Below, in pieces: positions 1 through 64,000 of a stretch of DNA of 64,000 bases (positions are counted from its first letter, which is position 1; each line of letters opens with the position of its first letter). The stretch spans positions 62,001-126,000 of the forward strand of contig SVAZ01000002.1 of NCBI GenBank assembly GCA_015059145.1, given 5' to 3'. The stretch comes from Erysipelotrichaceae bacterium. GTDB lineage: Bacteria > Bacillota_I > Bacilli_A > Acholeplasmatales > Anaeroplasmataceae. The translations under genes and the position numbers were made by a program. Below the pieces are notes generated by a model. That model ran no database searches. It was not told the origin of the DNA and worked only from the letters and a program-made list of their open reading frames with translations.

Positions 1-397
1 CTAATATGCTTTCATTATTATTTGTATTTATAACACTACTAAATGCATTGCCACGTCTTGCATCAATTGAGGCCTTAACAATCCCCTTATATCCAGATGA
101 CATCAAGCAAAGAGTTGAAATAGTATTAAGCTCAACACCTTTAAATACTGCCATCATCTTAGCAACACTAACAGCCATTCTAACACCAGTATAAGAACCA
201 GGTCCATTACCAACAACTATTTTATCTAAATCCTCAGTAGCTATTTTAGCACTTTTTAAAGCTTCATCAATACAAAAAACAATATTTTTTGCATGGTCAT
301 TTCTACCCTCTAAATATTTCTCATAGATGATATCATTCTCTACAATTAAGCAAACATATAGATTTTTAGTTGAAGAATCTAATATTAAGCATTTCAT
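1..397 (-). CDS. tsaB: TsaB, tRNA t6A biosynthesis protein (3' part missing)
   Basis: Partner of TsaD and TsaE in making N6-threonylcarbamoyl-adenosine on ANN-decoding tRNAs; an ASKHA-fold protein with no catalytic activity of its own. The window holds the first 132 residues of a family usually about 220 long, and the gene runs off the left edge. The start MKCLILDSS and the family signature GPGSYTGVR (residues 65-73) are visible. The ATG overlaps the tsaE stop as ATGA, so the two are translationally coupled, a common Firmicutes order. The plus-strand ORF over positions 6-194 is a shadow of this gene. Confidence 0.93.
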   Translation of the reverse strand, partial: MKCLILDSSTKNLYVCLIVENDIIYEKYLEGRNDHAKNIVFCIDEALKSAKIATEDLDKIVVGNGPGSYTGVRMAVSVAKMMAVFKGVELNTISTLCLMSSGYKGIVKASIDARRGNAFSSVINTNNNESIL

Positions 398-843
398 TTA
401 AGCTCACCTACAATTCCTTCATATCTATTTCCCTTCGCCTCTACTACAATTTCTCTTTTAAATTCATCAATTCTAGTTAAGCAAATCGTAATATATTCAT
501 TCGGCAAAATTTCACTAACCTGATAAGGCCATTCAATAACACAAACGCCTTCAGATTCAATATATTCTTCTAAATCAAAATCCTGATTTAATCCATCTAG
601 CCTATATAAATCTAAATGGTATAGCGGACATTTATCTCCGTTATAGGATTTTACAATGGTAAAGGTTGGAGAGTTAATAACCCTTTTAACTCCTAAGGCC
701 TCACCAATCCCTTTTGTAATGGTAGTTTTGCCAGCAGATAAATCTCCAGTCAATAAAATAACATCTCCTGGATTCAAAAGTAAACCTATTTTCTTTCCTA
801 ATTCAACAGTCTCATTTGCATTATGAGTAATATATCTTTTCAC
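394..843 (-). CDS. tsaE: TsaE, tRNA t6A biosynthesis ATPase
   Basis: Small P-loop ATPase of the TsaBDE complex that makes the t6A modification of tRNA; cytoplasmic. At 149 residues it has the family's normal length. The Walker A loop reads GDLSAGKTT (residues 33-41, usual form GDLGAGKTT), followed by the family motifs NSPTF (58-62) and HLDLYRL (76-82). It is first of the visible tsaE-tsaB pair and overlaps tsaB by four bases. Confidence 0.95.
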   Translation of the reverse strand: MKRYITHNANETVELGKKIGLLLNPGDVILLTGDLSAGKTTITKGIGEALGVKRVINSPTFTIVKSYNGDKCPLYHLDLYRLDGLNQDFDLEEYIESEGVCVIEWPYQVSEILPNEYITICLTRIDEFKREIVVEAKGNRYEGIVGELK

Positions 844-904
844 TTAAACCACCATTTTAAATTATAACATAATCTATTATATTTTTGAATAACTAGTTAT
901 TCAA

Positions 905-934
905 GAAAAAAAGAGATAAATAATATTATCTCTT
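905..934 (-). terminator. Rho-independent terminator
   Basis: A 9-bp perfect stem (911-919 with 926-934), a 6-base loop and a T-run on the minus strand. It lies about 50 bases beyond the 38-residue small ORF at 985-1101 and would end that transcript before tsaE. Confidence 0.75.
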
Positions 935-984
935 ATCATACTCTAACATATTCTAATAAATCCTTGATATTATCCTTGTTGGTT

Positions 985-1101
985 CTATAATTCCTTCAAT
1001 AGTTTGAAGCATAAGGCACTTAATAAACCAATTAAAAAATAAGATAATTCGATTCCATCAAAATTAATCTCTTCTCTTTTTAATAGCTCCTCTATTTTCA
1101 T
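985..1101 (-). CDS. Hypothetical 38-residue peptide
   Basis: Not recognised. It begins MKIEELLKREEINF, has a hydrophobic middle (SYFLIGLLSALCF, about residues 20-32) and ends KLLKEL, so it looks like a charged N-terminus followed by one short membrane-seeking helix. A Shine-Dalgarno GAGGTG lies 5 bases before the ATG. The gene sits between two terminators (1145-1168 upstream, 905-934 downstream), which argues for its own transcript. A -35-like TTGACT lies just upstream, but the matching -10 would fall almost on the ribosome site, so the promoter is unclear. It could be a small membrane protein, a sporulation micropeptide or a chance ORF. Confidence 0.5.
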   Translation of the reverse strand: MKIEELLKREEINFDGIELSYFLIGLLSALCFKLLKEL

Positions 1102-1144
1102 AAGACACCTCTTATGTAACATATTACCTTTTTTAAGTCAATAT

Positions 1145-1168
1145 AAAAACCTATAGAAAATCTATAGG
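1145..1168 (-). terminator. Terminator of the ABC exporter genes
   Basis: An 8-bp perfect stem (CCTATAGA at 1150-1157 with its complement at 1161-1168), a 3-base loop and TTTTT on the minus strand, directly after the permease gene. Confidence 0.8.
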
Positions 1169-1176
1169 CATTTAAA

Positions 1177-2088
1177 TTATTTTCTTTTATATAATTTATT
1201 AAATAATATGGCAATAGCAATCAACGCTACAATTATAATTACTATTACATACCATAGCATACCATTTACCATGATATAGTTATCAAACATATTTAGATTA
1301 AGAGAGAATACCTCCTTAAGTGTCGTAGCTAAAGAACCATTATCTAAGCCATTCATAGAGCTATTCATGTTTTCAATTACACCATTTAATAATACATTTC
1401 TATATAGTGCTGTAATATGGCTTCCTGGGAATAAATTACAAATCGTTTGAATTGGCGTTATAAATTGAGAAATAGGAATATAAGCACCTATAATAAATCC
1501 TACGGCTGCACATAACAAGCCTTGAAACGCACCAGCCGAGTTTGTAGTTTTAAAAAATAGAACTAGGATCATTAAAATAGTTGTTGCTGATAAAGAGCCA
1601 AGCAACGTAATTCCATATAATGCTAAAACATTAATAAAGCTTAAATAAGTATTGCCTAATAAAGAAACTATAATTAATCCACCTGTCAATAAGATTGCAG
1701 AAATTAAAAATGAATTAATAAAGGCTGCAATCAAATAACAAACAATAATTTTAACTCTTGTAACCGGTGTTGCCGAAATATCGTAATCAATTTTAGCCTG
1801 CCTGTCAGCTACTATAGTTACTAATGAAGAGTAAGAAACTGTAATAACACTACTCCCTATTACTCCAGATAGTAATAGCATATTGGCAAATACATCTATA
1901 TCCTTTTCATCTATTAAGCCCTTAGCACTCTCTAAATACTTTTCTAGTGCATCTACAAAAGTACCCCTAAGGAAAAGAATATATAATACAAATACTATGA
2001 TTGGGGTAATCATAGAAAATATAACTGCCTGTCTATCCTTTAAATACACGAGCATATTTCTTTTAATCATTCCAATAAAGCTTACCAT
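1177..2088 (-). CDS. ABC-2 type transporter permease
   Basis: Membrane subunit of an ABC exporter, partner of the ATPase just upstream (1-base gap). 303 residues with an N-terminal membrane segment (about 22-42), an extracellular loop (45-65), then five hydrophobic segments up to the C-terminal lysines, as in the ABC-2 / DrrB / NatB class. Substrate unknown; ABC-2 pairs next to LytTR regulators often export drugs or antimicrobial peptides (family knowledge, not visible here). Confidence 0.88.
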   Translation of the reverse strand: MVSFIGMIKRNMLVYLKDRQAVIFSMITPIIVFVLYILFLRGTFVDALEKYLESAKGLIDEKDIDVFANMLLLSGVIGSSVITVSYSSLVTIVADRQAKIDYDISATPVTRVKIIVCYLIAAFINSFLISAILLTGGLIIVSLLGNTYLSFINVLALYGITLLGSLSATTILMILVLFFKTTNSAGAFQGLLCAAVGFIIGAYIPISQFITPIQTICNLFPGSHITALYRNVLLNGVIENMNSSMNGLDNGSLATTLKEVFSLNLNMFDNYIMVNGMLWYVIVIIIVALIAIAILFNKLYKRK

Positions 2089-2089
2089 A

Positions 2090-2983
2090 TTACATTAGTT
2101 CCTTTCCTGTTAATTTTAAAAACACATCATCCATTGAACCCTTGAATACCTCAAAATCAGTAATTTGATTTTCATATATAAAGGTTCTTATTTCTTCACT
2201 ATTCATATCAACAATATAATGATCAACCTCATATTTATATTCATAATTACTAATTAGCTTATTATTAGCTTTATTTTGCACTGTATACCAATAAAGCTTT
2301 GTATTAGCATATTTAGATTTTAAATTTGCAGGTGTATCATTTGCCACAATATTTCCCTTATCTAATATTACAACTCGATCAGCATCAACTACCTCCTCCA
2401 TATAATGTGTAGTTAAGAAAATAGTTATTTTTTGTTCTAATCTTAGCTTATTAATATACTTCCAAACTATACTTCTAGACTTTGGGTCTAAGCCTGTAGT
2501 AGGCTCATCTAAAAATAAGATTCTTGGTTTATTTATTAAAGCTCTTACTATATCTACTCTTCTTCTTTGACCACCACTTAAATTCTCATATTTTCTCTTC
2601 CAAATATCCTCAAGCTCAAACATTTCAAAGAATGGCTTAATTACCTCTAAAGCCTTTTTTCTATTTAATCCATAATAAGAGGCTCTCGAAATCAAATTTT
2701 CTTCAACTGTAAGTTTAAAATCCAGCACTGAATTTTGAAAAACTATACCAATAGAATTTCTTATCTCATTATCATCCTTATCTAATTCATAATCAAAAAT
2801 CTTCACATCTCCAGATGTCTTTTTTAAAATCGTACATAAAATATTAATTGTTGTAGATTTTCCTGCTCCATTTTCTCCTAAAAATGCAAATAATTCTCCC
2901 TCATTAATTTCAAACGAAATAGAATTAACTGCGTTCACATTTTTATAATTCTTTATTAAATTATTTACTGTTATTGCCTTCAT
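2090..2983 (-). CDS. ABC transporter ATP-binding protein (DrrA/CcmA type)
   Basis: ATPase of the exporter. All nucleotide-binding motifs are present: Walker A GENGAGKST (about residues 36-44), signature LSGGQRRR (about 135), Walker B ILFLDEPTTGLDP (about 155) and the H-loop TTHYMEE. The C-terminal 80 residues form the extra domain usual for ABC-2 exporters. Ribosome site GAGGTG. It appears to have its own promoter (-10 TATAAT at 3001-3006) behind the terminator that follows the DUF3021 gene. Confidence 0.93.
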   Translation of the reverse strand: MKAITVNNLIKNYKNVNAVNSISFEINEGELFAFLGENGAGKSTTINILCTILKKTSGDVKIFDYELDKDDNEIRNSIGIVFQNSVLDFKLTVEENLISRASYYGLNRKKALEVIKPFFEMFELEDIWKRKYENLSGGQRRRVDIVRALINKPRILFLDEPTTGLDPKSRSIVWKYINKLRLEQKITIFLTTHYMEEVVDADRVVILDKGNIVANDTPANLKSKYANTKLYWYTVQNKANNKLISNYEYKYEVDHYIVDMNSEEIRTFIYENQITDFEVFKGSMDDVFLKLTGKELM

Positions 2984-3000
2984 ATTTCCACCTCACCATC

Positions 3001-3006
3001 ATTATA
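3001..3006 (-). promoter_or_regulatory. -10 element of the ABC exporter promoter, with upstream direct repeats
   Basis: A perfect TATAAT precedes the ATPase start. Upstream, the 10-mer TAAGTTGCAT (plus-strand reading) occurs at 3041-3050 and 3062-3071, a 21-bp spacing, which is two helical turns. LytTR regulators bind paired direct repeats of about 10 bp at such spacing, and a LytTR gene lies just upstream. One copy is also an arm of the terminator at 3017-3053, so the repeat may owe its existence to that. Confidence 0.5.
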
Positions 3007-3016
3007 TACATTTAAT

Positions 3017-3053
3017 AAAAAAAGAAAATGCAACTTAAAGTAAGTTGCATTTT
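3017..3053 (-). terminator. Terminator after the LytTR-DUF3021 genes
   Basis: A 13-bp perfect stem (3025-3037 with 3041-3053), a 3-base loop and a seven-T run on the minus strand. It separates the regulator pair from the exporter pair. Confidence 0.85.
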
Positions 3054-3070
3054 TAAGTATGTAAGTTGCA

Positions 3071-3490
3071 TTAATCCTCATCAATTTTATTAATTAATGC
3101 GTTATTTATTTGTTTTTCGTCGTTCTTATGCTTGATATAAGAAACAACCCATACAGCAATATATATTGAGATAAACACTAATAACACTGGTAAGAAATCC
3201 TTAAACTCTCTTGCCCAATCAAATACATATGCAGCAAATATTACTACACCTAATAATATAAAGAAATGAATTATTATTTTTAATATATAAGGTCCTTTCT
3301 TTATATAAAAAATCAAGGTTGGTAAAGCAGTACAGACAGCTGTTAATATAATTGCAAATGGAAAATATGTAGAATATGTAAATCCATCACCTAGGCATCC
3401 ACTAATTAAGGCTATCATACCATTACCAAATAACATGCCAAATGATATTAATAAAATTTGTAATCCAATTATTTTAAACGCATTCTTCAT
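3071..3490 (-). CDS. DUF3021-type membrane protein
   Basis: 139 residues with four hydrophobic segments (about 7-30, 43-62, 71-89, 100-118) and a charged C-terminal tail (IKHKNDEKQ). Topology and position directly after a LytTR gene and before an ABC exporter match the DUF3021 family, thought to act as membrane partner of LytTR regulators. Ribosome site GGTGATAAT directly before the ATG; 8-base gap from the regulator. Confidence 0.8.
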   Translation of the reverse strand: MKNAFKIIGLQILLISFGMLFGNGMIALISGCLGDGFTYSTYFPFAIILTAVCTALPTLIFYIKKGPYILKIIIHFFILLGVVIFAAYVFDWAREFKDFLPVLLVFISIYIAVWVVSYIKHKNDEKQINNALINKIDED

Positions 3491-3498
3491 ATTATCAC

Positions 3499-3936
3499 CT
3501 ACATTCCTAACATTTTCTTAAGCTCTTTTACGTAGCTTCTAGAAATTACTATTTGCTCATCATTAAGCATAGTCGCATCTAACCTACCATTTAAGCTTGT
3601 CTTAACAATTTTTATTTTTCTTATATTACATATCATAGATTTTGAGCATCTTAAAAATTTAGCTCTATCTAATACATTTTCTAATTCATATAGCTTATAT
3701 TTTGATTCATAAACATCATCCTTTAAATATATAAATGTTTTATTATCTATAGCCTCTATATAATATATTTTAGTTATATCTATAACATAAGATTTTCCAT
3801 CCTTTATGCCTATGATATTGTTTTTATTATTTTCTAATAATTCAATAGCCATAGATATATTTTCACCTAAGCTATGAACATTTATTAAAGCAGATTCCTC
3901 CATAGTAGAATCTATTAGCTTTACCTCAACCTTCAT
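3499..3936 (-). CDS. LytTR-family transcriptional regulator
   Basis: DNA-binding protein made mainly of a LytTR domain: a short N-terminal part, then the domain from about residue 45 to the end, with the family pattern IYYIEAIDNKTFIY, FLRCSKSMICNIRKI and ISRSYVKELKKML. No receiver domain, as in the stand-alone LytTR-DUF3021 class. The start is set at ATG 3936 (MKVEVKL) because GGTGAT lies 5 bases upstream; TTG/GTG/ATG codons further up belong to the ribosome site. Probably controls its own operon and the exporter. Confidence 0.92.
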   Translation of the reverse strand: MKVEVKLIDSTMEESALINVHSLGENISMAIELLENNKNNIIGIKDGKSYVIDITKIYYIEAIDNKTFIYLKDDVYESKYKLYELENVLDRAKFLRCSKSMICNIRKIKIVKTSLNGRLDATMLNDEQIVISRSYVKELKKMLGM

Positions 3937-3952
3937 ATACATCACCAAATCT

Positions 3953-3958
3953 ATTATA
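3953..3958 (-). promoter_or_regulatory. -10 element of the LytTR operon
   Basis: TATAAT preceded by TG, 17 bases before the start codon. The -35 region overlaps the upstream terminator and is not convincing. Confidence 0.45.
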
Positions 3959-3972
3959 CACTAAAGTAAAAT

Positions 3973-3994
3973 AAAAACTAGCCGAAGCTAGCTT
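3973..3994 (-). terminator. Terminator of the CobW gene pair
   Basis: Minus-strand stem AAGCTAGC / GCTAGTT with one G-U pair, closed by a stable TTCG tetraloop and followed by a T-rich tract. It starts at the stop codon of the second CobW gene. Confidence 0.85.
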
Positions 3995-4924
3995 TTACAA
4001 TGTTAAAATAGTTTCCTTTTCCTTTTTTAATTTAGATATTTTATGAGCTCTAAGCATTACGACAGTATTTTCTGCAATATTAGAATATGCCATCTCCACA
4101 CTACATTCTAAATAAATACAATCATCAACCTTTACACTAGAATCAGTATCATTTATAACCTCATAGCCCATAAATTGAATATCATCCTCACAGCAGGTCA
4201 TTACCTGTCTACCTATAACAAATGTATTATCAGTAATATCTCTAACATATGTTTTAAACTTAAATATTTTGTTCATATATTTTTCAGGATTATCAAAAAC
4301 CTCAATGTACCAGGTTGGATAAACATCCTCTTCAAATGCTATTTCACTTTTTGATAAATCATAAGGCAAATCCTCATCAAGCATTGCAGTAAGCCTTCCA
4401 TTAGCACCCTCAAATGCTATTTGAGCATTTTGGTTCATTCCTCTAATCCATCTTCTATAGGCAGATAAATCCTTAACACCATCACAGCGATTAAAAATCA
4501 CCAACGAAGAATCCTTTACCATCGATTGGAAAATTTGTCTCATATTATTGAACATTACATTAAAGGTTTGAGCATCAATCATTGTAATCTGTTGATAAAT
4601 TACCATATCGTTTGGGAACTCCTGACTTTCCCAATCAAAGAAGCTATTATATTCTATTACAATTTGATTAGGATGATAGATATCATCGATATTTCTCATA
4701 AAATCTGGAGTAAGCTCTGCTTGATCCTCAACATATTCAACATGGACCTTATTGTTTAAGCACCATTCTTTATCATATTCAACCTCGCCATCCTCACAAT
4801 GAATCACTACAGTTGAATTATTTTTATATGCCTCATTATTGTCTATGATTTCCTTAATTATTGTTGTTTTACCGCTTTCCAAAAAGCCATTAATTATAAA
4901 CAATGGAATTTCACGCATAATCAT
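3995..4924 (-). CDS. CobW-like GTPase with a C-terminal TIGR03943/YcgQ-like domain
   Basis: Metal-chaperone-type P-loop GTPase. Walker A GFLESGKTT (residues 13-21) and guanine motif NRCD (146-149) are clear. The CXCC metal motif of the COG0523 family is missing: the place where it is expected reads VHVEYVEDQ. Residues from about 205 to the end do not look like the normal CobW C-domain but carry FVIGRQVMTCCEDD and a following GYEV, resembling the conserved C-terminal half of the YcgQ/TIGR03943 family, which is normally a separate protein encoded with a permease. It is second in a pair with the CXCC-containing CobW protein (7-base gap). Probably part of zinc or other metal supply; target unknown. 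Confidence 0.75.
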   Translation of the reverse strand: MIMREIPLFIINGFLESGKTTIIKEIIDNNEAYKNNSTVVIHCEDGEVEYDKEWCLNNKVHVEYVEDQAELTPDFMRNIDDIYHPNQIVIEYNSFFDWESQEFPNDMVIYQQITMIDAQTFNVMFNNMRQIFQSMVKDSSLVIFNRCDGVKDLSAYRRWIRGMNQNAQIAFEGANGRLTAMLDEDLPYDLSKSEIAFEEDVYPTWYIEVFDNPEKYMNKIFKFKTYVRDITDNTFVIGRQVMTCCEDDIQFMGYEVINDTDSSVKVDDCIYLECSVEMAYSNIAENTVVMLRAHKISKLKKEKETILTL

Positions 4925-4931
4925 CTAATCC

Positions 4932-6014
4932 TTAAAATAATTTCTTTATATCTTCCTCATTAATATGAGAACCAATTACGACAATTTTACCTGTAGCAAT
5001 TGCATTTCTAGGCTCTACCTCTACCTCCTCAGGAGTAAGGTTGAACATATACCATTTCATATCTGTACCTTGAATAATACCCTTTGCTCTAACAATAAGA
5101 CCATATTTTCCATTAGCCATATCATTTAATATTAAGGTTAAATTATCAATATCATATTTCTTTACAGTTTCAATACCGATAGAAGTAAACACCTCATCCG
5201 CATGATGGTGGTGATGGTGCTCATGGTGATGCCCACAGCAGCACTCCTCTTCATCATGGTGGTGATGGTGCTCATGGTGATGCCCACAGCAGCACTCCTC
5301 TTCATCATGGTGGTGATGGTGCTCATGGTGATGTCCGCAGCAGCACTCCTCTTCATCATGGTGGTGATGGTGCTCATGGTGATGTCCACAGCAGCACTCC
5401 TCTTCATGGGTTAATATGTCAACATCAAAGCCTTCATAAGCCTTTAAAATCTCCTCATCACTTAAATCCTTAATTGGCGTAGAAACTACTACACATTTAT
5501 CATTATGCTTGCGAACAATTTCTAAGGCAGTCTTAGCATTTTCTTCCTTAGTAATATCCATTCTACTTAAAATAACTGTATGAGCATTTTTAATTTGATC
5601 AGTGAAAAATTCTCCAAAATTCTTATCATACATTCTTGCCTTCTTAGCATCTACCATACATACTAAAGAATTTATATGATCCTCTAAGCCTACAGAGGAA
5701 ATAGCATTAATAACATCTGAAAGCTTACCTACACCTGAAGGCTCAATTAAAATTCTATCTGGATTATATGTATCAACAATCTCTTTAAGAGATTTAGAAA
5801 AATCTCCAACAAGGGAACAGCAAATACACCCCTGAGATAATTCCTTTATTTCTATTTTTGAATCAGTTAAAATTTCTGAGTCAACAGAAACCTCACCATA
5901 TTCATTTTCAATTAACACAACCTTTTCATCCTTTAAATTAGTATCTAAAAGTCTTTTTATAAAAGTTGTTTTTCCTGCTCCTAGGAAACCTGAAATAACA
6001 TCTATTTTTAGCAT
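4932..6014 (-). CDS. CobW/COG0523 metal GTPase with fourfold Cys/His linker
   Basis: GTP-dependent metallochaperone of the ZNG1/ZagA/YciC class. Walker A GFLGAGKTT (9-17), metal motif GCICC (62-66), Walker B-like ILIEPSGVG and SRMD are all present, and a CobW C-domain closes the protein. Between the GTPase and C-domain lie four nearly perfect copies of a 17-residue unit (EEECCCGHHHEHHHHHD), giving about 33 His and 12 Cys in 70 residues, a likely zinc, nickel or copper store. His-rich linkers are common in this family, but a precise Cys-Cys-Cys plus His repeat is not. First gene of a two-gene operon with its own promoter and terminator. Confidence 0.9.
   Translation of the reverse strand: MLKIDVISGFLGAGKTTFIKRLLDTNLKDEKVVLIENEYGEVSVDSEILTDSKIEIKELSQGCICCSLVGDFSKSLKEIVDTYNPDRILIEPSGVGKLSDVINAISSVGLEDHINSLVCMVDAKKARMYDKNFGEFFTDQIKNAHTVILSRMDITKEENAKTALEIVRKHNDKCVVVSTPIKDLSDEEILKAYEGFDVDILTHEEECCCGHHHEHHHHHDEEECCCGHHHEHHHHHDEEECCCGHHHEHHHHHDEEECCCGHHHEHHHHHHADEVFTSIGIETVKKYDIDNLTLILNDMANGKYGLIVRAKGIIQGTDMKWYMFNLTPEEVEVEPRNAIATGKIVVIGSHINEEDIKKLF
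5204..5407. repeat. Four tandem 51-bp coding repeats
   Basis: Units start at 5204, 5255, 5306 and 5357, each 51 bp and nearly identical at the DNA level (differences are mainly at third positions, such as gcccac/gtccgc/gtccac). In frame in the CobW gene; recombination could change copy number without a frameshift. Open frames in the other five readings here are repeat artefacts. Confidence 0.95.
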
Positions 6015-6038
6015 ATTAACACATCCTTATCTTTTATT

Positions 6039-6067
6039 ATTATACTCCATTTAGTTATTTTAAACAA
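6039..6067 (-). promoter_or_regulatory. Promoter of the CobW pair
   Basis: -35 TTGTTT (6062-6067), 17-base spacer, -10 TATAAT (6039-6044), 25 bases before the start codon. The -35 overlaps the end of the upstream terminator. I saw no convincing Zur-type dyad. Confidence 0.7.
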
Positions 6068-6094
6068 TAATAAAGGCACTATTACTAGTGCCTA
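6066..6094 (-). terminator. Terminator of the TIR-like/TPR gene
   Basis: Stem AGGCACTA / TAGTGCCT (6074-6081 with 6086-6093), 4-base loop, then TTTATTATTG on the minus strand; 5 bases after the stop codon of the gene. Confidence 0.8.
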
Positions 6095-6098
6095 AATA

Positions 6099-7133
6099 TT
6101 ATTCTGTTTGTGTTTGATGAGGAGCCTCAGCTACCTCTCGTTTTTTCCTAAATTCATATGCTTGACGAAGAAGCTTAATATTTCTTAAGCATTCAGCAAC
6201 CTTTGCTCCATCTCCTAAAGCTTTATAGTAGTTCATCGCTGCAGCATAATTCCTTCTTTGTAATAGCTTAGCTGAATATGTTCTAAGCTTTTCTGTTGCA
6301 CGAGCTTTTGATTGCTCAGATGTTGTAGAAGAATTTAAAACTTCGCAATAAATATCATAAGCTTCCTTAGTTTTTCTCATCTTAGAATCGTAAGCCCAAG
6401 TTGTTTCATATAGATAACCTAAATTATAAAGAGCATCAGGGCTACCATATTCAATAGCTTTCTTTAAATATCTTTCAGCAAATTCCAAATTTCTAGTTTG
6501 TGTATATAACCAACCTAGATTGTTACAAATAATAGCTTGAGAATTTGAATCTGTAATTGGTAAGCAAATTGAATAATAATTAATTGCTTTATCACAATTC
6601 ATTAATTGAGAATATGCAGCAGCAATTTTTTCTTTAATTATTAAGTCATTAATCTTAAATACTCTTAATAAAAGGCATAATGACCAAACATAACGGCCAC
6701 GATTAAATAAAGAAATAGCTTCAACCTTAAGCTTTTTTCTATTTCTTGGTGTGACTCTAAGCTTATAACCACCAACCATAATACAGCAAATATCATTTGC
6801 TAGTGCCTCAAGTGGATATCCTTCCTTACATTCAATTTCGTTATAAGTATATTTATTTTGATAAGTAGATTTATTTATATATACAGCAACAAATTGACAT
6901 TTCTTATCACACTTTACAATTTCTCTTAAATACTCTCTATAATCGAAATCCTCTGATAAATGTAATGCAATCACACATGAGCTATGCCTTATATCTGATA
7001 GAATTGCTGAATCCTTTAGTTGAACCTTTTCAAACATATGAACATCAACATGCTTATCCATAAGAATATCAGCCAGTTCATTTGCAACAGCTTGATCCTC
7101 TGGCAAATATAACAGCGTCACATATCTTTCCAT
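6099..7133 (-). CDS. TIR-like domain plus tetratricopeptide repeats
   Basis: 344 residues in two parts. Residues 1-120 alternate strand and helix like a TIR/flavodoxin fold: YVTLLYLPEDQAVANELADIL, then VDVHMF, a CVIALHLSEDF strand and FVAVYIN. Residues about 135-330 are helical pairs with TPR/Sel1 spacing (NNLGWLYTQTRNLEFAERYLKKA, then DALYNLGYLYETT). No signal peptide or membrane segment, so cytoplasmic. TIR-TPR proteins can be NAD-cleaving defence effectors or scaffolds; a catalytic glutamate could be the E of REYLREI but I cannot assign it. Its own terminator follows; no defence genes lie next to it. Confidence 0.6.
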   Translation of the reverse strand: MERYVTLLYLPEDQAVANELADILMDKHVDVHMFEKVQLKDSAILSDIRHSSCVIALHLSEDFDYREYLREIVKCDKKCQFVAVYINKSTYQNKYTYNEIECKEGYPLEALANDICCIMVGGYKLRVTPRNRKKLKVEAISLFNRGRYVWSLCLLLRVFKINDLIIKEKIAAAYSQLMNCDKAINYYSICLPITDSNSQAIICNNLGWLYTQTRNLEFAERYLKKAIEYGSPDALYNLGYLYETTWAYDSKMRKTKEAYDIYCEVLNSSTTSEQSKARATEKLRTYSAKLLQRRNYAAAMNYYKALGDGAKVAECLRNIKLLRQAYEFRKKREVAEAPHQTQTE

Positions 7134-7237
7134 ATCTATACCTCCATTTAATTACATCGTAATCTTACCTAAGTAAATTATATCATACTTTATTTTTTTT
7201 TTGCAATTGTTTTAAGGTATAAAAAAAGCTAAAAATG

Positions 7238-8605
7238 TTAATTTTCTACGTTTTCTTCCGACTCTAACGTGTTTGGCGTCCTAAATATAAAGTATAAAAT
7301 AAAAGGAACACTTATTAGTCCTGATAAAATATCAGCAATTGGTTGAGAAATTAATATACCATTTAATCCCCAAACATTGCCACAAATAAGCAACGTTGGA
7401 ATAAAAATTAAGCCTGATCTTAAAAGTGCTAAAATTGAGGCAATACCTGCCTTTCGCACACTTTGGAATAGCATATTAGCAGTTACTGAAATCGGTAAAA
7501 ATAATACTCCAATAGAGGCTATACGTAATCCAAAGCTTCCAATCTCTATAACATCATTACTTCTTTGGAAAAGCCATACTATACCGCCTGGAATAATGAT
7601 TCCGAAAATTGAAAAGCAGAAAACTATTATAGCGCTAAAGCAAATAGTAAATACTAATCCCTTTTTAACTCTTGTGTATTCCTTTGCCTGATAGTTAAAT
7701 GAGGCAACTGGCTGAAAGCCTTGACCCATACCAAGTCCTACGCATAATATAAAATTACTAAATCTATTGATAACACTTATTGCCGCTAATGCAGCATCAC
7801 CAAATGGTTTAGCTAAATTATTTAACAAAGCATTTGATATAGAGGTTAATCCTTGTCTAATAAAAGATGGAAATCCAACCTTAATTATGCTCCAATATAT
7901 CACAAATTTAGTGCCCATTTTTTTAATGGAAATTTTACTTTGTGCCATTTTAATATATAACACTAATAAAATCACAAAGCTTATTATTTGTGAAATGGCT
8001 GTAGACATACCTGCACCAAATACACTTAAATCCATAACACAAATGAACAACCAGTCACCAAAAATATTTAATAAAGCTCCTGTGACTAAACCGACCATGG
8101 CATAAATTGCTTTACCTTCATATCTTAAATTATTATTCAAAACTAAAGAGCATATCATAAACGGACAAGCTATTAAAACCCATAATCCATAATCCTTAGC
8201 ATATGGTAAAATCGTGTCTGTACTTCCGAGTAATAGCATCAATGGCTCTAATATCATTAAACCTATTAGCATTAAAAAAACACCAAATATCGCTCCCACA
8301 AAAAAAGCAGTTGATATATATTTAGATGCCTCTTCCTTATTCTTTTCTGCTAGCGCCTTAGCAACAAAAACTCCAGAACCATGTCCTAACATAAAAGCGA
8401 AAGCTTGAATTATACATTGTAGAGTAAATAATATTCCAGTGGCTCCCTGCTCACTCTTTCCCAGCATTCCAACAAAGTATGTATCTGCCATATTATAAAT
8501 GCTTGTAACAAGCATAGATATAGTTGTTGGGATTCCTAAAATGACTATCAGCTTTGATACTGGAGTTTTGGTCATTTTAATATAGTGTGCATCTGCTGTG
8601 TTCAT
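7238..8605 (-). CDS. MATE-family multidrug efflux transporter
   Basis: 455 residues with about twelve membrane segments in two homologous halves. The start (KLIVILGIPTTISMLVTSIYNMADTYFVG) is typical of the DinF/NorM-type MATE family, which exports cationic drugs using Na+ or H+. AGGAGAGTGG lies before the ATG. Divergent from the TrmH-type gene. Confidence 0.92.
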   Translation of the reverse strand: MNTADAHYIKMTKTPVSKLIVILGIPTTISMLVTSIYNMADTYFVGMLGKSEQGATGILFTLQCIIQAFAFMLGHGSGVFVAKALAEKNKEEASKYISTAFFVGAIFGVFLMLIGLMILEPLMLLLGSTDTILPYAKDYGLWVLIACPFMICSLVLNNNLRYEGKAIYAMVGLVTGALLNIFGDWLFICVMDLSVFGAGMSTAISQIISFVILLVLYIKMAQSKISIKKMGTKFVIYWSIIKVGFPSFIRQGLTSISNALLNNLAKPFGDAALAAISVINRFSNFILCVGLGMGQGFQPVASFNYQAKEYTRVKKGLVFTICFSAIIVFCFSIFGIIIPGGIVWLFQRSNDVIEIGSFGLRIASIGVLFLPISVTANMLFQSVRKAGIASILALLRSGLIFIPTLLICGNVWGLNGILISQPIADILSGLISVPFILYFIFRTPNTLESEENVEN

Positions 8606-8665
8606 AAATTACCACTCTCCTCTTTCCCATTATATCATAATTTAATTTTTTTTAAGACACTAATA

Positions 8666-8674
8666 TGTTATAAT
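8666..8674 (+). promoter_or_regulatory. Extended -10 promoter of the TrmH-type gene
   Basis: TGTTATAAT matches the extended -10 pattern TGnTATAAT, 15 bases before the start codon. No clear -35, as is usual for extended -10 promoters. Confidence 0.65.
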
Positions 8675-8689
8675 CAATGTGGTGATAAT

Positions 8690-9469
8690 ATGAAAATTGC
8701 AAAAAACCATGATGCTATTAAAAAGATAAAAGATACATTAAAAACTAATAGCTATCCTAATTTATCCACAACAGACGATATTCAAATATTAAAAATAATT
8801 AATGATTTTAATGTGGGTATTGATACACTTGTTTATTCATATGAAGATGAATTCAAGGAGGATACACAATGCCTACTTAATTCATTAATATCAAAATCGA
8901 AGAATGTTTACGAAATATCTAAATCCACATATCAATCAATAGCCACTAAGGAAAACCATGCAGGTATTATGGCAATAATTGAGTTACCTAAATATAATCT
9001 TGAGGATTTAAAAAGCAAGGAATTTTTATTCGTATTAGATAGATTAGAAATACCAGGAAATATAGGAACGATTTATAGAACCTTAGATTCAGTTAAGGCT
9101 GATGGAGTTATCCTTGTAGATAGTATTTCTAAGCTTCATAACCCAAAGCTTTTATCCGCAGCAAGAGGATGCAATCTAACAATACCTTCAGTAGATACAT
9201 CATATGATGAGGCAATCAAATGGTTAATTGAAAATAACTATACCATATTTCTTGGTGAGCCTAAGCTTGGATTAGATTATCAAAGCTATGATTATAAGGG
9301 TAAGATTGCTATTGTAGTAGGCAATGAGAGATTTGGTATAAATTCTGATTGGTATAATCATAATCATAAAAAAGTATTTATCCCAATGGAGGGAAATCAA
9401 AATAGCTTAAATGTCGGCGTTGCAGCATCAATACTTGCATACGAAGCATATATGAAAAAAAAGGTGTAG
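8690..9469 (+). CDS. TrmH/SpoU-family RNA 2'-O-methyltransferase
   Basis: SPOUT-class methyltransferase using S-adenosylmethionine on rRNA or tRNA ribose. The three family motifs are in order: LEIPGNIGTIYRT (motif 1), IVVGNERFGI (motif 2) and IPMEGNQNSLNVGVAASI (motif 3, the knot). 259 residues with an N-terminal substrate domain of about 100. Start set at ATG 8690 because GGTGATAAT immediately precedes it and the -10 lies between it and the longer frame's ATG. Exact target RNA cannot be told. Confidence 0.9.
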   Translation: MKIAKNHDAIKKIKDTLKTNSYPNLSTTDDIQILKIINDFNVGIDTLVYSYEDEFKEDTQCLLNSLISKSKNVYEISKSTYQSIATKENHAGIMAIIELPKYNLEDLKSKEFLFVLDRLEIPGNIGTIYRTLDSVKADGVILVDSISKLHNPKLLSAARGCNLTIPSVDTSYDEAIKWLIENNYTIFLGEPKLGLDYQSYDYKGKIAIVVGNERFGINSDWYNHNHKKVFIPMEGNQNSLNVGVAASILAYEAYMKKKV

Positions 9470-9488
9470 GATTTTTCCTACACCTTTT
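9459..9488. terminator. Bidirectional terminator inside both convergent gene ends
   Basis: Perfect 13-bp stem (9459-9471 with 9476-9488), TTTT/AAAA loop, with A and T runs so that it works both ways. The left arm encodes the last residues of the TrmH-type protein (KKKV) and the right arm the last residues of TpiA (QKV). Confidence 0.9.
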
Positions 9489-10245
9489 GTACTTTTACCG
9501 CAGATTCACAAAGCCTTATAAAATCCTCTTCTTTTAAAGAAGCTCCACCAACTAAGGCACCATCTATGTGCTCTTTAGCCATTAGCTCATCTACTGTCGC
9601 AGTAGAAACAGAGCCACCATAAAGAATACGAACTCTTTCAGCTATACTATGATCAAATATTTTTTCAATCAATGAACGTATATATCCGCAAGCCTCATCA
9701 GCCATATCAGAAGATGCGACCTTACCAGTACCGATTGCCCATATAGGCTCATAAGCAATAATAATATCATCAATGTCCTTTGGATCTACATTGACAAAAG
9801 CTTTAGTTACTTGCTCATATAAAACCTCATTAGTTTTATTTTGTTCTCTTTCCTCTAATGACTCACCAACACAAATAATAGGTCTTAAATCATTAGCTAA
9901 AGCAGCAAGCACCTTTTCATTAACAGTTTCGTTTGTTTCGTTAAAGTATTGTCTTCTTTCGCTATGCCCTAAAATGACATACTCTACACCAGTACTTTTT
10001 AACATTATAGGTGATATCTCACCAGTATATGCACCACATTCTTTAGCGTGCATGTTTTGTCCACCAATTCTTAAATTATCTCCCTGTCTTTTAACTAAAT
10101 CACGGAGAATGATTGCTGGAGCACAAATGATAGAATCTAACTGGCTATTACTTGGAAGCTTTTCACCAACAGCATATACGAATTGTAATGCCTCATCTCT
10201 TATCTTATTCATCTTCCAATTACCAGCTATAACCGGCTTTCTCAT
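9478..10245 (-). CDS. tpiA: Triosephosphate isomerase
   Basis: Interconverts dihydroxyacetone phosphate and glyceraldehyde 3-phosphate in glycolysis. Full length (255). Catalytic residues are in their motifs: Lys in GNWKMN (8-13), His in LGHSERR (about 97), Glu in AYEPIWAIGTG (about 168), and the phosphate loop GGSV near the C-terminus. Last gene of the pgk - HPr-like - tpiA operon. Confidence 0.97.
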   Translation of the reverse strand: MRKPVIAGNWKMNKIRDEALQFVYAVGEKLPSNSQLDSIICAPAIILRDLVKRQGDNLRIGGQNMHAKECGAYTGEISPIMLKSTGVEYVILGHSERRQYFNETNETVNEKVLAALANDLRPIICVGESLEEREQNKTNEVLYEQVTKAFVNVDPKDIDDIIIAYEPIWAIGTGKVASSDMADEACGYIRSLIEKIFDHSIAERVRILYGGSVSTATVDELMAKEHIDGALVGGASLKEEDFIRLCESAVKVQKV

Positions 10246-10271
10246 TTTTGCTCAACTCCTTATTACTAAAA

Positions 10272-10520
10272 TTATTTTGATAATATAGAAGCGATATCAG
10301 CGATTGCAATTTCAGCTTGATCTCCAGTAGCCTCAATAACTACATTTTCACCACTAGGGATAGCTAATGACATTAAACCTAAAATAGACTTAACATCTAT
10401 AGTGTTATCCTTATAATGTAAATTAATATCAACTGAATACTTAGATGCAACTTGAACTACCTTTGCAGCTAAGCTTGCATGTAATCCCACTGTACTTCTA
10501 ACAACAACTTGCTTTGTCAT
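10272..10520 (-). CDS. HPr-like phosphocarrier protein
   Basis: 82 residues with the HPr fold pattern. The PTS phosphohistidine is kept (GLHAS, His14 here, canonical His15), and the HPr-kinase serine is kept in KSILGLMSL (Ser45, canonical Ser46). The usual Arg-Pro after the histidine (HARP) is Ser-Leu. Start set at MTKQVVV because GGAGGAG lies 6 bases before it. It lies between pgk and tpiA (26 bases from tpiA), not with ptsI. It could be the cell's HPr, or a Crh-like regulator made with the glycolytic enzymes. Confidence 0.85.
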   Translation of the reverse strand: MTKQVVVRSTVGLHASLAAKVVQVASKYSVDINLHYKDNTIDVKSILGLMSLAIPSGENVVIEATGDQAEIAIADIASILSK

Positions 10521-10570
10521 ATTAATCTCCTCCAATTTTTTAATAAAAATTTAAACCCCAAAAAATATTA

Positions 10571-11779
10571 TTATAATTCATCAACACAAGTGATTCCAGG
10601 TAATGCTTTACCCTCTAGATATTCTAAAGAGGCACCACCACCAGTTGAAATATGACTCATCTTATCAGCATATCCTAAAGATTCTGCTGCTGCAGCTGAA
10701 TCACCACCACCAATGATTGTATTAGCATCATTTAAATTAGCTAAAAGTTCACATACACCGATAGTACCTGCTGCATAATTCTTCATTTCAAACACACCCA
10801 TTGGGCCATTCCAAACTACAGTCTTAGCACCAGCTAATTCATGCGCAAATAATTCTAAGCTCTTAGGACCAATATCTAATCCCATGTCATCATTTGCAAA
10901 TTCATCTACAGACTTAACTGTACCCTTAACATCTTCAAATGCAGTATTACATACAGCATCAACTGGTAATACTAGCTTTCCATTAGCCTTAGCTAATAAT
11001 TCATTTGCTAAATCTAATTTATCATCTTCACATCTAGATGAACCAATATTCTTACCCATAGCCTTTAAGAATGTGAACATCATAGCTCCACCGATTAATA
11101 CCTTATCAGCCTTATCTAATAAAGACTCGATAACACCAATCTTATCTGAAACCTTTGATCCACCTAAAATAGCTACAAATGGACGTACTGGGTTATCAAC
11201 TGCTCCACCAACATACTTGATTTCCTTTTCTAATAAGAAACCTGCTGCAGTTTCCTTTACATTAGCAGCGATACCAACATTAGAAGCTGCTGCACGGTGT
11301 GCTGTACCGAATGCATCATTTACGAATACATCTCCTAAAGATGCCCAATAAGCTCCAAGCTCAGCATCATTCTTTGACTCTTTCTTAACCTCTTTATTAG
11401 CAGCAACATCAAAGTCCTCATATCTAGTGTTTTGGAACATTAGGATTTCACCCTCAGCTAAGCTAGCAGCTGCATCCTCTAATTCCTTACCTCTAGTTGC
11501 ATTAACGAACTTAACTGGTTTACCAATTAATTCTTCTAATCTCTTAGCAACTGGAGCAATATCGTTCTTTGCGATATCAGCTTCCTCTTTAACTCGTCCA
11601 AGGTGAGAGAAAACTATAGCCTTACCATGATTATCAATTACATACTTAATTGTAGGTAATGCTGCACGAACACGTGTATCATCAGTAATAACACCATTTT
11701 TCATTGGAACATTAAAGTCAACACGTATTAAAACCTTCTTACCTTTAACGTCTAAATTTGATACTATTTTCTTTGCCAT
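10571..11779 (-). CDS. pgk: Phosphoglycerate kinase
   Basis: Makes ATP from 1,3-bisphosphoglycerate in glycolysis. 402 residues with the substrate-binding RVDFNVP, SHLGR, the hinge and the nucleotide-binding GGGDSAAA near the C-terminus. Start set at [13 protein letters not shown] lies 11 bases before it, whereas the upstream ATG is itself part of that ribosome site and has none of its own. First gene of the operon with the HPr-like gene and tpiA; gap is not alongside. Confidence 0.96.
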
Positions 11780-11818
11780 ACTAAAATAATCCTCCATAAA
11801 GTTTTTAATACTATTATA

Positions 11819-11827
11819 AGTATATCA
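11819..11827 (-). promoter_or_regulatory. Extended -10 promoter of the pgk operon
   Basis: TGATATACT on the minus strand, an extended -10, about 40 bases before the start codon. Confidence 0.55.
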
Positions 11828-11917
11828 TATTTTTTTCAAATTAGAAATGTAAATGTTTTCTACTCTAAAAATTTTTTATTTACAAAATAATATTTTTAAT
11901 TTTTGATTTTATAAGTT

Positions 11918-11952
11918 AAAAAAGGATTAAATTCGAAATTTAATCCTTTTTT
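11918..11952 (-). terminator. Terminator of the metal-pump operon
   Basis: 16-bp perfect stem (11918-11933 with 11937-11952) with a 3-base loop and TTTTTT. It includes the last codons of the ATPase gene. Confidence 0.9.
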
Positions 11953-13748
11953 ATTTTCAACGCTCTCATTGCATTAATAACAGCTATTACACAAACTCCA
12001 ACATCTGCAAATATTGCCCATTCAATTCCTAAAATACCAATTGCAGATAAAATAAGCACTATAACCTTTATCAATATCGCAAAAATTATATTTTGAAATA
12101 CTATGCCTCGAGTTTTTTTAGCAATCCTAAGCATATTAGGTAATGCGTATAGTTTATCATTTAAAATAACTATATCCGATGCCTCAACTGCTGCATCACT
12201 TCCTATTTGTCCCATTGAAACACCAATATCAGATAACGCTAAAACTGGTGCATCATTTATACCATCACCAACAAACAAAACCTTACCCTTGCTAGATTCA
12301 ATAATCTCTTCACATATTCTAACCTTATCATTTGGTAATAATCCAGCATAATAATCGCTAATATGTAATCTATCACAAGCACTCTTTACTGTCTTATATG
12401 TATCGCCAGATAAAACTACAACTCTTTTACCTAAAGCAATCAGCTTACCAATGCTTTCTACTGCTTCATCCTTAAGCTTATCCTCTAAAATGACTGCGCC
12501 AATACATTCCTCGCCTTTAGCAATATATAATATACTACCTGCTTCATCAGCCTCTATAGCTGTTATGTCATATTTAGCTAGTAGCCTCTTACTTCCACAT
12601 ATATATCTAACATTATTTCTGTGACCTATTATTCCATATCCCGGTGCTTCCTCAAGCTCAAATTCATATGCATCACCATCGATACTATTAATAGCCTTAG
12701 CAAGTGGATGGTTACTCATCCTTTCTAATCCTTTAGCAATTTTAATAATTTCATATTCATCACCAATAATTTTAGTAATCTCAAATTCAGCTTTAGTAAG
12801 TGTACCTGTCTTATCTAAAATGAAAGTATCACATAATGCCAAGTCCTCCAAAATACTACCGCCCTTAATAATGATCTTGTTTTTTGCTCCTGCTCCTATT
12901 CCAGCAAAATACGAAAGTGGAACTGAAATAACTAAAGCACAAGGACATGATACTACTAAAAAGCTTAAAGCTCTATGAGCCCATATACTAAAATTTTCAC
13001 TAAAGCCCATAAATAGCGGCGGAACAAATGCTAATAAAAAAGCTAATCCAACTACTATAGGTGTATAGTATTTTGCAAACTTAGTTATAAATTTTTCGCT
13101 CTTAGATTTTTTCATGGTTGCATTTTCTACCATATCCAAAATCTTAACTGCTGTCGAATCATAATATTCCTTTGTAACCTCAATAGTAAGCGGTGTTGTC
13201 GTATTGATACAGCCTGATAAGACAGTATCACCAATCTCTACATCAGCATCTAAGGCCTCACCAGTTAAGGAAGCAGTGTTAATAACTCCACATGACAAAG
13301 CCTTTCCATCCAAAGGTATCATCTCTCCAGGCCTTACCACAATAACATCATTTACCTTAACATCCTCAGGATCAATATCCTCTCCAGATTCCATGTGACA
13401 TATGGTAGGCTTTAAATCCATTGTATTCATAATTGCTTTTCTACTTTTTTCAACCGCAATTCCTTGGAATAGCTCTCCAATTTGAAAAAAAATCATTACT
13501 GCAGGAGCCTCAATATTTTCACCTAAAATAAATGCACCTATAGAAGCTATACTCATTAGAAAGAATTCATCTAAAAAATTCCTATTAAAAATATTTCTAA
13601 TTGCTCCAATGATAATATCATATCCAGCTATAACGTATGAGCATATATGTAGTATCAAGCTTACCATCTCATACGAATTAAGGCAAATAGCTGTAATCCA
13701 TAGTATGATGGCTATTAATAGCCTGACAACTAAAATTTTATTTTTCAT
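11940..13748 (-). CDS. P1B-type heavy-metal ATPase (Zn/Cd/Pb class likely)
   Basis: Metal-exporting membrane ATPase. 602 residues with no N-terminal metal domain, which is encoded as a separate protein just upstream. Motifs in order: phosphatase loop SLTGEA, transmembrane metal motif SCPCALVIS, phosphorylation site DKTGTLT, the P1B-specific MSNHPLAKAI, and hinge GDGINDAPVL. The CPC motif excludes the CPH/SPC classes; the split from Cu(I) pumps rests on overall resemblance to ZntA/CadA and is inference. The ATG overlaps the HMA stop (ATGA). Confidence 0.9.
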   Translation of the reverse strand: MKNKILVVRLLIAIILWITAICLNSYEMVSLILHICSYVIAGYDIIIGAIRNIFNRNFLDEFFLMSIASIGAFILGENIEAPAVMIFFQIGELFQGIAVEKSRKAIMNTMDLKPTICHMESGEDIDPEDVKVNDVIVVRPGEMIPLDGKALSCGVINTASLTGEALDADVEIGDTVLSGCINTTTPLTIEVTKEYYDSTAVKILDMVENATMKKSKSEKFITKFAKYYTPIVVGLAFLLAFVPPLFMGFSENFSIWAHRALSFLVVSCPCALVISVPLSYFAGIGAGAKNKIIIKGGSILEDLALCDTFILDKTGTLTKAEFEITKIIGDEYEIIKIAKGLERMSNHPLAKAINSIDGDAYEFELEEAPGYGIIGHRNNVRYICGSKRLLAKYDITAIEADEAGSILYIAKGEECIGAVILEDKLKDEAVESIGKLIALGKRVVVLSGDTYKTVKSACDRLHISDYYAGLLPNDKVRICEEIIESSKGKVLFVGDGINDAPVLALSDIGVSMGQIGSDAAVEASDIVILNDKLYALPNMLRIAKKTRGIVFQNIIFAILIKVIVLILSAIGILGIEWAIFADVGVCVIAVINAMRALKIKKD

Positions 13749-13951
13749 AGCTTTATCTCCATATCAGGCTCCATCTTCTTACAGCAAAGAATGACATCAT
13801 CTAATAGCTCTTCATTTTCTAATTCTAATAATATTTTGCCAGCGACAAAGCTAAGTGTCGCTTCTACTCCTTTTATTTTATTAATTTGTCTTTCAAGCTT
13901 TGCAGCACAATTAGCACAACACAATCCTTTAAATCTAATAATCTTTGTCAT
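13745..13951 (-). CDS. Stand-alone heavy-metal-associated (HMA) domain protein
   Basis: 68 residues, a single ferredoxin-fold HMA domain with metal site GLCCANCAAKLER (about 10-22; core CANCAAK). It replaces the N-terminal domain that P1B pumps usually carry and may hand metal to the pump or act as its sensor domain. Ribosome site AGGAGG, translationally coupled to the pump gene. Confidence 0.9.
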   Translation of the reverse strand: MTKIIRFKGLCCANCAAKLERQINKIKGVEATLSFVAGKILLELENEELLDDVILCCKKMEPDMEIKL

Positions 13952-13966
13952 AATTATTACCTCCTA

Positions 13967-13988
13967 CGATTAAATACTTGTTTAATCG
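13967..13988. promoter_or_regulatory. Perfect dyad, probable metal-regulator operator
   Basis: CGATTAAA and its complement TTTAATCG flank a 6-base centre. The site lies just downstream of the -10 of the HMA/pump promoter and before the ribosome site, where a bound repressor would block transcription. Size and AT-rich arms fit ArsR/SmtB or similar metal sensors. No such regulator is encoded in the window. Confidence 0.65.
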
Positions 13989-13997
13989 TTTAATTAT

Positions 13998-14025
13998 ATT
14001 ATACTCCAATTATTATAAACGTCAA
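13998..14025 (-). promoter_or_regulatory. Promoter of the HMA/metal-pump operon
   Basis: -35 TTGACG (14020-14025), 16-base spacer, -10 TATAAT (13998-14003), about 47 bases before the HMA start. It lies inside the 3' end of the small membrane-protein ORF 13999-14205. Confidence 0.75.
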
Positions 14026-14205
14026 GCATAAAAGCAAATATGTCATCGTTATAATATTATAAGCTATAAAGTTAGTCGTATTTCTATAAAAGCCATATAC
14101 ATTATTTAGGAGCTTATATTTCATATTAATTTGAAGCCTATATGGGCTGAAAAAATAATATGCATTAAAGGACAAATAAATAAACAAAAGTAAAATAATA
14201 ATCAT
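13999..14205 (-). CDS. Possible small two-segment membrane protein
   Basis: 68 residues, hydrophobic at 1-18 and 48-67 with a polar, Tyr/Asn-rich middle. GGTGGT lies 5 bases before the ATG and the gene follows the 383-frame hypothetical gene by 22 bases, so it may be in the same transcript. Not recognised. Its 3' end overlaps the next promoter, which lowers confidence. Confidence 0.45.
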   Translation of the reverse strand: MIIILLLFIYLSFNAYYFFSPYRLQINMKYKLLNNVYGFYRNTTNFIAYNIITMTYLLLCLTFIIIGV

Positions 14206-14227
14206 TATACCACCAATATATTATATG

Positions 14228-15331
14228 CTAGGAATATCTTCTGATCTGGTTCAAATTATAATTGATTGGCATACTAAAGTGTTCAAATAATATTTTTTTT
14301 GCACGCATATTTCCAAGCTTATAGCTAAATTCTAAAAACTTAATTTTCATTTCATTACCCTTTTTGTCCAACAAACCCATAGTTGCACAATCATATAGAA
14401 ATAACCCACTATCCGCTTGAAACCTCAATGTCAAATAAGCCAAGTAAATTCGTCTTTTAAGACTTTCAGCATCGACACTAAGCTTCTTTAAATATCTTTT
14501 AATTTTAAAATAATAGATTCCGCTTTTTAAATATTCTGAATACATTGAATAGCTTTCATAATTAGTACTCTTTTTAATCTTTTTAAGAACAACTGACGCA
14601 TCCTCAAACACAAGCTTTTTTTTCGTGCTTTTATACACCTCAAAGGAATCTTGATAATAAAAATCAATGAAGTCCGATGGAATATATTCTATTGGCTTTT
14701 TAAAAAACTTTAAATATTCAATATATTCAAAGGAGTTAGGAAATTCTAAGGAATAAAATTTCTCATTATAGCATGAAAGTATGCTGATATAATCACTTTT
14801 TCGCTGTTCGTTCTTATATCTAAAAACATAAACTCTTTCATAATATATTTCCTTTTTCATATCTGAAAAGCCTTCTAATAGCCCAATATCTATATAATAG
14901 CTTCTAGAGGGCTTTATATTATGCTTCTTAGTTATCATTTCTAAAGCCCTTAATTTCAAGGTAGAAATAAATCGTTTATATGCTTCATCAAATGCTTTAG
15001 TATTGATAATGTCATAGCTAGGCTCTTCAATAGGGGTGGCTTTATTTTTCACCAACTCATTTAAAATTAGATCCTTGTCTGTTTGAATATGACAAATATC
15101 AATTTGCCCATCATACGCTTCATTTGTTAGCTTATTTTTAAAATAATAAGGGTGGTTGTTAATACATGCATCAAACGTATAATAACCAATATATTTATCT
15201 TCAATCGTTAAATAGGATTCATCAATAAGATTTATAAATCTATCATCTTTTGCGATTGAATCCTTGTACAGCTCTAATGCTAATTCCTTATTCATATTAT
15301 CTTGAAATAAATAATACATAATTTGTTCCAC
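14228..15331 (-). CDS. Hypothetical protein
   Basis: Not recognised. 367 residues if started at GTG 15331, which has GGGTGAT directly upstream in the spacing used elsewhere in this genome; the longer frame would begin with a hydrophobic stretch that I think is not translated. Residues 5-20 are acidic helix; residues about 290-360 are helical and end with a Sel1-like pair (LEFSYKLGNMRAKKILFEHF). Rich in Tyr, Lys and Ile. No signal peptide with this start. It follows dnaE after a terminator. Confidence 0.6.
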   Translation of the reverse strand: MEQIMYYLFQDNMNKELALELYKDSIAKDDRFINLIDESYLTIEDKYIGYYTFDACINNHPYYFKNKLTNEAYDGQIDICHIQTDKDLILNELVKNKATPIEEPSYDIINTKAFDEAYKRFISTLKLRALEMITKKHNIKPSRSYYIDIGLLEGFSDMKKEIYYERVYVFRYKNEQRKSDYISILSCYNEKFYSLEFPNSFEYIEYLKFFKKPIEYIPSDFIDFYYQDSFEVYKSTKKKLVFEDASVVLKKIKKSTNYESYSMYSEYLKSGIYYFKIKRYLKKLSVDAESLKRRIYLAYLTLRFQADSGLFLYDCATMGLLDKKGNEMKIKFLEFSYKLGNMRAKKILFEHFSMPINYNLNQIRRYS

Positions 15332-15360
15332 TATTATCACCCAATTAAGAATATGAATAA

Positions 15361-15390
15361 AAAGAAAAAATAAGACCAACCGGTCTTATT
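15361..15390 (-). terminator. Terminator of dnaE
   Basis: 9-bp perfect stem (15369-15377 with 15382-15390), 4-base loop and T-run on the minus strand; overlaps the dnaE stop codon. Confidence 0.85.
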
Positions 15391-18304
15391 TTATAACTTC
15401 TATTTTTTTAATAGTAAATGTCTCTTCGTTCTTATTATCCCTTTCAAGTTTGCCAAAGACATCATATAAACATTCCTTACTAACCTTAAATGACAATGAG
15501 TTATAAACATTTGGGAAAATAACAAATCGCTTATTTACTGATGGATCCTCAAAATGACCAACAAGCATTTTTTCATTATTCTTTGTTGTTATTTCTTTAA
15601 ATTCAGTTATTGAAGCTATAACCCTTGCCTCATAATTCATTCTACAATTTGCTAGTAGGATAGATTTATATTTTTTCGAAAGCTCATCAAAATTAGAAAA
15701 TATATTATATTCTAAGTTTAATCCTAAATATTTATATTCGTTTTCCTTTAGCTCATCAAAGCTATACTCACCCTTAGAGCTAGAGCCAACAATTCTTGCG
15801 AAGGCCAGGTCAAACTCTGTTATTGAGTCACACATTGATTTCTTTGTTCTTCCAAAGCAATCTAATGCTCCTGAAAATACAAGAGCCCTTATAACAGATT
15901 CAGAAAGAAAGCCGCAGCGTTGTCTGAACTCTTCATACGTTTTAAATATACCCTTATTTCTTTCCTCTAGGATTTGATTAGCCACAATGTATCCAATAGA
16001 TGTAATACTATTAAGAGGCATAATCAGCTCGTTATTATATAAAACAAATTTAGTTGTAGAAAAATTAATATTAGGCTTAGCTACCTTAACGCCTCTTTCT
16101 TTTGCATACTTTATATAGCTACCAAGCTGAGAACCAAGCATATCATTTAAAACATTAGCCATAAAAATAGGAAAATAATTTGCTTTAAAATAAGCCATCT
16201 GATATGAAAGCATTGCATAGGCTACAGAATGTGATCTATTGAAACCATAGTTGGCAAACTTATAGATTAAATCATATATATCCTTTGCAATATTCTTGCT
16301 GTAGCCTTTATTAATTGACTTATTTATAAAATCAGCCTCTAATGCATCAAGCATTGTAGAATCCTTCTTAGAAACTGCTCTTCTTAAAACATCAGCCTCA
16401 CCCAAAGAATAACCAGCAAAGGTTTGAGCTATTTTCATTATTTGCTCTTGATAAACAATAATACCATATGTCGGCTTCAAAATAGGCTCAAGCACAGGGT
16501 GAATATATTTAAAATCACCCTTATGCTTACGCCTAATAAACTCATCTATATTGTCCATAGGCCCAGGTCTATATAATGCAAGAACAGCAACCAAATCCTC
16601 AAAGCATGTCGGCTTTAGCTTTGTTAGAACCTGTCTAATGCCTTGAGATTCTAACTGGAATATTCCAAGCGTATCACCTGTTTGTAATAGCTTAAATGTC
16701 TTTGCATCATCTAGTGGAAGACCTCTTAAGAACCTCATGTCGAAGCCTCCCGCATCCTGCATCATACCATCTAGCATAGTTAAATTTTTGATTCCAAGGA
16801 AATCCATTTTAAGCAGTCCAATTCTCTCTAAATCAGAGGCTTCTAGCTGTGATTGAAATAACCCATTAATTCCTTCTTGAAGTGGAATAATCTCATCAAG
16901 TGGCACACTTGATAAAATTATGCCCGCCGCATGAGTTGATATATGTCTAGGTAATCCTTCTATTCCTCTTGCAATGTATAGGAATTCATATAATTCATTA
17001 TCCTTATATTCTTCAAGTAATCTATCATATCCATATTGCAGTACCATTGCAATTATCTTTTCAACTCTAGAATCATCTATTTTATAAATACGTGCTAAAT
17101 CGCGAATAGAGGATTTTACTAAGAATGTACCAAAGGCAGATATGTTACAAACATGCTCCTTACCATAAACATTTTTAACATGCTCTATTACATCATCTCT
17201 ATAAATATCCGGAAAATCAGTATCTATATCTGGCATACTGATACGCTCAGGATTTAAAAATCTTTCAAATAATAAATCATATTTAATTGGGTCAACCTCG
17301 GTAATTCCTAATGCGTACGAAACAAGACTTCCTGCAGCACTACCTCTACCTGGCCCAACTAAAATATTCTTTTGCTTAGCATATTTAATAAAATCCCAAA
17401 CAATTAAGAAATAATCATCGTATCCCATTTTATTAATAACTGAAAGCTCATAGTCTAAGCGTTCATAATAATTACGACTAGCCTTACCTCTCTTTTCAAT
17501 ACCCTTAATACATAAAGCTCTAAGGAAGTCCTTAGAGGATGCACCCTTAGTATTTGGATATTTAGGAAGCTCTATCTTATCATTAAATAAATTCAAATGG
17601 ATTTGCTTGATAAACTCATCAACCCTTGAATCAAACATAGGATTAATCTCAAAGCTATAATCATCAAATTGATCAATCATGACAGGATGATCGCCAATTT
17701 TAGTAAGTGCCTCGTAAATCTTAACATCCTTATGAGCAAGATATCGGCATTGATGAATAGGCAAGCATCTAACATCAGTTTCCTGTGCATAAGCCTCCAT
17801 TTGCTTATTAAGCTCAAGCTTACTTAGCTTATTTGTATAGCTAACACCTATATACGGATCTTTAAATTCCTTAATCTTATTTAGATATTCTATTAGGATA
17901 TTGTGCTCCTTAGCATAAATTAGCCTTTCAAAAAAGGAATCATTAAAAACAAAAATAATGCTTATATCATCATATTCCTTAATAGCTTCAATATCCTCAA
18001 GCCCTTCTGTTTTTACAAGCTTACTTATCTTTAAAAGAGATTTATACCCGTTATTATTCTTCGCATATAATAATGCCTTTGAAATGTTTTGGTCTTCAGT
18101 TTTGTAACTAAATTCTAAACCTATAATAGGTTTAATATTTGCTTCCATACATTTTTTATAAAATTTATAATTACCATATAAATTACTATCAGTTATAGTC
18201 AAAAAATCAAATGAATGCTTTTTGGCCAAACTAATATAATCATCTAAACGATTAGAATTTGCAAGCATATTATATTCAGTTTGACCATAAATAAAGCCCT
18301 TCAT
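15386..18304 (-). CDS. dnaE: DNA polymerase III alpha subunit, DnaE type
   Basis: Replicative polymerase; in Firmicutes DnaE usually works beside PolC on lagging-strand starts. 972 residues, about 100-150 shorter than common DnaE. The catalytic palm shows VGPGRGSAAGSLV and PDIDTDFPD (two catalytic Asp), then the fingers RPGPMDNI and YQEQIMKIAQ, and a tandem HhH region. The N-terminal PHP domain lacks its usual metal ligands: HxH near residue 8 reads YGQT and TDH reads TDS, so its pyrophosphatase or proofreading role is probably lost. The end is a short OB-fold region. Confidence 0.95.
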   Translation of the reverse strand: MKGFIYGQTEYNMLANSNRLDDYISLAKKHSFDFLTITDSNLYGNYKFYKKCMEANIKPIIGLEFSYKTEDQNISKALLYAKNNNGYKSLLKISKLVKTEGLEDIEAIKEYDDISIIFVFNDSFFERLIYAKEHNILIEYLNKIKEFKDPYIGVSYTNKLSKLELNKQMEAYAQETDVRCLPIHQCRYLAHKDVKIYEALTKIGDHPVMIDQFDDYSFEINPMFDSRVDEFIKQIHLNLFNDKIELPKYPNTKGASSKDFLRALCIKGIEKRGKASRNYYERLDYELSVINKMGYDDYFLIVWDFIKYAKQKNILVGPGRGSAAGSLVSYALGITEVDPIKYDLLFERFLNPERISMPDIDTDFPDIYRDDVIEHVKNVYGKEHVCNISAFGTFLVKSSIRDLARIYKIDDSRVEKIIAMVLQYGYDRLLEEYKDNELYEFLYIARGIEGLPRHISTHAAGIILSSVPLDEIIPLQEGINGLFQSQLEASDLERIGLLKMDFLGIKNLTMLDGMMQDAGGFDMRFLRGLPLDDAKTFKLLQTGDTLGIFQLESQGIRQVLTKLKPTCFEDLVAVLALYRPGPMDNIDEFIRRKHKGDFKYIHPVLEPILKPTYGIIVYQEQIMKIAQTFAGYSLGEADVLRRAVSKKDSTMLDALEADFINKSINKGYSKNIAKDIYDLIYKFANYGFNRSHSVAYAMLSYQMAYFKANYFPIFMANVLNDMLGSQLGSYIKYAKERGVKVAKPNINFSTTKFVLYNNELIMPLNSITSIGYIVANQILEERNKGIFKTYEEFRQRCGFLSESVIRALVFSGALDCFGRTKKSMCDSITEFDLAFARIVGSSSKGEYSFDELKENEYKYLGLNLEYNIFSNFDELSKKYKSILLANCRMNYEARVIASITEFKEITTKNNEKMLVGHFEDPSVNKRFVIFPNVYNSLSFKVSKECLYDVFGKLERDNKNEETFTIKKIEVIK

Positions 18305-18337
18305 TTAATTCACCCACTTTATGTTAATTTTACAACA

Positions 18338-19780
18338 TTAGGAGTTTTTTTTAAATGCTTTTATTTTTTTAATTGTCAAAAATATAATTATCAGAGCTAG
18401 ACCACCTATAATTAAGAGATAGTATACATTATTATTGCTTTCAGAAGCATTTGCTACACTTATAAGCGATGTCTTATCCTTTATTATTTTTAGCTTAATT
18501 CTTTTTGTTGCGGTAAGAGCAGACGAGTTGATTACATACACCTCTATATAATATTCTCCAGGAGTATTATAATCTACACTATAATCAAACACCTCAATCG
18601 AATTAATAACATTAGGATCAGACTCATCATATATAGACACATAATCTAATATATCAAAGCTTGACGATTCGTATATAACTATTTCATCACATTCAATAAT
18701 AGGCTTTTCATAGCTACGAAGTCTAACCTCAAGTGTAGATGTGACTTCATAGCTCCCATCAGTATATGTGTATAAAACATTATAGTTTCCAACCTTATTT
18801 TCAACATTTGAACTTATAAATAAATTATCATAATTAATAGTTTGATTATCTTCTATTTTAGAAATATACCTTTTAAAATCAAATACTTCAAAATTTTCTT
18901 TATAATCTAAAATTACTACCTCATCAGTTAAGTGAATAACAGGTTTTTTATCATCAGTAATATTCACATGAAATGAAATACTAGTTTCCAGTCCAACAGC
19001 ATTTTTGACCGATGCCTCATATTCATATAAACCTACATTAGAGGTATCAATTAGGGGAATCTTAATATGACTTGATAAGTCACCATCTATTTCATCACTT
19101 GCATAAAAATAGCTAGCTATATCAGCATTTGAATTCAATTCAATATTAATAGGTATCCCTTCGTTTTTATATCCTATGCTTGGATAGGTATCTTCAAACA
19201 CCTCTATTTGATAGTTTGCACTTGATTCGTTAAATTTTTGATCTATGGCAATGATATTCACCTGATAACTACCAAGCTTATTAAAATCAACATTTGAATC
19301 AGCTTTAATTATTAAATCTGTATAATAATTATCCTTAATAATAGCATTAGATAATAAATCAAAGGTAGAACCTCTTCTTAGCTTAACATTATTATTTATA
19401 ATTTTTATCTCAGGAGCTATCTCATCATAAACAATAAATTTAACCTTACACTTATAGCCCGGACATGTCCCCGGTCTATATATGCTGTTTTCATATGCTT
19501 TATACCAAACCTCATATTCTCCAACCTTAGAGGTATCAACATCAGATAAATAATATAGCCAATCACCATCCATTAAATACGTTATATTCGCATCATATAC
19601 AGCAACATTATCGACATATAACGTAGCACATGGCTCCTTCTTATAATCCTCTATAGAAGCACCCACAGGCACATATACAATGCTATTAGTCCATTCATAT
19701 CGATATGATTTGGCAGATAATTTAATACCAATTAGTATAAAAAATAAAATACTAGATAGGATCATTAAAGCCTTCTTCAT
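18338..19780 (-). CDS. Cell-surface protein with Ig-like (DUF5011-type) repeats
   Basis: 480 residues: signal peptide (about 1-22), then a run of beta-sandwich repeats of about 75-80 residues with the recurring DxxxP.I and GxYxVxxxAxD patterns (EIAPEIKII... GSYQVNIIAIDQ; KPVIHL... GNYNVLYTYTDG; KPIIECDE... GEYYIEVYVI), then a C-terminal membrane anchor (about 453-472) and KKIKAFKKNS. These domains usually mediate adhesion or interaction. It starts 1 base after the RNPP-like regulator stop, so the regulator and surface protein form one unit. Confidence 0.75.
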   Translation of the reverse strand: MKKALMILSSILFFILIGIKLSAKSYRYEWTNSIVYVPVGASIEDYKKEPCATLYVDNVAVYDANITYLMDGDWLYYLSDVDTSKVGEYEVWYKAYENSIYRPGTCPGYKCKVKFIVYDEIAPEIKIINNNVKLRRGSTFDLLSNAIIKDNYYTDLIIKADSNVDFNKLGSYQVNIIAIDQKFNESSANYQIEVFEDTYPSIGYKNEGIPINIELNSNADIASYFYASDEIDGDLSSHIKIPLIDTSNVGLYEYEASVKNAVGLETSISFHVNITDDKKPVIHLTDEVVILDYKENFEVFDFKRYISKIEDNQTINYDNLFISSNVENKVGNYNVLYTYTDGSYEVTSTLEVRLRSYEKPIIECDEIVIYESSSFDILDYVSIYDESDPNVINSIEVFDYSVDYNTPGEYYIEVYVINSSALTATKRIKLKIIKDKTSLISVANASESNNNVYYLLIIGGLALIIIFLTIKKIKAFKKNS

Positions 19781-19781
19781 T

Positions 19782-20963
19782 TCACTTTGTCCCCTTTAGC
19801 TGCTGATATGTAATATTAAAAAGCTTATATTTTGTAAACCTATTGCATATAGTTGAAAGCTCATTCAAAAAGAAATCCTTAGCATATCCAGCATTGTATC
19901 TTCTAATCATAGGTATTGCTATATTACTGATAAATTTATATTTATCTAAATCATTATCCAAGATTAGATATTTTAAAAATAATGGATTAAAATCAACATC
20001 AAAGCTAAGATCATTCAGCATTTCAATTTCTGCCGTTATTTTTTTCTTGTCAAATTTTACCAATCCCAAATAATAAAAAAATGGAGTGACTCCCTCTAGC
20101 CATTCAAACTTATATTTTATATTAGGGCTATAAATAATTTTAGATAAAAGATAAAGAGTCTTTTTATATTGCTCATTATTTATTATTTTTAAAATGTCTG
20201 AATATCTTTTAATTTCCTTATTTTGAATCAAATAAAGACACATAATATAGCGAAGCTCATCTAAATAATTCAAATACCCGATCTTAACCAAATACTCTGT
20301 TAGCTTATCATATTCAAATATTGCAGAAGGACTATTAATCGTCACATAGCTAAAGTATTTATATTTTAAAGTAAGAAACCTAAGTTCTACAGGCAAATCA
20401 GTTTTTTCAATAAATTCTAGTGTATCTAAAGCATCATCTAGCTCTTGCGTATAAAATAAAAAAATAGATTCAAATACAGCATATGCCTTAACATCATAGT
20501 CAGTAACTGATCCTATAAGCCTTAATATTTCATATGATATTTTGCGTGCCTTATCGTATTCCTTATTCATAATATAAGATATAAATAGTACTATCTTATA
20601 TCTACATGTTGTAATATCCCTACCCTGCTCTACTATGGATTTAAGCTTTTCCTTATCATTGCTGATAAACGCTACTACTGCTTCTCGAATTATTTCCTTA
20701 AGATTAAATAGTGTTTGCATTTTCTCCTGAGAGAAATCCAATCTAGTGCATAACTCCTTTAAATAAAATTTGTTCGGTGTGATCTTATTATTTTCAACCT
20801 TACTTAAATAAGAAACAGAGCATAGCTCATCTGCAACAGAGGATAAGGTTTTTGATTGCTTAAGCCTTCTTTGCTTTAGCTCAGTACCTATTAAGCTGTA
20901 TAAGCCTTCAGCTTGTGTAATTCGTTCTCTAATCTCTTTTTTAATTGTTTTAACTACATCCAT
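19782..20963 (-). CDS. Helix-turn-helix regulator with TPR-like C-domain (Rgg/PlcR-like)
   Basis: 393 residues. An N-terminal XRE-type helix-turn-helix (about 30-85: IGTELKQRRLKQSKTLSSVA, SYLSKVENNKITP) is followed by about 300 residues of paired helices as in RNPP peptide-sensing regulators. Start set at MDVVKTI: GAGGTG lies 6 bases before it, and the upstream GTG is part of that site. Cotranscribed with the Ig-like surface protein. No pheromone-like ORF was found beside it, so its ligand is unknown. Confidence 0.75.
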   Translation of the reverse strand: MDVVKTIKKEIRERITQAEGLYSLIGTELKQRRLKQSKTLSSVADELCSVSYLSKVENNKITPNKFYLKELCTRLDFSQEKMQTLFNLKEIIREAVVAFISNDKEKLKSIVEQGRDITTCRYKIVLFISYIMNKEYDKARKISYEILRLIGSVTDYDVKAYAVFESIFLFYTQELDDALDTLEFIEKTDLPVELRFLTLKYKYFSYVTINSPSAIFEYDKLTEYLVKIGYLNYLDELRYIMCLYLIQNKEIKRYSDILKIINNEQYKKTLYLLSKIIYSPNIKYKFEWLEGVTPFFYYLGLVKFDKKKITAEIEMLNDLSFDVDFNPLFLKYLILDNDLDKYKFISNIAIPMIRRYNAGYAKDFFLNELSTICNRFTKYKLFNITYQQLKGTK

Positions 20964-20987
20964 TTTTTTCACCTCGTGCTTTTTTTT

Positions 20988-21018
20988 ATTATAAAGGCTA
21001 CAAGATAAATGTCTACAA
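20988..21018 (-). promoter_or_regulatory. Promoter region of the regulator/surface-protein unit
   Basis: -10 TATAAT (20988-20993) and -35-like TTGTAG (21013-21018, 19-base spacer). TTGTAG recurs at 20998-21003, 15 bp away, so this may be a direct-repeat operator. Confidence 0.4.
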
Positions 21019-21057
21019 AATGATAGATTGATAAAAAAACTTTTTTACAATAAGGAT

Positions 21058-21225
21058 TTATTCATTATATTGTATCAAGCAGGAAAAAGAAAAAATTTGT
21101 TCGCCATTAAAATTAAAATGACTAGCTTGGTACGAAATATTTATTACATCCTTATCACTAATAAACTCATTAACATTTTTTTCTAAATCCTCTTCATGCT
21201 CAAAATCAAATATTTTAACCTTCAT
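21058..21225 (-). CDS. Cse60-family sporulation protein
   Basis: 55 residues. The start MKVKIFDFEHEEDLEKNVNEF and the end FSFSCLIQY match the Cse60 family, a sigma-E-linked small protein of B. subtilis (function unknown). GGTGATTTTT lies directly before the ATG. It is monocistronic between nth and the regulator gene. It fits with the other sporulation genes in this window. Confidence 0.75.
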   Translation of the reverse strand: MKVKIFDFEHEEDLEKNVNEFISDKDVINISYQASHFNFNGEQIFSFSCLIQYNE

Positions 21226-21281
21226 AAAAATCACCAATTAAATACTAATGAATAATAAATAAAAAAAATAGAGAATTTTCT

Positions 21282-21902
21282 CTATTTCTTACAATAAGCA
21301 ATCAACTTACATTGATCACATTTTGGGTTGATTGATTTACAATGATATCTACCAAACAATAGAAACAAATGGTGCGCATCAATCCATTCATCCCTTGGTA
21401 TATATTTCATGTAAGACTTTTCAGCATCAAGAACTGTTTCCTTACTATTAATATATCCTAATCTAATTGCCATTCTATGAAGATGTGTATCAACAGGAAT
21501 AGCTGGAATATTAAAAGCAAGAGCCAAAACTACTAAGGCAGTTTTTCTTCCAACACCAGGAAGCTTCATAAGCTCTTCTAATGTATTTGGTACTTCGTTA
21601 TTAAAATCATAATATATTGCTTTACCTAAATTGATTAAATTGTTAGCCTTGTTCTTTGCTAGGCCTAAGCTAACAATAATATTATATACATCAGAATAAG
21701 CAGCCTCTGATAAAGCTTTAGGAGTAGGATATCTTTTAAATAATTCTTCAGTAACAATATTAACCCTTTTATCAGTAGTTTGAGCTGATAATAAAACTGC
21801 ACAAACAAGTTCAAATGAATTGTTGAAATTAAGCTCAGGCTCTCTATTTGGAATAACTTCCTTCAGTATTTCTATAATTTCTTCTGAAGTCTTCTTATTC
21901 AT
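21282..21902 (-). CDS. nth: Endonuclease III
   Basis: DNA glycosylase/AP lyase for oxidised pyrimidines (base-excision repair). 206 residues, normal length. Helix-hairpin-helix LPGVGRKTALVVL contains the catalytic Lys; the catalytic Asp is in VDTHLHRMA; the C-terminal iron-sulphur cysteines are spaced C-X6-C-X2-C-X5-C. Overlaps dnaD by one base, as in Bacillus dnaD-nth. Confidence 0.96.
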   Translation of the reverse strand: MNKKTSEEIIEILKEVIPNREPELNFNNSFELVCAVLLSAQTTDKRVNIVTEELFKRYPTPKALSEAAYSDVYNIIVSLGLAKNKANNLINLGKAIYYDFNNEVPNTLEELMKLPGVGRKTALVVLALAFNIPAIPVDTHLHRMAIRLGYINSKETVLDAEKSYMKYIPRDEWIDAHHLFLLFGRYHCKSINPKCDQCKLIAYCKK

Positions 21903-22504
21903 TATTTTATACTATTGAAAAAAGCCTGAACACATTTTGGAGCCGGTGAAGCCTTAGGCTTTTCATCCTCCTCTTTAATCGCAAGAGCCTGTGCAATATT
22001 TTTTATACTCAATAGCTTATCCTTAGATTTTAAATTCTCTACAGCTCTTATAAAATCATTAAGCCTATAACAATCCTCAATAACAAGGCTTGAGACAATA
22101 TCTAACTCTTTAGCAACTAATAATCTATTAAACTCTTCCTTCAAATATTTATTCACTTGGAAAAGCTCATCATCAGGATTAGAAATTTTGTTATTCAATA
22201 ATCTTTCAGCCTTGGCAAAAAAACCATCTAATGAAATATGCTCAACCCCTGTGCCGTTATCATAATTTATATATATTTCATAAAACATTCTTTCAAGCAA
22301 CCCAAGCAATGCTTTTTCTAAATGAGTCTTCGTAAGAGATAAAGATTTAAATGAATTTGTTGACATTATCTTTGAGCTCTTATAATTATCTAAAAGCTTT
22401 ATCAAAACAACTGTTTCATCAGCCGATAATGATAACTGCTTTGTATTATTTAATATAAATTTTTGATAATCAAAGCAGTCACACTCATATAGCTTCTTAA
22501 TCAT
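21902..22504 (-). CDS. dnaD: DnaD-type primosome protein
   Basis: Primosomal protein that remodels origin DNA in Firmicutes. About 200 residues. The N-terminal winged-helix part shows LSADETVVLIKLLDNYK, typical of DnaD; the C-terminal domain (about 110-180) is shorter and less conserved. Identification leans on its place before nth. ATG 22504 follows the dapB stop by one base. Confidence 0.85.
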   Translation of the reverse strand: MIKKLYECDCFDYQKFILNNTKQLSLSADETVVLIKLLDNYKSSKIMSTNSFKSLSLTKTHLEKALLGLLERMFYEIYINYDNGTGVEHISLDGFFAKAERLLNNKISNPDDELFQVNKYLKEEFNRLLVAKELDIVSSLVIEDCYRLNDFIRAVENLKSKDKLLSIKNIAQALAIKEEDEKPKASPAPKCVQAFFNSIK

Positions 22505-22505
22505 T

Positions 22506-23129
22506 TTAATCACTTCCTAATAAATTTGTTAATACTTCATCAAAACCCTCTAAAAAGGCATTAGTATTTGTAACCTCATGGCGTATTGCTATTTGTTCAT
22601 TTTCTGATGAAAAAATAAGCTCGTGAATAGGAGGAGCATGATTTATTCTTAACGATTGTATTTTATCTAATGAAATATCTAAATCTCTAGCTAGCATTTT
22701 AGCAGTGCCACTAGGGGAATCCTTTTTAGTTGATGCATGTATTTCTATAAAATCAAATAAAGAATAATCGTTCTTAATGATTTTTATTAGCCTAGAAAAT
22801 AATCCAATTCCCTTAGAATAATTTGCTGACCAATAAAATAAATCACTACCCTTTTCCTTTAGCTCATCTAATAATTCATCAGTATAGCCTGTTGTTCCAC
22901 TTAAGGTTAATATGTTATTCTCAAGTGCATAGCATAGCTCATCAAATGCATTTGTATTTGAAAAATCAACTACTACATCTATCTTTTCTTTTACATCACT
23001 TAAATGCTTATAGGTTTTTACTTTACTACAATTAATGAGATCAATACCAACAATTTCAAATCTATCCTTGAAATAATCATATAACCTTTGGCCCATTCTA
23101 CCACTAATGCCAATAATTGCCATTAACAT
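22506..23129 (-). CDS. dapB: 4-hydroxy-tetrahydrodipicolinate reductase
   Basis: NAD(P)H-dependent step in making diaminopimelate/lysine and, in spore formers, the precursor of dipicolinate. 207 residues, shorter than the usual 240-270. Nucleotide loop GISGRMGQ, SGTTGY, and the substrate/catalytic region KDSPSGTAK are present. Start set where GGTGAT lies 4 bases upstream. It lies between rnc and dnaD; no other lysine genes are near. Confidence 0.93.
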   Translation of the reverse strand: MLMAIIGISGRMGQRLYDYFKDRFEIVGIDLINCSKVKTYKHLSDVKEKIDVVVDFSNTNAFDELCYALENNILTLSGTTGYTDELLDELKEKGSDLFYWSANYSKGIGLFSRLIKIIKNDYSLFDFIEIHASTKKDSPSGTAKMLARDLDISLDKIQSLRINHAPPIHELIFSSENEQIAIRHEVTNTNAFLEGFDEVLTNLLGSD

Positions 23130-23170
23130 ATGAATCACCATTTTATTATATGATTTCAAAAATAAATTCG

Positions 23171-23836
23171 TTAATTCGCTTCTTTATCTAAGGCTGATTT
23201 AGCAGCCTGCTGTTGAGCTTCCTTCTTTGTTTTACCAATTCCAGTGCCCATTAATATATCATCCATATATACGACCGCCTCAAAGGTTTTATCGTTTGCA
23301 GGACCAAAGTCTTTTATAATTTCATAGCGAATACTTCTTTTTTCGCTTTGAAGTTTTTCTTGAAGAATTGATTTATAATCCTTAAATTGCAATTCCTTAG
23401 AATATGGAAAAATTACTCTTGATGCTATTTCATAAGCAGCATCAAATCCAGCATCTAAATAAACAGCACCTAATAATGCTTCAAAGGCGTCAGCAATAAT
23501 TGCTGGACGTTGTCGTCCACCACTACTCTCCTCACCCTTACCAAGCATTAGATATTTAGGCAGATTTATTTTAGAGGCATATAAATCTAATGCCTCCTCA
23601 CAAACTGCCTTTGCACGTGTTTTTGTTAAAACACCTTCATCTAAATCAATTGCATCAAAAAGATGCTTAGACATAGCAAGTTCTAAAACAGCATCACCTA
23701 AAAATTCAAGTCTTTCATTGTTCTTTAAAGCATGCTCGTTAGCATATGATGAGTGAGTAAGTGCCTCCTTCAATAAATCAATGTCCTTAAATTTATATCC
23801 AATTACACTTTCTAATTCACTCAATAAATTATTCAT
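23171..23836 (-). CDS. rnc: Ribonuclease III
   Basis: Double-strand RNA endonuclease for rRNA and mRNA processing. 221 residues. Catalytic signature NERLEFLGDAVLEL, second acidic site ADAFEALLGAVYLDAG, then a C-terminal double-stranded RNA-binding domain (about 155-220, ending KTKKEAQQQAAKSALDK). Overlaps the plsX end by 8 bases. Confidence 0.97.
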   Translation of the reverse strand: MNNLLSELESVIGYKFKDIDLLKEALTHSSYANEHALKNNERLEFLGDAVLELAMSKHLFDAIDLDEGVLTKTRAKAVCEEALDLYASKINLPKYLMLGKGEESSGGRQRPAIIADAFEALLGAVYLDAGFDAAYEIASRVIFPYSKELQFKDYKSILQEKLQSEKRSIRYEIIKDFGPANDKTFEAVVYMDDILMGTGIGKTKKEAQQQAAKSALDKEAN

Positions 23837-24839
23837 TCTTATTTTCCTCTTCCTTTGGGAAGGCCATTACAACCTTGTTAATCAAGTCAGCCTTAACCAT
23901 TTGTACAACTTGCTTAATTGCACTACCAAATGCATAACCATCAGAATTACCATGAGCCTTGACAACTGGCTTACCAATACCAAAAATCATTGCTCCTCCT
24001 ACTTCCTTAGTATCCATTCTCTTAGCAAATCTTTTTAAATTCTTCTTCATAAATAGGTAGCCAATCTTACCACCTAAAGATGCTTTAATTTCTTGCTTAA
24101 GCATTCTAGCCATATTCTTTGCAGTGCCCTCTAATGACTTCATAGCAATATTACCTGAATAACCATCAGACACTACAATGTTTGTAGGACAGTTGCATAA
24201 TTCATCCGGTTCAACATTACCACAGAATTTAATATTAGGTAAATCCTTTAAATAATAATAAGATTCCTTATCGAATTCTCTTCCCTTTCCAGGCTCAGAA
24301 CCAATATTTAGCATACCTACAGTTGGATCCTTAATTCCTAATACCTCTTTTGCTGCAACAGTCGCAAATACGGCAAATTGTCCTAAATGCTCTGGCTTTA
24401 ATTCAACGTTTGCACCAACATCTAATAATAATCTAGGTTGTCCATCGAAATTAGGAAGAATCGGACATAACGCAACTCTTTCCATTTCCTTTAATCTTCT
24501 AATAATAAGATGAGCAGCCATTACTACACATTGAGTAGGACCACTTGTAACTACTGCATCAACCTCACCATTCTTTGCAGCATACATAGCCATACATAAA
24601 GATGAATTCTTGTTATTTCTTACAGCTCTAATTGGGTCCTTCTCACCCATATCCATAGTTTCAGTTGTATGAACAATACTTATTCTTTCACTTTTTGTTA
24701 ATAATGGCTTGATTTTATTTTCATCACCAAATAGAACAATCTCAATATCTTTAAACATAGAGATAGCGCGCATTGCTCCAGGAACTGTTGCTTCTACCCC
24801 TTTATCTCCACCATTAGCATCTACACCAATTTTAATCAT
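23829..24839 (-). CDS. plsX: Phosphate acyltransferase PlsX
   Basis: Makes acyl-phosphate from acyl-ACP for membrane phospholipid synthesis with PlsY. About 336 residues with the family start IGVDANGGDKG and the conserved NIGSEPGKG. Start chosen at the second of two close ATGs (MIKIG) by family alignment; AGGAGG lies 9 bases before it. In many Bacilli fabD, fabG and acpP follow plsX; here rnc follows directly. Confidence 0.95.
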   Translation of the reverse strand: MIKIGVDANGGDKGVEATVPGAMRAISMFKDIEIVLFGDENKIKPLLTKSERISIVHTTETMDMGEKDPIRAVRNNKNSSLCMAMYAAKNGEVDAVVTSGPTQCVVMAAHLIIRRLKEMERVALCPILPNFDGQPRLLLDVGANVELKPEHLGQFAVFATVAAKEVLGIKDPTVGMLNIGSEPGKGREFDKESYYYLKDLPNIKFCGNVEPDELCNCPTNIVVSDGYSGNIAMKSLEGTAKNMARMLKQEIKASLGGKIGYLFMKKNLKRFAKRMDTKEVGGAMIFGIGKPVVKAHGNSDGYAFGSAIKQVVQMVKADLINKVVMAFPKEEENKNE

Positions 24840-24894
24840 AATCATAATCCTCCTAAATAATTAAATATATTATACAATTTTCTGCATATAAAAA

Positions 24895-26883
24895 CTAGTT
24901 AATTTTATCTTTTTGATTTTTATTTTCGCTTAATATCCTATTAAACTTGTCATTTGACATATCCGTCAGGAATCTATGACAGTATAATTCTCCATCCTCT
25001 TTAGCACATGACCATATCTTAAAATCATTTTGAAAATCAGCAAAATTAAGACCATTAAACCCACTTTGCTGATTACCTAAATAATCTCCAGGCCCTCTTA
25101 ATTTTAAATCCTCCATAGCTATTTCAAAGCCATCTGAGGTAGACTCTAAAATTTTTAAACGATCATTATATGTCTTACTTACTAAATAACAATAGGATGG
25201 CTTATCTCCTCTACCAACTCTACCTCGAAGCTGATGTATTTGCGCAAGTCCAAATCTGTCAGCATCCACAATAACCATAGCAGTTGCATTCTTATTATCA
25301 ACTCCAACCTCTATTACAGTTGTAGCTATAAGCACTTGATATGTCCCATTATTAAAATATGACATAGTAGAATTCTTTACACTTGATTTCTGCTTACCAT
25401 GAATTACTCCAATCGAAACGTCTGGTAGCATTTCTGAAAAATAACTATATGCTTGTTCGATATCCATACAATCAAGCTCATCATTTTCTAAAACAAGTGG
25501 AACAACTATATATATTTGTTCACCTTTTGAAATGTGTACCTTTAATATATCACATAGCTTATCTAAATCTTTATTATGATAAACATGAGTACTAACTCCC
25601 TTTCTATTATTAGGCATCGAATGGATAGATGTTATATCTAAATCTCCAAATGATGTTAAACCAAGCGTTCTAGGAATAGGAGTTGCAGTTAGATAAAGAC
25701 AATCAGCACCTACGTATTTAGATACCAGCTTTGCTCTTTGCTCAACACCAAAGCGGTGCTGCTCATCAATGATTACAATTCCAAGCTTATAAAATTCCAC
25801 ATTATCCTCTATTAAAGCGTGTGTTCCAACAATTATATTAACACGATTATTTCTTAATCGATATAATATGTCAGCTTTATCCTTAGATTTAACACTGGAT
25901 GTTAATAGCTCAATTGTCAAATTAAATTTTGCAAAAAGCTTCTTTATATTTTGAAATTGCTGATTAGCAAGTATTTCTGTTGGAACCATTATAACAGCCT
26001 GATATCCAGCTGATACTAGCATTAATGCGGAAATATACGCAACAATACTTTTACCACATCCAACATCTCCTTGAACTAATCTATTCATAGAATAATCCAT
26101 CGATATATCATATCTTATAGCCTCTATAGCCTTGTTTTGATCTGTAGTTAATTCATAATCAAGCGATTTAATAAAAAGCTCAATTAGTGTCCAATTAATA
26201 TTACGTTTTACCTTAAGAACATTTTTTCTATTTATTTTTAAAAGCTCCAGCTGAATAGAATACCAGAAAAATTCCTCATATTTTCTTCTTCTTAAGATTT
26301 GAATATAATCATTTTTACTTTGTGGAAAATGAGAAGCATAAAGATAATCCATCATTGGAAATAACTTATATTTTTCAATAATCTCCAAAGGAAGTGTCTC
26401 ACTAACCTTATACTCTGATTTGAATACATTAGATACCGCTTTAGAAATTTGACTATTAATTATATATTTTAATTTATAATCTGTTTCAATCTTAATTGAA
26501 AAGGGATCAAAGAATATACTCTTAACAAAAAATTCATACTTATCTTCTTTATATCTTCCATATAAAACAACACTAGTATTTTTAAAAAGCTTATATCTTA
26601 AATAATCAGAAGCAAAGGAAACACATTTAATTCTATATTCTGAAGTTTTAGCATAAAAAACTATTGCATTAACTCTACTCCTATATTTTATAAAGATTGG
26701 TGATGTATCAACAATCGCATTTATGGTCACATAATTGCCAGAAAAAATAAAATCATTATTCAGTTCATAAACTAAATATGACTTAGGAAAGGTAAATAGT
26801 AAATCATCTATTGTATTAATATTCTCACATTTTAAATGCTCAAGTGTTTTTTCTCCAATTCCACGTACATCCTTAAGATTCAT
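24895..26883 (-). CDS. recG: ATP-dependent DNA helicase RecG
   Basis: Branch-migration helicase that rescues stalled forks. 662 residues. N-terminal wedge/OB domain (about 1-210), Walker A GDVGCGKS, Walker B DEQHRFG, motif III TATPIPRT, and the RecG-specific QIHQLRGRVGRG and GPGDYLG. It lies between fakA and plsX as in Bacillus. Confidence 0.97.
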   Translation of the reverse strand: MNLKDVRGIGEKTLEHLKCENINTIDDLLFTFPKSYLVYELNNDFIFSGNYVTINAIVDTSPIFIKYRSRVNAIVFYAKTSEYRIKCVSFASDYLRYKLFKNTSVVLYGRYKEDKYEFFVKSIFFDPFSIKIETDYKLKYIINSQISKAVSNVFKSEYKVSETLPLEIIEKYKLFPMMDYLYASHFPQSKNDYIQILRRRKYEEFFWYSIQLELLKINRKNVLKVKRNINWTLIELFIKSLDYELTTDQNKAIEAIRYDISMDYSMNRLVQGDVGCGKSIVAYISALMLVSAGYQAVIMVPTEILANQQFQNIKKLFAKFNLTIELLTSSVKSKDKADILYRLRNNRVNIIVGTHALIEDNVEFYKLGIVIIDEQHRFGVEQRAKLVSKYVGADCLYLTATPIPRTLGLTSFGDLDITSIHSMPNNRKGVSTHVYHNKDLDKLCDILKVHISKGEQIYIVVPLVLENDELDCMDIEQAYSYFSEMLPDVSIGVIHGKQKSSVKNSTMSYFNNGTYQVLIATTVIEVGVDNKNATAMVIVDADRFGLAQIHQLRGRVGRGDKPSYCYLVSKTYNDRLKILESTSDGFEIAMEDLKLRGPGDYLGNQQSGFNGLNFADFQNDFKIWSCAKEDGELYCHRFLTDMSNDKFNRILSENKNQKDKIN

Positions 26884-26902
26884 ACTACTTTCCCTCCTTT
26901 TT

Positions 26903-26933
26903 GAAAAATAAAAGGTTGGATTTCTCCAACCTT
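26903..26933 (-). terminator. Terminator between fakA and recG
   Basis: 9-bp stem AAGGTTGGA / TCCAACCTT (26912-26920 with 26925-26933), 4-base loop, then a T-rich tract; 4 bases after the fakA stop. Confidence 0.8.
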
Positions 26934-26936
26934 GTT

Positions 26937-28574
26937 TTACTCAACTGCAATTATATAAGAATAAATATCCTGCTTACCCTCAATAATTTCAACCTCTACA
27001 TCTGAGTTTATTTCTCCACAAATAGCTTCTAATGCAGGGAAATCTTCAGGATCAACATCATTTCCACAGAAGAATGTTACGATTTGAGAATCCTCAGTAA
27101 TGCAAGATTCTAATAAGCTCTTTAAAGCATCAGACTTTTCTTTAGTTGAAACCACAATTTCACCATTCACGATACCCATGAAATCATCTGCATTAATCTT
27201 AACGCCACCAATTTCTGTATCTCTAATTGAATAAGTAATTTCACCTGAAGTAACATTTGAAATAGCCTCACTCATTTGAGCAATATTTGCTTCCATATCA
27301 GACTCAGGATCATAATACATTAATGATGCATATCCTTGAGCTATAGTTTTAGCTTTAATTACCTCAACATTACAATCAGAAACCATTCCTGCTGCTTGCT
27401 TAGCTGCCATAATAACATTTGAGTTATTAGGGATAATAATTACATTATCAGCATTTACATCCTTAATAGCTTCTACGAAAGCCTCAGTAGATGGGTTCAT
27501 AGTTTGTCCACCTTCGATAACATAATCAACACCTAATTCCTTAAATGTTGATACAATACCTTCACCAAAGCAAACAGAAACTAACGCAAACTTCTTGCGA
27601 GGCTTACTTACTGCTTGAGGTGCATTTTGAGCACCGCTTGATAATTCAGAATGCTGTAATCTCATATTCTCAATTTTCATAGTAACAAATTCACCATAAG
27701 CTTGAGCAAGCTCTAAAGCTCTACCTGGACGGTTAGTGTGAACATGTACCTTAACAATATCCTCATCACGAACAACAACTAAAGAATCACCTAATAATGA
27801 TAAAGATGATTTTAAGCTTTGCTCATCAAAGCTTTCAGGCTTCTTTAATTCAACAATAAATTCAGTACAATAACCGAACTTGATATCTGATTCAAATGAT
27901 GCAGCAGCGCTCTTCTTTTGTGCTTGAGAATCCTCATGAGCCTCAAGAATAACACCCTCAAGTGCCATAAGCATACCTTCAGCAATCTTAACAAATCCCG
28001 CACCACCTGAATCAACTACTCCAGCTTCCTTTAAAACTGGAAGTAAGTTAGGTGTATTGTTTAATGATACCTTAGCTTCAGCAATATATGTTTTCATTAA
28101 GTCATCAATAGTCTTAATGCCATTTACTTTCTTTCTAGCATTTTCAGCAGCCTCACGAACTACAGTTAAAATAGTTCCTTCAACTGGCTCCATAACTGCC
28201 TTATATGCAATCTTGCAGCCTGATTCTAAGCAATACATAAAGTCTTCAACACTTAATGAATCGTGATCAAGCTCCTTAATACCTACATACACACCTCTAA
28301 AGAATTGTGATAAAATAACACCAGAGTTACCTCTAGCACCCATTAATGCACCACGTGATAAAACCTTTGCAACCTCAATAATTGAGCTTGACTCACAAGC
28401 ATTCATTTCACGTACACCTGACATAACTGTCATTGACATGTTAGTACCAGTATCTCCATCTGGTACAGGAAATACATTTAATTCATCGATTTCTTTATGA
28501 TTATTTTTTAAATTGATAGCTCCATTCATTACCATCTTTTTGAAAAGCTCAACACTTATACTACTAGCGCTCAT
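26937..28574 (-). CDS. fakA: Fatty acid kinase subunit FakA (DAK2/YloV family)
   Basis: ATP-binding subunit that phosphorylates fatty acids held by FakB. 545 residues. The dihydroxyacetone-kinase-like ATP domain shows NVFPVPDGDTGTNM and GARGNSGVILSQ, followed by the middle domain and a C-terminal DegV-like part. Start set at MSASSIS, with AGGAGG 6 bases upstream. The Asp23 gene usually found between rpmB and fakA is absent here. Confidence 0.93.
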   Translation of the reverse strand: MSASSISVELFKKMVMNGAINLKNNHKEIDELNVFPVPDGDTGTNMSMTVMSGVREMNACESSSIIEVAKVLSRGALMGARGNSGVILSQFFRGVYVGIKELDHDSLSVEDFMYCLESGCKIAYKAVMEPVEGTILTVVREAAENARKKVNGIKTIDDLMKTYIAEAKVSLNNTPNLLPVLKEAGVVDSGGAGFVKIAEGMLMALEGVILEAHEDSQAQKKSAAASFESDIKFGYCTEFIVELKKPESFDEQSLKSSLSLLGDSLVVVRDEDIVKVHVHTNRPGRALELAQAYGEFVTMKIENMRLQHSELSSGAQNAPQAVSKPRKKFALVSVCFGEGIVSTFKELGVDYVIEGGQTMNPSTEAFVEAIKDVNADNVIIIPNNSNVIMAAKQAAGMVSDCNVEVIKAKTIAQGYASLMYYDPESDMEANIAQMSEAISNVTSGEITYSIRDTEIGGVKINADDFMGIVNGEIVVSTKEKSDALKSLLESCITEDSQIVTFFCGNDVDPEDFPALEAICGEINSDVEVEIIEGKQDIYSYIIAVE

Positions 28575-28719
28575 GGTAATCCTCCTAATAATTGATAAAT
28601 CTATATATGTCATGCAGACTTGCTGCAACCTGTTCTAAATATGTTAGCTCATTAAAATTTTAAATATAAATGTGATTAAAAACCACTCTCACTTTCGCTA
28701 AATGTCTAATTCATTTAAC

Positions 28720-28748
28720 ATTATAGCACCTTCACACACGTTTGGCAA
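28720..28748 (-). promoter_or_regulatory. Proximal fakA promoter
   Basis: -35 TTGCCA (28743-28748), 17-base spacer, -10 TATAAT (28720-28725). Predicts a leader of about 140 bases. Confidence 0.7.
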
Positions 28749-28781
28749 TCCTTTTTTTTCACATATAAACACTCGTAAATG

Positions 28782-28810
28782 AATATATCATTTTTGTCTA
28801 TAATTGTCAA
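28782..28810 (-). promoter_or_regulatory. Distal fakA promoter
   Basis: Consensus -35 TTGACA (28805-28810), 17-base spacer, -10 TATATT (28782-28787), 60 bp upstream of the proximal promoter. Confidence 0.65.
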
Positions 28811-28986
28811 CAATTGTTTACTTTATATTATATATAATATAATTAAACTACAGATTCATTAAATATGCTCGTCATTATTTGTATTTATATAATATTTTTA
28901 ATATATCTATTTTAATAACAATTTATTTAATAAACAAAATTATTTAATTTTTCAGTAAATATTTTTAATTTTTTGTAAAAAATAAC

Positions 28987-29015
28987 TTGATTATTTTATA
29001 ATAATAAAGTATACT
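28987..29015 (+). promoter_or_regulatory. rpmB promoter
   Basis: -35 TTGATT (28987-28992), 17-base spacer, -10 TATACT (29010-29015); ribosome site AAGGAGG at 29047-29053. Confidence 0.8.
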
Positions 29016-29061
29016 AGAATGGCTGAATGATTTTAATTAAAAGTTTAAGGAGGTTAGAACC

Positions 29062-29250
29062 ATGGCTAAATGTTATATAACTGGTAAAACTACAGTAACT
29101 GGTAACAGAAGATCTCATGCTTTAAATGCTACACGTCGTACTTGGAAAGCTAATCTTCAAACTGTACATATCAAGGATGAAAACGGAAATGTTAAGAAGG
29201 TTAAGATTTCTGCTAGAGCTTTAAAAAAGGGTAATATTGAAAGAGCTTAA
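29062..29250 (+). CDS. rpmB: 50S ribosomal protein L28
   Basis: 62 residues, complete. Starts MAKCYITGK and keeps the family core [20 protein letters not shown]; the N-terminal cysteines of the zinc-ribbon form are reduced to one. Monocistronic, divergent from fakA and convergent with spoVM. Confidence 0.97.
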
Positions 29251-29261
29251 TTTTTGCATTT

Positions 29262-29284
29262 AACTGGCTAAGCCAGTTTTTTTG
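29262..29284 (+). terminator. rpmB terminator
   Basis: 7-bp stem AACTGGC / GCCAGTT, 3-base loop and a T-run, 12 bases after the rpmB stop. Confidence 0.9.
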
Positions 29285-29306
29285 CTTATATAGGACTAAA
29301 AATTAT

Positions 29307-29338
29307 GGGGATGGCTATTGACCATCCCCTCATTTTTT
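29307..29338. terminator. Bidirectional terminator between rpmB and spoVM
   Basis: 8-bp GC-rich stem GGGGATGG / CCATCCCC (29307-29314 with 29322-29329), 7-base loop, TTTTTT on the plus side and ATAATTTTT on the minus side. It abuts the spoVM stop, ending the rlmN-to-spoVM operon. Confidence 0.85.
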
Positions 29339-29401
29339 ACAAATTTTATTAAATATTAAGCTTAAAAATTTTGGTAGCTTTATTACTACTATTCTTTTCA
29401 A
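29330..29401 (-). CDS. spoVM: SpoVM, stage V sporulation peptide
   Basis: A 23-residue peptide, MKRIVV-IKLPKFL-SLIFNKICKK, with a TTG start and AAGGTGAT 5 bases upstream. In B. subtilis SpoVM (26 residues) is an amphipathic helix that binds the convex forespore membrane and anchors the SpoIVA coat base. The diagnostic IKLPKFL, including the conserved proline (here residue 10), is present, followed by an amphipathic helix and a basic end. It also lies exactly where spoVM lies in Bacillus, between rpmB and rpe. It is much shorter than any usual gene-calling cutoff. Confidence 0.88.
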   Translation of the reverse strand: MKRIVVIKLPKFLSLIFNKICKK

Positions 29402-29438
29402 CTTGTATCACCTTATTAAATAATATTCATAAGACATT

Positions 29439-30077
29439 TTATATATTCTTGATTTTTAATAAGTTCTCTTTTGGATTCTCAGCATTACATATATATGATC
29501 CTACTACTGCCATATCCACAAACTCACTAATATATGGCGCCGTTGTGTCCTTAATGCCTCCATCAATATTAATTAAATAATTGAAATTGTTTTTCGTTTT
29601 CAATTCCTTAAGTAACCTAACCTTATCAATACTGTTTGTCATAAAACTTTGTCCGCCAAATCCAGGTTCAACAGACATAACTAAAACCATATCTACATAA
29701 GGAAGATATTCTAATATTTCCTCAACCTTAGTGTTTGGCTTTATTGATATACCAGCCTTTACATTATATGAATGAATTAAATCTATAGTTTCCTTAACAT
29801 CACAATCAGCTTCTACATGAAATGTAATGTATTGACTTCCAGCATCAGCAAATTGCTTAATGTAATTTTGTGGATGAAGGATCATTAAATGCGTATCAAA
29901 TTCAATATTTGTTAATTTACGTAATGACTTAACAAATGAATAGCCAAATGAAATATTAGGAACAAATTCTCCATCCATTACATCCATATGAACATAATCA
30001 ACATCATTAATAATACCACTCAAGCTTTTTTCAACATTTGCATAATCAACTGTTAAAATTGATAAAGATACCTTCAT
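29439..30077 (-). CDS. rpe: Ribulose-phosphate 3-epimerase
   Basis: Converts ribulose 5-phosphate to xylulose 5-phosphate in the pentose phosphate pathway. 212 residues. Start VSLSILTVDY, metal/catalytic VHMDVMDGEFVPNISFG, second site FHVEAD, SVEPGFGGQSF and INIDGGI are all present. Overlaps rsgA by one base. Confidence 0.97.
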   Translation of the reverse strand: MKVSLSILTVDYANVEKSLSGIINDVDYVHMDVMDGEFVPNISFGYSFVKSLRKLTNIEFDTHLMILHPQNYIKQFADAGSQYITFHVEADCDVKETIDLIHSYNVKAGISIKPNTKVEEILEYLPYVDMVLVMSVEPGFGGQSFMTNSIDKVRLLKELKTKNNFNYLINIDGGIKDTTAPYISEFVDMAVVGSYICNAENPKENLLKIKNI

Positions 30078-30997
30078 TATCTCTTTTCCCCCTCTAAAAT
30101 CAAGCTATACATCTTTAGATAGCTTTCATATCTGCTTTTCAATATTTCTCCATTATCAACTGCCTCATGAACCCCACAGCCTAAAATGTTAATTTGATGA
30201 TTACAATCCTTAAATTTACAGCTATAGTCATTAAACTCAACAAATAAATCCGATAATTCGGTTTTATTAACACCTAATACATCAAGCTTAGAAAAGCCTG
30301 GAGTATCACCAATAAATCCATTTCTATATTCATATAGGTTAGTTTCTCTAGTTGTGTGCTTACCTCTACCTAATGCCATAGAAATTTCTTGAGTTTGTAA
30401 ATTAAATTCTGAGATAAGTGCATTAATAAGTGTTGATTTTCCAGCACCTGTTTGACCAGATAATACTGTAATTTTATCAGCAAGCACATTAGCCACATCC
30501 TCAATCCCAACCTTATTAAGGCTATCTACGTATATAATTTTATAACCCATACTATCATAATAGGTTAGGTCATTCCTTAATTTAATAAGCTCAGAATCGC
30601 TTAGCTTATCTATTTTAGTTATAACAATAACTGGTTCTATATTTTGTTTTAATATATTAACTAAAAATAAATCTAATAGATAAAAAGAAAAATCTGGTTC
30701 TTTAGCGGCAAACACTAAAAGTATTTGATCAACATTAGCAATGTCAGGTCTAATAAGCTCATTCTTTCTAAGCTCAACATGGTCAATCATATCATTTTCA
30801 ACATAGGCAATATCACCAACCTTTGGTGAATTTTTAACACTTTGTAAAACAGCTTTTTTGCTTAATGATTTTTCATTAACCATAAATCTTTTTTCAGCCC
30901 TTAGTTTACCTCGTGCCTTAACAAATATAATCGACTTATCCTCAAGTAAGACCTTGTATGTTCCTCCATTTAAATTTATTATTCTTCCTTTTAGCAT
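30077..30997 (-). CDS. rsgA: Ribosome small-subunit GTPase RsgA
   Basis: Circularly permuted GTPase that assists late 30S assembly. 306 residues: N-terminal OB domain (1-68), NKxD motif as ITKID, Walker A SGQTGAGKST, the H-T-T-R switch GRGKHTTRET and DTPGF, and a C-terminal zinc knuckle (CKFKDCNHQ...CGVHEAVDNG). Position before rpe is conserved. Confidence 0.97.
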   Translation of the reverse strand: MLKGRIINLNGGTYKVLLEDKSIIFVKARGKLRAEKRFMVNEKSLSKKAVLQSVKNSPKVGDIAYVENDMIDHVELRKNELIRPDIANVDQILLVFAAKEPDFSFYLLDLFLVNILKQNIEPVIVITKIDKLSDSELIKLRNDLTYYDSMGYKIIYVDSLNKVGIEDVANVLADKITVLSGQTGAGKSTLINALISEFNLQTQEISMALGRGKHTTRETNLYEYRNGFIGDTPGFSKLDVLGVNKTELSDLFVEFNDYSCKFKDCNHQINILGCGVHEAVDNGEILKSRYESYLKMYSLILEGEKR

Positions 30998-31006
30998 ATA
31001 ATCTCC

Positions 31007-31849
31007 TTATTTTGAAATATATAAAACATCATCCTTTATCATAATTAACTTATTATCAACAATAGAATCTACATAAATTATATCATAATTATACTTTATT
31101 TCATTTAAAACATTTATAAAATAATTAATATCAACACTACTTAAGTCTGTAGGCATACCCTTAGAAACATAAATATCAAAGCTATATTCATTCCCTTTTC
31201 TTATTATGGTTCCTTCTATAATTGATTGGCTTATTACTATATCCTCATCAATTGGTGTACTATAATAAATAATATTAAATGACAATTGATATTCCGTTAA
31301 TAGCCTCATGCATTCATCGACATTCATGCCAACCAAATTAGGCATAACAATATAATCATCACCTTTTGCAACATATATTATTAGCTCATCATACTCCTCA
31401 ACTAATGTTTCCTTATTCTTTGATTGCTTGATGATTTGCCCGCTTGTATAAGCATTGTTAATCTCATAAACTACCTTATATGTAATATTGTGCTCATTAC
31501 AATAATCAATAATCAAATCAACATTAGAATCATACATTAAGCCTACGAAGCTTTGGTAATAGCTTGGAAGGCTTTTTTCTATATAAACATCAACAGTAAA
31601 TGTGCTATAAATTTTTGTCCCGTGCTTGGGAAGCGTATATTTTACCTGATTAGTTTTCCCATCAACATAATGGATATTATAATTTATATCTAGCTTATGA
31701 AGTGTTTGTCTAGCATCATTCTCACTTAATCCTTCAACATTCGGAACCTCTAATTCTACAGGCTTAAATATTAAAGGGGATATATAAATATAATATATCC
31801 ATCCTACTATAATAATACCGATGATTCCCCATAAAATTTTAAGCTTCAT
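31007..31849 (-). CDS. PASTA-domain membrane protein, PrkC without its kinase domain
   Basis: 280 residues: a short cytoplasmic start (MKLK), one membrane helix (about 5-25), then three extracellular PASTA-type repeats (VPNVEGLSENDARQTLHKLDI; FVGLMYDSNVDLIIDYCNEH; MPNLVGMNVDECMRLLTEYQ), each ending in a VDVYIEK/IIYVAKGD/DIYVSKG strand. PASTA repeats bind muropeptides. In Bacilli this slot (rlmN-prpC-prkC-rsgA) holds the Ser/Thr kinase PrkC; here the kinase half is absent and so is the phosphatase PrpC. Start set at MKLKILW, with GGTGAA upstream. Confidence 0.85.
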   Translation of the reverse strand: MKLKILWGIIGIIIVGWIYYIYISPLIFKPVELEVPNVEGLSENDARQTLHKLDINYNIHYVDGKTNQVKYTLPKHGTKIYSTFTVDVYIEKSLPSYYQSFVGLMYDSNVDLIIDYCNEHNITYKVVYEINNAYTSGQIIKQSKNKETLVEEYDELIIYVAKGDDYIVMPNLVGMNVDECMRLLTEYQLSFNIIYYSTPIDEDIVISQSIIEGTIIRKGNEYSFDIYVSKGMPTDLSSVDINYFINVLNEIKYNYDIIYVDSIVDNKLIMIKDDVLYISK

Positions 31850-31883
31850 TATATTCACCAGTATTATTTTTACTAATATTTAA

Positions 31884-32909
31884 TTACTTATTCATATGTT
31901 TACTGCGAAGTTGTCCACAGGCAGCATCAATGTCTCCACCCTGTTCTCTTCGTAGCTGTACATTAATTCTTCTTTTCTTAAGTATATCAAAGAAGGTAAC
32001 CATATCTTCTTTTTTGCTTCTCTTATATGGCTTTTCTATAACCTCATTATATGGAATTAAATTAACATAAACATTTAATCCATGTAATAAATCGCACAGC
32101 TCATTAGCATGAGACTTAGTATCATTTAGACCCTGAAGTAGGATATATTCAATAGTTACTCTTCTATTAGTCTTTTCAATATAATATCTAATTGCCTTAA
32201 TTAGCTCCTCAATAGGGTAAGCCTTATTAATAGGCATAATTTGATTTCTAGTTTCATTATTAGGTGCATGTAGTGATATAGCTAAATTAACCTGTAAATC
32301 AAATTCTGCATATTCATATATTTTTTCTACTAATCCACATGTAGATACAGTTATATGACGTGCTCCTATTTCTAAGCCTAATGGATTGTTTATAATTTTT
32401 AAGAAGCTAATTACATTATCATAATTATCAAAAGGCTCACCTATTCCCATAACTACAACATGACTCACTCGCACATCAGCAAGCTTAGATACAGTTAAAA
32501 CCTGTAATACAATTTCATGAGCCTCTAAATTACGAAGCTTCTTTTTCATACCACTTGCGCAAAACTGACAGCCCATATTACAGCCAACCTGTGTAGTCAC
32601 ACATACGCTATAGCCATAATCATGACACATTAAAACAGTTTCTATTAGGTTTCCATCTGACAATCTAAACAAGAATTTTTGAGTTCCGTCAGAAGACTTT
32701 TGATTTGTAACGCACTCAAGCGTATCAATAGAAAAATCCTCCTTAAGCTTTAAAATAAAATCCTTCTTCATATTAGTTATTTCATCAAACGATGAAATTT
32801 TATGGCGGTATATCCATTCTATTAATTGAGTAGCTCTAAATGGCTTTTGCCCCATATCAGTGAGATACTTTTTAAGCATATCCTCAGTATAGCCATAAAT
32901 ACTTTGCAT
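31884..32909 (-). CDS. rlmN: Dual-specificity rRNA/tRNA adenine-C2 methyltransferase RlmN
   Basis: Radical-SAM enzyme that methylates A2503 of 23S rRNA and A37 of some tRNAs. 341 residues. The iron-sulphur motif CNMGCQFC is in place, the GIGEPFDNYDNV motif follows, and the C-terminal GGDIDAACGQL contains the catalytic Cys. Ribosome site GGTGAT; first gene of the operon running to spoVM. Confidence 0.97.
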   Translation of the reverse strand: MQSIYGYTEDMLKKYLTDMGQKPFRATQLIEWIYRHKISSFDEITNMKKDFILKLKEDFSIDTLECVTNQKSSDGTQKFLFRLSDGNLIETVLMCHDYGYSVCVTTQVGCNMGCQFCASGMKKKLRNLEAHEIVLQVLTVSKLADVRVSHVVVMGIGEPFDNYDNVISFLKIINNPLGLEIGARHITVSTCGLVEKIYEYAEFDLQVNLAISLHAPNNETRNQIMPINKAYPIEELIKAIRYYIEKTNRRVTIEYILLQGLNDTKSHANELCDLLHGLNVYVNLIPYNEVIEKPYKRSKKEDMVTFFDILKKRRINVQLRREQGGDIDAACGQLRSKHMNK

Positions 32910-32954
32910 AATATCACCTAATTTCCTAATTAATTATACTAGATAATTATTATA

Positions 32955-32996
32955 AATAAAAGAAAAAGAACTATTTAAAATAATAAATAGTTCTTT
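32955..32996 (-). terminator. Terminator of pheST
   Basis: 13-bp perfect stem (32965-32977 with 32984-32996), 6-base loop, T-rich tract; 16 bases beyond the pheT stop. Confidence 0.85.
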
Positions 32997-33011
32997 ATTG
33001 ATAAATAATAT

Positions 33012-35387
33012 TTATCTTAATTTAGCCTTATATACATAATCTAATCTATTTAATATTGAATTAATTAGCTTATCTACCTCAGCAGCCTCTAATGTCTTAG
33101 TAGGATCCTCAAATGTTAATTTAAATGCAAGTGACTTTTCATCTTCGCCTACATTCTCACCAGTATATAAATCAAATAATTCAATCTTAGTTAAAGTCTT
33201 CTTTCCAGTTTGCTTAATTAATGCTTGTATATCAACTGCCGGAATATCCTTCTTACATACAATAGCTAAATCTCTTTGAATTGCAGGGAATTTATTAATT
33301 GGCTGATACTTTAATCCATTATCAGTATTTAAAATAGCCTCTAGGCTTATTTCTAAAGCTATAGTCGTACCAATACCCATATCCTTAGCAAACTTAGGAT
33401 GCATTTGTCCAATAATACCAATTTCTTGACCCTTTAATGAAATACTAGCGCATCTTCCCGGATGGAATGCTTTAACATCAGAGCATGCTCTATAAGTTAT
33501 GCCTTCAACATTAAGCTTTACCATTAATGCATCTAAAATACCCTTTAAAACATAGAAGCTTGCTTCTTGCTTATAACCATTCCATAAGTGACTTGAGAAT
33601 AAGCCTGTAATAGCTATTGCAAGCTTAGTTTCCTCCTTATCAGTTGAATAAGTTTTACCTATTTCATAGAATGCTAAATTATCAAGCTTACGCGCCTTAT
33701 TATACTTAACTGCATCAATAACACCATTAAGTAGGCTTTGACGCATAACAGCTCTATCCTCTGTCATTGGCATCATTACCTTAACTGGAGCTAATTCTTC
33801 AGTAGTGTATAAATTTAAATCCTTTTCAGATATTAATGAATAGCTTACTGCCTCATTTAATCCCATATTAGCTAATATTTGACGAATTAATCTAGTTCTC
33901 TTTTGAGCATATGTTAATGCACCCTTATCACGAGTTTTTGCTATAGTAGTTGGAATATTATCATATCCATAAATTCTAGCAACATCCTCAGTAATGTCTT
34001 GAGCTGATGGCTCTAAGTCCATTCTTCTAGATGGTAATGTAATAGTATACTCCTTACCATTTTTAGCATATGTATAATCTAATCTATCGAATATTTCCTT
34101 TACAAATTCATCAGATAAATCAGTACCTAATGTAGAATTAATCTTATCGGCTGTTACAGTAACTGTTTTAGGCTCTAAAACAACCTTTACATCACAGCTA
34201 ACTCCATCATAAACCTCAGCACCACAAATTTCTTGCATAAGCTGTGCTGCATAATCCATTGCACGCTCAACCCTATCATAATCAATCTTATGCTCAAAAC
34301 GTACTGATGATTCACTCTTTAAGCCTAGCTTAGATGAAGTCTTTCTAATACATAATGGATCGAAATAAGCTGCTTCTAATACTATATTCTTAGTATCATT
34401 TTCAACCTCAGAATCCAATCCACCCATTACACCTGCAAGGCATACAGGCTTCTTTCCATCAGTGATAACCATATCATCAGAAGTTAATGTTCTTTCAATA
34501 GTATCTAATGTAACAATCTTTTCACCATCACGTGCTTGTCTTACAACAATGCTATTACCTAATCTATCTGCATCAAATGCATGAAGAGGCTGACCCATTT
34601 CAATTAATACAAAATTTGTAATATCTACTATATTATTAATTGGTCTAATACCAGATGCAATTAATCTAGCCTTAAGCCATTGTGGAGATTCTTCAATCTT
34701 TACATTAGCTAAATATCTAGCATTATATTTATAGCACTTATCAGTTTCTACCTTAACAGTAACTGGATTCTTCTTTTCACTAAGCTCAATAGTAGGCATA
34801 ATTGGCATAACCTTTTGATTTAATGTAGCACCTAAATCATAAGCTACACCCTCAATAGATAATAAATCCGAACGATTAGAAGTTAATTCTAAATCAATAA
34901 TATAATCATCTAATCCTAAATACTCTAAAGGATCATCACCTACATTAGCATCATCACCTAATAAATAAATACCATTTTTAAATCTTTCCTCGATATATTT
35001 ATCATCAACACCTAATTCTTGAAGTGAGCATAGCATACCATTAGATTCAACGCCTCTAACCTTTGCCGGCTTAATCTTGAAATCTCCAGGTAAAACCGCA
35101 CCTGGTAATGCTACTATAACCTTCGCACCCTTACAAACATTAGGAGCTCCACATACAATTTGAGATATTATACCAGGCTTAATTTCAACCTGACATACAT
35201 GTAAGTGATCTGAATCAGGATGCTCTACACATTCTAAAACGTGACCAATAGTAAGATTAGTAGCCTCTACCATTTTCTTATAAGATTCAATTTCACAAAT
35301 ATGGAAGCTAATTTCCTTAAATAATTCTTCATCAGTAATATTATTTAAATCTAAATATTCCTTTAACCAATTTTTAGAAACCTTCAT
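33012..35387 (-). CDS. pheT: Phenylalanyl-tRNA synthetase beta subunit
   Basis: Beta subunit of the heterotetrameric enzyme that charges tRNA-Phe. 791 residues. N-terminal tRNA-binding OB domain (about 40-150), B3/B4 editing domain, B5 domain, core with MPMTEDRAVMRQSLLNGV, and a C-terminal ferredoxin-fold anticodon domain (KFPAIQRDLAIVC). One-base gap from pheS. Confidence 0.97.
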   Translation of the reverse strand: MKVSKNWLKEYLDLNNITDEELFKEISFHICEIESYKKMVEATNLTIGHVLECVEHPDSDHLHVCQVEIKPGIISQIVCGAPNVCKGAKVIVALPGAVLPGDFKIKPAKVRGVESNGMLCSLQELGVDDKYIEERFKNGIYLLGDDANVGDDPLEYLGLDDYIIDLELTSNRSDLLSIEGVAYDLGATLNQKVMPIMPTIELSEKKNPVTVKVETDKCYKYNARYLANVKIEESPQWLKARLIASGIRPINNIVDITNFVLIEMGQPLHAFDADRLGNSIVVRQARDGEKIVTLDTIERTLTSDDMVITDGKKPVCLAGVMGGLDSEVENDTKNIVLEAAYFDPLCIRKTSSKLGLKSESSVRFEHKIDYDRVERAMDYAAQLMQEICGAEVYDGVSCDVKVVLEPKTVTVTADKINSTLGTDLSDEFVKEIFDRLDYTYAKNGKEYTITLPSRRMDLEPSAQDITEDVARIYGYDNIPTTIAKTRDKGALTYAQKRTRLIRQILANMGLNEAVSYSLISEKDLNLYTTEELAPVKVMMPMTEDRAVMRQSLLNGVIDAVKYNKARKLDNLAFYEIGKTYSTDKEETKLAIAITGLFSSHLWNGYKQEASFYVLKGILDALMVKLNVEGITYRACSDVKAFHPGRCASISLKGQEIGIIGQMHPKFAKDMGIGTTIALEISLEAILNTDNGLKYQPINKFPAIQRDLAIVCKKDIPAVDIQALIKQTGKKTLTKIELFDLYTGENVGEDEKSLAFKLTFEDPTKTLEAAEVDKLINSILNRLDYVYKAKLR

Positions 35388-35388
35388 A

Positions 35389-36429
35389 TTACTTAACCTC
35401 CTTAAATTGATCTAAGAAACGAACATCATTAGTATAGAAATTACGAATATCATCAATCTTGTGCTTAAGCATAGTAATTCTTTCTACACCAATACCAAAC
35501 GCATATCCTTGGATTTCCTTAGGATCATATCCGCTCATTCTTAATACATTATCATTAACCATACCAGCACCTAATACCTCTATCCAGCCAGTACCCTTAC
35601 ATGTTGAGCAGCCCTTACCACCACATAAGCCACAAGATACATCTACCTCTACTGATGGCTCAGTAAATGGGAAGAATGAAGGACGTAATCTAATGTTTCT
35701 ATCCTTATCAAACATCTTTCTAGCCATTTCAAGTAATGCACCCTTTAAATCAGCCATAGTAATATCCTTACCTAATACTAGACCCTCACATTGCATAAAT
35801 TGATGAGAGTGAGTTGCATCATCTGCATCTCTTCTATAAACCTTACCAGGACAAATAATCTTAATAGGCTTACCCTCTTCAGCTAGCATTGTTCTAACCT
35901 GTACAGGTGATGTTTGGCTTCTAAGTAATAATTCTGGATTGATATAGAATGTATCCTGCATATCTCTTGCTGGATGTCCCTTTGGTAAATTTAGCTTTTC
36001 AAAGCAATTCTCATCTGTTTCAATTTCAGGACCTTCAGCTACACTATAGCCCATACCAATATAAAGATCCTCTAATTCCATAATAGTTTGGTTAAGTGGA
36101 TGAATTCCACCATTATTAAAAGAAACACCAGGTAATGTTACATCAATAGTTTCATTAGCTAGCTTTGCATTAATAATCGCATCCTCTAGCTCTATTCTCT
36201 TCGCTTCAAATTTTGCCTCTAGCCCAGCCTTAACCTTGTTAGAACGCATACCTAGCTCCTTCTTTTCTTCAATTGATAAATCACGCATATTAGCCATTAC
36301 ATTAGCTAATACACCCTTTTTACCTAAATAATTTGCTTTCTTTTGTTGCAATTCTGCATTGTTATTGACAGTTGCTAAATCAGCATCTACTGTTAATAAC
36401 ACTTCCTCTAATTGTTCAATTAAGCCCAT
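35389..36429 (-). CDS. pheS: Phenylalanyl-tRNA synthetase alpha subunit
   Basis: Catalytic subunit: N-terminal coiled coil (about 1-85), class II motif 2 ([18 protein letters not shown]), the [12 protein letters not shown] region and motif 3 GFGVER-like [13 protein letters not shown] small zinc-type CxxC pair ([16 protein letters not shown]) sits in the insertion, as in many bacterial PheS. Expression is under the T-box just upstream. Confidence 0.97.
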
Positions 36430-36449
36430 ATTCTTCCTCCTATAAAAAT

Positions 36450-36676
36450 AAAAAAGTCCTTAGAAAAATCTAAGGACGTTTAAAACCGTGGTACCACCCT
36501 AGTTCTATATATACATATAGCACTCATTACTCCTTAACGCGGAAATACGGATGGGATTAGCATCATTCCAAAAGTGAATTCATAAGAATACTCCTATAAG
36601 GGTATTTCACCAATTCTACCCTCTCTCTAAATACTTTCTTCCTACTACGGCTTTTATCTTCATTTTAATATACGCT
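36450..36676 (-). promoter_or_regulatory. Phe T-box riboswitch leader
   Basis: Transcribed leader that senses uncharged tRNA-Phe. The T-box AGGGTGGTACCACGG lies at 36486-36500 and the terminator stem (36456-36464 with 36469-36477 plus T-run) follows. Stem I has the AGTA / GAA internal-loop pair, and GAA is followed by the specifier TTC (36576-36578) and an A, which reads phenylalanine and agrees with the downstream genes. Confidence 0.93.
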
Positions 36677-36680
36677 ATTT

Positions 36681-36709
36681 ATTATAACCCAATATATTTT
36701 AATTTTCAA
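36681..36709 (-). promoter_or_regulatory. pheST promoter
   Basis: -35 TTGAAA (36704-36709), 17-base spacer, -10 TATAAT (36681-36686), just upstream of the T-box leader. Confidence 0.85.
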
Positions 36710-36720
36710 GTTAGATGTTT

Positions 36721-37995
36721 TTAAAAAATATTAACATTATCTAAAATAGCCTTCTTTGGTCCATTATATCTATTACATATTGTTAATTCCTTTGATAGAC
36801 GAATACTAGATAATACCTCACCTAGCTTACCACTAAAGGAAATACCAGTAACAGGAATAATTTTATTTCCATCGTTATAATAAGCAAGTCTAATTTCCCC
36901 ACCTATATAATCCTTATAAAAATCAACCTGTAATCCTGACATTGATAATATCTCTAAATAAGGACCATTACTTAAGCATTTAGAACAAGCACTACCAGCA
37001 TCTACTACAATGCATCCTAATGATCCTGTAGGCTTCTCATTTAAATATTGACCAAATCTGTTAGAGCCAAAATAATTAATAGCTTTACCAGCTTCTATAA
37101 TTTTAACACTAGATAATGTCATACCATCTGCATCAAATTTAGAGCTATTAATATTACCGATCGCTTCACCCTTCATTGTAATATTAATTAAATCACCAGT
37201 AGAATTCTTTTGTATTAAATCATCCTTTTTAAATACATTTGCTTGTGAATAAACAGATGAATAATTTAAATCATAGGCTATGTTTTCAAATAATTCAGAT
37301 AGCTCTAGCTTATTTATTATAACCTTGCAATTAATATCAAAATCAGGCTTTATAGCCTCATATCTAGCCTTAACCTCTAAAAGCTTTTCTTTGATTTCAT
37401 TTCTAACCTCGTTAGCATCAAAGCTTCCAAAGTTATATTGCTGATATAGCTCAACACTTTCATTTTCTCCATTATATGTAGGAATGGCCTCTACCATTGC
37501 ATCATATTTAATTTGAGTCTTGTTAATACCTCTACTATTGATAATAGTATCAGTATGCTTATTTATAAAAACCTCTACAGAATTAAGTGATGCATTATCA
37601 ATATCATTTGACGTAAATACTACATCACTAATTAAATAAGCTAAATCGCTAGCCTTATAATCCTTAAAATTACTTTCTACCTCAAAAAAACCCTCCTCAT
37701 TCATAGGTAGCTCATAATTCATATTGTTAATTAATAATGCTTTAGCTACTGCCTTAGAAATAAGCTCCTTTGTTTCATCTTCAGTAGTTGAAGGATAAAT
37801 AAAGAATTCTGAATCACCCTTATATTCATCATGATTAACATAAACGGTAATTTCCTTATCACAGTTATTAGCTCTTCTAACTGTTTCAAGCTTACCCTTT
37901 ACAAAGAAAAGCTGATAGCTTTCCTTTTTTCTTATATTAATTTTATAATCACTAACATTATTATTAGCCTCTAATAGCTTTATAACATCAATCAT
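36721..37995 (-). CDS. TldE/PmbA-type metalloprotease subunit
   Basis: Non-catalytic partner of TldD; together they cut peptides. 424 residues; the family's GSNRFG and SCSKCL-type region is present, but there is no HExxxH, as expected for TldE. It overlaps the tldD stop (ATGA). In other bacteria TldD/E trim modified peptides such as microcin B17. Confidence 0.9.
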   Translation of the reverse strand: MIDVIKLLEANNNVSDYKINIRKKESYQLFFVKGKLETVRRANNCDKEITVYVNHDEYKGDSEFFIYPSTTEDETKELISKAVAKALLINNMNYELPMNEEGFFEVESNFKDYKASDLAYLISDVVFTSNDIDNASLNSVEVFINKHTDTIINSRGINKTQIKYDAMVEAIPTYNGENESVELYQQYNFGSFDANEVRNEIKEKLLEVKARYEAIKPDFDINCKVIINKLELSELFENIAYDLNYSSVYSQANVFKKDDLIQKNSTGDLINITMKGEAIGNINSSKFDADGMTLSSVKIIEAGKAINYFGSNRFGQYLNEKPTGSLGCIVVDAGSACSKCLSNGPYLEILSMSGLQVDFYKDYIGGEIRLAYYNDGNKIIPVTGISFSGKLGEVLSSIRLSKELTICNRYNGPKKAILDNVNIF

Positions 37996-39395
37996 CCTAG
38001 CTTCACCTTAGCCTTAAGTGCTGGGCCTCCATCACTAACTCTAACCCATTCCTTATAGCCCTTTCCACAATATCCTGCACCAATAATTTCAAAATCATCA
38101 GAAATCATTGTAATAGACTTTAACAAGTCTGGAACATAGCCACTCATAACAACTGGAGAAACCCAATTATTTGTAAGCTTACCATCAACTATCTCAATAC
38201 CATATTGCGCAACACACTGAATCGCCCAATTCTTTGGATCCTCCATGCCATTGTTAGTCTCAAATAGCATATAGCCATGCTTAATAGATTTAATCATATC
38301 CTCAAGCTTATCTTTTCCAGCCTCAAAGAATGTATTAGTCATTCTTGCATATGCCTTCCTTCTTGATGTTTCTCTTCTACCATTACCAGTAGGAATAGAG
38401 TTAAGCTCTGTTGCTGAGGTTAAATCAGAAATACCAGTTATTAAAATACCATCCTTAATTATTTGAGTATCTCCTGCCAAAACGCCATCATCATCAAAGA
38501 AATATGATGCAGCGCTTAATACTGAAGCAGCACCATCACGCATATTGACAATCGGAGATGCAACATATTTACCTACATATTCCTTAGCTAAGGCTCTATC
38601 CTTAACAAATTGATCCATTTCAACACCATGACCAAATGCCTCATGAGCAATTAATCCTGTAATAGATGGTGCAGTTATAACATCATATACTCCCGGAGTT
38701 ATAGGCTTAGCAAGAGTAAGCATATGAGCCTTTTCAACTAGCTTATCAAGCTTAGTTGGTAATTCCTCTAAAACCTTACCAATTAAATTATATGAAGAGC
38801 TTTCATGTGCCTGAATAACCTTATCATTTTCATTATAAACAACTACTGCCATACCATTTACCCAAGTGTAATTTTGATCTAGCTCTTTATTGCTTGATAT
38901 AAATAGCTTAGATACATGAAGTAATCCTAATCCTATTACAGCATTTAAAATACACTCACTTTTACTTAATAGTTTATTACATAAATCCTTAGAGTAATTT
39001 AAAAGATAACCTTCTTTATAGCTATCGAAATCATTTTCTCTTATAAATGACTTTATTAAAGCTTCTTCCTCTAAATTAATATTATCTATTGTATTATTCA
39101 TTAAGCTTGCATTAACATCCAATGACTCAACAATATCATGTGCTAAAGAGGTAATATCACCACTAATGTCATCTAATGAATATTCATAGAATGCATTACC
39201 ATTATTCATCTTAATAACAAAACCACATTCAGTGTCATTACCTGAGCTAATATTTGATATTCCCTTTTGAACTCTTATATTAGTGGATTTAATATCTACT
39301 CCAAGAACACTAACATACTTAAAGCTTTTTCTTAGCTCAGCAACTAATTTTTTTACATCTTCTCTTTTCGAATCTAAAAATTTTGAAAAGCTCAT
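37992..39395 (-). CDS. tldD: TldD-type zinc metalloprotease
   Basis: Catalytic subunit of the TldD/E peptidase. About 467 residues; the zinc motif HEAFGHGVEMD (HExxxH) is in mid-protein and the later GYCGKG and NTFFEAG regions are typical. Start set at MSFSKF, with GGAAGG 7 bases upstream. The substrate here is unknown. Confidence 0.93.
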   Translation of the reverse strand: MSFSKFLDSKREDVKKLVAELRKSFKYVSVLGVDIKSTNIRVQKGISNISSGNDTECGFVIKMNNGNAFYEYSLDDISGDITSLAHDIVESLDVNASLMNNTIDNINLEEEALIKSFIRENDFDSYKEGYLLNYSKDLCNKLLSKSECILNAVIGLGLLHVSKLFISSNKELDQNYTWVNGMAVVVYNENDKVIQAHESSSYNLIGKVLEELPTKLDKLVEKAHMLTLAKPITPGVYDVITAPSITGLIAHEAFGHGVEMDQFVKDRALAKEYVGKYVASPIVNMRDGAASVLSAASYFFDDDGVLAGDTQIIKDGILITGISDLTSATELNSIPTGNGRRETSRRKAYARMTNTFFEAGKDKLEDMIKSIKHGYMLFETNNGMEDPKNWAIQCVAQYGIEIVDGKLTNNWVSPVVMSGYVPDLLKSITMISDDFEIIGAGYCGKGYKEWVRVSDGGPALKAKVKLG

Positions 39396-39420
39396 AAAAT
39401 CCCTTCCTTCCGTGTATATC

Positions 39421-39442
39421 AAAAAGCCTCATTGAGGCTTTT
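39421..39442 (-). terminator. Terminator of the cca-pullulanase-yhaM operon
   Basis: 9-bp stem AAAAGCCTC / GAGGCTTTT with a 3-base loop; the T-run is provided mostly by the stem arm. Directly after the yhaM stop. Confidence 0.7.
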
Positions 39443-40328
39443 AAATCTTATATATTTTTTGTCTATCTAATACACCTATATTTTCAGTAAAAGAGCCATT
39501 CTTAGTCTTTTCAAGCTCTTCGCCTAAAACTCTAAACTTAGAATCTATTGTATCAATATACCATAATACTAAAGCCTCAGGTGTCATAGGCTTTTTGGCT
39601 GAACCAAATACTGGCTGTCCATGATGCGAAATAAGCATATGCTCAAGCATTAATGCTTCCTCGGTATCACCATATCCTAGCTTAATAGCTTCCTTTTCAA
39701 TTTCCATAGCACCTAAAACTAAGTGACCAATCAATTGGCCCTTTAACGAATATTCAGTGTTTATAGCACCTGTCAGCTCAATTGTTTTACCAATATCATG
39801 TAATAAAATACCTGCATAGACATAATCCTTATTTAGATATGGATAGTTTTCTATAAAACCATCAGCTAAATGACACATACCAATACTATGATATGCAAGG
39901 CCTCCAACATACGCATGGTGAAGCTTTGAAGCTGCAGGGTAAATAAAGAAATCCTCATAATATTTTTCAATAAGATTCTTGGTAATTTCTTTAATTACCT
40001 TATTTTCAATTTTATCCACATACGAATATATTTCCTTTTTTGCTTCCTCAAGCGAAATAGGTGAGCTTGGATAAAACATTCTTAACGAATCATTCTTCTT
40101 TTCAAAAGGCATATCTGATACCCTCTTAAAGCTTATAACCTTATTAGTTACTCTTTCCAAGCCTTCAATCACATCATATGTAAATACATAAACATGACCT
40201 ATTTTTATTTCCTCTGCCAATTCACTAGACACCTTCAAATTAATATGATTTCCTTCACTATCGTTGGCCATAATATTATATAATCCATCTGAGGTGTTTA
40301 TACTAGTTACCTTACACATTAACTCCAT
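39441..40328 (-). CDS. yhaM: YhaM-type 3'-5' exoribonuclease (HD domain)
   Basis: 295 residues: N-terminal OB-fold (about 1-90: MCKVTSINTSDGLYNIMA) and an HD phosphohydrolase domain with HHAYVGGLAYHS, LLHDIGKTIE and SHHGQ metal ligands. The OB-HD layout is that of YhaM/CBF1, a Firmicutes 3'-5' exonuclease. Its start overlaps the pullulanase end by 10 bases. Confidence 0.9.
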   Translation of the reverse strand: MELMCKVTSINTSDGLYNIMANDSEGNHINLKVSSELAEEIKIGHVYVFTYDVIEGLERVTNKVISFKRVSDMPFEKKNDSLRMFYPSSPISLEEAKKEIYSYVDKIENKVIKEITKNLIEKYYEDFFIYPAASKLHHAYVGGLAYHSIGMCHLADGFIENYPYLNKDYVYAGILLHDIGKTIELTGAINTEYSLKGQLIGHLVLGAMEIEKEAIKLGYGDTEEALMLEHMLISHHGQPVFGSAKKPMTPEALVLWYIDTIDSKFRVLGEELEKTKNGSFTENIGVLDRQKIYKI

Positions 40329-42409
40329 TTTGATTTCTCTCCTTTAAACAAATACACACCAGGTGCATTTAAAGTTATTTGATTAATAGGCTTATCGCAT
40401 TTATGATATCCATCAAATATCATACATACGTTATCTAGCTTAATAAGCTTTTCCTCATAATCGTTTTTTATTATAACAAAAATATTATACTTTTGACAGC
40501 TTAAAACATATGAAAAGGTATTATTATCGATCAATGCCTCAAGAGGCCTTACAAAAGCTTTTATTTCATCAGCATCCTTAGACCTTAAGCATTCATATTC
40601 CTTACGAATTAAAATAATATCTCTTAATGTATTAACCATATCTAAATACTTATCTCTTCTATCATAATCAATTCTATTAATTTCATCCTTTGTGTTATAG
40701 GAATTTTCTACACCCTGCTTAGTTCTATAAAATTCCTCACCACCATGAATAAATGGGATACCCTCTGATATTAGAACTATTTCAATAGCTAATCTAGCAG
40801 CATCTAGTACATAGCTCTCATCTAGCCTCAAATATGTTTTACCATAATCATAAAAAGTATAATTATCGTGACATTCTACATAATTTACACTTTGACTAGG
40901 ATCCTTAAACTTATAGTAATCTAAGCATGAGCCTAAAACTATATTATATAAGTCAAACAACGACTTACCACTTTCAAATGCAAAACCTGCAAAATTATCA
41001 AACTGGCTACCTCTAATAAAATCTCTAAATCTATCGTTAAAAAAGGCATATCCCGGAACCTTTGCATGATTATACATGTGTGGTCTAAGTTCATTTGGAA
41101 GTGGATTATTCATATTCCAGCCTTCCCCATAAAGCATGATATTATTATCAATTGCCTTAAGCACCTCATGTGCTTTGTTAAGCGTTTCAATATCAAGTAG
41201 ACCCATAAGATCAAATCTAAAGCCACTCATATTAAATACCTTTGTATAATATTTTAAGCAGTCAATAATAAATCTTGATGCCATATATCTTTCTGATGCA
41301 AAATCATTTCCACAAAAGGAAGCATTTGACATAAAGCCATCGCTACCAACTCTATAATAATAGCCTGGAACTAAATAATCAAAGGGAAACTCTTCATGCT
41401 TATACACATGATTAAATACCACATCCATAATAACCCTTAGCCCACGCTTATGGCATTCATCAACAAGCTCTAAAAGCTCATTGATTCTTGAATATGGATC
41501 ATCTGGATTTTTAGAATACCATCCAGAAGGTACAAAATATTGTTCTGGATTATATCCCCAATTATATTGTTCATTTTTATTAATATCGTCAACTCCACCA
41601 AAATCAAAGATAGGTAGAAGCTGTAAATGAGTTACACCTAATGAGGCAATATAATTTAATCCAGTAGATTCTCCACACTCAGTTTTATGGTCCTCAACTA
41701 ATCCTAAAAAATTACCCTTATTTTCATTATCTAGATAATAAGTAAAATCTCTAATAGATGCCTCATATATAATTGCGTCAGTATAGCTACCACTAAAATG
41801 AGGCTTAGTATACTTCATCTTATATAGCTTGTCTGGATCAATAATATAATTATATTTACCATTCGCACTTGAAGCTGTTGCGTAAGGATCCGGAATACAT
41901 TTAAATTCATCAAACACTCTAACATTTAATAAATATCCATACCCCTCTAAATCGCCTTTAACCTCGCATTCCCATAATCCTCTATCTACATAATTAAAGG
42001 AATACTTATATTTTTTGTTCTTATTAATTAGCTCTAAAACAATTTCCTTTGCTACAGGAGTCCACACTCTAAATATAGTTTTGTTTTTACTATATTCAGC
42101 TCCTAATGGACCGTCATATTTATAAAGCTCATCAAATTCAGGGCATCTAATTATGCTTCCACTTCTAAGAGTTGTATAATTATCGTTATTATCAACAATA
42201 TAGTATTCCTTATGTAACTCTATTCTGTTAGAATATTTGGCTACAAATTTATAATGCTGATATTCCTCGTGAATACTAATTATTTCTAGTTTTATTCTCT
42301 TTTGGTTTTGAACCAAATAAAATTCAATACCCTCAAGCTCCATATCCTTTTCGGTTAATATAGTTATTTCATTAAATGAATCAATATAGGCTTTTAATTT
42401 CTCTAGCAT
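40319..42409 (-). CDS. Type I pullulanase (GH13), cytoplasmic
   Basis: Debranches alpha-1,6 links in pullulan, starch fragments or glycogen. 696 residues: short N-domain, CBM48-like region (about 105-190: YSKNKTIFRVWTPVAKEIVLEL), then the GH13 barrel with FNHVY, the nucleophile in GFRFDLMGLL, acid Glu in YGEGWNM and VECHDN. The motif YNWGYNPEQYFVP is the pullulanase type I signature. No signal peptide, so it works on internal glycogen or imported dextrins. Overlaps cca by 7 bases. Confidence 0.94.
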   Translation of the reverse strand: MLEKLKAYIDSFNEITILTEKDMELEGIEFYLVQNQKRIKLEIISIHEEYQHYKFVAKYSNRIELHKEYYIVDNNDNYTTLRSGSIIRCPEFDELYKYDGPLGAEYSKNKTIFRVWTPVAKEIVLELINKNKKYKYSFNYVDRGLWECEVKGDLEGYGYLLNVRVFDEFKCIPDPYATASSANGKYNYIIDPDKLYKMKYTKPHFSGSYTDAIIYEASIRDFTYYLDNENKGNFLGLVEDHKTECGESTGLNYIASLGVTHLQLLPIFDFGGVDDINKNEQYNWGYNPEQYFVPSGWYSKNPDDPYSRINELLELVDECHKRGLRVIMDVVFNHVYKHEEFPFDYLVPGYYYRVGSDGFMSNASFCGNDFASERYMASRFIIDCLKYYTKVFNMSGFRFDLMGLLDIETLNKAHEVLKAIDNNIMLYGEGWNMNNPLPNELRPHMYNHAKVPGYAFFNDRFRDFIRGSQFDNFAGFAFESGKSLFDLYNIVLGSCLDYYKFKDPSQSVNYVECHDNYTFYDYGKTYLRLDESYVLDAARLAIEIVLISEGIPFIHGGEEFYRTKQGVENSYNTKDEINRIDYDRRDKYLDMVNTLRDIILIRKEYECLRSKDADEIKAFVRPLEALIDNNTFSYVLSCQKYNIFVIIKNDYEEKLIKLDNVCMIFDGYHKCDKPINQITLNAPGVYLFKGEKSKWS

Positions 42410-43509
42410 TTTATTACATCCAATCCTTGTATAAATAATAATATTTGCTCCTTATTATTATCTATCCTTTTTTCTAATATTGCTTTAATAACTTCTTTAA
42501 TTGCAATAGCCTTCGCACTACCCTGAAAATAAGAAGCTATATCTGCTTTACTTAAAGAAAGCTCATTATCATTTTTAATTCTTAAATTCGATAGTATTTC
42601 TTTAATTCCAATTATATCATAATTAAGATAGCTAATTACATTAAATAATGATTTTAGCTCCTCCTGATATTTATAAATGCTATACATATCAAATTTACTA
42701 TCGATTAACACCTTTAAAGCTTCAATAAGCCTTTTGCTTTCAGTTTTTATAAGTGGTGGATATTCATTATAGTTTATATAATAATATATATCTAAATCCT
42801 TAATATCCATATCCTTATTAAATATTTTAAGCCACCCTTTATATACAGGTATATATTCAAACAAATCATATTTATTAATGTAATCAATACCATTAGCTGT
42901 ATTTGAATAGATAATATTTATAAAATAATTCTTAATTCTTTCATGAGATAATTCGTTAAGTAGCGCTTTTTTTTCAACCATTGCCTTTAAAGTATTTTCC
43001 TCTATTTCAAATCCAAGCTTAGAAGAAAAATGAAGGCCCCTTAATATTCTTAAGGCATCCTCCTCGAACCTTAAATTAGGATCACCTATTGCTCTAATAG
43101 TACTATTTTTCAAATCATTCATTCCATTATAAAAATCATAAAGCTTCATATTACTATCTAGTGCCATCGCATTAATTGTAAAATCTCGTCTTTTAACATC
43201 CTCTAATAATGTATCAACCAGCTCAATTTCAGGATGACGATGATTAGCATATTTTAAATCTTTTCTAAAATGCGTTATCTCATATGAATTATCGTCAGCC
43301 ACAATTGTAACACTAGCATAGCTACTACCATTATCTAATATACTAAATTTTTCACTTAATAGCTCAATTGGCATATTAGTGGTAATATCATAATCATTTG
43401 TCTGAACGCCTAAAAGGTAGTCCCTTACGGCACCACCGACAATATAGGCTTCATAACCATATGATTCAATTTCATTTAAAATTTCAATTGCTTTATTATT
43501 TATTTTCAT
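42403..43509 (-). CDS. cca: CCA-adding tRNA nucleotidyltransferase
   Basis: Adds or repairs the 3' CCA of tRNAs. 368 residues, class II: YIVGGAVRDYLLG and the catalytic DYDITTN (metal-binding Asp pair), then RRDFTINAMALD and the RILRGLHFSSKLGF neck motif. The C-terminal body is divergent. First gene of the operon with pullulanase and yhaM. Confidence 0.95.
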   Translation of the reverse strand: MKINNKAIEILNEIESYGYEAYIVGGAVRDYLLGVQTNDYDITTNMPIELLSEKFSILDNGSSYASVTIVADDNSYEITHFRKDLKYANHRHPEIELVDTLLEDVKRRDFTINAMALDSNMKLYDFYNGMNDLKNSTIRAIGDPNLRFEEDALRILRGLHFSSKLGFEIEENTLKAMVEKKALLNELSHERIKNYFINIIYSNTANGIDYINKYDLFEYIPVYKGWLKIFNKDMDIKDLDIYYYINYNEYPPLIKTESKRLIEALKVLIDSKFDMYSIYKYQEELKSLFNVISYLNYDIIGIKEILSNLRIKNDNELSLSKADIASYFQGSAKAIAIKEVIKAILEKRIDNNKEQILLFIQGLDVIKC

Positions 43510-43542
43510 AGATATGCACCATGCTTATTATACCATAGTTTG

Positions 43543-43571
43543 TTGAAAAATAATAATCATTACGATATAAT
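43543..43571 (+). promoter_or_regulatory. Promoter of the YigZ-family gene
   Basis: -35 TTGAAA (43543-43548), 17-base spacer, -10 TATAAT (43566-43571), 16 bases before the chosen start. Confidence 0.8.
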
Positions 43572-43587
43572 TATTGTGGTGATTATT

Positions 43588-44208
43588 TTGAAACGCATAC
43601 AACAAACCTATGAAAATACAATCATCATTCAGAAATCAGAATTCATCACTAGATTATTTAGAGTTGAATCTGTTAATGAGGTTGAAGAAATATTAGAAAA
43701 AATAAGAAAAAAGCATTACGATGCTACACATAATTGTTATGCATATATCATTGGAGATAATCAAGAAATCCAAAAGTGCTCTGATGATGGTGAACCTCAA
43801 AAAACTGCAGGTGCACCAATGATGGATGCATTAAAGAAAAATAATGTCACAAATATTCTTGCGATAGTAACAAGATATTTTGGTGGAACACTATTGGGGG
43901 CTGGCGGCTTAGTAAGAGCATATTCCTCTTCTGTTAGTGAATGCTTAAAGCTTTGTGATTTTTATGAGGTAAAAAAACAAATAAGCTTCTCACTTACTAC
44001 AAGCTATGGTGGCTACAACACAATCCTAAAGGTTATACCTTATATAACAATTAGCGAGGTATCCTTTACCACAGATGTTATAATTAATGCTACATGTGAT
44101 ATAGAAAAGTTTGAACAGCTAGATAGTGATTTATACAAATATAAAATATCTGCACAGGCTATAACTAATTTGGGAGAAATTTCTATTGAGGTTTCCTCAA
44201 ATACTTAA
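43588..44208 (+). CDS. YigZ/IMPACT (UPF0029) family protein
   Basis: 206 residues with a TTG start, chosen because GGTGAT lies 3-4 bases upstream and the promoter -10 lies between it and the longer frame's ATG. Family motifs: ATHNCYAYIIGD, SDDGEPQKTAGAP and RYFGGTLLGAGGLVRAYS, then a C-terminal ferredoxin-like DUF1949 domain. Role uncertain (translation-linked in relatives). Its end overlaps the convergent spoIIID end by 26 bases. Confidence 0.93.
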   Translation: MKRIQQTYENTIIIQKSEFITRLFRVESVNEVEEILEKIRKKHYDATHNCYAYIIGDNQEIQKCSDDGEPQKTAGAPMMDALKKNNVTNILAIVTRYFGGTLLGAGGLVRAYSSSVSECLKLCDFYEVKKQISFSLTTSYGGYNTILKVIPYITISEVSFTTDVIINATCDIEKFEQLDSDLYKYKISAQAITNLGEISIEVSSNT

Positions 44209-44434
44209 GCTTTGTAGCCTCTCCGCCACGTATATGGCGGATTTTTTTATTATAGTCAAGTAAATCCCTTACCTTATCATAAAGCTCAGGATCTATATCA
44301 ATTAATCGTGTAGTTAAATCATAGTGTACTGTAGATTTTGAATATCCAACAAGCTTAGCTACCTCCCTAACTGTTCTCTTACCGTCCAGCATTAGATTAG
44401 CTATTGTTATGGCTCTAGTATCTAAATAATCCAT
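44183..44434 (-). CDS. spoIIID: SpoIIID, mother-cell sporulation regulator
   Basis: Small DNA-binding protein that tunes sigma-E genes in the mother cell. 83 residues; the helix-turn-helix shows KRTVREVAKLVGYSKSTVHYDLTTRL (about 19-44), followed by DPELYDKVRDLLDYNKKIRHIRGGEAT, both highly typical of the family. AGGTGATTAGAT before the ATG. A sequence CATATAGT resembling a sigma-E -10 lies just upstream, without a clear -35. Confidence 0.95.
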   Translation of the reverse strand: MDYLDTRAITIANLMLDGKRTVREVAKLVGYSKSTVHYDLTTRLIDIDPELYDKVRDLLDYNKKIRHIRGGEATKLKYLRKPQ

Positions 44435-44472
44435 ATCTAATCACCTACTGAACTATATGCATATAAAAAAAT

Positions 44473-44497
44473 AAAAAGACTAAATTTAATTAGTCTT
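44473..44497 (-). terminator. Terminator of the pre-peptide gene
   Basis: 8-bp stem AAGACTAA / TTAGTCTT (44476-44483 with 44490-44497), 6-base loop, then TTTTTATTTTTTT; 11 bases beyond the peptide stop and before spoIIID. Confidence 0.85.
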
Positions 44498-44507
44498 AAA
44501 TAATTTT

Positions 44508-44756
44508 TTATAATGTATATTCTCTTAAAGAAAACATACCATAATTGTCTGGATCCTCTCCTGGGTCCACGGCTGCTAGATTAATTGTTTCATCTCTAAG
44601 CGAAAACATACCATAATTGTCTGGATCCTCTTCTGGATCTTTTGCGGCAAGCTTATGCTCAACCTTATCCTCCTCAATAGAATTTAATACACCTTCAAAT
44701 GATACTGCCATTAAAAATAATGAAAGTGATGTAAAAATAAATAATAGTTTTTTCAT
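44508..44756 (-). CDS. Exported 82-residue pre-peptide with two 24-residue repeats
   Basis: Not recognised as a known family. Residues 1-20 form a signal-like start (two lysines, then LLFIFTSLSLFLMAVSF). After an acidic linker come two repeats, residues 35-58 and 59-82, each reading LAA-x-DP-x-EDPDNYGMFSLR; a 12-residue core (EDPDNYGMFSLR) is identical in both. The layout (secretion signal, then repeated C-terminal peptide) resembles pro-pheromones with several copies of one signal, such as Phr/PapR/NprX types, or a small antimicrobial precursor. It lies 62 bases downstream of a helical-repeat regulator, the plcR-papR arrangement. Strong GGAGG site 7 bases before the ATG, own -10 and a Spo0A box upstream, own terminator downstream. 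Confidence 0.72.
   Translation of the reverse strand: MKKLLFIFTSLSLFLMAVSFEGVLNSIEEDKVEHKLAAKDPEEDPDNYGMFSLRDETINLAAVDPGEDPDNYGMFSLREYTL
44511..44654. repeat. Two 72-bp coding repeats in the pre-peptide gene
   Basis: Units 44583-44654 and 44511-44582. A 30-base block (44530-44559 and 44602-44631) is identical, including silent positions, so the duplication is recent or kept alike by gene conversion. Confidence 0.92.
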
Positions 44757-44779
44757 ATTTTCCTCCTCATTGCATCTTA

Positions 44780-44785
44780 ATTATA
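44780..44785 (-). promoter_or_regulatory. -10 element of the pre-peptide gene
   Basis: TATAAT preceded by TG, 24 bases before the start codon. No standard -35 (CAAAAT at that place), which fits a promoter that needs an activator. Confidence 0.55.
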
Positions 44786-44796
44786 CACATTTGATA

Positions 44797-44803
44797 TGTC
44801 GAA
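44797..44803. promoter_or_regulatory. Spo0A box upstream of the pre-peptide gene
   Basis: TGTCGAA, a perfect 7-base 0A-box core, 11 bases upstream of the -10 and next to the -35 place, where bound Spo0A would contact or block RNA polymerase. Confidence 0.6.
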
Positions 44804-44818
44804 TTTTGTTAATATTTA

Positions 44819-46027
44819 TTATGAAAATATTTTTTTACAAATTTTAATAAATGTTAGATTATGAAGCTTAGATAAAATTGCATCAGTTTGCTTCGATACA
44901 CGCACACCATTACATAAGTTGTTTATCTCTAATACTAATTGATAATACAATTCATAAAAATCTTTATTTTTATATTGCTTTTTTATGTCATCAAATAGCA
45001 AGTTGTACTCCTCTTTTTTATTAAGCTTATATAAAATTATCAAATATTCAATCTTCCACTCATCCTGTGTAATTACATCCTTATTTTCAATAATAAAATC
45101 ATAAGCCTCACAATACTTATCTAATAATATTAAGCATTCTATAATTCCTCTAAGAATCGATCTTTTATATTTAGTGTTATAAGAATCGTAGGCTAAATAT
45201 AACGAAAATAAAACATCATATGCATTATAATAGCTTCCTAATAATATTAAAGAATAAGCCATATTAATTTTTACGTAAATAGCTCTTTGAAAATTAGACA
45301 CCTCAACAAAACCATTGTAGGATTTCATGCCATATATAGTAGCATTCATATAATCTCCACAATAGTAATATGCATCAGATATTATCTTATTTAATAAAGG
45401 CTGTACAAATAAATATCTTACTGATAAAGCGGTAGCCTCTTCAATCTCAGCTTTATTAATAGTATGATTTAATATACTATCTCCATACATTTTTATTATT
45501 AAAAGAAACAATCTATATTCACCAACAAATAAATCCTTATAAGGTTTTGCAATTTTATAAAAATTCTTAAATAAACCTGCTACAGTAGGAATTGAGTATG
45601 GAGTAAATGATATATCTAAATAAAATTTTAAAGCTTTAAATGCTAATCCTGCCATAGAGGAAACATTGTTAACATTCTCATTCATAAGAGTAAGATTTTG
45701 CTCTATAAGAAGCATATCCTCTTCCTTCTTTTCAATTCTCATATATAGAATATCTTCTATAATCTTTGAAAAGCTTCTTGATAGCTGTTCTAGAATTTCA
45801 TCATCTGGTATAAATAGGTTATATTCTCTAGAAATAATTTCATAATAATAGTATTTATTTTTCTCTTTATTTTTTAAAAAGAATCGATATGAATTTGCAG
45901 ATATTCCTGTTTTTTTAAAAAAATCTTTTTTTAAAATACGATTTTCCTTTAAATAAATTTCTAAAAAATCATAAAAATTATCGATGTTAATTACATCCTT
46001 TAAATTAAAATAATACACAAAGTGCAT
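44819..46027 (-). CDS. Helical-repeat regulator, RNPP/Rgg-like
   Basis: 402 residues. Residues about 15-70 fit a divergent helix-turn-helix (FLEIYLKENRILKKDFFKKTGISANSYRFFLKN), and residues 75-400 are paired helices with TPR-like spacing (YYYCGDYMNATIYGMKSY; MAYSLILLGSYYNAYDVLFSL; CLILLDKYCEAYDFII), as in peptide-sensing RNPP regulators. GGTGAT lies 5 bases before the ATG. It directly precedes the pre-peptide gene, and a perfect Spo0A box lies about 75 bases upstream. The HTH is weak, so a Rap-like protein-binding role is an alternative. Confidence 0.7.
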   Translation of the reverse strand: MHFVYYFNLKDVINIDNFYDFLEIYLKENRILKKDFFKKTGISANSYRFFLKNKEKNKYYYYEIISREYNLFIPDDEILEQLSRSFSKIIEDILYMRIEKKEEDMLLIEQNLTLMNENVNNVSSMAGLAFKALKFYLDISFTPYSIPTVAGLFKNFYKIAKPYKDLFVGEYRLFLLIIKMYGDSILNHTINKAEIEEATALSVRYLFVQPLLNKIISDAYYYCGDYMNATIYGMKSYNGFVEVSNFQRAIYVKINMAYSLILLGSYYNAYDVLFSLYLAYDSYNTKYKRSILRGIIECLILLDKYCEAYDFIIENKDVITQDEWKIEYLIILYKLNKKEEYNLLFDDIKKQYKNKDFYELYYQLVLEINNLCNGVRVSKQTDAILSKLHNLTFIKICKKIFS

Positions 46028-46045
46028 AGATAATCACCATGTTTA

Positions 46046-46051
46046 ATTTTA
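46046..46051 (-). promoter_or_regulatory. -10-like element of the regulator gene
   Basis: TAAAAT, about 19 bases before the start codon, with no recognisable -35 (CTTTTA). An activator such as Spo0A could supply this. Confidence 0.4.
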
Positions 46052-46102
46052 CTACAAAACAAAAAAATTAAAAGAAAAAAGTGGTAGAATTTGGAAAAAC
46101 TG

Positions 46103-46109
46103 TTCGACA
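46103..46109. promoter_or_regulatory. Spo0A box upstream of the regulator gene
   Basis: TTCGACA followed by AAAA, i.e. TTTTGTCGAA on the minus strand, a perfect 0A-box core in an AT-rich intergenic strip. Confidence 0.6.
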
Positions 46110-46110
46110 A

Positions 46111-46142
46111 AAAGAAAAATAAGAAGCTCAGCTTCTTATTTT
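46111..46142 (-). terminator. Terminator of the spoIIQ gene
   Basis: 12-bp stem (46116-46127 with 46131-46142), 3-base loop, then T-rich tract; overlaps the spoIIQ stop. Confidence 0.85.
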
Positions 46143-46825
46143 GTCTCTACGATTTCATCGATTTCTTTTCCAAAAATATTCATTGGATTTAAATATTTAC
46201 CATTATTCATCACTTCAAGATGCACATGGACTCCAGCCTCAGGATCATTTATAGATTCAGATGCTGTTGCGATTACATCACCTTGTGAAACCACAGCTCC
46301 AACAGCTACATTAAGATTCTTTAGTGAAGAATAAACACTAGTAATATTGTTAGCATGCTTGATTGTAATAGTTGCACCACATAATTCATCTTCTTCGATT
46401 GATTGAATTACACCATCATAAATAGCAAGAACCTCGAAACTTGAATTGTCATTCTTCTTATAGCTTAGCCCTGTAGATGTAACCATTTCAATGCCATTAT
46501 TGATTACAGCAGCCTCTAATTCCTCATCAGATAAAGAATCATCAAAATAAGTTCTAGCTATTACGTAGTCTCCCGTAAGAGGTAAAATGAATTTTTCAAC
46601 AACCTCTACTGGTGTCTCATCTACTGGTTCATTATCAGTATTAGCCTGTGAATCATCTTGACTAGGTGTATCGCCTGTTGGAGGAGTTTCATCTACTGGA
46701 TCTTCTGTATTATTTAATGCTAATGATGCAATACCGATTACAGCCGCAAATACAAAAACAACCACACCGATAAATATTAACAATTCCTTCTTCTCAATGA
46801 AAAATCTTTTAATTTTTTCTTTCAT
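46136..46825 (-). CDS. spoIIQ: SpoIIQ-type M23 (LytM-domain) membrane protein
   Basis: Forespore-side half of the SpoIIQ-SpoIIIAH channel that links forespore and mother cell. 229 residues: cytoplasmic start, one membrane helix (about 16-36), an Asp/Pro/Thr-rich stalk, then a LytM domain (about 100-225) ending HVHLEVMNNGKYLNPMNI. The first zinc His of active M23 enzymes is replaced (NNGIEMV), as in B. subtilis SpoIIQ, so it is probably not an active peptidase. Start set at MKEKIKRF, with GAGGTG upstream. Next to DUF1146/YwzB and near SpoIIID, as in Bacillus. Confidence 0.85.
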   Translation of the reverse strand: MKEKIKRFFIEKKELLIFIGVVVFVFAAVIGIASLALNNTEDPVDETPPTGDTPSQDDSQANTDNEPVDETPVEVVEKFILPLTGDYVIARTYFDDSLSDEELEAAVINNGIEMVTSTGLSYKKNDNSSFEVLAIYDGVIQSIEEDELCGATITIKHANNITSVYSSLKNLNVAVGAVVSQGDVIATASESINDPEAGVHVHLEVMNNGKYLNPMNIFGKEIDEIVETK

Positions 46826-46842
46826 ATCTTTCACCTCAATTT

Positions 46843-46872
46843 TATTATTTACAAAAATTAGGTGAATATACA
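46843..46872 (-). promoter_or_regulatory. Possible sigma-F promoter of spoIIQ
   Basis: TGTATA (46867-46872), 14-base spacer, GTAAATAATA (46843-46852), which resembles the sigma-F pattern (GTwTA, then GGnrAnAnTw) with one mismatch. Tentative. Confidence 0.35.
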
Positions 46873-46881
46873 TTATAATAA

Positions 46882-47100
46882 TTAAAATTGAAGATTATTA
46901 ACAAGACCCATTATTGCAGCAGTTGCGAGTGATGCAAATACAAGTGACAAAATCAACTGTGTAGCTCTTATTTGCCATGTTGAACCCTGCTTGAATAATG
47001 CTTCAAGCCTTGTTGCTAATATTATTAAAAAACATAAACAAAAGAATATACAAAATACAATCGTATAAATTAATGAATAAATATCAATTGAAAGTATCAT
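46882..47100 (-). CDS. DUF1146 (YwzB-type) membrane protein
   Basis: 72 residues with two membrane helices (about 8-30 and 47-66) joined by RLEALFKQGSTWQIRATQLILS, the conserved loop of the DUF1146/YwzB family. AAGGAGATAAT before the ATG. In Bacillus ywzB lies upstream of murAA, spoIID and spoIIQ; murAA and spoIID are missing here. Function unknown. Confidence 0.85.
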   Translation of the reverse strand: MILSIDIYSLIYTIVFCIFFCLCFLIILATRLEALFKQGSTWQIRATQLILSLVFASLATAAIMGLVNNLQF

Positions 47101-47168
47101 ATTATCTCCTTCCTTCTTACATTAAATTATATAATAATTAATTATTCCTATATCAAATAAATTCAATT

Positions 47169-47208
47169 AAAAAGACTCGGCAAAAGTATAATATCAAAAC
47201 CGAATCTT
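47169..47208 (-). terminator. Terminator of the rpiB-upp operon
   Basis: 9-bp stem AAGATTCGG / CCGAGTCTT with one G-U pair, long loop, then TTTTTAATT; 11 bases after the upp stop. Confidence 0.7.
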
Positions 47209-47218
47209 ATATAAATAT

Positions 47219-47842
47219 TTATTTAGTACCGAATAAACGATCTCCACAATCACCTAAGCCAGGAACAATATATCCATTCTCATTAAGCTTCTCATCTAAG
47301 CTAGCAAGATAAATATCAACATCTGGATGAACATTTTGCATATGATTAATTCCCTCAGGTGCGCCAACTAAGCCTACATATCTAATATCCTTACAGCCTC
47401 TATTTTTTAGCATAGTAATAGCTTGTGCTGCACTTCCGCCAGTTGCTAGCATTGGATCAACTACTAAAACAATTGAGCTAGCTATACTATCTGGAAATTT
47501 AGCATAATATTCTACAGGCTCTAGTGTTTCTTCATTTCTGTATAAACCAATAAATCCTACCTTAGCAGTCGGAATCATTCCACGTATGCCATCTACCATA
47601 CCAAGACCAGCACGAAGTATTGGAACAATAACAACATCGCTAGCAATCTCATATTGTATTGTCTTACAAATAGGAGTCTCGATTTCTATTTCTTTTAGAG
47701 GCAAATCTCTAGTAATTTCATATGCCATAAGTCCAGCAATCTCACTTACATTTTGATAGAAATCCTTTGTTTTAGTTTCCTTCTTTCTAATGTTTGTCAT
47801 TTTATGCTTAACTAATGAATGATTTAATATTGTAACTGACAT
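47219..47842 (-). CDS. upp: Uracil phosphoribosyltransferase
   Basis: Salvages uracil to UMP with PRPP. 207 residues, normal length. PRPP-binding motif [15 protein letters not shown] and the uracil loop [17 protein letters not shown] at the end are complete. Two-base gap after rpiB. Confidence 0.97.
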
Positions 47843-47844
47843 AA

Positions 47845-48291
47845 TTAAAATTCCTCTTCATATTTAGTAATTTTATCTATTCTTCTTTGATGACGCTCAT
47901 TATTTGAAAATGCTGTATTTAGCCATATATCAACAATCTCATATGCTAAAGCGCGCCCAGTATATTTTGCAGATAATGCTAAGCAATTAGTATCATTATG
48001 CTCTCTAGTCAATAATGCAGCATCCTTACTACCGACTAGTGCACATCTAACTCCTTTTACCTTATTTGCGATAATAGACATACCAATACCTGTATAGCAA
48101 ATTACTATGCCCTTATCTACAGTTTTATCCTTAATATCCTTCGCAACCATATAACCAAAATCTGTGTAATCACAGCTATCCTTAGTATATGTACCTCTAT
48201 CAATTAATTCATGACCCTGTTTTTTTAAATAATCAATAATGTCATTTTTTAATTCTAAAGCTGAATGATCGCATCCAATTGAAATTTTCAT
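47845..48291 (-). CDS. rpiB: Ribose-5-phosphate isomerase B
   Basis: Interconverts ribose and ribulose 5-phosphates. 148 residues; start [16 protein letters not shown] with the catalytic GCDHSA, then [13 protein letters not shown] and [12 protein letters not shown]. The family also includes sugar-specific LacAB isomerases, but pairing with upp suggests RpiB. Start set after the GAGGT ribosome site. Confidence 0.94.
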
Positions 48292-48336
48292 ACACAATAC
48301 CTCTTAATCAAATTTAATTTTAAAACTTACTTACTT

Positions 48337-48345
48337 ATTATAGCA
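48337..48345 (-). promoter_or_regulatory. Extended -10 promoter of rpiB-upp
   Basis: TGCTATAAT, a perfect extended -10, about 45 bases before the rpiB start. Confidence 0.6.
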
Positions 48346-48373
48346 TATAAATAATAAAAATGATATAAACACT

Positions 48374-48400
48374 TAAAAACACCTACATAATGTAGGTGTT
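48374..48400 (-). terminator. Terminator of the pectin operon
   Basis: 10-bp stem AACACCTACA / TGTAGGTGTT, 3-base loop and T-run; 5 bases after the GH28 stop. Confidence 0.85.
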
Positions 48401-48405
48401 ATTTA

Positions 48406-49956
48406 TTATTTTATAAACTTTTTAACCTCAAAGCATTCAATATCTTTTTCCTTTAATCCATCGAATCTAACATTCTTAATATTAACCTTATTCACATAGT
48501 TAAATATTAGTCCTTTGCCAGACATTGGATCTAACCCATCCATCATAGCAGGAACACCTGGCTTTGGATTATTAGAATACGCAAAAGATACATTATTAAC
48601 TTCAATTGACTCTATTGGTTGTTCTGGTAATCCATAAAAGGTTCCAGCAGCAACATTAACATTTGTACATTCAATATCTCTAAATACAAACTTTCCTAAA
48701 TAAGGCGTTCTATCATCTACAGGAAGTTTTTCCTTAGAATATACATATTCTGTATGACCATCTGGATCACAGAAATAAAACATATTAATAACAAGAGGAG
48801 TTAAAACATCTGTCATTTTAATATTTTCAAATACAATTCCATCAATAACAGCATCTTTACCTCTACCTCTACGAGTCTTAATTCTTAAGCCTCTATCAGT
48901 TTCATTAAATAAACACTGAGATACTCGAATATCCTTAATACCTCCAGACATTTCACTACCCAAAACGATAGCACCATGTCCAAAATTCATAGAACAATTT
49001 CTAATATTAAATCCTTCAGAAGGCTTTTTGTGCTTTCTACCCATATAAATCTTTCCTGATTTAATTGCGATACAATCATCACCAACTGAGAAATAGACAC
49101 CGATAATATCAACGTTCTTACATGATTCAGGATCACATCCATCAGTATTAGGAGAATTCTTAGGATTAATTAGCTTTAAATCGATAAATCTTAAATTCTC
49201 TGAAAAATAAGGATGTAAATTCCATGAAGGTGTATTAGTAAATGTTAAGCCTTGAACACAAATATTCTTACAATTATTTAAAAATAATCCTCTAGGTCTC
49301 CATGCAATACGTCTAGTGCGTACATCAACCCACCAATCAGAATTATCAGCGTTACCATTAATAACACCTGGTCCTATAATGTTTACATTTTCAACATTAA
49401 TACCAGTAATTATGCTAGCAAAGCAATCAAGTGGATTACCTTCCCAAGAGCCAAGATTATATTCATCAGTTTCATCTGATGTATAAGTCACACCTGGTAA
49501 AACTGGATAATTATTTCTATCAATATCTCCTATTAAAGTTGCATCCTTATCAAACTCAATAGTTATATTACTTTTAAGGAATAGAGGTCCAGTATAATAA
49601 TTTCCTTTTGGAAAATATACTCTACCATTATCTGGACAAGCTAAAATACACGCTTGAATATATTGAGTGTCTAAACTTTGTCCATCTCCCTTGGCACCAA
49701 ACTTTTTAACGTTTAAAGTTACATATTCATAAGATGTAATAAGCTTTCTGGTAACAGATTCGAAACCCTTAATAAGCTTTAGTTCATATTGAGTATTAGG
49801 TTCTAAATTGTATATAGAAAAAACATTTGTGTTTACAGACTCTTTATATAAAACATCATCAACATATACATTATATAAATCTGTGTTATAAATATCATTA
49901 TTAATAATTTCTATAGTGGCACTTCTAGAAGTCTTATAGATTACATTAAAATCCAT
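48406..49956 (-). CDS. GH28 polygalacturonase-type glycoside hydrolase, cytoplasmic
   Basis: Hydrolyses galacturonic-acid chains (polygalacturonase or rhamnogalacturonase family). 516 residues: an FN3-like N-domain (about 1-80), then the right-handed beta-helix from VKKFGAKGDGQSLDTQYIQ. Catalytic set in order: NTDG (first Asp), GDDCIAIKSG (Asp pair), FGHGAIVLGSE (His) and RIKTRRGRG. No signal peptide, so it acts inside the cell on imported oligomers. Last gene of the operon; GGAGG before the ATG. Confidence 0.94.
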   Translation of the reverse strand: MDFNVIYKTSRSATIEIINNDIYNTDLYNVYVDDVLYKESVNTNVFSIYNLEPNTQYELKLIKGFESVTRKLITSYEYVTLNVKKFGAKGDGQSLDTQYIQACILACPDNGRVYFPKGNYYTGPLFLKSNITIEFDKDATLIGDIDRNNYPVLPGVTYTSDETDEYNLGSWEGNPLDCFASIITGINVENVNIIGPGVINGNADNSDWWVDVRTRRIAWRPRGLFLNNCKNICVQGLTFTNTPSWNLHPYFSENLRFIDLKLINPKNSPNTDGCDPESCKNVDIIGVYFSVGDDCIAIKSGKIYMGRKHKKPSEGFNIRNCSMNFGHGAIVLGSEMSGGIKDIRVSQCLFNETDRGLRIKTRRGRGKDAVIDGIVFENIKMTDVLTPLVINMFYFCDPDGHTEYVYSKEKLPVDDRTPYLGKFVFRDIECTNVNVAAGTFYGLPEQPIESIEVNNVSFAYSNNPKPGVPAMMDGLDPMSGKGLIFNYVNKVNIKNVRFDGLKEKDIECFEVKKFIK

Positions 49957-49957
49957 A

Positions 49958-50542
49958 CTATTCCTCCATTAATTGTCTTTTATATTTGATTCTTTCATAT
50001 AAAGAAATAGACAAATTCTTTACACACAAACACACAGAATCACAGATGATAAAGCATAAAGCATAGGTGAATGGTTCAATACCAGCTCCACCAGTTGTTC
50101 CAAACGGGTCAAAAACCCATCCTAATTTTCCTAAGCCAACTGTAATTAAAAATAAAACAAATGACAATGGCATCATATATAATAATGAAAATATAAAAGA
50201 TTTCAAACCTTTAACATTAATCATATTATATCTAAAAGTATTATTTCTTCGGTTGTAAAGTAATCTTACATAAGGTCTAACCATATAGTTAGAAAAAATA
50301 GCTAATGCTAAACCAAATAATAATATCAAATTCAAACTCTGAGCCATAATAGCAACTGGATCATCTGTTTGAATGGAACTAAAATCAATAATATCAACTG
50401 ACATTCCTATAAAGTAAATGGCAGCCGCAGCTGCCCAATACTTTAGTACAAGAACGATTAACCAGGAAGGAACCTTAGATAGCTTATCAAGCTGATAAGG
50501 ATTAGTTTCCTTATTTAATTCTTCTTCTACTTTTTTCTTCAT
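49958..50542 (-). CDS. Hypothetical membrane protein of the pectin operon
   Basis: 194 residues, about four membrane helices (30-48, 66-87, 110-132, 150-172), charged ends, no known motif seen. One-base gap to the next membrane-protein gene and to GH28, so cotranscribed. Possibly an accessory subunit of the sugar importer; inference from position only. Confidence 0.65.
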   Translation of the reverse strand: MKKKVEEELNKETNPYQLDKLSKVPSWLIVLVLKYWAAAAAIYFIGMSVDIIDFSSIQTDDPVAIMAQSLNLILLFGLALAIFSNYMVRPYVRLLYNRRNNTFRYNMINVKGLKSFIFSLLYMMPLSFVLFLITVGLGKLGWVFDPFGTTGGAGIEPFTYALCFIICDSVCLCVKNLSISLYERIKYKRQLMEE

Positions 50543-50543
50543 T

Positions 50544-51143
50544 TTATCTATTTACCTTCTCATAAGTTCTATCATAGAAAATAAATGCTAATACAACACC
50601 AATAATTGATGATGCAACTGACAATATTATAGAGAATACCGACATAATGTAATTAATATTCCAACTAAATGGCTCCTTAGTAACAATAGTACCATTTAAA
50701 ACTAAATTACGATAATAGAATATTGCAAATAAATATAATACACCACAAATAGTAATTACAATTGTTGATAATAATGCTTTAACAACAGAACCTAAATTCT
50801 TCTTACTCATAACTGACGCAGCAGTAAATACATTTAATATACCAAATAACATTAATAAGAATAATGCAATACCAGTATAGTCAAATCCTAAATAATTACC
50901 AGTAATTACTTCAAAAGTATCTAAATCATATGTAGCATAAGAAAATTTCATATCAGATACTACAGGCGCATGGAATACTAAGAAGAATCCAATGAATACT
51001 CCAGGAACAGCAATTAAAAACCCCGGTAACTTCATATTATTATATTTAAAAGAAGTTATAAAATCATAGAATACATTTTTAATATAAGTCCAGAACATTA
51101 ATAATACTTTCTTAATGCCCTTTGCTTCAGTATTTTTTTCCAT
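50544..51143 (-). CDS. Hypothetical membrane protein of the pectin operon
   Basis: 199 residues with about four membrane helices (39-58, 90-110, 122-145, 165-190). AGGAGG before the ATG. Not recognised; between the ATPase gene and another membrane protein of the same type. Confidence 0.68.
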   Translation of the reverse strand: MEKNTEAKGIKKVLLMFWTYIKNVFYDFITSFKYNNMKLPGFLIAVPGVFIGFFLVFHAPVVSDMKFSYATYDLDTFEVITGNYLGFDYTGIALFLLMLFGILNVFTAASVMSKKNLGSVVKALLSTIVITICGVLYLFAIFYYRNLVLNGTIVTKEPFSWNINYIMSVFSIILSVASSIIGVVLAFIFYDRTYEKVNR

Positions 51144-51154
51144 TATTATACCTC

Positions 51155-52255
51155 CTATCTAATTCTCTTAGTTGTTTCAATATCAAAGAAATGAATCTTT
51201 TCCATATCGAAGCAAGCTTTGATTTTATCAGCATTTATAGTTTGTCTACTATATACCTTGGCAATAACCTTTTCATCGCCAATGCTACCGTAGATTAAGT
51301 TATATGCACCAAGATACTCTGTATAATCAACATCAATTTCAAAAGCTGAGCCTTTATTCTTTGATAATGAAGCATCATCAATGAAAATATACTCTGCACG
51401 AGAAGCCATAATAACAGATTTACCAGCATAATTTTGTAAAATTTCTTTTTGATGGTTAGTTAATTTAAATTTAATACCTGAAATATGCTCAAAATATTCG
51501 CAATTTAAATCAATTGAACCATTTGCAAAGTTCATCGGAGGTGTTCCGATAAAACCAGCAACGAATAAGTTTTCAGGCTTATCAAACATTTCCTTAGGTG
51601 TAGCAATTTGTTGAACATAACCATCCTTCATTACTACGATTCTAGAAGCAAGTGTTAAAGCCTCAATTTGATCATGTGTTACGTATACGAATGTAGCATT
51701 TAATCTTTCATGTAATTGCATTAATTCCTTACGCATTGTACCACGTAGCTTAGCATCTAGGTTAGATAGTGGTTCATCTAGTAGGAATACTACTGGATCA
51801 CGAACGATAGCACGACCACAAGCAACACGTTGACGTTGACCACCTGATAATTGCTTTGGCTTTCTATTTAAATAAGGAATTAATCCTAAAATATCAGCAG
51901 CCTTCATAACTCTAGCATGAATTTCTACTGGATCAACTTTTCTAATAGTTAAAGAGAATGCCATATTATGGTATACAGTCATATGAGCATATAACGCATA
52001 ATTTTGGAATACCATGGCAATATCTCTATCCTTAGGTGCAACATCATTACAACGCTTACCATTTATGATTAAATCACCAGAAGAAATTTCTTCAAGACCA
52101 GCAATCATTCTTAATGTAGTTGACTTACCACATCCAGATGGACCGGCTAAAACAATGAATTCACCTTTTTCAATTTCAATATTAAAATCATATACAGCAT
52201 GGAAGCCATTAGGATAAACCTTATTGACATCCTTTAAAATAACATCAGCAGACAT
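51155..52255 (-). CDS. MsmK/UgpC-type sugar ABC transporter ATPase
   Basis: ATPase for carbohydrate importers. 366 residues. Walker A GPSGCGKST, Q-loop VFQNYALYAHMTV, signature LSGGQRQRVA, Walker B VFLLDEPLSNLDAKLR, and the C-terminal TOBE/MOB regulatory domain (about 240-366). Its presence in the operon supplies a dedicated ATPase, whereas many Firmicutes LplABC-type systems share one encoded elsewhere. Confidence 0.95.
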   Translation of the reverse strand: MSADVILKDVNKVYPNGFHAVYDFNIEIEKGEFIVLAGPSGCGKSTTLRMIAGLEEISSGDLIINGKRCNDVAPKDRDIAMVFQNYALYAHMTVYHNMAFSLTIRKVDPVEIHARVMKAADILGLIPYLNRKPKQLSGGQRQRVACGRAIVRDPVVFLLDEPLSNLDAKLRGTMRKELMQLHERLNATFVYVTHDQIEALTLASRIVVMKDGYVQQIATPKEMFDKPENLFVAGFIGTPPMNFANGSIDLNCEYFEHISGIKFKLTNHQKEILQNYAGKSVIMASRAEYIFIDDASLSKNKGSAFEIDVDYTEYLGAYNLIYGSIGDEKVIAKVYSRQTINADKIKACFDMEKIHFFDIETTKRIR

Positions 52256-52267
52256 CTTATTATCCTC

Positions 52268-52879
52268 CTACTTTGCTTCTTTTACACTATTTAAATATTG
52301 TGATAATTTTTGAGAACGAATATAGCCAATTACACCAGCTAAAATAAAGAATGCAGCAGCTGAAGCTAAAAAGACTATAGCTAATATTCCTCTAAAATTA
52401 CCACTATATGGTAACCAACGTACAGAACCATTAGTGAAAAATCCAGTGATTGGCTTTCCAATAAATTCTGTTGCATTATTTTGAGCAGCTACATCGCCGC
52501 TTTCTAATGCATTAACATAAATATTGTAATATGTCATTATTTGGATAGGAATCCAGAACATTCTAGCAGCGCAAACACCGCCTAAAACAATCAACCCAAT
52601 AGAAGCTTGTTTAGAATAATTTCTAGTTTTTTCTACAAATAAAAATCCGGCAAGTAAAATTACAATATTTAATAAAATTTTAAAAATTACAATAAAAGTT
52701 TTTGGGTTAAGACTATTCAAGCATACAAATGCTCCAAATACACTGCATAAAATAGCAGCAAAACCTAATTTATATGATAAACCATTCACTCTATATCTCA
52801 TCATTTCAAGTTTGTTTTTACCAAACTCTAAATCTGACATTTGATCTAGTGATGCCTTATTTTCCATTTCATTAATCAT
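52268..52879 (-). CDS. Hypothetical membrane protein of the pectin operon
   Basis: About 203 residues, four to five membrane helices and an extracellular loop (about 115-150) before the last one. Overlaps the previous gene end in an ATGATTAA arrangement; start uncertain by a few codons. Not recognised. Confidence 0.65.
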   Translation of the reverse strand: MINEMENKASLDQMSDLEFGKNKLEMMRYRVNGLSYKLGFAAILCSVFGAFVCLNSLNPKTFIVIFKILLNIVILLAGFLFVEKTRNYSKQASIGLIVLGGVCAARMFWIPIQIMTYYNIYVNALESGDVAAQNNATEFIGKPITGFFTNGSVRWLPYSGNFRGILAIVFLASAAAFFILAGVIGYIRSQKLSQYLNSVKEAK

Positions 52880-53711
52880 TTTCAACTACCGCCCTTTTTA
52901 TAATTTCTTCTCTTTCTTGGCTTGTTACTTTGTATTTAATAACTGCATAAATAGCCAAGAATAATGAGTAAATAATAACTAAAGCAAATATTACAATATA
53001 AATAATAAATGTTGATGAATTACATGAATACTGACTTAAAATATAATCAGTATTAGATTGTACAGCAGTACCAGAAGTAGCTGGATTTTGTAAAACAGAA
53101 GTTACATTAAATAATTCAAAATTTTGATTAAAAGTATTCATTAATTGAACGTTTTTAACAATCATAACAATACCGAATACTACCACTATTAACGGTAATA
53201 TAATACCTGCAATAAGATTACTCTTATAATAAATTCTACGAGAGTGATTAGCAAATACTAATAATAATGCAAAACATATTATTCCAATTAAACCAAATGT
53301 AACAATTAAATCATTAAATTGACTCATCGCAATTTGGAAATCAAATATTATAGGAGCATATACTGTAGAAAAATCAGCAGATTGTGGGAACATTGACATA
53401 AATTTACTTGCACTTTCAGCATTTTCAGCAACCCAAGTCTCACCATTAACTAAAATTAAACCTTCAGTATCATAAGTAATTACACCTGCATTTTTAGTGA
53501 AATAATCAAATAAATTTTTATTACTATAACCAAGTGTAGTTTCAGTTGTTCTACTAAAGGCAGAAATTGTGCCATCAGCTTCTAATGTATAATATACATG
53601 AATATGTGCATAATTAGTAATATAATATAAAGCAACTATAAATAATAGACCAACAATTATACCGAAAGTCATATAAAATGCTTTACTATTTTTTGTTAAA
53701 AATTTTATCAT
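52872..53711 (-). CDS. Hypothetical membrane protein with large extracellular domain
   Basis: 279 residues: one N-terminal membrane helix (13-33), an extracellular domain of about 95 residues (YYTLEADGTISAF... VNGETWV...), then three more membrane helices (about 138-157, 169-189, 240-260), with another outside loop between the last two. AGGAGG before the ATG. First gene after the solute-binding protein hairpin. Not recognised; perhaps a docking or accessory subunit. Confidence 0.68.
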   Translation of the reverse strand: MIKFLTKNSKAFYMTFGIIVGLLFIVALYYITNYAHIHVYYTLEADGTISAFSRTTETTLGYSNKNLFDYFTKNAGVITYDTEGLILVNGETWVAENAESASKFMSMFPQSADFSTVYAPIIFDFQIAMSQFNDLIVTFGLIGIICFALLLVFANHSRRIYYKSNLIAGIILPLIVVVFGIVMIVKNVQLMNTFNQNFELFNVTSVLQNPATSGTAVQSNTDYILSQYSCNSSTFIIYIVIFALVIIYSLFLAIYAVIKYKVTSQEREEIIKRAVVEND

Positions 53712-53732
53712 TTTTTAACCTCCTAAATAACG

Positions 53733-53771
53733 TGTCTAAGTATGGATAGCATGCGCTATCCATACTTGACA
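53733..53771 (-). other. Long stem-loop between the solute-binding protein gene and the rest of the operon
   Basis: A 13-bp perfect stem (53738-53750 with 53755-53767), 4-base loop, extended by TGTC / GACA after a one-base bulge. There is no T-run, so it looks less like a terminator than like a 3' mRNA-stabilising or processing hairpin that keeps the binding-protein message abundant. Confidence 0.75.
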
Positions 53772-53809
53772 CAAAAATACAATTAATTTTTAATCTTAAA
53801 AACTAAATC

Positions 53810-56194
53810 TTACTTAGTCTTAGCATATTCAGGAACGAATGACTCACCTAAAGAGTTAGCCATTGTGAATAAGTATGCCTTATTCTTAACATCCATTTGT
53901 GCTAATACATCACCATAAGTGAATTCACCTGATGTAGTACCAGTACCAACAACTTCGTTAGTTAAATCTGTACCAGCCTTAGCAGCTACTACAGCAACCC
54001 AACCATTAGCAGTTGCAGCACACTTATTTGAAGACCAGAATTCAGTAATTGCTTCATAAGTATTAGCTACATCATCATTAATTGAAGTATAACCAGCTGT
54101 AGGAACAGTTGTATCCCAAGTTGTAGTTGCAGCCTTATCAACTAATGCTAAATCAACAACACCAGCAGCAATTGCATTCTTTAATGCAGATAAACCAATT
54201 TGACCATAAGCGTTTGTAGCTTGAATATCTAATCCCTTAGATCTTTGACAACCAATACCATGAGTATTACCAATACATGCTCTCATGAAAGTCCAGAAGT
54301 CAAATGAAGAATTTGATAACATAACCTTTACAGCATTAGAAATAACTGGAGTCTTTTGACCTTCAACAATATCAGAAGAAACATAAACCTTAGATGCGTC
54401 ATATGTGCCTTCTACTGTATCACCCTTAGAAGTATCTGGTTGTTGCCAGTAAGCTTCAGGACCAAAGTCTTGAATCATAGCACCTCTAGCAGAGAATAAG
54501 TAATCCATTAAACGTAAAGCACCATCTTTATTATCAGCTGTTGTTGGAACAAACCAAGAACCATCCTTTAATGATCTATTTTCTTCAGCATAACGCATTA
54601 AAGTCTTATTAGTAAAGTCAGTTAATGAAGCAGCTTGATTAGAAGTTTCTAAGTTATTCCAATAAGCTAGTGGAGGTAAAATAGGCTTAATACCAAATTG
54701 TTCTACTTCAATCTTTCTATCAGCAGCCTTAGTACCAGTACCATTTACGATATCATTAGCAACACATTGAGATGCAGCATAATCATACATTAATAAACCA
54801 TAACCAGACTCATCTGCAGTCTTCTTGAAATACTTGTTTAAATAATAGTTTGAATTTGCATTTGCTGGCTTATACCAGAATTCAGTTGCAATTAAACCTT
54901 CATCATAAACTTGTGATAATTTTTGTAAAGCTTCATATGTTGCAGGAGTTGTTGCAGCATCATGTAACTTACCATTTTGGTCGAAGTATAACATTTCTTT
55001 CTCAGAAGTCATACCTTGAATACCCCAAATTTGCATAAAGTCAGCCATGTTATCAACACGGTTATTAGCTTGACCACGAGGGAAGTATGTTTCAACTTCA
55101 GCAGCAGCATCACCAGTGATTACACCTGGGTTAGCCTTAACAACACGCATTAAAGCGATTAATTCATCAGCATTATATGCAGCAGACTCACTACAGAAAA
55201 TATCAGAATAAGATTCGAAGATCTTACCTTCACCAATATACTCACCGAAAGCTTCATTTAAATATGCTCTAAATTGAGTAGCTAAAGTTTGACCTGTACA
55301 ACCTTCAGCTAATAATTCGTTTTGTTGAACAATAATGTTCTTAGTTCTATTAATCTTAATAGTTTGAACATCACTACCACCAACTAATACCTTAACTTCA
55401 GTATTGTCTTTTGCATAATTATACTTGTCATGCATGTAAGGTACATAAGAACCAGATTGAACAACGTTAGCAGCTGGTGTAGCACCACCATTGATACTTT
55501 GGTCGAAACCTTCAAAATTAGCAGCATCTAAAACCTTAGCAGCTACTTGAGAATCCATAACGAACATTCTTTCGATATCGTTATAACCATCAAAGTATGG
55601 AGTATAGAAAATCTTTCCATCCTTTAATAAATTCTTCTTAATTGTTGGATTGTCCTCTAAGAACTTCTTGAAGTTAGGCATCTTGTCTAAGTTATCAAGT
55701 AAATTTACAGCCTTACCTGAACTACCAGCACCATTAATTTTAGCTGAAGTAGCGAATAATAAGTCGATTTTTTGACTACTATCAGTTTCAGAAACGAAGT
55801 TGTTAGCTGCAACTGCATCATAAGTCTTTGCATTATCAGTTGTAGTATAACCACAAGCATCAACAATAGTTGTTCTAGTTTTTTCTGCAAAAGTTACCCA
55901 AGTAGGTAATAAATTACCCTTACTATAAGTAGTACCATCTACCGCATTAACAAACTCATTGTCCTTACGATATGTAATACCTTCTGAACCACTATAACTT
56001 ACGTGAACATCTAATCTACCACCATCAGTAGTATAAACTTCATCTGCTGGAGCTTCTACATAATTGTGTGTAGAACTGATTGTTATAGCAGGTTTATTAG
56101 TTGAGCCTTTGTTTGACTCATCTGGTCCACAGCTTGCAAGTGAAAGTCCTGCTAAAGCTGCAATTCCGCATAAAGCGACTGTTTTCTTTTTCAT
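53810..56194 (-). CDS. Extracellular solute-binding lipoprotein, LplA-type, unusually large
   Basis: Captures oligosaccharide for the ABC importer. 794 residues, against about 400-560 for the usual family. Lipoprotein signal with lipobox LASC (Cys about 23). The mature part contains typical closing patterns such as NRVDNMADFMQIWGIQGM and TLMRYAEENRSLKDG. It lies directly before the two permeases in the gene set (downstream on the transcript). Alanine- and threonine-rich. Substrate inferred as pectic oligomers from the enzymes. Confidence 0.9.
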   Translation of the reverse strand: MKKKTVALCGIAALAGLSLASCGPDESNKGSTNKPAITISSTHNYVEAPADEVYTTDGGRLDVHVSYSGSEGITYRKDNEFVNAVDGTTYSKGNLLPTWVTFAEKTRTTIVDACGYTTTDNAKTYDAVAANNFVSETDSSQKIDLLFATSAKINGAGSSGKAVNLLDNLDKMPNFKKFLEDNPTIKKNLLKDGKIFYTPYFDGYNDIERMFVMDSQVAAKVLDAANFEGFDQSINGGATPAANVVQSGSYVPYMHDKYNYAKDNTEVKVLVGGSDVQTIKINRTKNIIVQQNELLAEGCTGQTLATQFRAYLNEAFGEYIGEGKIFESYSDIFCSESAAYNADELIALMRVVKANPGVITGDAAAEVETYFPRGQANNRVDNMADFMQIWGIQGMTSEKEMLYFDQNGKLHDAATTPATYEALQKLSQVYDEGLIATEFWYKPANANSNYYLNKYFKKTADESGYGLLMYDYAASQCVANDIVNGTGTKAADRKIEVEQFGIKPILPPLAYWNNLETSNQAASLTDFTNKTLMRYAEENRSLKDGSWFVPTTADNKDGALRLMDYLFSARGAMIQDFGPEAYWQQPDTSKGDTVEGTYDASKVYVSSDIVEGQKTPVISNAVKVMLSNSSFDFWTFMRACIGNTHGIGCQRSKGLDIQATNAYGQIGLSALKNAIAAGVVDLALVDKAATTTWDTTVPTAGYTSINDDVANTYEAITEFWSSNKCAATANGWVAVVAAKAGTDLTNEVVGTGTTSGEFTYGDVLAQMDVKNKAYLFTMANSLGESFVPEYAKTK

Positions 56195-56226
56195 TTTCTC
56201 TTTTCTCCTTTTCTTTTTTTCTATCT

Positions 56227-57084
56227 TTATTCTTTAACTCCACCAACGTTAATACCAGCTGCAAAGTACTTTTGAAGCATTGGATAAATAACGATGATTG
56301 GAATGATAGAACATACTATAAACGCATATTGTAATGCGTATGTAGAGAATGAATATCCTCCACCATCTTCGATACTCTTTAAAATAGAAGCAACATTAAC
56401 CTTAATAAATACCTGTAATGGTTGATCATCTGGACCTAATAGCATTTGCGCCCAAATATAACCATTCCAACGAGATACTGCGTAGAACATTGCAACTGTT
56501 ACAATAGATGATTTTGACATAGGTATATATACCTTAGTTAAAATTTGGAACTCAGTAGCACCATCAATTGTAGCAGCTTCTTCTATTTCTGTAGGAATAC
56601 CACTAAAATAATTTCTTAATAAAATAATATTAAATGGACTAAATCCTAATGCAATAATGAACATATAACGATTTGTTACACCAAATCTTATAAAGTTTTG
56701 TAATGTAGGAATCATACCTGCATTAAACCACATTGTAAATACAAGCATGAAGTTAAATCCACGTCCAAATAATAATCTAGTTTTTGATAAAGCATATGCA
56801 CCCGTAATAGCTACAAGCATAGACACTAATGTACCATACATTGTAATAAAGAATGAGTTACAATATGCTAACCAGAAACCTTCATTTTCAAATACATATA
56901 AATATGTACCAAAATCAAAACCAACAGGCCATAAATATACCTTACCAGCATCTACAGCAGCTTGACTTGATAATGAATTTGATAAAATATATATAAATGG
57001 ATATAAACAGCATAATGCAAAAACAGTTAATAATGAGTATGATAATATCTTAAATATAACTTCTGATCTATCTAATCTTTTCAT
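56227..57084 (-). CDS. Sugar ABC transporter permease, LplC/YtcP type
   Basis: 285 residues, six membrane helices, with the EAA loop EEAATIDGATEFQILTKVYIP near residue 180 that docks the ATPase. Ends GINVGGVKE, typical of the LplC branch. 18-base gap from the LplB-type gene. Confidence 0.94.
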   Translation of the reverse strand: MKRLDRSEVIFKILSYSLLTVFALCCLYPFIYILSNSLSSQAAVDAGKVYLWPVGFDFGTYLYVFENEGFWLAYCNSFFITMYGTLVSMLVAITGAYALSKTRLLFGRGFNFMLVFTMWFNAGMIPTLQNFIRFGVTNRYMFIIALGFSPFNIILLRNYFSGIPTEIEEAATIDGATEFQILTKVYIPMSKSSIVTVAMFYAVSRWNGYIWAQMLLGPDDQPLQVFIKVNVASILKSIEDGGGYSFSTYALQYAFIVCSIIPIIVIYPMLQKYFAAGINVGGVKE

Positions 57085-57102
57085 CTTTCATTTCCTCCAA
57101 AA

Positions 57103-58140
57103 TTAGAATAATGATGTAGATGATACACGTCTACTAATAGCATTAGCACCTAATACAAGGCACATAGCAATTACTGCATTAAATAGGTCAGCAACGATAC
57201 CAATTTGTTGTACTACTACTTCACCTGTCGCATTAATATCTCTACCACTCATACGATAAACTAGTGTAGAAATAACGTCTCCTGTTTCCCAAGCAGACTT
57301 CTTATCACCAATCAATAATAATACCTTTTCATATCCAACATTTAAAATTGAACCAATACGGTTAATTAACATAATTGTTAATGTTGGAGCCATACCAGGT
57401 AATGTTACATATCTAATTTGTTGCAGTTTAGAAGCTCCATCTATTCTAGCAGCCTCATAGCTAGTTGGGGAAATAGCAACAATTGCAGCAAAATAAACAA
57501 TTGAGCCATAACCAGCACCTTCCCAAATACCAGAAATTTGATAAATAGGTCTAAAGAACTTAGGTTGAACTAATAAAGAAGTAGTAACTTCTTGCCCAGC
57601 ATCACCATTAGTAAGATTAAATAGTGAACAAAGTTGATATAAAACTCCACCAGCTGAACTTTGTGTTTCTCCTTCACACCATAAAGTAATTAATGCTGTA
57701 ACTACTACAGTTGATACGAAGTGAGGTAAATAACAAGCAACTTGTAGGAAGCTTCTATAACCTAAGCACTTAATTTCACTAAATAATAACGCAATTAAAA
57801 TTGGAATTGGGAAACCAATTAATAAACCATACATACTATTTACGAAAGTATTTCTAAATGCTCTCCAGAATGTAGGTGCAGTGTTACCTACAAATATATT
57901 TTCAAGCCAATAAAAACCACACCATTGACTATTATATAATTCTGAAGTATCTTCACCCCATTTAAATCCTGTTAAAATTCCATATGCAGGGAAATATTTA
58001 AACAGAATAATGAATAATAACATCGGAATAAGAAGAACATATAAACGCCAATCCTTACCAAGAGTTATCAATACTCTTTTCCATTTTGTACGTTCAACTT
58101 CGTTTACAACGTTAATATCTGATTCGACATACTTTTGCAT
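57103..58140 (-). CDS. Sugar ABC transporter permease, LplB/UgpA type
   Basis: About 345 residues with six membrane helices. EAA loop EAARIDGASKLQQIRYVTLPG near residue 225, and FKYFPAYGILTGFKW after the first helix, typical of LplB. Between helices is an extra outside segment (about 150-190). Start set at MQKYVES, where AAGGATGG lies upstream. Confidence 0.93.
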   Translation of the reverse strand: MQKYVESDINVVNEVERTKWKRVLITLGKDWRLYVLLIPMLLFIILFKYFPAYGILTGFKWGEDTSELYNSQWCGFYWLENIFVGNTAPTFWRAFRNTFVNSMYGLLIGFPIPILIALLFSEIKCLGYRSFLQVACYLPHFVSTVVVTALITLWCEGETQSSAGGVLYQLCSLFNLTNGDAGQEVTTSLLVQPKFFRPIYQISGIWEGAGYGSIVYFAAIVAISPTSYEAARIDGASKLQQIRYVTLPGMAPTLTIMLINRIGSILNVGYEKVLLLIGDKKSAWETGDVISTLVYRMSGRDINATGEVVVQQIGIVADLFNAVIAMCLVLGANAISRRVSSTSLF

Positions 58141-58164
58141 TTTGCAATACACCATCCTTTAATA

Positions 58165-58932
58165 CTAATTTGCCGGTGAATCGTTTGTGTCAGACGATTC
58201 ATCAGTTTTTGCCGTTTCTTCAAGATTCAAACTGAAATGTTCATCAGTATATCTATTAAGTTCGGCATTTTTTTTATCTTCAACTAGTTTATCAACAACA
58301 TTGTTGACAACATTTTGAGACCTTAATATAAATAAACCTACAATTGAAACCGCTAATCCAAATATATTATACACGAATGCGTTTTCAGCAAAGGCACAAA
58401 GATTATATGTATCAGTAACCAATTGTTCTTCCTCATAATATTGATGTATATAAGGAATATTTCCACTATGGGCTAAAGTACCACTACACAATAATCTATA
58501 CATTAAGAAGCTTACTATTGAAAAAGTAACATAATTCATAATTACTAATAAAACCATATACCAATTATTATTTACAATTTTTTTAGTCGTATACTTCTTA
58601 TAAAAAATGACATTCAATCCAACAGTTAGTAATCCAAGTAATGAGGAAATGTATATTCGCCAATCATAAACAAGCGAATATCTTTCTACCATATTAAACC
58701 CTCCACCAATTACCGTTGCTAATGCAAGTATTGGCGCTAGTAGTAATCCCCATAAATTCCATCTTACCACTGCTAAAGAAACTATCAATAATGAAAAGGT
58801 AAATGTAGGAACCCCATTAAAAACCAAACCGCTAATCGCAGTGACAAATCCTTCTAACAAGGAGCCGATTACAGCCAAAAGTAAAAGGTCAACACCCATA
58901 TACTTAAATATGCTCTTATTAATAAAAATCAC
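58165..58932 (-). CDS. Hypothetical membrane protein with acidic tail
   Basis: 255 residues: about six membrane helices (12-35, 42-58, 62-80, 92-110, 122-142, 185-203) and a charged Asp/Glu/Ser tail of 50 residues. The first part (LLLLAVIGSLLEGFVT... VIGG) faintly recalls S-components of ECF transporters, but I cannot assign it. Start unclear: the GTG used here overlaps the GAGGTG site; an ATT or the later ATG (MGVDLLLL) are alternatives. Second gene of the pectin operon. Confidence 0.65.
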   Translation of the reverse strand: MIFINKSIFKYMGVDLLLLAVIGSLLEGFVTAISGLVFNGVPTFTFSLLIVSLAVVRWNLWGLLLAPILALATVIGGGFNMVERYSLVYDWRIYISSLLGLLTVGLNVIFYKKYTTKKIVNNNWYMVLLVIMNYVTFSIVSFLMYRLLCSGTLAHSGNIPYIHQYYEEEQLVTDTYNLCAFAENAFVYNIFGLAVSIVGLFILRSQNVVNNVVDKLVEDKKNAELNRYTDEHFSLNLEETAKTDESSDTNDSPAN

Positions 58933-58940
58933 CTCTAAAA

Positions 58941-59618
58941 CTACGCTTCAATGAAAATGTCGGTATGTAAACCAATATTCTTCATTTCTTTATAAAAACA
59001 ATTAGCAACCATGAATGCACCATCATATCTTAAGTGGGTGTCATCTTCACTACCTTCTAATTTATTATCATAAAGACCTGGTTCAAAATTCATATAAAAG
59101 CGTTTCGATTTTTCTTCTCCTTCTTTGTTGACTACTTCTCTAGTCTTTTCAAAGAGATCAATACACACAACACCTAATTCAGCAGCTACTGACTTTAGTG
59201 CTTGCGGGTATTCACCAAGAGTATTTAATAGAACACCATTTTCAAACTTTCGTTCAGTAATCGAAGTTAATAAAATAACCTCTGCTTTTTTCTTTTTTAT
59301 TTCATTTACCATAAATCTTAAGTTGTCTTGGTATGTACCATAGGCTGTAGTATATCTAAGTGGATCTTGGATCTTTAAATCATTATGTCCAAATTCGATT
59401 AATACTAAATCGCTTTCATCAATATATTTAAGAGCCTCGCTAAATAAACCTTGTTCAATGAAGCTTTTAGTGCTTCTTCCGTTTTTAGCTAAGTTTAATA
59501 TATTAATGTCATCTCTTAGAAATCTTACTAGGGCCTGCGGCCAACCTGTTTGAGGAAATTTAGTATGATTATTAAATTGCATTGTTGAATCACCAAGTGT
59601 GACAATCCTTTTAATCAT
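58941..59618 (-). CDS. SGNH esterase, rhamnogalacturonan acetylesterase type (CE12)
   Basis: Removes acetyl groups from pectin-derived oligomers. 225 residues. SGNH blocks: GDST (Ser nucleophile, about residue 10), GRSTKSF (Gly block), GHND (Asn block) and DDTHL (catalytic Asp/His near residue 200). No signal peptide, so cytoplasmic. First gene of the operon; start set at MIKRIVT, with GAGGAG 7 bases before it. Confidence 0.9.
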   Translation of the reverse strand: MIKRIVTLGDSTMQFNNHTKFPQTGWPQALVRFLRDDINILNLAKNGRSTKSFIEQGLFSEALKYIDESDLVLIEFGHNDLKIQDPLRYTTAYGTYQDNLRFMVNEIKKKKAEVILLTSITERKFENGVLLNTLGEYPQALKSVAAELGVVCIDLFEKTREVVNKEGEEKSKRFYMNFEPGLYDNKLEGSEDDTHLRYDGAFMVANCFYKEMKNIGLHTDIFIEA

Positions 59619-59646
59619 AATTCTACTCCTCATATGAACACGCCAT

Positions 59647-59661
59647 AAAGAACGCTTTCAT
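59647..59661. promoter_or_regulatory. cre/LacI-family-like operator
   Basis: On the minus strand ATGAAAGCGTTCTTT, which fits the cre pattern WTGNAANCGNWNNCW with one mismatch. It lies about 12-27 bases downstream of the pectin operon -10, where CcpA or a LacI-family regulator would block transcription. Confidence 0.6.
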
Positions 59662-59673
59662 AGTTCATAACCT

Positions 59674-59702
59674 ATTTTAGCATTATTACAATTAATAGTC
59701 AA
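59674..59702 (-). promoter_or_regulatory. Promoter of the pectin operon
   Basis: -35 TTGACT (59697-59702), 17-base spacer, -10 TAAAAT (59674-59679). Confidence 0.8.
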
Positions 59703-59777
59703 TAGAAAATGTTGACTTTTTTGGTTGTTAAAAAGTTAAAAATAATGGATGTTATATAAGTGTTTTTTTAAAAAATA

Positions 59778-59786
59778 TGATATAAT
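59778..59786 (+). promoter_or_regulatory. Extended -10 promoter of the pectinesterase gene
   Basis: TGATATAAT, extended -10, about 38 bases before the start codon; no good -35. Confidence 0.6.
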
Positions 59787-59824
59787 AAACATAATCAATT
59801 ATTTGTTTGCGGAGGAAGGAATAT

Positions 59825-60760
59825 ATGAAATATATAATAGATTCAAAAGAATCAATTAATGATACCTTAGCCAAATGTAAACCGGGAGATTCCATATATT
59901 TAAAAAATGGTATTTACAACGAGAAGGTTGAGGTTCGTATTGACAATCTAACTATAATAGGTGAGAGCCAAAATAATACTATTATAGCTAATATGGATTA
60001 CTATCATAAAATAATGCCAGATCATAATGAATGTAATACGTTTAGAACATATACAGTTTATGTAGGAAGCAATAATGTTAACATTTGTAATTTAACAATT
60101 AAAAATAAATCTACTCCATCAAGTATATATGGACAAGCAGTTGCATTACATGTACAGGGTGATAATTTCAAATGTGAAAACGCCTCTATAGTAAGTGCTC
60201 AAGATACATTATTCACCGGACCACTTCCTGACGATTTATGTTTAAGACACCAAGGGTTTTTACCTAATGACTTTATTACAGGATTACCATCTAGACAAAA
60301 ATATATTAACTGCAATATAAGTGGCGATGTTGATTTCATATTTGGTGGTGCAACTGCTTTATTTGAAAAATGTAAAATCACTGCACTTCGAAATGAAAAT
60401 ATCAGTTCAAATAAAACATTTGGCTATATTGCAGCACCATCACATTCCAAGGATACTCCATATGGTTACCTATTCTATAATTGTGATATAACATCCGAAA
60501 ATGAAAATAATAGAATTTTTTATGCAAGACCTTGGAGAGATTATGGATGTGCAGCGTTCATTGAATGCAATGTCACAAATGACATTAATCCTTCAGGCTT
60601 TAACAAATGGAATAATACTACTCGTGATAAAACTGCTAGATTTTTTGAATATACAGAAAATACAGATCTATCTAAAAGAGAGCCATGGGTTCATCTATTA
60701 TCAAAGGATGAAGCAAATCAATATGTAAATGACTTTAAAAAATATTTAGAAAATAAATAG
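59825..60760 (+). CDS. CE8 pectinesterase, cytoplasmic
   Basis: De-esterifies methyl-galacturonan. 311 residues, right-handed beta-helix. Catalytic residues in order: Gln in GQAVALHV, Asp in SAQDTLF, Asp in GDVDFIFGG and Arg in RPWRDYG. No signal peptide, so it would act on imported methylated oligogalacturonides before GH28. Start set at MKYIIDSKE with GGAGGAAGG upstream. Divergent from the pectin operon. Confidence 0.94.
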   Translation: MKYIIDSKESINDTLAKCKPGDSIYLKNGIYNEKVEVRIDNLTIIGESQNNTIIANMDYYHKIMPDHNECNTFRTYTVYVGSNNVNICNLTIKNKSTPSSIYGQAVALHVQGDNFKCENASIVSAQDTLFTGPLPDDLCLRHQGFLPNDFITGLPSRQKYINCNISGDVDFIFGGATALFEKCKITALRNENISSNKTFGYIAAPSHSKDTPYGYLFYNCDITSENENNRIFYARPWRDYGCAAFIECNVTNDINPSGFNKWNNTTRDKTARFFEYTENTDLSKREPWVHLLSKDEANQYVNDFKKYLENK

Positions 60761-60771
60761 CATAAATACAT

Positions 60772-60833
60772 TTCGACATTTTTCGACAATATCGTTATGA
60801 TATCTTATAATTCGACAATCAACATTTGTCGAA
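60772..60833. promoter_or_regulatory. Cluster of four Spo0A boxes upstream of spo0A
   Basis: Perfect 0A cores: TTCGACA at 60772-60778, 60782-60788 and 60811-60817, and TGTCGAA at 60827-60833. The first two are direct repeats 10 bp apart, the helical spacing of a Spo0A dimer. The last two are inverted, and their arms (60809-60817 with 60827-60835, followed by ATTTTATTTTT) could also form the pectinesterase terminator. Autoregulation of spo0A is likely. Confidence 0.75.
60783..60811 (+). promoter_or_regulatory. Distal spo0A promoter inside the 0A boxes
   Basis: -35 TCGACA (60783-60788, the core of box 2), 17-base spacer, -10 TATAAT (60806-60811, touching box 3). The overlap of 0A boxes with both elements suggests direct control by Spo0A. 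Confidence 0.55.
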
Positions 60834-60878
60834 TTATTTTATTTTTAAAAAATATTAATACAAAGTCAAATAAAAGAC

Positions 60879-60907
60879 TTGCATTAGGAAAAATTTTCCA
60901 ATAAGAT
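60879..60907 (+). promoter_or_regulatory. Proximal spo0A promoter
   Basis: -35 TTGCAT (60879-60884), 17-base spacer, -10 TAAGAT (60902-60907). The spacer holds a dyad GGAAAA-A-TTTTCC (60887-60899), a possible binding site. Confidence 0.6.
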
Positions 60908-60932
60908 ATCGAATGAACAGGGAGGAAAGCAT

Positions 60933-61718
60933 ATGGCTAAAATTATTATTGCTGATGACAACAAAGAACTACTATGCATGATTTCAGAATTTCTTAAAAC
61001 TCAACTTGAAATCGAGGTAGTAAAAACATTCACAGGTGGAAAGGATTTATTAAATCACTTAGAAACTGAATCATGTGACATTTTATTATTAGACGTATTT
61101 ATGCCGGAGGTTGACGGTGTTAACGTATTAACAGAGATAAATACTAAAAATAAATATCACAGACCTAAAAAAATCGTTATGCTGACTGCATTCAATTCAG
61201 AATCAATAATTTCAAAATCATCTGAATTAGGAGCCGATTATTTTATAGTTAAGCCAATCGATTTAACAAGCCTTTCAAAAACGATCCAATCATTACTAAA
61301 TGATAGCACTCAAAAGGGTACAACTTATAACCTAAAGAATTCAGCTCCTGTTGGTAATGAGGTTTCATTAGATCATGAGATAACCGAAATACTACATGAA
61401 ATTGGAGTTCCAGCTCATATTAAAGGATATATGTACTTAAGAGAATCTATTACTATGGTTTATAATAATGTAGATATCCTAGGGGGTATAACTAAAATAT
61501 TATATCCTACAGTTGCTAAAAAGTTTAAAACTACATCTTCACGTGTAGAGCGTGCTATCCGTCATTCTATAGAGGTTGCATGGAATAGAGGTAATGTAGA
61601 TGCTATATCTCAAATATTTGCATATACAATCAGCTATAACAAAAGTAAACCTACTAATTCAGAATTTATTGCAATGATTGCTGATAAATTAAGATTAGCT
61701 CATAAGATTGCGTGCTAA
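60933..61718 (+). CDS. spo0A: Spo0A, sporulation master regulator
   Basis: Response regulator that commits cells to sporulation. 261 residues. Receiver domain with the acidic pair (ADD, 8-9), phospho-Asp in [13 protein letters not shown], switch Thr in LTAF and Lys in VKP. The C-terminal Spo0A domain has the hallmark [19 protein letters not shown] and the recognition region [20 protein letters not shown]. Intact in every key residue. GGAGG before the ATG. Confidence 0.98.
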
Positions 61719-61764
61719 GAATCTTAACACCTATAGTGTATCCAAAATTAAATAGGAATATACG

Positions 61765-61794
61765 AAAGACCTATCAATTATCTGATAGGTCTTT
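61765..61794. terminator. Terminator between convergent spo0A and methyltransferase genes
   Basis: 12-bp perfect stem AAAGACCTATCA / TGATAGGTCTTT (61765-61776 with 61783-61794), 6-base loop; weak T-run, better in the plus direction. Overlaps the methyltransferase stop. Confidence 0.65.
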
Positions 61795-62910
61795 ATTATT
61801 AAATATAAGATTATATAATGTTTGATTTATTTTAGTTTCTTCTATTAAAGCATCAATTTCTTTTTTTATTTTATTATTTGGAGCATTATTAACATATACT
61901 GCTCTAATTAATAAATTTTTAGGCGAGTTTTCTAAATCTACAAACTCCATAACTTGAGTTTTATATCCACAATACTGAAGAATATTGGCTCTGATAGAAT
62001 CTGTAATTATGGCAGAAAATCTTTCTTTTAAAATACCAAATTTATTAATTAAATGTAAATATGATGAATCCATTTGACTATTAATTTCATGCTGACAGCA
62101 TGGTACAGAAAATATATATTTGCATTTCATTCTTATTGCATGATATAAAGCATAATCGGTTGCAGTATCACATGCATGTAATGTAATAATCATATCAATG
62201 TTACTTGACTGCTCGAAGGTTGAAATATCACCCTTTAAAAATTTAAGATTGTTATCATAATGATACTTCTCAGCAATTCTATTACATTCATCTATAACCT
62301 CGTTTTTTAAATCCAGTCCAATGATTTCACATTCCATTTTCTTTACTTCAACTAAATAATAATATAGGATAAAGGTTAAATAGCTTTTACCACATCCAAA
62401 ATCAATTATCTTTAGTTTTTTCTCATCCTTGATATTATCATCTATTATTTCTAAGAAACGATTAATTTGCTTGTACTTATCATATCTAGCCTTTACAACC
62501 TTACCATCGCTAGTCATAACTCCTAAATCTATAAGCGGTGGAATAATCATACCCTCATTTAAAAGATAATTTTTTTTCTTGTTATGGTTAACCTCTAAAA
62601 AACTTTCGTTATTTCTTCTCTTATTAGTTAAAAGCTTACCTTTAGATGTAATTCTGTAACCATAAACATACTCACTAGTGAATATCTCCATATTATTAAA
62701 GTTTACATCTAACATTTCATTAATAAATATTTCCAATTCTTCTTCATTCAAATTTTTATGAAAAACTTGCTTATCTGTAAATAGACTAAATTGATAATAC
62801 GAGGTTTCACCATTCACAACCTTTTGTATTTTTGCTTTGTTGTAATTACTATTTCTTTTAGCACCAGATAATGTACCTTTAACAATTTCTACAGGTAGTT
62901 TAATTTCCAT
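61774..62910 (-). CDS. Class I SAM-dependent methyltransferase, METTL25/Methyltransf_32-like
   Basis: 378 residues. An N-terminal domain of about 150, then a Rossmann core with motif I KIIDFGCGKSYLTF, acidic residue IIGLDLK, and the motif IDMIITLHACDTATDYAL. A later FSVPCCQHE recalls the Cys-Cys-x-His of the METTL25/RRNAD1 group. Substrate unknown. Downstream of the acidic-repeat gene. Confidence 0.82.
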   Translation of the reverse strand: MEIKLPVEIVKGTLSGAKRNSNYNKAKIQKVVNGETSYYQFSLFTDKQVFHKNLNEEELEIFINEMLDVNFNNMEIFTSEYVYGYRITSKGKLLTNKRRNNESFLEVNHNKKKNYLLNEGMIIPPLIDLGVMTSDGKVVKARYDKYKQINRFLEIIDDNIKDEKKLKIIDFGCGKSYLTFILYYYLVEVKKMECEIIGLDLKNEVIDECNRIAEKYHYDNNLKFLKGDISTFEQSSNIDMIITLHACDTATDYALYHAIRMKCKYIFSVPCCQHEINSQMDSSYLHLINKFGILKERFSAIITDSIRANILQYCGYKTQVMEFVDLENSPKNLLIRAVYVNNAPNNKIKKEIDALIEETKINQTLYNLIFNNKDLSDN

Positions 62911-62922
62911 AAATATACCATT

Positions 62923-62948
62923 AAGAGGTTACCACGCGATAACCTCTT
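62923..62948 (-). other. Intergenic hairpin
   Basis: 9-bp stem AAGAGGTTA / TAACCTCTT (62923-62931 with 62940-62948), 8-base loop, no T-run. May be a weak terminator or processing signal between the last two minus-strand genes. Confidence 0.5.
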
Positions 62949-62967
62949 TCCTTATAAATTTATTTTG

Positions 62968-64000
62968 TTATTCGTTACTGCTTTTAGTTGTAGTCTTTCT
63001 AGTTGTAGGTGAGCTAGTAGACTTTCTTGTAGAAGGCGTAGACTTCTTAGCCGAAGTACTAGTACTCTTACTTCCGGTAGTAGTCTTTTTTGATGTTGTA
63101 GAAGTACTTTTCTTAGCTGCTGCTCTTTTCTCTTGAGCAGCCTTTTTTGCAGCATCCTTTAGAGCTTGTGTATAAGCGGCAACATCAACCTTTACAGGGC
63201 CTTTTTTCTTCGTTGGAGTAGGAACATTTTCAACAACCTCCTCAACGCTATCAATTTGTGGCACTTCATCATCTAATTCTTCTGTTTCATCTAAAGAAGC
63301 CTCATTATATTGGACATATTCACCTGTTAATTTATCTTCAACGTACTGAACATATTCCACTTGTTGAGCTTTATAATTCACTTCTTCAGTGACATCTTCA
63401 TATGCCGGTTCTTCAATAACCTCTTCTGCTATCTCTTCAACTGTTGGTTCTTCGATTACCCCTTCTGCTATCTCTTCAACTGTTGGTTCTTCGATTACCT
63501 CTTCTGCTATCTCTTCAACTGTTGGCTCTTCGATTACCTCTTCAGTTATCTCTTCAACTGTTGGCTCTTCGATTACCTCTTCTGCTATCTCTTCAACTGT
63601 TGGTTCTTCAATAACTTCATAATTTGAAGCATCATCTATTACATTACCAAATTCATCAACATAAACTATTTCTTCAACAACTTCTTCGTTTGAAATGTTT
63701 TCAATAACATTTCCATCCTCATCAACATAAACTACTTCTTCAATAACATCTTCTTCAACAATAGAAGGGTCTTTTACTACCTTTTCGATAATCTCTTCTG
63801 TAGGCTCTTCGTTTTCTGAAGAAATAGTTTCTTTAACAATAGCTTCTTCTTTTGTAATTGGTTCCTCTACTTCATTTTTTCTAATTGTAACAACACCAGA
63901 TTTTTTAGGTTTATTATCCCTTTCTGGATCATTTGTAAGAGATTCTATTTTTACGTTATTTAAAACTTTCTTATATTCCTTGTTTTTGCTAAAATCTAAT
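62968..64000 (-). CDS. Acidic-repeat protein with basic Ser/Thr/Lys tail (N-terminus beyond window)
   Basis: The frame stays open from the window edge to 62968, giving 343 C-terminal residues; the N-terminus is missing. In order: a lysine-rich start (SKNKEYKKVLN), two copies of a DE-rich unit (EEVVYVDEDGNVIE and EEIVYVDEFGNVID), five tandem copies of EEPTVEEIAEEVI, a Tyr/Gln stretch (VEYVQYVEDKLTGEYVQY), then about 75 residues of Lys/Ala then Ser/Thr/Lys/Arg (KKAAQEKRAAAKKSTSTTSKK...). Probably disordered; the tail resembles DNA- or nucleoid-binding tails. Function not recognised. A short 62952-63155 frame here is a shadow. Confidence 0.75.
   Translation of the reverse strand, partial: LDFSKNKEYKKVLNNVKIESLTNDPERDNKPKKSGVVTIRKNEVEEPITKEEAIVKETISSENEEPTEEIIEKVVKDPSIVEEDVIEEVVYVDEDGNVIENISNEEVVEEIVYVDEFGNVIDDASNYEVIEEPTVEEIAEEVIEEPTVEEITEEVIEEPTVEEIAEEVIEEPTVEEIAEGVIEEPTVEEIAEEVIEEPAYEDVTEEVNYKAQQVEYVQYVEDKLTGEYVQYNEASLDETEELDDEVPQIDSVEEVVENVPTPTKKKGPVKVDVAAYTQALKDAAKKAAQEKRAAAKKSTSTTSKKTTTGSKSTSTSAKKSTPSTRKSTSSPTTRKTTTKSSNE
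63407..63615. repeat. Five tandem 39-bp coding repeats
   Basis: Full units begin at 63407, 63446, 63485, 63524 and 63563, with a partial sixth. They encode EEPTVEEIAEEVI on the minus strand; changes are few (GGG for GAG in one unit, ACT for GCA in another). Long plus-strand open frames here are artefacts of the repeat. Confidence 0.93.

Follow-up and report, generated by a model that had tools for sequence, protein, structure and literature searches.

Peptide quorum sensing of the RRNPP type has been described chiefly in Bacillales, Lactobacillales, and some clostridia, and Tenericutes/Mycoplasmatota go unmentioned in the RRNPP surveys consulted. NprR and its pheromone NprX are coupled to sporulation, and this one receptor acts on the phosphorelay as well as on DNA (PMC4970707). 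In the Rap-phi3T and Rap-phi105 systems, tandem pheromones of one propeptide yield several active peptides (PMC11343458). In the supposedly non-sporulating Anaeroplasmataceae, most genomes carry sporulation genes, including spo0A, and sporulation is an open question in this family (PMC10868615).

The locus studied here lies in a window of 64,000 nucleotides (contig SVAZ01000002.1, positions 62,001–126,000) from the metagenome-assembled genome (G000; 1.43 Mb in 34 contigs) of an Anaeroplasmataceae gut bacterium related to Anaeroplasma. Between spoIIQ and spoIIID, and on one strand (minus), a gene for a 402-aa regulator (44819–46027) is followed by a gene for an 82-aa exported pre-peptide, a putative pro-pheromone (44508–44756). 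Both open reading frames are present where the first-pass annotation had placed them, and it had named the flanking genes correctly: spoIIQ (46136–46873, minus strand) encodes a SpoIIQ-like M23 protein (NCBIfam E = 3e-38, below the curated cut-off), and spoIIID (44183–44434, minus strand) is recognized by Pfam (E = 2e-30). The same annotation took the position between these genes as a link to sporulation, which holds as neighborhood and not as an operon. A strong terminator (46116–46142, minus strand; fold z = -3.7) parts spoIIQ from the regulator, ruling out an operon of the regulator with spoIIQ that would run on to spoIIID. Downstream, a terminator hairpin (44476–44497, minus strand; fold z-score -3.6) is situated 3' of the peptide gene and 5' of spoIIID, and a similar hairpin follows the peptide gene of the relative G026. 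Hence, the regulator and peptide genes form a separate unit.

Elsewhere in the window, polygalacturonase-like and pectinesterase-like proteins (48406–49956 and 59807–60760) are encoded near sugar ABC transporter genes (56227–58155), and pectin use is likely, judging by these enzymes, which were named by reading only. At its end (62968–63999), the window cuts off an acidic, repetitive protein of which it contains the C-terminal part; this has EEPTVEEIAEEVI-type units in tandem and a tail rich in Lys, Ala, Ser, and Thr.

The comparison set comprised 27 genomes of the genus (G000–G026), the relatives bearing the names "uncultured Anaeroplasma sp." and "Candidatus Avacholeplasma faecigallinarum". 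Homologues of the regulator were identified in two of the 26 other genomes, G026 (46% identity, 404 aa) and G002 (39%, 406 aa), and in all three carriers the gene is located between spoIIQ and spoIIID. No further homologue was found in the other searched genomes of the genus, the family (55), or the order (160), and a profile search of contigs with the three-sequence alignment matched these two relatives only. The genes spo0A and spoIIQ co-occur in exactly the same five genomes of the genus; the regulator is present in three of these and in none of the 22 genomes that lack spo0A. In the other two spo0A-bearing genomes, G013 and G021, spoIIQ directly adjoins spoIIID with nothing between. An unrooted tree of Spo0A, SpoIIQ, and YigZ sets the three carriers apart from G013 and G021 (bootstrap 94), and thus a single gain, or a single loss, explains the pattern. 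A phage or mobile origin of the pair found no support.

Several of the genomes outside the five with spo0A and spoIIQ are more than 95% complete, and sporulation seems to have been lost across much of the genus. The five spo0A-bearing genomes still encode penicillin-binding transpeptidases, and upstream of spoIIQ all five have kept a small membrane protein of 72 aa (46882–47100 in the window).

The regulator falls within the size range of RRNPP receptors (250–500 aa) and has no sequence match in profile searches against Pfam, NCBIfam, PHROG, and PDB. TPR family profiles of Pfam and NCBIfam do not hit it at E-values up to 10, and the TPR match used by RRNPP_detector (PMC10075063) is therefore absent. 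Searches by tblastn against plasmids and phages returned no match, and hhalign detected no relation to AimR of phi3T; homology to a known RRNPP receptor subfamily was thus not found among PDB profiles, phages, plasmids, or in the AimR alignment. On direct inspection, without profile support, the segment KKDFFKKTGISANSYRFFLKNKE resembles a classical HTH. Among the three regulators, identity is 63–76% in the HTH and 34–39% in the TPR part, the pattern expected for a conserved DNA-binding part joined to a diverging ligand-binding part.

AlphaFold models of the window protein and its G026 homologue, built with three sequences as input, are of moderate confidence (pLDDT 75 and 77, pTM 0.58 and 0.63). 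The regulator model has an N-terminal four-helix HTH unit (about aa 15–69; helices 15–28, 33–40, 44–52, and 54–69), beyond which some 17 helices form a TPR-like superhelix, and the two models agree on this arrangement. When compared with PDB by Foldseek, the bacterial regulators among the best matches are NprR, RapF, RapI, RapJ, Rap-pLS20, and Rap-phi3T (TM 0.54/0.60 for 5dbk_B and 0.54/0.59 for 4i1a_B). The best E-values of all belong to eukaryotic LGN TPR proteins, and other TPR proteins match too, so the similarity indicates a fold class and is partly generic to TPR proteins. In a viral structure library, the matches were mostly TPR-like proteins of giant viruses, and none had an E-value below 0.001. 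With moderate confidence, therefore, the regulator is predicted to combine an HTH with a TPR-like superhelix resembling Rap and NprR, as is expected of an RRNPP receptor. This supports the first-pass annotation in its reading of a receptor gene followed by a peptide gene, as in the PlcR and NprR systems; the gene order points the same way.

The pre-peptide gene has a GAGGAGG ribosome-binding site and a homologue in G026. A putative signal sequence (aa 1–19; 44700–44756, minus strand) consists of MKK and a hydrophobic stretch with hydropathy up to 2.5, with possible cleavage at AVS|F. The duplicated repeat noted earlier is borne out by the open reading frame: two copies (aa 37–60, 44577–44648, and aa 61–82, 44511–44576, both minus strand) lie in register with a unit of 24 codons, and each contains the identical 12-aa core EDPDNYGMFSLR (44595–44630 and 44523–44558). 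Sixteen of the first 18 repeat residues are identical between the copies despite five synonymous codon differences, which indicates that the amino-acid sequence of the repeat has been selected for since the duplication.

In G026, a 54-aa exported peptide with the C-terminus QDPDDYDLL is encoded between the regulator and spoIIID. The acidic core DPD(N/D)Y is common to this peptide and the window pre-peptide, and an alignment of their post-signal parts was beaten by just 26 of 20,000 shuffles. A longer degenerate pattern of the motif, searched in the 27 genomes of the genus, retrieved only these two peptide genes; other DPD(D/N)Y matches in G000 and G002 include no small exported peptide, and a protein search with the pre-peptide in the family gave weak matches only (E = 0.15–0.3), all in longer open frames. 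Thus, the motif was never seen in a small exported peptide apart from the regulator. A small (10–100 aa) propeptide with a signal-like N-terminus adjoins the receptor in G000 and G026 and is absent from this position in G002. In G002, the locus (L003:1259–1485) holds the regulator with a 0A box and no adjoining peptide gene, and no peptide ORF with the motif was found elsewhere in that 78%-complete genome; the peptide may have been lost, may be encoded elsewhere, or the strain may be a receiver only. Conservation of the pair is accordingly partial: order and motif are retained in G000 and G026, whereas G026 has one motif copy, the duplication not being kept, and G002 has no adjoining peptide. 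The processed parts of the peptides are strongly acidic (-2 to -4) and hydrophilic, and the core differs from known pheromones, in line with the earlier reading.

The perfect TGTCGAA sequences reported upstream of each gene are confirmed. One, TTTTGTCGAACA (46103–46109, minus strand), is located 76 bp before the regulator ATG; the other (44797–44803; TGTCGAA on the plus strand, TTCGACA on the peptide strand) is located 41 bp before the peptide ATG. The window has nine perfect boxes against 2.34 expected, a number reached in none of 100 shuffles: three are inside long open frames, four in the spo0A promoter, and two before this pair. By chance, a box would occur in the upstream gaps with a frequency of about 0.4% (108 bp) and 0.2% (62 bp).

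The validity of TGTCGAA as a 0A box in this lineage follows from phylogenetic footprinting of the spo0A gene itself (60933–61718, plus strand; TIGR02875 E = 4e-97, above the curated cut-off). Its promoter contains four perfect TGTCGAA/TTCGACA boxes within 62 bp (60772–60833), and their position is kept in relatives. The array was compared in four species (G000, G026, G002, and G021; the G013 promoter was left out): relative to the start codon, all four boxes recur in G026 within 3 bp of their positions in G000, three recur in G002, and two in G021. The window box also agrees with the published 0A-box core (PMC3485338). The conserved four-box array is a strong sign that spo0A is autoregulated in Anaeroplasmataceae.

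A scoring matrix built from the spo0A promoter boxes gives the peptide box 14.8, level with the spo0A sites, and the regulator box only 9.1; the G002 regulator box scores 10.6 and the G026 peptide box 11.6. In random 110-bp stretches of the window, scores of 12, 10, and 9 are attained in 0.5, 1.6, and 2.4% of draws. Judged from sequence, the evidence for a candidate 0A box is thus good for the peptide gene and moderate for the regulator gene. In G026, no 0A box precedes the regulator, and the peptide box is situated 182 bp upstream, inside the 3' end of the regulator gene. Weak -35 elements had been proposed for both window genes, which is partly right: the peptide promoter has TCGACA, a fair -35-like hexamer, with TAAGAT 17 nt downstream, and a TATAAT is also found nearby. 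The peptide 0A box overlaps this hexamer and could partly be a -35 element; such a position is compatible with either activation or repression by Spo0A. No clear operator palindrome shared by the promoters was found. The link of the pair to Spo0A suggested by the first-pass annotation is supported by the candidate boxes before both genes and by the restriction of the regulator gene to spo0A-bearing genomes.

On these grounds, we regard the two genes as a real candidate receptor/peptide pair in an unexpected lineage, conserved and maintained by selection, with well-supported candidate 0A boxes. We consider it probable that the pair is a self-contained RRNPP-like receptor/pheromone module within the Spo0A regulon. 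For the broader proposal, that it represents a previously undescribed receptor/pheromone family, unrecognizable by sequence, through which sporulation becomes subject to population sensing, the signal and the receptor both lying directly in the Spo0A regulon, the considerations are evenly balanced. Under the module reading, Spo0A~P, or its relief, would set the transcription of both genes as cells enter stationary phase or sporulation. After export by Sec, the pre-peptide would be cut down to one or two acidic peptides based on DPDNYGMFSLR, the G026 form being the C-terminal QDPDDYDLL; candidate core peptides for the receptor are DPDNYGMF, EDPDNYGMFSLR, and DPDNYGMFSLREYTL, and QDPDDYDLL for the G026 protein. 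The trimmed peptides would re-enter through Opp and bind the concave groove of the regulator superhelix. An Opp-type importer, as required of RRNPP systems, is encoded in G000 (an OppA-type lipoprotein with an adjoining permease), and PF00496 matches are present in all five spo0A-bearing genomes. Peptide binding would then switch DNA binding by the regulator. In the simplest case, the regulator would feed back on its own promoters or act on other developmental genes, and commitment to sporulation would come to depend on neighbors. With two cores, each propeptide would deliver twice as much signal. We infer these steps of export, processing, import, and binding.

The regulator might instead act chiefly by protein contact, as NprR and Rap do, its peptide-free form restraining the Spo0A phosphorylation pathway until the returning peptide frees it; in that case Spo0A, by controlling the pair, would feed back on itself. 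Rap and NprR are indeed the closest bacterial folds, NprR acts on both the phosphorelay and DNA (PMC4970707), and the regulator gene is confined to genomes with spo0A, but Rap proteins have no HTH, while in the present regulators no part is more conserved than the HTH (63–76%), and we regard this mode of action as rather unlikely. Nor do we give much credence to accidental adjacency, in which the regulator would be an orphan HTH protein and the peptide an unrelated small exported protein with a structural or spore-envelope role. It would accommodate the small number of peptide examples (two), the solitary regulator of G002, and the want of a sequence family for either protein; it does not account for a DPD(N/D)Y motif and an adjacency kept while the regulators diverged to 46%, for 0A boxes before both genes, or for a predicted regulator structure of the peptide-binding class.

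The alternative offered earlier, sibling killing (cannibalism) by a peptide that Spo0A induces and that has a regulator of its own, starts from a small exported peptide under probable Spo0A control. The acidic, hydrophilic character of the processed parts speaks against it, as does the retention of the regulator without a peptide in G002. Between spoIIQ and spoIIID, none of the three genomes encodes the exporter, modification enzyme, or membrane immunity protein that would mark an Skf/Sdp-like toxin, and we judge sibling killing to be highly improbable.

If the broader proposal is true, population sensing for sporulation would extend to the wall-reduced, mostly asporogenous Anaeroplasmataceae, and the direct candidate 0A boxes of the pair make density control of sporulation testable in an uncultured group. 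Since the receptor is invisible to TPR profiles, RRNPP-like systems may be undercounted. Measured by the published RRNPP traits (PMC10075063), the pair has the receptor size, the adjacency, the small exported peptide, and the predicted fold, and lacks the TPR profile. It appears to function like an RRNPP system and is not filed here as a proven member, because the TPR-profile test failed and no sequence homology to a known subfamily was found. It may be a further degenerate-TPR branch, since such clades are recognized inside RRNPP (PMC12700828).

With AimR-AimP and AloR, members of the degenerate-TPR, nine-repeat clan, the locus shares an HTH followed by about nine TPR-like repeats that have degenerated beyond recognition by TPR profiles (PMC12700828), whereas the pair here is chromosomal, tied to Spo0A, without a phage match, and negative in the alignment with phi3T AimR. 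Rap-Phr systems, including Rap-phi3T/Phr-phi3T, have a similar superhelix and duplicated pheromone cores in the propeptide (PMC11343458); in contrast to the regulator, Rap lacks an HTH, and no sequence similarity between the two was found. PlcR-PapR has the same regulator-then-peptide order and an HTH, but PlcR has five TPRs. In B. cereus, plcR is repressed by Spo0A, whereas the window pair may be activated or repressed. NprR-NprX of the Bacillus cereus group differs in having no sequence similarity in the PDB search and a different peptide, and the present pair is set apart by its two pheromone copies, the perfect 0A boxes before both genes, and its Anaeroplasmataceae lineage. On the other hand, in both systems a receptor of about 400 aa joins an HTH to a long TPR-like part, the propeptide gene lies directly downstream, and there is a connection with sporulation. 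Crystal structures of NprR rank among the best fold matches of the regulator, whose model has an HTH and a predicted architecture of roughly nine repeats, as in NprR and AimR.
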